DNA of 33,927 nucleotides, from assembly GCA_004335635.1 (NCBI GenBank), contig QAXH01001414.1, forward strand, positions 1,681 through 35,607, written 5' to 3'. The notes under the pieces were generated by a model that saw only the letters and a program-made list of their open reading frames with translations, was not told where the DNA came from and ran no database searches. The stretch comes from Chloromonas sp. AAM2 (lineage: Eukaryota; Chlorophyta; Chlorophyceae; Chlamydomonadales; Chlamydomonadaceae). The translations under genes were made by a program, and so were the position numbers. Below are positions 1 to 33,927 of the stretch, piece after piece (position 1 is the first letter of the stretch; every line of letters begins with the position of its first letter).

Positions 1-33
1 CTTGCATTTTCTCCATCCCTCGCCTTCACCTAG

Positions 34-1868
34 GTTTGCATCCAGGACGTCTCAGTACGCCAAACAAGTGTTTGAGAAATCACAACAAAGACTACTGATC
101 AGAACCTTGGTTAAACTGATCACAACCAATCTACAGACAAGTTATGGCGTAGCTGAACAAGCGTGAAAGCTGTGAAGCTTCAGCTTGATACTGTGGCTGT
201 ATTAGTGACAACGTGGTCTGGTAGAGCATGTATTGCTCTATTCTAAGTGTCTGATGCAGCAAGACCATCCTGGCACAGGACTGGTTGCGTGAGCATTCCT
301 TGCTGTTGTCTGACTCTGCCAGTGTCCTGCTACTGTGCAGGACATGCCTCAAATCCCTCCACCTGATGACGTGGCAGCCCTACAGCTGGTGGCAGCTGGG
401 CACCAGCAAGGCCTGGGGGCAGCAGCAGACGAGCTGCAGCTGCCAGCCTTAGCTGCAGCCAGGCCAATGCCACAGCCAGTACAGCCAGCACCGCAACCAG
501 CACAACAGGCACAGCCGCTAGCAACGCAGCAGCCACAGGAGCAGCAGCAGCAGCTGCTGCAGCCAGCTGTGGCAGCCGCTTTAGTGCCGGTGGCACCTCC
601 ACCCCAGCCAGTTGGACGGACATCTGCTGATGCAGCCCAATTTTGTCAGGTGACAGCGGCAGCAGCCGATGCGCGCCTGCAATCATTGCAGAGGACACAG
701 CAAGGTACCGCAGAGGATGCAGCACAGCCTGGAGACGATGGGCCAACAAAGAGCGCCAGCAGCAGCAGCAGCAGCCCAGGCCCACAGCCCCAACAGAAAG
801 CGCCACTGCCGGCCGGACCAGCCAGCCAGACTAGTGTTGCTGGCGCCCCTCTTGCTGCAGGCGCCTTGCCACCTGCCACAGCCCCAACAGCCATGCACAG
901 CACGGGGGCAGCGGCAGTTGCAGGAGTGCCAGTTCCTGTGGGTGTTCAAAGCAAGCCTGAACCATCAAAACCTATGAAATCCGAGAATGGCGTTGATGTG
1001 CACCAGGCAAGTGTTCCAGGTGCTTCAGAGCGCCCTTTTGCAATGGAAGTCATGCCCAAGGGCACGGGCCAAGCTGTATCACCTGCCGCAGCAGCAAGCA
1101 GCGCACGTGCACAGCAGGCCCCCGCACAAAATGGTGCGGCAAGGCCCAATGACAGCTCTCCTGGACCAGTGGCTATTGCAAACGATAAGTCAAAGTGGTC
1201 TGGCAGCAGCACTACAAGCACTGCGAATGGCCCCATGCGTTCATCAGATACAGCAGTCAAACGGATGCCGGAGGTTGAGGTCAGCAATCCACAAAAGCGA
1301 CTTCGTCCAGATCAGAACGGCACACCACTTCTTGCTCCAGCCAAAGCTACTCCTGTGCAGCAGCCCACTGGCCAGCCTTCCTTTGCCAGGGACAGCGGCT
1401 CAAGCAGCTTCACGTTTAATCAAGGCAAGGGAGTGAGCGCACCCCGTGCTGGCATGGCCACAGCTGGAGGTGTTTGCGAGGGGACGAATGATTCCGGGGC
1501 ATTCCTGGAGTCACAAGCCGTGGCAGCAGCTGGTGCAGGCAGCCTGGCTAATGGCAGTGCAGGTGGCTTGGCTGTTGGCAGGGCCAGCAGTGGAGGCAGC
1601 AGTGAGGCAGTGCAGCCAACGGGGTCACCGGCAGCAGCACACGCGCAGGCACAACCTGTGGTGGAACTGGCAGGGCCTGACCAGGCCGCGCCGGGACCCA
1701 GGGGCCGCAGGAGGTTCCTGTTCTTTCGCAGTAAGTGAGCAGGTGGCAGGTGGCGCAGTGTTCGGTAATGCCAGTGTCCACTGCTCTGTGTCAGGGAGCG
1801 GAAGGGGTGCTCACAGAAGAATGGCTGGTGGCAAACAGACAAATGGTTCAGATTCAGGCACCTTGTAG
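34..1868 (+). CDS. Q/A/P-rich low-complexity protein, 3' portion of a gene starting upstream of the window
   Basis: Function not recognised. The main exon runs 341-1730. It opens after a good acceptor (tactgtgcag) and ends at a consensus donor (GTAAGT), so the in-frame TGA at 1736-1738 is intronic. A 64-nt intron leads in matching phase to a last exon, 1795-1868, ending in TAG. An upstream exon is likely at 34-109 or 34-148: it starts after an acceptor, is in phase, and reads like real protein (SQYAKQVFEKSQQRLL). The encoded part, about 490 residues from 341, is rich in Gln, Ala, Pro and Ser, has poly-Q and poly-S runs, a possible basic nuclear signal (NPQKRLRP) and an Arg-rich end (RGRRRFLFFRRSGRGAHRR). 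Such composition is common in algal transcription coregulators, but no domain supports that. Initiation at the ATG at 344 is an alternative. Confidence 0.5.
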
Positions 1869-3037
1869 ATCATGCCATTCGGGCTGTTGAGCGTGTAGGC
1901 CATCAATTTAGCGTTAACCATGTCCTGTGAAGGCACAGCTCGTTGGCATGCAACATGCTTGTCTTGCACTTTCCGCGCTATGGCACATTCCGTTTGTGGG
2001 GTGACACAAACTTTCAGCGCTATGGCACATGAGGACCAGTGCGTCGGCGCAGTTTAGCGTCTACACTTTTAGTGCCGCTTTTACAGGCCGTTTATAATGC
2101 TCTTTGAGGCCAAAGCACACAGGTTGCAAGCGATGCGCCACATGACCAGCGCCTCTGCACATGGCGTCTGCGAGTCAGGACTGGAAGGGAAATCGCAGTC
2201 ACCGTTTGCTCTCGTCGAATCGTTTGGGTTTCAGGTTCTTTTCTTCTTGAGCAAGATTTCTTTTGCTGCGCTCAGTTATGCAGAGAGTTATTGTTGTCCA
2301 GCTTTGTGACTAGCAAGCCACCCCGTTCACTTTCCTTGAGACTGTGAGATCTTGCGTCCAGGGGTGGCGCATAGTGGCCGATGGGATTCACTTTCGATTC
2401 CCCTGAGCGGTATGCTCGGCGGTGACGCTTGAGAGGCTGGTGGAGATCCCGTTCATCGTACTTTCGTGGGACGTGTGTGTGGTAGCTCTCATTGATGCTA
2501 TTCCATGCAGCCAAGTGGTCTGCAGGCGCTGTTTGCTGGTTGGTACTGGTCTGCTGCCAGTATGTTCCTTTTCACGTGCAAGGTGTGACGTACTGGCTAG
2601 CCTGATCGAACACTCCCTATTAAACAGACTCTTATCATTGTATGTGTTACACAGACTGGGCTGTCTCGCCTCTGGTTTGCTTGATGAGTTGACATGTGCC
2701 GGATGCTGCGTACAGAAGGCCACGCCAGACACTGCTTTGACGTGACATCTATCAAGTGCTTTTAAGCCATCGTCTTCTGATTTCAAACACAACTTACATG
2801 AGTTTCTGTGAGTTTTCTATGACTGCTGGTCCGTTTGTGCCCTGCCGCAAAGTGCAGACTTGTGCAGTCTGCAGTTTCCGGAACAATCCTTGTCTTGTAC
2901 TTGTTTACAGGTTCCATGGCACACTTGTAGCCTTGCTCACATGCGTGCCATTCTGGATCCAGCTCTACATGCCTGCCGCCCCACAAAACAGGAGAGGCAT
3001 CATAAAAATGTCAAAGTTGAGCTGACATGCCTCAAGA
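1869..3037. other. Intergenic stretch without a convincing gene
   Basis: This stretch separates the 3' ends of two converging genes. Open frames here are short and have neither family resemblance nor splice-consistent neighbours. A small motif lies at 1975-2030: the 14-mer GCGCTATGGCACAT occurs twice (1975-1988, 2017-2030) and flanks a hairpin with a 7-bp stem (GTTTGTG / CACAAAC). A minus-strand TGTAA at 2905-2909 could be the poly(A) signal of the gene that ends at 3038. Confidence 0.5.
2905..2909 (-). terminator. Candidate poly(A) signal TGTAA (minus strand)
   Basis: TGTAA is the usual green-algal polyadenylation signal. This copy lies about 130 nt past the stop codon of the minus-strand gene 3038-3800. 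Another copy lies at 2794-2798. The assignment rests on position and the pentamer only. Confidence 0.35.
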
Positions 3038-3800
3038 CTAAGCCTCGTCCTCGTCTGAGGACAAGAAATCGTCCGCCTGCGCAATGCGCCATCCTGCATA
3101 TCGGCAAACAGCAGTAGGAACACGTTGGCGCCCAGGCCACAGGGCACAGAACTGGTGTGCCCAGGCGTCCAGTGATGGCACGTGCTGAGAGTGAACTGGC
3201 AATAAAAACCTGCTTTGAAGGCTGCGGAGACCTGTCTAAAATAGGCCCTGAGCACTGACCGTCTGCTTTGAGCACTCTGCGCACCACTACCACAGCATCC
3301 TCCTTGGCCACAGGGCTGATCACAGCATCCACTGGAAGTTCCCGGCCCCTGCACATCGCAAGCAGGCTTTCAATGGCAGACGGTCCTGCTGCAGCATGCA
3401 GTTTATGACAGGGCAAGAGTGTTGATCCTGTCCAGCCCTTCCCGCTCCGAGTGCGTTGCCCGTGCTACATGGTGCTTGCCAACCTAACCCAGCCAGCGGC
3501 AGTCACGGCTCGCAACAGGCCCAGTGCCCATACGCCTGAAACGAATTGTGCTTTGCGGTGCCCTTACTTGATCAGCAACCTCTGCCAGGGTTGGGCGAAT
3601 CCTTCAATCCGGACCAGGCTGTTCACGTCGCGCCAGCCCAGCTGTCGTGCGGTGGCCTCCAACAGCTCCGCGCCTGTCATGCCGTCAGCTCCCTCAATAG
3701 TCGTATCCTCCAGACACTCAGTCTTTACGAACAGCGGCTCCTTCCAGTACAGCGACCAGCTCACGATTTCCAAGCGCGGCCGCACACGAATGGCGCCCAT
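3038..3800 (-). CDS. Unrecognised 188-residue protein, four exons, acidic C-terminus
   Basis: I do not recognise the family. Minus-strand exons are 3568-3800, 3489-3535, 3260-3388 and 3038-3195. Their phases join exactly, donors are GTAAGG, GTTAGG and GTCAGT, and the acceptor before the second exon is strong (ttcgtttcag). The start is the ATG at 3800 (MGAIRVRPRLEIVSW), with G at -3 and +4. An acceptor at 3813 means an upstream exon is possible, which would add four residues (HNNE) in frame. Visible segments are a Trp-rich N-terminal half (VSWSLYWKEPLFVK, ATARQLGWRDVNSLVRIEGF), a middle region (AIESLLAMCRGRELPVDAV), a Cys/Trp segment (WAHQFCALWPGRQRVP) and the tail DDFLSSDEDEA. Balanced composition and four phase-compatible exons argue for a real gene. 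It could also be a domesticated transposon fragment. Confidence 0.5.
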
Positions 3801-4024
3801 CTCGTTATTGTGCTGGGCACGTGCTCGGATTGCCCTGATGCTGTGTTGGCCTGGCGCTGTGTGACGGCCGCAAACCTTTGAATTGACCTTGCTGGTCAAA
3901 CCCTTTGACAGGACAAGAATTCGGAACAGAAGATAACGCTTTCTTCGTGGGTAACGCTCGACTCTTGGATAAGGCTCGGTGATGGCAGAACCAGTCGGCG
4001 GATTGCGCTGATCGTGTCCTGGGC

Positions 4025-4087
4025 TGCGTTGACCGTGCTCCGGATTGCGTTGACGGTGCTCCGGAATGCATTGGCCGTTCTCCGGAC
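4025..4087. repeat. 21-bp tandem repeat, three copies
   Basis: Three adjacent copies of a 21-bp unit containing TTGACCGTGCTCCGGA and its variants, starting at 4025, 4046 and 4067. The third copy is the most diverged. Confidence 0.75.
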
Positions 4088-4091
4088 TGCC

Positions 4092-4209
4092 GATGTGTGG
4101 TATTCACTCGAACGCAAGGGAACCTGAGGTCACGGGTGAAGAATGACAGGATTGTGGCCGAAAGTAATAAGAAAAAACGATCTGCATTTTGGGGAGAATA
4201 CCACACATC
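4092..4209. repeat. Perfect 14-bp inverted repeat with 90-bp spacer
   Basis: GATGTGTGGTATTC at 4092-4105 and its exact reverse complement GAATACCACACATC at 4196-4209 enclose 90 bp. This could be a small MITE-like or foldback element. A related GATGTGTGGTA string lies nearby at about 4379-4389. Confidence 0.7.
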
Positions 4210-4564
4210 CACGGTTATGGGTAGATGGGTAGACGGGCCCTCTGAACACCGAAAATGGGAATGGATAATCACAAGACAGTCATTAGTATTATAAATTGCA
4301 GTTCCTTCGGCCAGGAGAGATCATCGCGCGATTTTGCGTTTTCCGTGCAATACACTCAGTGACTGTGATCAGTGGGCTGATGTGTGGTACCTGATGCCTG
4401 GTACCCCGGGTGACATCAAATACCGAGTTATCTGGGCATTCGGTGGCAAGCGAATGCCTTGTGCATCATGAACACCATGCACTGGAGCACACTGAAGAAT
4501 TATAAAGCATGGGAATTCAAATTCTGCCCCTTCTGAGTTCTGACGGTAACCATTGTGATTCAGC

Positions 4565-4800
4565 TGCTGGTTTGGCTAGGTCAGCCATTCAACACTTAGC
4601 TACTGCACACAGACCTTACCCGCCTCACAGCCGGTCATCAGCTTGCCTGCCGGTTTGGCTACTGGTTTGGGGCAAGGTCAGCCAATCAACACTTAGCTAC
4701 ACGGACCTTAGCCCACAAGCGGTCAACAGCCTGCCGGTCGGTTTGGCTATGAGGCAAGGTCAGCCATTCAACACTTGGTGCTGCACACGGACCTTCCACC
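4565..4800. repeat. Imperfect tandem repeat of about 80-100 bp, three copies
   Basis: The anchors GGTTTGGCTA and GGTCAGCCATTCAACACTT recur at about 4569/4579, 4652/4676 and 4740/4758. Each is followed by a similar CACACAGACCTT-type segment. Copies differ by substitutions and small indels. Confidence 0.7.
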
Positions 4801-6808
4801 TCCAGCAGGAGGGTGTCATTAGATGTATCGATTGCATGTATTGCCATGGTAAAGTTATCGTTTGTGCATAATGATGCATCAAATGTTGCACGCACGTCTG
4901 ACAAGTTGTAGAAAGTTATGCATGGTCCCTATGTACCGTACCTACCAGTGTTCCAGATTTCATTTTGGCAAAGTCCAATTTCGGATCTCAAGTTTCACAA
5001 TGGCCGTCCTGGACCTCAGGTTTGGGATCGAACATTACAACAAGCCGGGGGCTCCGTCCCCAGACCCCCAAGGGTGTGTTGAACAACGAACCATAAACAA
5101 CAAAGTTGATGTATCTGGTCAGGGGTCAGAGCTGCAAAGATTCAAGTCCAATGCTCCCAAAGTTGGGTCGGCCTAGCATGGGAGGCTGTCGTCCTGACAC
5201 TGTAAGACCATCCAACGGGCTATCAGAGAGCAGGAACGACCACAGCTCACGTCTTCACAGAGACACAATGAGGTTGAGGCAACTGGTGACCCGGGGCTGA
5301 AGGCCATGCTCGCCTTCAAGCAGGAGCGTGATAAGCAAACGAAAAAGACATCTTTCACATGAAGGGCCTGGGTCAGAGGCTCCCTAGGGGCGAGGGAATA
5401 GCGGTCAAATGGGAGCAGGCACCAACAAAACTCGATGACTGGTGTGCAACTTCCTCCTTGTAAGCGCTGTACGACTTCTGTTGCCCACCCATGTCTCAGC
5501 CTCCATGCCTCAAACCCGGTTTGCTGCAGCGATTGCAGCGCATGTGCAATAGTTCGGATGGTTTCAGGCATAGATGGTTTTAAGCACAGTCAACTTGTAC
5601 CTAGGCACAGTCTTACACAGTGCCGCATCAGGACCTGCAATTGTCCGGGAAGTATGTGTCATGCCTCACAGCGTGACCGTCCATTTGGCGTAATAGGCCT
5701 TTGCATGTGCTTTGTGCTTGGCCTGTTTGAGTTAGGATGAGTGAGGCGGTTATGAAGTGACCGTTATTGCCTGGATAAGATGTGCTTCCACTGGCATTTG
5801 CCAGCGGTTCGCTGCGAGATCGATCCGCATACCACAGTTTATAGGCGCACGTGTGTAATGAGGCACAAGCGATGTTCTGATTGGTAGCGAGCCTGCATGG
5901 CTTGGTCACCGATTGACTACAAAGCGAACCCCTAGGCTACAGACAGCAACCAGCCAGGCAGCTGAGTCCAGCTCAATGCAAGCCTAGTAACTACCGTGGT
6001 GCTTCCAGCACTACAAAAGGCATGCCTGCCAGCACACCTGATACCTGTGGTGTGCTTAGGCCGTGCATTAACTGTGCAATAGTGAGGCAGTCACATAAGA
6101 AAGCATGACATATGGTAGAACTATGGTTCCAGCATGGAATGGTGGCTGCCTCAAAAGGTGCATGCTGCACGGGGTCAACAGCGCATGTTATCAGCAACAT
6201 TTCCACTGACCACCTGCACAGGGTGTGGCGAGAGTTGGTGCAAGAGCGGATTCATTGTATGCTGTTGCATGGGCTGCATGAAGCCTGACTGAACCTGAAT
6301 GCTGGGCTTTACAAGCTCTGATGTGCTGCAAGAATGTGTAGTCCGTGCCAAGAGCTCCTGCAAGAACTGCCGCGTCATGGTTTGCGCCTTCCAACCGTGA
6401 GGCCTAGCATCCAGTGACTGCAGCCACTGCAATGCATCTTAGGCCCCTTTCTGCACACTTGCACAGTTATGTTGTGGTTAGAACAAGATTTGCACCAGGC
6501 GACTTGGTCCATGAGAGAAGGACAATTACGGTCAACTGACAGGTGCACAACTGCCCAAAAACGCCAATGCTGACCGGGTTGCTGGGTTGCGGCCGCTGCC
6601 TTCATTGAACGGGGGCTGCATGCCTGCCGCTTGTTGCAGCCTTGGTTTAAACAGCGGAGCAGCATGGCTTGCGAATCTCAGATTCACACTTGGCCCTGTG
6701 CAGCAGATGTCCGACCAATAGCATTGATTGGAGCTACTAACGATAGTATGGCTTGGGTCTGGCTCGGATGAAATATCAAGACCTGCGACCTGTAAAAGGC
6801 CAGTGGTA

Positions 6809-9516
6809 ATGGGGCTCTTTGCGTGCTTTGGCCGTTGCGGAGGACCACTGGTACCCGCGGACCACACAGAGCTAGGCAGGGAAGAGGTGCGTTAAGCAGT
6901 GGGAAAGGGCAAATGAACGGAAGACTTCTTGCCGCGCACTGCCAGCGAAATTCTTCACGAACACATCGTGTGCTGTGCACATACTTGCAGCTCAAGCGGC
7001 TTTATGAGCGGTCGCTGCATGTCAACAATGGCAGGCTCATTGTTCACGGTGGGTGCAGCAACAGCCGTACTCGACCCTGGCGCTCTACTTGCATTGATAA
7101 AGCGCACTGTTGACTTGTTCGGTCACGATTGCAGGCATTTTCGCGCGAGCCAACACCAAGAACAATAACAAGCGCGTATACCCCAAGGTGATGATAGTCA
7201 TCTTACATCCTCGTGCCTCTTGAGCTACTGCCAGCAGCTGGTGGCGCCATGTAGGCTGGCTGATACAGCCATTGAGGTTTACAAGCTGCACCTTCTGCTG
7301 CTTTTCGCAGTACATTCTCAAGCGCGAGGTGGCCAAATACGAAGCAGAGCACATACAGCGTGGCACTGCGCTTGGCGAGCTTGACCACCCAAACTATGCT
7401 TCACGTTACTTTAAGTGCCTCAACCTGCCCAACATCAGCCATCAGGTGCGGCAGCAGAATTCCAACATGAATGGAGCACTGACAGATCCTTTCCAGAACA
7501 GCACTGTGCTCCCTGCAATGCGTATGCAGTGCCCCATGTGCAAATCTGCATGCCCGCAAAGAAGTGATGCCGCTTTTCGCTTGGTGCTCGGCAGGTGCTG
7601 GAGGTTAACTGGAAGGGCGACCTGCTGTGGGGCACTATTGAAATCCTAAGCACCCCGTCAGGCCTGCTCCTCTGGGAGCTCTACTCACAGGTATGTGCAT
7701 GCATACTGATCGGCTCACTGGACCTGATATTCAATCAGGCAACTGGGACATACGTGATAGGCAGTGCATGCCCTCTGCCACGCCCAATTCATATGTTCTC
7801 CATCTTGCAGACGTATGCAGCATGCCAGCACTGGTCACAGGCACCTCTGCACGTGTCAGACACCTGACCCATGAGAGTAACGGCACATTTTTGTTGACAT
7901 GCATTCCCCGCACATGCTCACACGCATCTCATGGCGCCCTGCAGGGCATTAAGCTGGGGGTGTCCTCGCGGGGTTGGGCTTCCTTACGCAGCGACTCCAA
8001 GGCCAAGTGTGTGTATGTTGATGAGGACTTTGAGCTAATCACGTTTGACTTCGTTACGGAGCCCTCTACCAAGGGTGCCTACCTGGTCCCCATTGTACGG
8101 CCTTACGCAGATGCCATTCCCAACCAGCGCAGGGCGCAGCAGGTGGCACATTTAGGGCATGGGGTGGTGTCCATGCGCAACATACCACACCTGCCTGACA
8201 CACACATTCTTGTAGCGCACATCAACCAGCTACAGAAGCAGCAGCAGCAGCAGCAGCAGCAGGGCGGCAGCCAGCAGCAGTTGAACGGGCAACTGGCACA
8301 TGCCAACACCCTAGATCAGCTGCTCTTGTACAGCCACTACCTGGTGTTCCCGCAGCTAGCATACCTAGATAGGGAGCAGCATGCCAGGGACTTCCAGTCG
8401 CATTTGGCCATGTTTGCCACCCGGGCTCATCTAGCAGACCAACACCACCTCATGAGCAGAGCGGACCTTAATGCAATCATCCTGAAGGAGATTGCAAAGG
8501 AGGAAGCAGCGGCTGGGGGTGGGTGTGATGGTGGGGTGGTTGCGTCGGTTGAGCCGGTTTCAGCGAGTAAGACGGCGGTGGCAGCAGCCAGTGGCCCAGT
8601 GGTTGCCGGAGAGCTGCACAATGGTAGGCTGTCACCTGTGCCGCCTGCCAACTGTCAGCACCAGCACCGGAAACAACATTTGCACGGGCAAAAAGAATGT
8701 GATGCCTTCCCGTTCACCAGCGACCCGGCGGCACATGTGGTTGCCACCGTGCAGCCCAGTGAACACCTAGGGCCTGAGCAGGGATGCCGCCATCAGCAGG
8801 GTGGTGGAAGCACAACAGACCCGCCGGATGACCTCCAAACATGGGTGATGCATCCACACTCATGTGAGCCACAGGTGCAAGGCCCTGGCAGCATCAGACC
8901 ATCTGCATCAGCGCCCTTGCCGCCTAGCTCGGCCCTACCACCTGGTAGCCGGCTGGCTAGTGGGCGGCAGGGGGCGGAAGGCAGCATGCGGCGGCATAGT
9001 GGGCAGTGTGTGGCCGCACTGCCTCCGCCCATGCCCCGGGCCGGGGGTGTATTAGCGGCCAGCCCGGCACGACCAGGAAGCACCGGGTCTGGCGGGTTGC
9101 CCGGCAGCGGTGGCTTGCCATCCAGCGACGCAATACCGCGACAACCGTCGCCAGGAACCTCAGCATGCGTGGCTGCCAAGGTACAGGGTTGGCAACAGCC
9201 AGGGCCCACACAGCATCACCACCAGCAGCAGCAGACCCTGCCCATGCACTGCGCACCGGCAGCAGCAGCGGCCGCAGGCCCCTCATCCTACCACCACAGC
9301 AGCGGCCCGGCTGCAGTCGTGTGTTCTACGGGCAACAGCACAGAGGCTGAAGTGGCCGCTGAGTTCCATCGCATCAAGATCACACTGGCGTCATTCGGTG
9401 CCAAGCTGGCAGCTGAACGGCGCAATATGATGGTGGCGCTTGCTGTAGTGTTGCCGGTGGAAGATGCGAGTGCAGGCCAACTGGCCTTTGCCACAACAGG
9501 CTCACGTGCACACTAG
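6809..9516 (+). CDS. T4-type prohead core (capsid maturation) serine protease homologue, six exons
   Basis: Exons are 6809-6886, 6991-7048, 7135-7187, 7311-7445, 7595-7690 and 7945-9516. All phases agree and all introns are GT-AG, giving 663 residues. Residues 39-190 follow the phage T4 gp21 prohead protease fold: a first strand and N-x-R-x-Y-P motif (IFARANTKNNNKRVYPK, 47-63), helix ILKREVAKYEAEHI, GELDHP with the presumed catalytic His89, the W-K-G-D-x-x-G strand (114-121), GVSSRG with the presumed nucleophile Ser (147/148), and FELITFDFVTEPSTKGAYLVP. In phages this enzyme cleaves scaffold and capsid proteins inside the prohead. The host role here is unknown. After residue 200 come a poly-Q run, a helical segment (LLLYSHYLVFPQLAYLDREQ), a long Ser/Pro/Gly/His linker and a final helix (EVAAEFHRIKITLASFGAKL). 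The start codon is the least certain part; the frame stays open for some way upstream. Confidence 0.85.
8238..8280 (+). repeat. CAG-rich microsatellite coding poly-Gln
   Basis: A run of CAG codons in the last exon of the prohead-protease homologue encodes about nine glutamines, then GGSQQQ. It lies just after the conserved protease core and is probably length-polymorphic. Confidence 0.8.
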
Positions 9517-10680
9517 CAGTGGCCATGTCCTGCACGTGCCAGGCCTTTGGCAGAAAGGATGTTTGTGCGGCAGACCACAACTTGAGCAGTAGTTGGTGTG
9601 TCTAATGGGTAAATGGGGCAGACAGGCACATCACAGGTGCTGTGGTTACTTTTTTGCAGCACGTTGCAAGCTGGTCAAGGACACGTTGTCCTGGTCTTAA
9701 CAGCTTGGCGCCCTGTGCAGGGGCATGCATGGAACGCGGTACACCGGCCATGCAGCTTGCCCTGGGCCTTGTCACTGCAGCCACTTCAAACGAGCGTTTC
9801 ATTACCCAGTACGTTTCATTACCCCGTATATCACTAGACCAGCCACAGGAATTCTTATGTATGCCCATGCCTTGACCTGGGGGCTGTTAAGAGGAGGGCC
9901 TGGATGCAGAAAAGCTGTGATTAGCATTGCCAAAACCTTGGATTCTCAACCCATAGATCTGTGCCCTGGCATCGGCCTCGGCGCCTGCTACGGTAGGGGC
10001 ATATAGACCTTAATATGTTGAGAACAGGCCAGTTTGGATGCGGTGACCTTCACTTCACAGTTGTTCTCACAGAGTGTGAAAGACGACCGGGGTGAAAGGA
10101 CAGCACACGTGATCTCGTGATTTCACTTTATCAAGAGGAAGTCCAGTGTATGTATTACTTAGGTTGAGCAGGGTCACGCCCGCCTTTGCAGCTCAATAGA
10201 AAGGAACAAAACCAGACCCGGCAATCATTTTGTCGGATTAGCGGTCGATTGCACTTGAAGCATGCACCATCATACATTCAGTCTGACTAAGCCGCACCAA
10301 GACTATCATTTTTGCTCAATGCAGCAGCCTTGGCACAGTCGTGCTTTATTGTGACTTCTTTGGCTTTTGCTTGTGAATTAGTGGGAAGCGCAGATGTGAT
10401 GTGGTCGAGTTCCCCGAGTGCAGTGCCACAGGTGTTTTTTTAAGTGTTGAAGATGTTGTGTGAGGGGCCATTGAGTTGCAACCCCCTTCACATGCTTCTT
10501 GAACGGTTTAGTGCCTCTGACAACGTCACTTTATTGGCTATCATGGACTAATCAGCCACAGATCTCGTTCATTTGACATTGCAATCTGCAACCGTGCAGT
10601 TTTGTGGTTGTTCATGTTGCTTATTTTCACGTCTGACGCTTACATATAACGACGCTCGAGTAGTCATTGGATATATGTAA
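9517..10680 (+). other. Probable 3' UTR of the prohead-protease gene
   Basis: No gene is visible. The sequence is less GC-rich than the adjacent exon. The first clear TGTAA after the stop codon is at 10676-10680, which would imply a long 3' UTR of about 1.16 kb. This is inferred from the pentamer only. Confidence 0.35.
10676..10680 (+). terminator. Candidate poly(A) signal TGTAA
   Basis: First TGTAA after the stop codon at 9516. An 8-bp hairpin (GACACGGC / GCCGTGTC, 10723-10746) follows 43 bp downstream. Confidence 0.35.
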
Positions 10681-10722
10681 AGGCTGGGTTCAACAGTCTT
10701 GCAGCGTTATGATACCGGCATT

Positions 10723-10746
10723 GACACGGCTTGCCGTTGCCGTGTC
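10723..10746. other. 8-bp perfect stem-loop
   Basis: GACACGGC and GCCGTGTC pair around an 8-nt loop (TTGCCGTT). It sits shortly after a candidate poly(A) signal. It is short enough to be chance. Confidence 0.5.
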
Positions 10747-10956
10747 GATTTGTTAGTGGTGCATGTGCGGCTTAAGTGCCTGGGATAGGCGTGCAGAGCC
10801 AGCTGGCACTGAAGGTGGAGTGCATGTCGCCATCATGCCTGCAACGAGCTGGCACATGCTGTGTGACAAACTGCACACAGCAGCACGTGCCTGGTCCATT
10901 CCATGTGCTGACCAGCAACCCCCTGGCTGTGCTGATGGTAGCACAACAAGACACTG

Positions 10957-11012
10957 CACGTGATGTCAGTCGTCAGTAACATCGGTGGCACGTGATGTCA
11001 GTCGTCAGTAAC
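10957..11012. repeat. 24-bp direct repeat, two copies
   Basis: An identical 24-mer containing GATGTCAGTCGTCAGTAAC is present at 10957-10980 and 10989-11012, separated by 8 bp. Confidence 0.85.
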
Positions 11013-11847
11013 GGCCAGTTTTTTTTCCATGCCCAAACATCGACATCTCCACAAGGAAAAAGAATCTGGGACAATTCGGTGATGATGCGATGGAACTGGG
11101 GTGATGTGTGGACATGTGGCCACATGACCACTGTGAGACCAGTGTCAGTCACGACTGTGTGTCTGTGTCTGATGGCTGTGTGTGCATAAGAAGCCATACA
11201 GCTGTGAGAACTTGACAGCGCAACTGCTTACATGATGGGTCAACTCAATGAGAAAATGGATAAAAGCAATGTCACAGCACCTAGCACACTGCTCACGGTC
11301 TGTAGAGAGTGTGTTGGTCACATTGATGCGTGTTGGTAGATGACTGCCAGTACTGGGACAGCGACACACACTGACATGTCACAACCCTGCCTAAACCCAA
11401 CCTTTCAAAGCGTCTTTGCTTACTGCTGAGATGCAAAATGGTCAAGCCGTCAACCAAAGTCAAGCACGCTGCATCTCCCTGCTGTGGTGTCAAAACTGCT
11501 GTGGTGCAGTGCCAGAAGTTTGAAAGCATTTTACTCGTCTCAAAGCTGATGAGCAAAACCATGCAAGTCCTCTTGTGCTCAACAGCAAGTGCTGAAATGG
11601 GCCAGGACTGCACACTGATGCCACACATACAGCCAACACATAGCCTGCTCTTAGGGTCAAACTCATGAAGCGCACCACCTGGTGTGCAAGGTAACCTGTC
11701 AATGACGGATGCGCTTGAAGTTGGCCTGGAATGAAGCCACTTTTCTCTTTCCATCAGCACCTGCCATAGCACTGCATGCTTCGTTCATGCAGCGAAACTG
11801 CCCCTTTGCATTTCTCTTGCCTCCATATAGCTGGCATACCGTATAGA

Positions 11848-12001
11848 TGGCATATCAAACAGTGGCACTGTCAGAGCCTGTCGCAGACACTGTCAGAGCC
11901 TGTCGCAGACACTGTCAGAGCCTGTCGCAGACACACACCTGGTGATCCGTACCTATGACTGTACTAGTCACTCGTTACAGATCACCAGGTTTGATATGCC
12001 A
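11848..12001. repeat. Palindromic element whose left arm is split by a tandem repeat
   Basis: The right arm at 11980-12001 is continuous (GATCACCAGG followed by GTTTGATATGCCA, sharing the junction). Its reverse complement appears on the left as two pieces, TGGCATATCAAAC at 11848-11860 and ACCTGGTGATC at 11937-11947, separated by about 76 bp holding the three-copy 22-bp tandem repeat. This looks like a small foldback element that gained internal repeats. Confidence 0.75.
11866..11931. repeat. 22-bp tandem repeat, three perfect copies
   Basis: The unit contains CTGTCAGAGCCTGTCGCAGA and repeats at 11866, 11888 and 11910 without mismatch. It sits inside the left arm of the palindromic element. 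Confidence 0.9.
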
Positions 12002-12460
12002 GTTCCGCTTCAAGTGATCGCTTCAGTGTGGCATGTCCTCAACTGCGCCATGAAGTAACGCCATATGGAAAGAAATGCCGCTTACATGCCTGGAATTCGC
12101 TATGAACAGTTGACATTGTGAGTGTTGCCATTGCACTAGCTCTGACACTGACCTTGACCCTGACAATCTTTTAAACCATGCCATTTTTATGGCTAACGGG
12201 ATGCTTTCGGAAGGTGTTCTGTGGGGTGATGGCAACAAGGGCCTCACCTCCCCTTGCTGACACGGTCAGATTCTCCTTTACTACGAGAAGTTTTTGCAAT
12301 TTGCGCAAGTAGTTGATATATGCGTTGGACGTGCTTCCTGGTGTGCACTCCCTCCTTGTAAAATTGTGAATGTGATACTGTGTGATCAATGTGATATTGC
12401 ATGTGATCAATTTGTGAATAATTCCTAGCCCGTTACGAGACATCACAACTTGGATACATT

Positions 12461-12739
12461 ATGAGACAACACAACAATCGTCATTCAGGATGGACAAACA
12501 GAATGGGACCACCTGCGTCATCCACCAGCGCCTTGGGGAGGAAGCGGGTCACCGTGGGCAATGGGGCAGCTGAAGAGTCACCACTGGACGAGGGGCAGGT
12601 TGAACTTCCATTGGCAGAGCGACCAAGAAGGGCGTCTACGCGTCAGGCTGTGGGGCGTCTACGCGCTCAACACACGAATTTGCTCAAGAGAGTGAAGCAG
12701 CTGGAACACCTGGTGGCGACTTACATCACCAACTTCTGA
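12461..12739 (+). CDS. Doubtful 92-codon ORF with basic and coiled-coil-like end
   Basis: The frame begins with ATG at 12461 and ends with TGA. The C-terminal part (ERPRRASTRQAVGRLRAQ, then HTNLLKRVKQLEHLVATYI) has spaced Leu/Val residues that could form a short coiled coil after an Arg-rich stretch. No family is recognised. A repeat cluster follows immediately, so this could be a terminal exon of an undetected gene, a transposon remnant or chance. The coding DNA contains a short internal duplication (GGCGTCTACGCG twice). Confidence 0.3.
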   Translation: MRQHNNRHSGWTNRMGPPASSTSALGRKRVTVGNGAAEESPLDEGQVELPLAERPRRASTRQAVGRLRAQHTNLLKRVKQLEHLVATYITNF

Positions 12740-12989
12740 GGTACTGGCCGGTCAGAATGGTTCACACACCTGTTTGCCTTGGTTCGCTGTCCCAGAATTG
12801 CTGTGGTACCGTGCACCACAATTCCCGTTGCCCACCCCGTATGCGATTGACACCCATGTTTGCCTGACACACACAGTCACTGGGTGGCCACAGTTCCTGT
12901 GAGCACCATGCACAGCAAATTGCGACCCCAGGCTGACACTGGCTTCCCACAACGGGAACTTACAACACCGGTTCCAGTGTTTCTCCCAG

Positions 12990-13012
12990 GAATTGTCCCA
13001 GAACTGGCAAAC
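12990..13012 (-). repeat. Dispersed motif copy (GTTTGCCAGTTCTGGGACA)
   Basis: Read on the minus strand it is GTTTGCCAGTTCTGGGACA followed by ATTC, preceded by an A/G-rich tract. The same motif recurs at 15537, 33590 and 33903. Confidence 0.85.
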
Positions 13013-13027
13013 TTCCTTTTCTTGTGT

Positions 13028-13350
13028 TCCGGTCAACTCTCTGCCTTGGCGAAGTCATGCAGATCCCAAAGAATCACCAAGGTTTCGTGCCACTCAGAAG
13101 CACAGCTCCTTTCCACGAGCTTCTTTTTTCAACTTCACAAGGACAATGCTGCACACCGCAGTAGCACAGCAGAGCAATTAGCACACCGGCTGATCTGTTA
13201 GTCACGCAAACAACAAGAAATTTGACATAAGCAGCAGCTAGGAAACAATGCAGTGTTCGGTCAACTCTCTGCCTTCGCGAAGTCGTGCAGATCCCACTCA
13301 TCTGCCCCAAGTGAAAGAATCACCAAGGTTTCGTGCCACTCAGAAGCCTT
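13028..13350. repeat. Two-copy direct repeat of about 75 bp
   Basis: A segment beginning GGTCAACTCTCTGCCTT and ending GGTTTCGTGCCACTCAGAAG occurs at about 13028-13105 and again at about 13256-13350. The second copy has a small insertion after GCAGATCCCA. Confidence 0.8.
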
Positions 13351-13518
13351 TACCAAGTACATCCTGTTAACTTATCCGTTTAACGTGTAAACTGCCCATT
13401 CAGTCTTGATGACCACTGTTCTGGCACGAGGCTATGACACGCGCCATAGCAAGGTCAAATGGGTCGGGCTTCCTACGACCGCAACCAAACAATCATGTTT
13501 TCCTTGTTTCCAGGCCAA

Positions 13519-16500
13519 TCATTCGTCACCATCCATGGAAGGTGTGATGTCAGGCGAGCAGGACATTGCGGCCATGTTTGGCTGGTTGCGCCAGGGGCAC
13601 AGCAGCGAGCGTAGCTCCTCCTGCTCCTCGTCAGTGAAGTGTGAACCAGGAGTGAGGTAACGGACCTGAAACGGCAGGCAAAGGTTGAAGCAGCAGCTGC
13701 TCAACATTGGCGGAGGAAGGCAGAGGCATGACAACGAACCAACGACCAGCTAAACAAGAGGCGGACAAGCGCCATTTGGTAGGTGCATGTGGACTGTTGC
13801 CTGAGTCAGCTCATTCTCAGCTTGCAAAGCTGCAGTGTTGTGTTACTCTTAGACTATGCAACAGCGGTCATGCGTGCTGCCACGTGTAAGCAGAACAGTC
13901 AGCAGTCTCCAGCCCCCCCCTGCCCACCTGCTTCATGGCTGTGTGCTCGTCCATGGAGCGCGGAATGACCTCAAGTGTGTTGTTGATGTTGTCCCCGTCC
14001 TTGGATGTTGGATGATCGGCAGAGTAGCTCCACACACCGTCCACAATCAGCTTGTACGGGTACTTGCCAGGATAAAGCTTCCTGCACACACACGGACCAA
14101 GTGGTGACATTCCAGTCGCATGGTCACAGCGGGTATGTCAGTGCATGTCACCAGGCGAAAACAGCTGTGTTTGGATCGGGACGTCACCAAGAGTTGCTGT
14201 TTGGTGTCCACGCACAACCGAGAAGCACATTCTTGGTCGCACTGCGTCTGTGTCCGCCGCGGACATATACACTCGGTTTTACTTTTGCCATGCAGCTGCT
14301 GCGCAGTGGTGTGATGCACTCGTGCATAGAACCCTCTGCATCCAGGGGGTGCACGACGCAGGCCCTTCAAAACTCAGCAGGCATGTGCATGTCGTGTCTC
14401 ACCTTTTCAGAATAAACCTGTGTGTCTTGGGATCCTTTTCCATATCCAGGGGGGCATGCCAGCCCACGTCAAGCCCGGCCACCTGCGCGCATGGACACAA
14501 CGCGGTCAAGTGCGATGGCCCATACCGTGCCCCTCCTAAGCCCTTGTGAGAGTATTCCCCTCATGAGCCCGTGTAAAGAATCTCACAACCTTCCTGTAGA
14601 ATCTTGCATCCCGCACACATGGTATGCAAAGCACACGGCTTGCTGTCGTCACTTATGTAGGTATCCACAGCGTACATGCACCATTATAGGAGGGGCACTC
14701 CACGTCATGCCTGTCGGGCGGCACTGTGGGCGTGCAATCACTGCATGGGGGGCTGCTCTTCCGATGGCATGCCGATGGCATGCAATATGCTGGCGCCATC
14801 ACACTGCACTGCCAGCTGCACCATAGTGGCGCAACACGTGCTTTGCTTGACCCGCAGCTCGGCTACAGCGAGGACAGGTGCTGCAGGTGCTCCCTGCCTC
14901 CGCGCCCCAACCGCACCCCACACCTGTATGCGCTGCGCTGTCCCGTACCGGTCCACTGCAATGACCGCCTCCACCGGCTGAGTGCCCAGCAGAAGGTCAG
15001 CGGTAGCAGAGCGGATGGCCTCAATCTGAAAACAGACAACCACGCACACGATTGTTGAACAATGGAGGCAAACTCGCATGCCCAAAAGCTCATTTGTCGC
15101 CACATGAGCACCACACAGCACATCTCACTAGGCGCAGACAGAACATGGCTGTGCGTTGACAAAGGCTGGACGCCAACAGAATTATTACACACTGTGCGTC
15201 ACCCTAGTATCACTGGTGCATGCCAACCCAACCTGCCTCCGTCTGCAGGTGCTGTCACACTCAGTCCAAACCACAAATCAGTTCTACCCAGTGTGGACCT
15301 GCCTGTCATGCCTTGAGCGGGTGTGAATCTGGCTCACCTTAGGCCCGCAGCGTCGGAGCGAGGTGAGGTTGGCGAACGCCTCGTCCAGCTGCATGCCGCG
15401 GATCCAGTTCATGTAGGCGAGGGCGGTGGCGGGCGCACGGCCCATGCCTGACAACCACACCGTCAACATGAGAACAAGTGCTTTTGGTGTAACGTATATC
15501 AGTGATTGGCATTGCAGGAACTTCATTAAAAAAGATGTTTGCCAGTTCTGGGACAATTCCTGTTGACTGTGAAAACCCGATTCCACAAGTGATGAACCAC
15601 AAGTTCACTTGAATGTGCAGACAGCCTGAACTTAACAGGGCCACAACGCACCCGCTGTGCAGTGTATGTAGACCGTCCCCTGGCCCTCCGAGTGTTCCTT
15701 GGCCAGGCGGGAGACAGCCCGGGGCAGCTTGCGGCGCAGGTCAAAAGGGTCGAAGTCATGGATGGGGAACCTGACGTGCTTGATGTCGCCCCGCTCCGCG
15801 CAGCGCGCCTGAATGGGGACGATGTCCAGATTGAAGTACGCCATGTCAGTGTCCTCCTGCGGGGCAACGGCAGGCACTGGGAATTCAAGCCCACAGGCTG
15901 ACTGCATTGAGCAGCTTACAGTCTCAGGCACCAGGCTGATGCTGGTAAATAATGGATTCAACCTTGAGTTGAGTTGGTGCAGCCTTCCAAGCCCACAGAC
16001 ACTGATTGACAAGCACAGTCGTACACGTCAACATCAAGGAGTACCGCATACAAGAGCAACTAGGCTGTCACTGACAGTTAAGGTGCCTGCACTTCATGCA
16101 CGTTACTGTATCGCCTGTCAGTGCCAGTGCAGCTGATTGCTGTGCACAATCGCTGGCCAGTGGGTGTGCCTGCACCACCCCAATCTTTTACCCCTCCCAC
16201 CACCACCCCTGTGCGCCCACCTGTATGCAGAAAATGGTTGTGACGCCCTCCTGATCGGCCAGTCGATCCACGTCTGCCGCTGTCTGTGGAGCGGCAGGCA
16301 GGGCAGCAGACCAGATGCGAGCTAGGCGGGAGGACCACATCACATTAGTATCAAGTGATGGTCAGCATTGCGCACATGTCCAGGCCATGAATTGCCCAAT
16401 TGAGCCACCAACTGCCTAACATCTGCCATGCATGGTACACAACATGCATCAACTTGAACTGCGAAGCATGTTCAGAATGCAAAGGTAATCGTGTGGCCTA

Positions 16501-17171
16501 GCTGCTTGGAACAGCTTTCTGGTACTCTGGCTGATTGACTGTTGCTTCTTGCTTTCTACAGTGCTGAACACCACAAGCCCACGCCTTACAGATGTAAGGC
16601 CGTACACACCTGAAGACATGACCCCACGATCAGGTCCGGCAATATTCGGTTGTAGTCCAGACCATTCTCGTGGCGGTAAGTGAGACTGGTGCCCATGCGC
16701 CGGTTCATAACCTCTGAGTAAGCATCTGACTTGGATGTCTCATCTGCTGATGAAGCAGCTTCGGCATCGGATGCAGGGGTAGGTGCTGCTGCTTCTACTG
16801 CTGTGCCTGTACGGTAGGCAAGCACATGGGTACGAAAGGATGGGGCAACAAGCGGGATCATGCAGCCAGGCACGTGTTTGTTGCAACCCTAGAAGACTTG
16901 CTCACAATACTGCTGGCAGCACGATGAGCATGGGCGACAATTCACCTGCGCTTTCTGTGGCTGCTCGGTTCAGGTATGAGGGGCGTGCCACCGGCCGCAC
17001 AGCACACAGCGATAGGGTATCGCGATGCAACTTGGAAACCCTGCACACAACCACAGTAGGATGTAAAGCCGTCAGCGGATCTGCCACAGCCATCATGGCG
17101 TCTACCCGGTCTGCACGTGTGATGCCATACCTTGCAGCGTTACCCGAGGGTCGCAGGTTCAAGAACTTCAT
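13519..17171 (-). CDS. SEX4: SEX4-type phosphoglucan phosphatase (DSP + CBM48), plastid-targeted
   Basis: SEX4 removes phosphate from starch glucans in the plastid during starch breakdown. Minus-strand exons are 17131-17171, 16946-17040, 16610-16806, 16221-16283, 15652-15856, 15338-15447, 14924-15025, 14403-14482, 13928-14081 and 13519-13665. All phases agree, giving 397 residues, close to Arabidopsis SEX4 (about 380). Residues 1-55 are Ser/Arg/Ala-rich like a transit peptide. The recognition region reads [15 protein letters not shown]. The catalytic acid is in HDFDPFD (about 166-171). The active-site loop is HCTAGMGRAP with Cys198 and Arg204. CBM48 follows ([38 protein letters not shown]), then the short C-terminal helix ([12 protein letters not shown]) seen in plant SEX4. 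The first intron (17041-17130, 90 nt) is in frame and could be retained, adding 30 residues to the leader. Confidence 0.93.
15537..15559 (+). repeat. Dispersed motif copy inside a SEX4 intron
   Basis: GTTTGCCAGTTCTGGGACA plus ATTC, preceded by AAAAAAGAT. It lies in the 204-nt intron between SEX4 exons 5 and 6, antisense to the gene, so the intron probably carries a small repeat insertion. Confidence 0.85.
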
Positions 17172-18729
17172 GTTAACTGGCAGGGTTGCTGATGGGCCAC
17201 AGGCGACTCGGACGCGCTCCCTAGGTTGGTCTGTCTATTCATGAAACTCCTTGAATTAACGCGTGACGTTACCGAGCGTTGGTCAGCAACCCACGAAACC
17301 AAGATCGACAGATCACCTGCCGGTTCACTGCGAACTTTCTTGTGTGCAGAGGCAAGATGTTTTTGTGCAATGATTAACCATCAATGCTACACACAGTGAG
17401 AGCAGCTCAGATGGCAGCATTTGATGATGGAAGAAGTGGCAACCGCAGCCGTCAGCAACACAGAGCCCATTCTTGCCGGGACAGGGTGCCCCATGTAACG
17501 CTGGAACGATGCCTTTCGCATGCACTCACACAACTCACGCACTGGTGTCCACAGGGATGATTCTTTGTGTAGTTGCAGGGATGATTCTTTGTGTAGTTGC
17601 AGGGATGATTCTTTCTGTACCTGCAGGGCCTACCTTCAATCGCCCGGCTCTTTTGATTGCCTGTGTCATTCGGCCCGCAGGTCAAATTCTAGGTAGTATC
17701 TGATGATCAGCGTGGTCATTTCGTCACATGATATACAATGATTCACAATGATATTATCTGACTTGGGCTGCGCACATGGAATTGCATGGGCAACTGCTTG
17801 ACAACTGGATTGTAGCTCGGGTGAATTGCAGCGGATGCTGCACTAGAGGAATCCATTGTCTACCATGTAATGCGAATCCCCTGAAAGCTAATGTCATAAA
17901 GGCTGATTGGATTCTAGGCCGATCGGAGTTAGGGACTGTCACTGTATGAGCTGCTCGGCCCACTCAAAAGTGCAACCGCTGCGCCCAGTTTGACACACTT
18001 TTGCATGAGGACAGCAGGTACGCATAGTTCTTGTGTAAAGGGAATTCAGAGAGCGCACTGCCCCTTTACCCACACTACCCCTGATCTCCCCACAACTACC
18101 CCACAATCACCTACTGATCTCGCACATAGCCCCGCAATATGGATGCAAACAGTTCCAAAGTCTGCAAAACCATGTTGCAAAGCCTGTGGACCCTCCTGCT
18201 ATGGTCTTGTCACAACGCACATGCTGTCAGCTGCGTGACCTTCTGCCGCACTGACGATTTCAAAGGTCTGCACGACGATGCTTGGCTTTTCAAGTCGTGT
18301 GTTTGAACCCAGAAAAGGATGACTTTCCGCGACGATGAACAGAACCGGACGACCAACATTGGCTGGAGCCAGTTGTATTGCAGCGCTGATCAGTGCCGCT
18401 TATGACACCAGGAAGATCAAACATGGTAGGTTGGCCGGTCTGAAATTTTTGTCCATCAACCCGCATGGCATGGCTAAGCGTAGCCAGACCCTTTTTTCAC
18501 CACATCCGTTGTGGAGCAGCAAGTCGAGCGGCTTGAACACGGCGTGTTCCTTTTTTGGCAGTTACAAGCCGTACAACAAAAGTCATCAGCAATGGCAGAT
18601 ACGGGAGTCATGCGTGCCTGGCCATTGGTGAGCCAGAATTCATTGGGCATTGCTTTAGTCTCTGTTGAGCGCTGATCAGACGCCAATCCAAACTTATCGC
18701 CGAGAAGCAGGCACGAAGTGTGCGCCAAC
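17172..18729. promoter_or_regulatory. Shared divergent promoter region between SEX4 and the TIR gene
   Basis: 1.56 kb separates two start codons pointing away from each other, so it should contain both promoters. No TATA or known element is clear. It includes a three-copy 24-bp tandem repeat at 17554-17625. A 98-codon ATG-started plus frame at 18335-18631 has no recognisable features and is treated as non-coding. Confidence 0.5.
17554..17625. repeat. 24-bp tandem repeat, three copies
   Basis: Units start at 17554, 17578 and 17602 and contain GATGATTCTTTGTGTAGTTG. The first two are identical and the third has a few changes. It lies in the intergenic region between the divergent genes. Confidence 0.9.
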
Positions 18730-21700
18730 ATGGGCAAGAATACCACGCCGGCTTCAGCGGAGCCAGCCCCAAAAGCGTCAAGTCCTGCTTCGTATGACAT
18801 ATTCATATCATACAGGTGAAGCATCGGCGACCAAAGAACGGGCATCATGCAAGCTTGTGCCTACAACCCTGTGACATCAACCTTTCTGTCCGGCGGGGCA
18901 CTTGATTGCGCGTACGGGCGCCAGCTTGCACTCGCCGTCTTGTAGTGTGATGCGCCCGTGGCATGCCGGGTCTGCGACATCCCCCGGATGCTCATCACTA
19001 CTGTGTTACTGTGCTCCTTGTTTTGAGCCCTGTTGTACTGTTCCTTGTCCACAGGCAATCCGATAGTAAGGATACAGCCTTGGCCCTGTACGCCATGCTC
19101 ACACAACGCTACCGACTGAGAGTCTTTCTAGATGCACAGGTGAGCAGCACCTTCAGCAGTTGAGGACCGGGGCCCCTCAGCCCTTGGCCCTTGACCAATT
19201 GAGCCTCACTTGTGCACATTGTGCACATTGGGTCAGCCTTGGTGCCCAGCGGCTGAAGCAGGCTCATTCAAGGTGCCAAAAACGTCACGGTTCTTGCCTG
19301 CCTGTCTGCACATCCCTTGGAAGATTCCCTGCAGCTACGATGCATGCAATGGCTTGGCAGGGTTGCAAGTCGTGCTGCCATGGCTTCAGGCTGAGCAACA
19401 TTGGCAGGGTTGCAGGTAGTGCTGTCTAGGTGAGGCGTCAGGCGGGCAGGCAGGCAGGCAGGCTGGCAGGCTGAGCAACATTTCCAGTTTCACGTGGAAT
19501 TTGCCAGCCCCGTATCGTGCATGCCTCACAGGAGCTCGACAACCTACATGACCTGGCCCAGTTAGTGCGCAAGTCCCGCTGCGTTGTGCCCATTATAAGG
19601 TGTGGTGGTTGCGTGACGGGCACATCAGTACGTCAGTTGCATGCCATACCAGCTAGGCGACACATGGCAGCCCACCCGCTGACTTGCAGGCATGGAAAGG
19701 TATGCAGACAGGGGCTGTTAAACAGGGCCGTAGGGCAAACGGCGTAGCGTGTGCGGCATTTGTGCGGCATGCTTGATCCTCCCTCTGACCCTGTGTTGCC
19801 TGCAGTGCTGGTTACTTGGAAACGCTCACCAACCCCACCAGTTGGTGCTCGCTGGAGATCATCACAGCACTTGAGTCCAACATTTCCTTGGTGCCGGTGT
19901 ACGATCCAGGTAAGGACTGAAGGCAGATTGTCAAAGCAGTCCACTTAATGGTTGCAAGGAATTCAAAGCACTGTGTTGGTGTCTGGTGGGAGTGGTCAGC
20001 ACGCCAAATTGCAGAACAGCGCACGTTATCTGGCAGGGCTTCAGATGGACGGTTGCTGCCTTGGCTGCCCTTATTCCCACTCTGCAGCAGACAACACCGC
20101 TCAGCTGGCTCCTGGTATGCGTGTGCAGAGAAGACTGGCATCCCTGGTGTTGCCTACACCGACGCGCTGTCTCCAAAGCTCAAGCCGCTGTTCAAGATCC
20201 TGTTCAAGGCCATCCGCAGGGAGGGGGAGTACCTGGACGTGTTCTTCAAGGACCTGCTCAGGTGGCAGGGCATGCAAATGGGAATGCAAACGGGCAGCAA
20301 AAGGGCATTACATGTAAATGTGCGAGAGCATGCAAATGGGCGCCATGGCTACGGGCAAATGATGCATGTGTATCTTGACCTGCTCAGATGACCAACCATG
20401 CACAGGTTTTCTCAGTTGTCCATTCCTAGTAACTTGTTGAGTGTAGCTGCTTACGTGAACAGGCAGTCATGAACAGCCAACCATGGCGCACATGCGTGCG
20501 ATCAGACCCGCTGCTGCTGGCCCAGGCCGCCCTCGGCATGCAATCGCATGCCCTGACTGGATGCATGTGAGAGCAAACCTTGAATCATGACTGACACCTG
20601 CAAATACCATTTGATGGCGCTCAGCCCCTCTCTGATGGGTCAGATGTGCGGGTCATGGCATGGCAGTTATGGCATGCACTGCTATTTGATAACATATCGG
20701 CCAATACAGATGGAAGCAACCAGGCAAGTTACTGATCAACACTAGGGGAAGCAAGTGAGCTTCACGTGCGCAGTGTGAGCATGCCCCTGCCCGCCTGCTT
20801 ACAGGTCCGGGTGTCAGGAGGGCGCTCGGCAGGAGGACACGTGCAGCTTGAGTGTGGCAATGATATAACTTGTGTGCCCCTGTGCCCCTGTGCGCAGGTC
20901 TGCGGGCCAGGAGGACGCGTGGCTGTGCGCCTCGGGCAACCCCTGGGAGGCGCTGGACTGCAGCCCAAGGACCAAGTACATGTGCCAGGTAACGGGTGGG
21001 ATGGGGCCGGCAGTCAAGCAGGGCAAGCGGGGAAGGGCGCATGTGCGTGTGCAACTGTTCGACACAACAGGGGGCAGGTCGTGTGTGTGTGCGATCATGG
21101 TCCAAACAGATGCCTTCATTGTGCATGTCTCAATCAGTCCGCATCATGGCCTCGCCTGCAGGCCAGTTCAGTGCGGTACGAGGTGGCCAGTACGCTCATC
21201 AAGCGACTGGGACTGTCGGACATTGACGATTTCAAGTAAGCCTTGCAAGGGTGCTTCAGGTTTGCAGGTTTGCGTGCCATGGATTGCAAGCAGATGCGGC
21301 CTTGCATCACATGACACAGATGCACAACACTGACCCCAACACTTATTCCTGAAATTCAAGGGTGTGGGCGATGCTGTGTCATGCCATGAGCATGTAAATG
21401 CGGCCCAGTCGGGTTCACTCTGTCAGCAGGGTTTACCTACGGATTCTGGTTGGCACCCTGGTTTCTAAAGGTGTAAGCCTCTGACGTGTGGGCGGGGTTC
21501 CAAGAACGATGCTCAATGAGCGATGTCATGTCGCTGGCATGTGAATCCACACTCTCCCCCTGACACAGGTTTGTGACCGAGGAGATGGTTGATGAGGTAG
21601 GCCTGAAGCCGCTTGAGAAAGCCAAGGTGATCGAGCTGGTGCGCTGCATCAAGGCGGGCGAGTGGGCGCATGTGACGGACCAGGACGTGCTCAATGGCGT

Positions 21701-24700
21701 GTACGACTGCCCGCTGACACCCGACACGCCGTGCGCCTCGGCCCCGGCCAGTGAATACGGGGGCTCAACGGCCGGCAGCCAGCGCATGCGCTACGCAGCC
21801 CTCACTGTGGCCGCCACGCAGAAGTGAGTGGGGGCTGGGGCTTGGGACCAGAGCTAGCTGTGGTTCAACACTTGGCTGCGGGTGTGGGCCCGCCGTTTGT
21901 CATAACGCCCATGCCAATCACTGACACTGTCCACTGCATGTCCACGTCAATAACTGGTAGTGCAAGTGCACCAACCCTGAATCAAATCGAACCCTTGAGT
22001 AGCTCATAAGGAAGTAGAGCTCAGGTCAGGAGCTGGCGCGGCTGCACCTGACTGTCACCATCGTGCTCTTGGGCGTCATTGCCCTCAAAGCTCACATGCC
22101 TTGGCCAGAGGTAGGGGCAGGGCTGGCGCTCCTGTCCCGGCCCTTACCGTTTGTGGCCTCATAAATGACTGCCGCCTTCTTTGCCTGCCCATCACCTGAG
22201 TGTCTGTGTGCTGTGCTGGCCTGCAGGCTCGCCTCCGCCCGCCTGCAGAGCTCCCCCTCCATGCAATCCACCCGCTCCCTGTCGCCCAGCCTCTCGCAGC
22301 GCACACAGAGCGTGTCTTCGGCCCGGCCCACAACCGCATCGACCGCAAAGCCGCTGGAGCCCCGCAACAGCCGTGGCCTGCTGCAGTCGCAGTTGTCGCA
22401 GCGCACGAGCCCAGGCGGAACGCTCAAGGGCAGCATCAAGCCGGGCACCTTCGACCGGAGCAGCTCCTTCGCAGATTCATCGGTGACAGATGCAACCATT
22501 GTGGCAGCCATGGGTAAGCCACCCTGTCACCCTGTCAATGCTTCACACCCTCAAACTGACACACCGTCACTCTGGCACATCATCACTCTGGCCCATAGTC
22601 ATACCATGTGCACGTCAGGCTTGTGATTGTGGTTGACTGTGACTGGTGATTAGGTCGAGGTTGAGGCGGGTGGCTGGGACGCTGTGCCCAGTTGTTATGT
22701 TCACGGTGGCTGGCAACTGACCTAGAAGTGTGACACCTGGTGTGCCCATGTAGCATGTGCTTCCATTTTCATTGGCACACGTTGCATGTCCTTTCAGGCA
22801 TCACGCGTGTGGTGAGTGGTGACCTCGCTGAGCTGGCCGCCCTGCTGTCGCGCGCCAAGCGCCCGCTGACACTGGACCTGGCCAACCGCACCTTCTCCTC
22901 AGCTTCCTGGCGGGGTGTGCTGCTGCTGGGGCGCAACGGACTCAGCATGTCAGGGGGAACGCTGGTGCTCAGGCCGGGCCAAAAGGTGGGCACTCTTTCC
23001 GGAATGAGGGTAGGTGGTGGTAGTTTTACGCTTGTTCTGTATGCTACATATACTGTGGAGGCTGCACTACAGGGGCTGTTAGAGCTCTTACATTGTATTC
23101 CTGATGTACAATTGCGGTACAATAATGTACTTCCGACCCAAGGGGGGGGGGGGGGGGGGGGGGTAAAGACCATGACCCTAGCACAAAAAATGGCCTCGGA
23201 CTTTTCAAAATAGGACCACTTTTGGAACCCACCCAGAAACGGCTCAGAATTACATGAATATGGGCTCATTCGACAGCTCTCGTCAACGCCTATCCCCTGG
23301 ACAACTTGGTTGCATATTTCACTTGAACAGTGCCCCACTTGTGGGTCATCAAAGCCCAGGCGGCCCTATCCAAACCCTAACCGCCACCCATGTCACAGGC
23401 CATGGGGGCATGCCAAAGGTAACCTTCACTTGCAAGGTATGCAAGCATATCTCGCTCTGCATCCGGTTTTGGATCGCTGTTTGCATTTCCTGCGGCCTGG
23501 CGCCGCAGGTGACGCAGGCCACGCCAGCGCCGGCACCCTCGGACACTTCCCCAGCCCATAACAAACCACCCACAAGGCCGTTGTGGGAAATGAAGATGGT
23601 TTTGGATAGATCTCAACAAGCTGCAACCAACCACATCTTTAGAACCTTGAATTCATTGTGGTTGATCCATAAAGCAAAAATACTCAGAAAGGTCGAAAAA
23701 GTAGCTCGGGCCTTGCGGAGGACTTTCATACCACCCTGTCAACCATCTCAGAATGAACTGAAACCTTGGATTCGAGCTCCTTACACCGCTGGCACTCGTA
23801 TAAGTGGTTCAGAGATACCCACTCCCACCCAAGGTCATTTTCTATAGACCGACCACCCCCCCCGCCCTGCCCGACCGGGTAAAAATCCTGCACCTGAGGT
23901 CAAATCTGATTACAGTCAGGAACCGCCATGAATTGTGGTTTGCGCTCCCAGACGTATCTGAAGTGGTACGACATCAATCTGTGCAGCATGCCAGCAGGGT
24001 GGCTTGCGTATGTAAGACCAACATGCTGTGTGTGCTGCTGCCTGTTTCATTCAGCTTGTGCTCACGGGTCAGGACGTGCTGCTCGAGGACCTGTGTGTGC
24101 GCGCGGCGCGCCCCTCGGGCGGCAGCTCCGTGCACTCACACGGGGTGGACGAGGACGGGAGCACGGACGAGGACGAGACAGAGAGCGAAGAGAGCGACGA
24201 CGAGGAAAGTGAAGAGAGCGAGGAGAGCGATGAAGATGAGGATGATGAAGACGATGAGGAGGACGACGGAGAAGAGGAGGTGAGCATGGCGCATAGGCGA
24301 CAGCGTGCTTTTGTTTACAGAGTGCGTAAACAGGGAGCAAGCCACCGTGCACATCAACACTCCGCGTGTGGTTCAGTCAGTGATGAGTGTCCGACGAATA
24401 GGACGGTGATGGACACTTGGTGGCCTTGTTACCCGAATCGAATCCCATCTTGACGATTGGCCGCCCGCCTCTATGGGAAGGCATCCAAGCCCTCTACACC
24501 CCGACTGAGACCCGCATTGCAGAGAAAGCGAATTCTTCAACCGCAGCGCTTCATTGGGCACCAGACACATGCCGCCTAGTATAGCTCACACACGAGAACC
24601 CATCTCCGAGTTAACTACTAGCAGAACATGTTGGTTACTGTCGGCTACTTTTGGAGCCAGAAGCGATATAAATTGGAAGCCTTTGACAAATGCAATGAGA

Positions 24701-26983
24701 TTAACGCCGCTCGAAACTCCAACCGGCTGTGTCACAATGTTGGTCTGGTGGCAAACCAACACTTTCACTGGTAGTCTGACCATGGCTTGTCGTGTGCTCT
24801 GGTCGTCACATGGTTTCAGGAAGACGAAGAGGAAGAGCAGGAGGAGGCTGAAGAAGAGCCAAAGGCAAGTACACAAAATGAGGGATTTGCTTACACCAGG
24901 AATAGTGGAACACAGCGACACTTGGTCACCCTTTGCAGTTTCAGCGGGTGCATGTGTAGCCCTGCCTGCACCCTGATATTCAAGATGAGCATTGCGTGTG
25001 CACGTCGGCCTCAAGGCCTCAAGGCCCGCTTGGGTGTTCTTCTTAGGTTCAAAGCCCACTCTTGCAATTTCGGAGAGAGGGACATCCCCTGCTGCACATG
25101 TACAGGTGACATGGAACAGATAAATTCACACGTTTTGCATACATCATTGCAGATGAGTGGCAAGGCCCGTGACGCGCTTGTGGAAGTGCGGGACGGGGCC
25201 GTGGCTACCATGCGACGCGTGACGCTGCTGGCGGCCGGCAAGCGCGACGCGGCAATACGCATTGTGCAGGGCGGAACGCTGACAGCGATCGACTGCGTTG
25301 CGTCCAACACGGGCGGGGACAGCAGCCAGCATGTGGCTGTGGTCACGGGCGCAGGTGAGGACTGCATGTGGCTGTGGTCACGGGCGCAGGTGAGGACTGC
25401 ATGTGGCTGTGGTCACGGGCGCAAGTGAGGAATGCATGCTGCTCCCGTTGGAAACTCTATATTGGAAACATTCCCAGTCACACAGTAATCATGACGCTAT
25501 TTGTGCACTGCGCGTATCGCACACGTGAGCTGGTCATGCACCATGTGCTGCGTGCATTCGTCTCACATTTCTTGCCTTGCACGCGCTGCAGGCTGCACAT
25601 TGCACGCTGAGGAGAGCAAGCTCTCAAACTGCTTTGGCAGCGTCTTATTCGTGTCGCAGGCCGGAACAGCACGCCTGTTCGGCTGCACTGTTTCCAAATC
25701 TAAGAGGAGAGGGGTGGGTGCGTTCACATGACGACGGCGAAGGCACAGCGCCAACAGTCTGTGCCTTGCCAGCCTATGTCCATCTTTCCCGCCCGGCTCA
25801 GTACAGGAGGTCGGCAGCGTACTACCCACAGTTGAACTGACTGTCTATCAACAGGTTACGATCAACCAAGAGACACAATGCACCGTCATGAATCCAAGCC
25901 CGAGTTTAGAGCACACGATGGACAGTTGTGCCCACTTTGCTGCTCTTTCCTCTCAGGGTGCCGAGGTGACAGACTACGGCTCCATGCTGACGGCGGACAC
26001 CACCCAGTTCTGCAGGAACCGCAACGCAGCGCTGGCCGTGCATGCCACCGCCACCGCGCAGCTGGACTCGTGCTCGCTGCAGGACTCCTCGACCAGCTCG
26101 GTGGGTGCACCAGGGAACTTATCTAGTGGGCACTAGGGCTCGGTGGGTGCACCAGGGAACTTATCTAGTGGGCACTAGGGCTCGGTGGGTGCACCAGGGC
26201 ACGTAAGGGCGCCATGGCAGAAGGCAAACCTCAACACGGAAAAAGGGCTTTCAGCTAAATTCTTGTATCTGGGCCCTCGCTGCTCGCATAGCAGTCAAAC
26301 AAGCGTGTAGTAGCACCACACCGATAACTGTGCGGACGTAGCCATGCGATCCTTACAGTGCTTGGAACGCCTGCTCACTGCGCACACCTTCAGGGCCTGG
26401 TGGTCTGTGGCCGAGGCACGAAGGTGATTGCGCACAACACCACCTTCAGGGATAACGTACAGGTGAGGTGCTCAGGGATAACGTACAGGTGAGGTGCTCA
26501 GGGATAACGTACAGGTGACGGGGCGGCTGCTATTCATTCAGCCTGGCTGACATGCCTACCGCATTATGAGAGGGCTCGGTTGACAGGAAATCATGGCGTC
26601 GGCATGCCTACCAGGATGCCAATGGTACTGTGGGGTGATGGGGTTGCCACACCCGGCTAGTTGAATACATTGCTGAAGGGCTTGGAGATCACGCCACGAC
26701 ATCAACTGCTGCATTCTGAAAGTTCATGCCAGAATGTCACCTGCATACCGACTTCAGTGTCATTCTGACGTCCCTCTGCCCTGCTCCGCTGGCCCAGGCC
26801 GGCACCTACATCACAGACGGCGCTGCCTTGTCCGCCACTGGGTGCTCGTTTGTGGGCAACAAGCGGCACAGCGCGGAGGTGGAGGGGCACAGCAGCACCC
26901 TGTCACACGACTTGAGGTGCAAGTGGAGCCCACAAAAGGGCGCCAGCGCGTCCAAGGGAGCCCTCATTCACCTGCTCACTTAA
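18730..26983 (+). CDS. TIR - SAM-like - right-handed beta-helix protein, 17 exons
   Basis: Exons: 18730-18815, 19055-19139, 19532-19599, 19806-19909, 20129-20261, 20898-20988, 21162-21235, 21569-21823, 22227-22513, 22798-22985, 24055-24279, 24820-24864, 25153-25354, 25592-25713, 25957-26100, 26394-26462, 26798-26983. All phases agree, giving 787 residues. Start ATG (MGKNTTPASAEP) has a good context (AACATGG). Residues 22-150 form a TIR domain: YDIFISYRQSDSKD, YRLRVFLD, SRCVVPIISAGYL, SWCSLEIITAL, LVPVYD. W93 and E97 match the W-x3-E of NAD-cleaving TIRs. Residues about 195-250 look like a SAM domain (LIKRLGLSDIDDFKF, LEKAKVIELVRCI). A Ser-rich linker spans about 300-390. From 395 on, short repeats of the G-x-x-x-C-x-F/V type suggest a right-handed beta-helix, interrupted by an Asp/Glu/Ser tract (about 480-545). 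No signal peptide or membrane segment is seen. The exact 3' end is less sure: a GT after TTGAG at 26913 could open another intron. Confidence 0.82.
22986..24054 (+). other. 1.07-kb intron with a G22 homopolymer, probable inserted element
   Basis: This intron of the TIR gene is three to ten times longer than most others in the window. It holds 22 consecutive G at 23142-23163 and eight C at 23856-23863. Between them lies a 197-codon open frame (23254-23847) that is basic and unrecognised. The interval between the G and C tracts may be an inserted transposable fragment. Confidence 0.45.
23142..23163 (+). repeat. Poly-G tract, 22 nt
   Basis: An uninterrupted run of 22 G within an intron of the TIR gene, flanked by CCGACCCAA and TAAAGACC. 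It can form a G-quadruplex and is prone to length errors in sequencing. Confidence 0.95.
24865..25152 (+). other. GC-AG intron in the TIR gene
   Basis: The exon ends CCAAAG and is followed by GCAAGT, which is the standard consensus for the minor GC donor class. The acceptor is cattgcag. Phase 0 is kept on both sides. Reading on would add a frame that leaves the beta-helix pattern. Confidence 0.65.
25330..25434 (+). repeat. 35-bp tandem repeat spanning a 5' splice site, three copies
   Basis: Units begin at 25330, 25365 and 25400. Each contains GGCTGTGGTCACGGGCGCA followed by a GTGAGG donor (GGTGAGG in copies 1-2, AGTGAGG in copy 3). The first copy includes the end of the exon at 25153-25354. 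Use of a later donor would add 35 nt and shift the frame. Confidence 0.9.
26096..26199 (+). repeat. 42-bp tandem repeat spanning a 5' splice site, 2.5 copies
   Basis: Units begin at 26096, 26138 and 26180 with GCTCGGTGGGTGCACCAGGG. The first covers the exon end at 26100 and its GTGGGT donor. The third copy is partial. Confidence 0.9.
26446..26518 (+). repeat. 26-bp tandem repeat spanning a 5' splice site, three copies
   Basis: Units begin at 26446, 26472 and 26498. Each has GGGATAACGTACAGGTGA, so each recreates the exon end and GT donor of the exon at 26394-26462. The third copy diverges after GGTGA. Confidence 0.9.
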
Positions 26984-28180
26984 CCACAGGAGAAGCCAAG
27001 ATATTCCCAAGACAAATAGCCGAGATATGGCGGGCCATGTGCTCGGATGTGGTTGCCCCACTTTGTTTGAATTCAACTAGTCAGGAAGGCAAGAGTGCCG
27101 ATGCCATGGGTAGCACAGCCATGAAGCTTCAACGACGCCAGCTATGTAGGCCTGCGATCAGAAACGAGATAAGTTAAACGTGAGCTAGAATGTTGAGGAA
27201 TTGCAGTTGAGCTGAATGTTTGTTTGCTTACATGGGCTTACGCTTGCGCGATTGTTCAAGCCATGTTAACTGGACTCAATCATCGCTTAGATCAATAGCT
27301 CTACGACGTGGCATGCCTTGCACACTTGTCTGTGGTTACATAGGTTGCGTGATGATTTGAGTGAGTTTCAGACCATTAGCAGTACAGAAAGCTGAAGGTG
27401 CCCCGCACGTGCCAACAGGTTGTAGCCAAGCGAGTTATGCTCAGGTATACATGTGCTTGTGCTACTGCACTACTGGCAGCCTAGAGATGTCAGGAAACAA
27501 CAAATACAGCATGCTACAGGCGGCAGGACGACACTCGATTCGAGTTTCACACAAAGCAGCCAATAGCCAGAAAGCAGCAGAACACAGAGACAGCTGCACA
27601 TGCCTGAGAAATCTAAGGTCGAGCCACCCCTTTCACTGCTTGTTTTGACCAAATGAACCGTGACCAGTTTGTTTCTTGTTGCTGAAGGCAAGCTCTGCAC
27701 GCGCTGGTGTAATATCGCTTTGAGCTACGATGCAGCCTCGTGAAATGCTGTTATTCCGCACTCAAATGTCACATGTACCATGAAAGCCAACTGCAGATGC
27801 TGGCAGGCGCACCTGGACTTTGGACCTGGATAAGATTGTCAGGAATGAACACGGATTGCTGACCTTTGGTTCGCCAGTCCGGCAAAACCGTCTGCCGGCC
27901 GTTGCTAAACCAATGATGTCTGAAGTTCGGCGAAGCTGACTAAACAAACGCTCGTCTTACATGTTGTTGCATATACATTCATCCTTTTAAAAACTAGGTT
28001 GGTGTTTTGTCTGTCAGCAACCACTTGCACGTTTGCAAGTCTTGAAGCGAACCGTGCCCGGCAAGCCACCCCGAGCAGGCGTTTGTTCAGCATTAGCATA
28101 GGATACCAATCCCATCCAATCGCAATCCTATGTGCGTTGGAATACGCGCATCCCAATTGCCGTGAAATACGAACGGAAAT
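26984..28180. other. Intergenic stretch: 3' UTR of the TIR gene and promoter of the oxidase gene
   Basis: No gene is convincing. A TGTAA at 27708-27712 is the first candidate poly(A) signal after the TIR stop codon, implying a 3' UTR of about 0.7 kb. The last few hundred bases before 28181 should hold the oxidase promoter. No copper- or iron-response element stands out. Confidence 0.45.
27708..27712 (+). terminator. Candidate poly(A) signal TGTAA
   Basis: First TGTAA after the stop codon at 26983. Assigned by pentamer and position only. Confidence 0.35.
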
Positions 28181-31100
28181 ATGGCACATTCAAGTACCTG
28201 GCTGGCCCTTGTGCTCTGCTTAGCAGCGAATGCCGTCCACATTGCCAGAAGTCAAGGATTAAGAAGTGGAACCATCATGCCTACACGGCCGAGTCCGAAA
28301 ATTGCGCATTTTGAGCTTGAGGTCACGTTGGTGAGAGGTGCACCGGCTTGCGGACCGATGCGCGCTGTCATCCTTGTCAACGGCCTGTTCCAGCCCACGC
28401 TCTACGCTAACGTAAACGACACCATCAAGGTAAGTGGGCGCGTTCTGATGTTTGCACAGCTTCTCAGCAGCCCACCACTGAGTAACGACACAACATGTCC
28501 GCATTTCTGCAGGTCACCATCATCAACAATCTTCCTACTAGCCTGCCCACGACATCATCGGGGATCTCCCTTCACTGGCATGGCTTCAGCATGTGGAACG
28601 AAGCAGCTTGGGCAGACGGCACCGCCTACGTGACTCAGTGCCCCTTGGCAGCCGGCACCAACTACACGTACAGCTTCCTGGTCAGTGACATATGTATGTC
28701 GACCGCTGGCGCCTGTCTTAGTGTAGATCCTCTTCAAGGACATGTCACAAAGCCAAGTTGTGAGGGCATTAACCCAAGGGGGCAGGCCTGATTGCAAGAT
28801 TGGCAGCCGGCTCAAAAGGCAACGGGACTGTTTAGACGCTGCTGTACTGCTGCTTTGAGCAACTTGGCAATACCATAAACCGATGTATCCCTCAAGTATG
28901 TCATGACTCTGTGGTGCAGGCTGACGAGTCACCGGGCACTTACTTCTGGCATGACCACAGCGCCATGAACCGAGCCAACGGGCTTCAGGGAGTCCTGATC
29001 CTCGGCATGCCTGTCCTGGACTACGAGATCCCCGTACCACTGGTGGAGGACGGCGAGCACGTTGTGTTCATTACGGACTGGTTTGACATGGAGGCAAACA
29101 CGATGGCCATGCAGCTCAACAGGTGTGGCACGCATCAGGACAAGCCACTGATGGCGGTGTATGAAGGAAAGTAAGAAAGAAAGAGGACGGCAATCGTTGT
29201 AAGGAAGAAGGCCGAGCAGTCAAGCCCAGCCCCCATGTGAGATTGCAGTGCATGAGCCAGGGCCAGCATGATGCATGGGGCATGGGTGCTTACTGTAGCT
29301 GTGCGTTTTGCCTTGATGCAGGCCTAGCGATGTTGATAAGGCGACTAATGAAACTGGCACGTACGTACGCATTGGCAACTCGGATGCTCTGCTGATCAAT
29401 GGCAAGGGCAATGGCGGCGACTGCAACACCACCACCTTGAACGGCACCTCCCCCATTTGCAACGTGACTGCATTGACAGTGCCAGCGGGACATGGGGGGG
29501 CAGGCTGCACACACGAGACGTTTGTGGTTGAGTCCGGCAAGCTCTACAACTTCCGCCTTATCAACGGCGGCACCCAGCAGTACGTGACGGTGTGCTTTGA
29601 GAAGCACAAAGTCTATCTGCTGGCAGCGGACACCACACCCATGGACACCCCTATGATTGACTCGGGCTGCGTTGACATCAATACAGGGCAGAGGTGAGGG
29701 GCAGGGCAGGGCATGACGGGGTAGCCAGGTTCAGCATGCCATGGGACTCCAGGGGAACGAGGTGACATGATGGGCCGCTACACAGGCCAGTTGTTGTGCT
29801 CTCTGTGTGCATGCGACAGCATCTTCTTGCCCTGCTCTCACTGCCCACAGGTACGATGTGCTGTTCGAAGCTAACCAACCCCCAGGCTTGTACTGGATGT
29901 CAGTGCACGAACAGTTTCAGACAGGCGCCAAGTCCACCTATGCGGTCATTCGCTACGCTGACGCCAACAGCAGCCAGCCCCTGCCTAGCACACCCACACC
30001 GCAGCCCGCGGGTGTCCTGCCCTGGGACCTGGACACAGAGAGCAAGGTGCGGAACCAGCACCCACACATATGCCGGCCCCAGCATGCAGTTTACATCTTA
30101 ACATTGGTATGCACGCCTTGCACGCAACTGCAACGGGTGGCAGTGCAGCAAGGTCGAGGAACGGGCTGTTGTTGCGCCAGACGCCTCAGCTTACCTGTCA
30201 TTGAGATGCTGGCAGCCCAGCTTATTGTGCCTTTTTCTCTCGTGTCTGTTATTGTTGTCTTGCTAGCGCCATTGGACGCCTGAACTGCGAGCTTGACAGT
30301 GCTCAAATATGCTGTCAGTACAACGACATGTACGGTGTGATGGTTCATGCAGATTCAGACCAGTGACTCAATCCTCGGATACAACGACAACTATGACTAC
30401 GAGTACTACTGGCAGCTGTTCCAGCACCGTGGCGGCTATGGGGATGGTATCCTGTACCCCGCGTTTAATGCTGACAAGATCGTCGTGTTCAACATGACCC
30501 AGCCGCTGCTGGGCAATGGGGCAATCAAGTGAGCGGAGGCGCCAGGGGCATGGCATGGCAGGGGCATTGTTTGACGAGACAAGAGCAGGGGCGTATGGCC
30601 GCATGATGCAACAGGAAAAGGGCAGGGGCGCATGGCCGCATTGTTCAACAGGACAAGGGCATGGGCATGGTTGCAGGTCCACGATCAGCGGTTCAACAGG
30701 GCATGACTATGCAATGCCATGCAGTGCACAGAGCAGCTGGCATCCAAGGAGGTTATGGTTCGTGCTTGGGTGTAGCCTGCTCTGGCAGCCTGCTCGTGCT
30801 TCTTGTGTATGTGTTGTTAGATCTGACACATTTAAAAGCGTATGCTACTAGACACTGTGCTGTTTTTGTTACGCCAGCGTCGTCTTGTGTGCGCTCCATG
30901 CAATCCCTGGAATGGTTGTTCACTCATCATCCTGTTTGCTGCGTGCGTCGTGTGGTGTGCAGGTGGGCTGTGAACAACATCGCACACAGCGGCAACCCGC
31001 CCTGTGCCGCGCTCATGGACAAGATTGCAGCAGACCCCTCTTATCTGGCCAACCACACGGCGCCCAATGCAACGGACGTGCAGGCCAACACCACCATGGC

Positions 31101-32311
31101 CATGCTGCACGTGTCCACATGGAATAGGACCGCGGAGCCCACCATCTACCACGGCGACAGGGGCTCGCCAGTCAAGCCGGTGGCGGGCATGCACGTAGTG
31201 GAGCTGCAAAAGGATCAGGTGCGAGGCGGGGCAGACAACTGGTGTCTGTTCTGGAGGAGGTTCAGCAGGACACCAACCTCTGGGCAGTCGGGCCAGGGTT
31301 ACAGACCAGGGACACGGGCTGTTGCGAGGGTAGGCATTGTAGGCGGATGCAGCAATCAAATCGCTGGTGTGGGAAATGCCTGCCCTTGGCAGACCAGGGC
31401 TGTTAAGCGGGTAGGCAGGCTGGGCGGGGGCAGCGACCAAGTCAGCCACTGCAGCTGATTGAGGGTATGAGGAGTGTGAGACCGGCATGGTGCATAGCAC
31501 CGGGGTGACACATGCGCTTCATGGGTGACGGGAATGCGAGTGTTGTTGCATGCAGATTGTAGATGTTATCATCAACAACCTTCCCTCCAACGCTATGAAC
31601 GGCGACTATCGCAGCAACTCATCCCGCGGCTTCACCTCCGCGCACCCCATACACTTGCATGGGCACAAGTTCTGGGTGAGTCAGTGGGGCACACGGGAAG
31701 GGAACAGACTCACTGGCAACTGGACTGGGTTGAGCTCTGCCTGATGCATGCTCACCAGGGAGATCAATGGGCATGAGCTGTGCAGTCTGGTGCTTCTGCC
31801 CACACAAGCTGTTATTGTAGCCTGCTGTTATCTGCAACTCAGTATCTAAACCACGCACTGAGTTCAGCTCCTGTCAAACAAAAAGGCGTGCATGGACTGG
31901 TATATCAAGGTTCTATCCAGTGCAATTGCCGCATGCACTCATGGTGTATGATTGGTGGATGTGCTGCAGGTGATGGGCACGGGGGAGGGCGTGTTCAACC
32001 GCACACGCGACATGGGCAAGCTCAACTACCGCGCCCCCATCCTGCGCGACACCGCCACGCTGCCGCGCGGGGGCTGGCTGTACGTCCGCTTCAAGGCCGA
32101 CAACCCCGGCATGTGGCCCATGCACTGCCACATCATGTGGCATGCGTACATGGGGCAGTCGGTGGTGTTTGCGGAGGCAGTCAGCGAAATACCAAAGCGG
32201 CCTGAGCCGGGCCCGCCCTGCCCCGGACAGTGTCTGAACAGCTTCGCGCCCTTCACACGCTCATGGGTTAAGGAAAACTACAAGGGAGACCGCTTCCCCC
32301 TGCCGTCCTGA
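28181..32311 (+). CDS. Secreted multicopper oxidase, ascorbate-oxidase/laccase-like, nine exons
   Basis: It should oxidise a substrate at a type-1 copper and reduce O2 to water at a trinuclear cluster, outside the cell. Exons are 28181-28429, 28513-28680, 28920-29170, 29322-29693, 29851-30046, 30353-30528, 30963-31218, 31556-31675 and 31970-32311. Phases agree and introns are GT-AG, giving 709 residues. The N-terminus is a signal peptide (STWLALVLCLAANAVHIARS). All four copper motifs are present: HWHG (about 104-107), FWHDHS (150-152), HPIHLHGH (586-593) and HCHIMWHAYMGQ (648-659). WADGTAYVTQCPL and the tail SVVFAEAV are closest to ascorbate oxidase. Many N-x-S/T sites fit a secreted glycoprotein. 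The residue ten past the motif Cys, normally Met, Leu or Phe, is Gln659. The real substrate (ascorbate, phenol, Fe(II) or Mn(II)) cannot be told from sequence. Confidence 0.93.
31303..31446 (+). repeat. Imperfect duplication of about 60 bp in an oxidase intron
   Basis: CAGACCAGGG...GGCTGTT...GGGTAGGCA...GCAGC blocks occur at about 31303-31366 and 31391-31446 in the intron between exons 7 and 8. The preceding intron (30529-30962) also has GGCATGG/ACAGGA-type repeats. Confidence 0.6.
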
Positions 32312-32478
32312 GTGACAGTGTAGCAAGGCTACCGGGACAAACGTACGGACTGGTTGTCTAGTATTGCACTGCACTTATCACCCAAAAGCCCAATTACCGT
32401 TAGCACACCAGGTCTACGGACGGGTACCGGGTTCGTATTGCATTCTATTACTGTTATTTGCCGTGCATTGTGCATGTG

Positions 32479-32483
32479 TGTAA
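32479..32483 (+). terminator. Candidate poly(A) signal TGTAA for the multicopper oxidase
   Basis: The pentamer lies 168 nt after the stop codon at 32311, a usual distance for green-algal genes. Confidence 0.5.
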
Positions 32484-33320
32484 CTGCTGCAGGCTGTGCA
32501 AGGTCTAGGCACGACCTTAGTTGATTAGCTGCTTTCCTTTTGTTTGGGTGACATGGCCTGAAACCAGCTAGAAATCAGCGTTACATGTTGCTAGCACTGT
32601 TGGGCCTTGCGCCCTGAAGCTATTTTACACTCATCTTATTGCCTTCCAGGGCCTGGCAGAGCGCGGACGGGTGGCAGTTGAGTGTTGGGCCTGCGGACTC
32701 ATGAATTGCTTTCCTCACGACTTTTCGCGGAAGTGGCAGCTGGGTGCACCGCCTGCATGAGAGAGACTGTTGCTGTCTAGCTGGTGTGCTTTGAAGAAAG
32801 GGAGGGGCAGCAAATTGCAATATTGATGGCGTTTGATTGCGGTTGGTTTGATTGCGATTTGTTTGCGTGCATTCATCCGTCTAAGCCGGTGATTCCTGGC
32901 TGCCTGGCCCCTAGGAAGATTCTTCATCATTTGTTGGCGCTGCATGTGTGTACCTTTCGCACTCTGTTTCTATGTTGTCTGCCCGGACAGGCATGGGCTT
33001 CCCTTGGCTGCGGCGCACAGCGCAGCGGTGCAGACAGGGATGGACCAGCCGACTTTCGTTTGCCTTGCAACTTGATAGCATTTTCAAGCTGGACTGGCAC
33101 GGCGCTTCTCGAGTGCTGTACGTGTATGTGTAGTTACACGAGGAAAGCTGTCAGATGACACGGCACGGGATGGGCAACGCCCTGGCCTACCGTCGGCAAC
33201 AAAGCATGCTGTAAATTCGCCAACCTGGTGACGATATTATGTCTGATTCGCAGGACCTCACTCAATTGATAATTAATACGTTGTCGCAGCCTGTCACTTG
33301 CTTTGACAGCCAACCAAGAG

Positions 33321-33369
33321 CTGCAATACCCGGGCGAGCGACAACCCTGCAATACCCGGGCGAGCGACA
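33321..33369. repeat. 23-bp direct repeat, two copies
   Basis: A segment with CAATACCCGGGCGAGCGACA is present at 33321-33343 and 33347-33369, a 26-bp period. Confidence 0.85.
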
Positions 33370-33589
33370 GTGCTATCTACCGCCTGAGCCTTCTGAAAGC
33401 CTAACGTGCCCGTTTATGGTTGAAGTTGGCAGTTGGCAAACAAAGACAGCTACTGAAATTTTAATCCCTGATTTGACGAGCAGCCGCAACAACGGCACAG
33501 ATATGGCACATATGGCACATATGGTTCAACCTTCGAACCTTCACGTGTGGTAGTTCTTACGAACCAGAGCGAGACACACACAAAAAGAA

Positions 33590-33612
33590 GTTTGCCAGTT
33601 CTGGGACAGTTC
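33590..33612 (+). repeat. Dispersed motif copy
   Basis: GTTTGCCAGTTCTGGGACA plus GTTC, preceded by CAAAAAGAA. A weaker CCAATTCTGGGACA lies at about 33698-33711 and an inverted CTGTCCCAGAA at about 33801-33811. Confidence 0.85.
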
Positions 33613-33902
33613 TTGCGTCTGATACTCGAACGACCTGTGGATCCGCCTGTCCCAAACGATTTGACACCTGTGGGTGAGATTGTTTTGCAATGAGCCAATT
33701 CTGGGACACATGTGGTTGTGATGGGGTTGGATCCTGGCGATGGACAGCTCTCATCAAGCCATGTGTCTTCTGACACTGTACTTCCTATTTCCTGCTTTGC
33801 TGTCCCAGAAGTGGCAGTGCAACACACTGCAACAACCGCACGCACCACAGGATACGCAATCACACTTAACAACACCACAAAAAAAAAAGAAAAAAAAAAG
33901 AA

Positions 33903-33925
33903 GTTTGCCAGTTCTGGGACAGTTC
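33903..33925 (+). repeat. Dispersed motif copy at the window end
   Basis: Same 23-mer as at 33590, preceded by a long A-rich tract (33878-33902). It may continue beyond the window. Confidence 0.85.
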
Positions 33926-33927
33926 TT

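Follow-up and report, generated by a model that had tools for sequence, protein, structure and literature searches.

Results

A gene predicted to join a TIR domain to a beta-helix

The genome of Chloromonas sp. AAM2 contains a gene whose product is predicted to begin with a TIR domain, continue through a small helical and perhaps SAM-like domain and a flexible Ser/Thr-rich linker, and end in a right-handed beta-helix that carries an acidic loop. The gene lies on the plus strand at 18730–26983 of the stretch analyzed here, a window of 33,927 nucleotides. We rebuilt it as 17 exons comprising 787 codons and a stop codon, with no internal stops. Fifteen of the 16 introns have GT-AG borders, the one after exon 12 has GC-AG borders, and the phase is consistent at all 16 junctions. 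A sequence-only reading of this DNA had proposed 17 phase-matched exons, and we reproduced their positions, frame and splice sites. Each exon was also given a codon score in a leave-one-out fashion, with the table built from the remaining 16 exons; scores were above zero in 13 of the 17 exons and slightly below zero in exons 1, 2, 14 and 16.

Neither the TIR domain nor the beta-helix is contained in a single exon. Exon 12 may be optional because it is only 45 nt long, has phase 0 and is followed by the GC donor. Exons 15 and 16 (25957–26462, plus strand) encode 48 and 23 amino acids, are phase 0-0 in the splice check and correspond by eye to about two rungs and one rung of the beta-helix. Three tandem arrays are present at 25329–25438, 26096–26199 and 26446–26518, with periods of 35, 42 and 26 bases and 3.1, 2.5 and 2.8 copies, respectively, at 97–100% matches. 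Each array spans an exon end and its donor (introns 13, 15 and 16), which places near-identical donors in series at 3 of the 16 introns.

The TIR and beta-helix exons probably belong to a single transcript

We consider it probable that the 17 exons constitute a single gene with a single transcript. The junction that matters most for an alternative division is intron 8. Left unspliced, this intron takes exon 8 at once into a TGA at 21825–21827; farther on, the ATG at 22165 opens a frame that continues in phase through exon 9. These features, together with outside support that covers exon 2 only, would suit a pair of adjacent genes in which exons 1–8 encode the TIR and helical domains and a Ser-rich beta-helix gene follows, beginning either with this ATG or in an undetected upstream exon. 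We judge such a pair improbable, as the intron 8 donor GAAGTGAGT ranks in the top 5.6% of GT sites and the acceptor, which ends CCTGCAG, in the top 1.5% of AG sites in the 18.7–27 kb region. Moreover, the 62 bases from the ATG to exon 9 (22165–22226) have an intron-like score of −0.24 bits per codon, as compared with +0.37 for exon 9.

Polyadenylation motifs also bear on this point. TGTAA is the poly(A) signal of green algae, and a motif scan finds the first copy 3' of the stop codon 725 bases on (27708–27712, plus strand); another, at 32479, follows the stop of the neighboring oxidase gene near 32311. No plus-strand TGTAA occurs between 21472 and 24011, and hence none from 21827 to the ATG at 22165, which argues against a gene end after exon 8. 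We take this absence from intron 8 as modest evidence because introns 5, 7 and 10 of the model contain TGTAA as well (at 20313, 21393, 21472 and 24011).

It is very improbable that TIR and beta-helix exons of different loci were wrongly joined during assembly. The contig (C377, 35,607 bases) does come from a draft genome assembly of 74.4 Mb in 2324 contigs, and a run of 22 G lies within intron 10. Nevertheless, codon scores and splice signals are alike on both sides, and in an exon-level search of the genome 16 of 19 matches were to the gene's own locus, with the remaining three being the paralogue of the helical segment described below and two weak matches on the acidic tract.

The TIR domain retains a W-x3-E pair and has a short BB loop

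Exons 1–5 (18730–20261, plus strand) encode an N-terminal tail and the TIR domain, to which Pfam assigns residues 22–115 and whose probable C-terminal part extends by eye to about residue 160. The earlier claim of a TIR domain is borne out by two Pfam families that each exceed their gathering cut-offs, TIR_2 at residues 24–115 (E 1e-9, 39.3 bits against 28) and TIR (E 1.8e-4, 21.8 bits against 21.3). The best TIR matches in the PDB are flax L6 (8.6e-6) and SARM1 (1.3e-5), and the best matches of the TIR part in NCBIfam and PADLOC are Thoeris TIR proteins (3.8e-8 and 5e-6). Four more Pfam families matched the protein under their own cut-offs, three of them on the acidic tract. N-myristoylation of the N-terminal MGKNTTP was considered and rejected, as the PROSITE rule bars its Lys and Pro.

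Exon 4 (19806–19909, plus strand) holds W93 and E97 within the motif SWCSLE. Both residues align with the equivalent pair in SARM1 and L6, so that the W-x3-E arrangement is kept. According to a 2020 survey of TIR domains (PMC7075850), the equivalent Trp and Glu of SARM1 (W71 and E75 in the survey's numbering) bind ligand, the Glu at the E75 position is critical for NADase activity, and the BB-loop motif of SARM1 contains residues that are important for catalysis. The BB loop of the algal protein, FLDAQELDNLHD, is 3–4 residues shorter than the loops of SARM1 and of the TIR proteins P0003 and P0004, contains no glycine (as is also the case in P0004) and, in our alignment, does not keep the SARM1 motif E(R/K)LEAG as the survey gives it.

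It is possible, if somewhat doubtful, that this TIR domain is a non-enzymatic interaction module, in which case the protein would act as a scaffold in a housekeeping or stress pathway, perhaps a non-immune one, making TIR-TIR or TIR-partner contacts in addition to those of its beta-helix. A short, glycine-free BB loop is what such a module might have, and the survey notes that E75 is likewise common in certain TIRs for which no activity has been reported (PMC7075850). The retained W-x3-E pair points the other way, as does the conservation of exon 2: the BB loop begins in this exon, and 27 of its 29 residues are kept in another protein, the NCBI entry P0002. Exon 2 ends within the BB loop, and agreement with P0002 stops there too. 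The length of the loop thereafter hinges on the acceptor chosen for exon 3, whose start could be misjudged; an alternative in-frame acceptor eight codons upstream, located by eye, would give a longer loop with no added glycine.

A recurring helical segment follows the TIR domain

Exons 6–8 (20898–21823, plus strand) encode a helical, SAM-like domain at residues ~172–246, which is a candidate SAM domain, and then the start of the linker. On its own this segment gave only Pfam matches below cut-off, to NOL10_2nd (E 0.0078), GULLO2-like_3rd (0.066) and SAM_TNK (0.11), and no SAM domain was found for it in the PDB up to E 10. The segment recurs once elsewhere in the genome, on contig C2071, with 37% identity (E 5.8e-7), and the two copies share D-C after W as well as LKPLEK. 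The segment is likely a genuine domain, given that a second gene carries this 37% identical copy. The paralogous copy scored nothing in Pfam, and a two-sequence profile of the segment and its paralogue retrieved a single ribosomal protein from the PDB (E 1.1). A SAM_1 search of the genome contigs was uninformative in that its controls were silent too. Thus, of the earlier SAM-like claim the recurring helical segment stands, while the SAM identity, for which no Pfam or PDB match rose above threshold, is not established by these sequence comparisons.

The C2071 gene that carries the paralogous segment (L021, 4068–4858, minus strand) is preceded by an 86-aa frame without a Pfam match, and no match to the TIR or beta-helix part of the query was reported on C2071. 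Searches of the genome found no further credible copies of the segment; a weak match on contig C734 (E 0.23, with an internal stop) was judged to be chance after inspection of its frames.

A Ser/Thr-rich linker leads into a predicted beta-helix

The linker, read by composition from exon 9 (22227–22513, plus strand), is 29% Ser plus Thr over residues 249–394, in agreement with the Ser-rich linker described from the sequence. Exons 10–17 (22798–26983, plus strand) encode the putative beta-helix, which by eye spans residues ~395–787. Pfam Beta_helix matches residues 618–759 (E 1e-10, 41.9 bits against a cut-off of 25.9), whereas the region, queried without its acidic insert, had no matches in the PDB or NCBIfam. 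The earlier beta-helix claim is thus upheld as a Pfam assignment. In a periodicity test with 500 shuffles, lag 23 gave 0.070 and lag 25 gave 0.038, a marginal result, uncorrected for the 17 lags tried. Exons 11–12 (24055–24864, plus strand) cover an early part of the beta-helix and the Asp/Glu-rich insert, in which 45 of the 61 residues at 486–546 are D or E.

A membrane helix is usually called at a Kyte-Doolittle mean of about 1.6. The highest 19-residue mean in the whole protein is 1.29, which argues against a membrane helix.

Homologues and the search for the same domain order

Exon 2 (19055–19139, plus strand) is the one part of the gene that we have seen outside this genome. It matches P0002, a 257-aa NCBI entry from a 1645-base contig, at 27 of 29 residues (E 1.7e-5) in a protein search and pairwise alignment. 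The alignment stops exactly at the 3' edge of exon 2 and extends five residues past the 5' edge with one identity, and when P0002 was searched against the genome of the window it matched the TIR/beta-helix locus only. Since its sole genomic match is this locus and the flanks differ, P0002 most likely comes from another alga. The comparison suggests that exon 2 is under constraint and provides independent outside support for that exon; the fusion as a whole we have seen in this genome only.

A protein search with residues 1–290 had 5766 candidates, and not one passed E 0.01. With residues 1–299, three of 3748 candidates matched at E 10, namely P0002 and the TIR proteins P0003 and P0004 (E of about 3), the last two resembling the TIR domain in pairwise comparison with residues 1–159. 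The whole-protein search, among the 7991 candidates sharing the most words with the query, gave one unrelated match (E 3.8). Among 5.77 billion sequences, from which candidates were limited by length and shared words, no protein of the same domain order was found. Residues 1–250 had no confirmed relative in prokaryote and viral contigs, nor did the beta-helix in viral contigs, in searches from which the records nearest this genome were possibly excluded. We also found no description of a TIR domain joined to a right-handed beta-helix in the open-licence literature, and no such fusion is named in the available parts of PMC7075850, PMC9806590, PMC7145615 and PMC6040629. The statement that no described system has this order is consistent with these protein and literature searches.

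Within the genome the gene is single-copy by exon-level search, as might be expected of the scaffold considered above. Profile searches of the genome with TIR_2, TIR and Beta_helix missed the window's own intron-split gene, and the failure of the same type of search to find NB-ARC in the genome is weak evidence because it misses genes cut by introns. A second TIR gene lies on the minus strand at a contig end (L022, G000:C629:16500–21065), with TIR_2 at E 2.6e-5 for one exon and 1.6e-16 for joined frames, and is by eye unlike the TIR of the window. Beta_helix has three other matches in the genome (L023, L024 and L025; frame lengths 351, 450 and 325 codons), and two of them exceed the Pfam cut-off.

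Neighboring genes and host

None of the three neighboring genes scanned suggests immunity, which would also fit a scaffold outside immune pathways. Directly downstream is a multicopper oxidase (28166–32311, plus strand, the limits being frame limits; Cu-oxidase_3 E 2.3e-19 from joined frames). A SEX4-like phosphoglucan phosphatase at 15284–16888 (minus strand) was recovered from joined frames with a PDB match to SEX4 at E 2e-37. Split frames at 7224–9516 (plus strand) match a phage-type prohead protease, which is unexpected in an algal contig (Pfam Peptidase_S77 E 1.2e-8; phrog_207 head maturation protease E 1.8e-26), the joined-frame query being approximate, with its seven first letters wrong. 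Chlorophyll a/b-binding proteins have 30 matches in the genome, of which many are partial; these and the SEX4-type glucan phosphatase agree with the earlier identification of the host as a green alga.

Discussion

Comparison with known TIR proteins

By the features tested, the predicted protein appears to be a member of neither the SARM1 nor the NLR family. Like SARM1/TIR-1, an ARM-SAM-SAM-TIR NADase, it has a TIR with W-x3-E (E 1.3e-5) and a possible helical oligomerisation domain nearby. Unlike SARM1, whose TIR is C-terminal, it has its TIR at the N-terminus, has no ARM match and at most one candidate SAM-like domain, does not keep the ERLEAG motif of the BB loop and adds a beta-helix. The proposed likeness to SARM1 is therefore weak, as the order is reversed, ARM gives no match, the one SAM-like segment is unproven and the BB motif is not kept.

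Plant TNLs (TIR-NB-ARC-LRR), such as flax L6, resemble the algal protein in having the TIR at the N-terminus and a repeat solenoid at the C-terminus, and the L6 TIR is its best PDB match. The algal solenoid is a predicted beta-helix, however, and Pfam at E 1 finds neither NB-ARC nor LRR in the protein, which speaks against the description of it as NLR-like. NLRs are reported from the chlorophyte Chromochloris zofingiensis (PMC7145615). The bacterial Thoeris TIR proteins (ThsB, ThcB4) are the best NCBIfam/PADLOC matches for the TIR part only; the NCBIfam match reaches 32.6 bits where the cut-off for ThcB4 is 220, and the algal gene differs in being eukaryotic with introns. By description, the protein can be set beside the Group 18 TIRs in the 2020 survey by Toshchakov and Neuwald (PMC7075850), which comprise invertebrate, protist and seven chlorophyte TIRs of diverse architectures; these too are eukaryotic TIRs in varied fusions, including some from green algae, and no beta-helix fusion is named among them in the available part of that survey.

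Proposed function

TIR domains are signaling and NAD-cutting modules in animal, plant and bacterial immunity. What the predicted protein sequence itself supports is a TIR domain, a beta-helix, their order in the gene model and the candidate catalytic residue pair. On this basis we tentatively favor a soluble, cytosolic TIR signaling protein, perhaps an NADase, that uses its beta-helix as a binding platform, and that may work like other TIR-plus-solenoid signaling proteins. We infer that it may oligomerise, sense a ligand, cleave NAD and have a role in immunity along the following lines. By analogy with other solenoid repeats, the beta-helix would most likely be the surface to which a ligand or partner binds. 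Such binding, or clustering of the protein, would bring TIR domains together, perhaps with help from the helical domain. The gathered TIRs would then act either by cleaving NAD or by recruiting further TIR proteins, with a stress, immune or cell-death response as the outcome.

A more far-reaching version, which we think unlikely, is that the protein is an intracellular immune or cell-death receptor of green algae that dispenses with NB-ARC and LRR. Ligand sensing by the beta-helix would then cause the TIR domains to assemble and cleave NAD, and the receptor would have arisen independently, as a counterpart to the TNLs of plants and the SARM1 of animals.

Published chlorophyte TIRs are few: 16 of the ~26,400 TIRs classified in 2020 came from chlorophytes (PMC7075850), and the four TIR groups shared among land plants in a 2022 study are without any unicellular chlorophyte sequence (PMC9806590). 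If coupled to TIR as predicted, the beta-helix would be a further type of solenoid in such proteins, one we have not found described with TIR in the open-licence literature, and the gene offers a testable entry to TIR signaling in algae.
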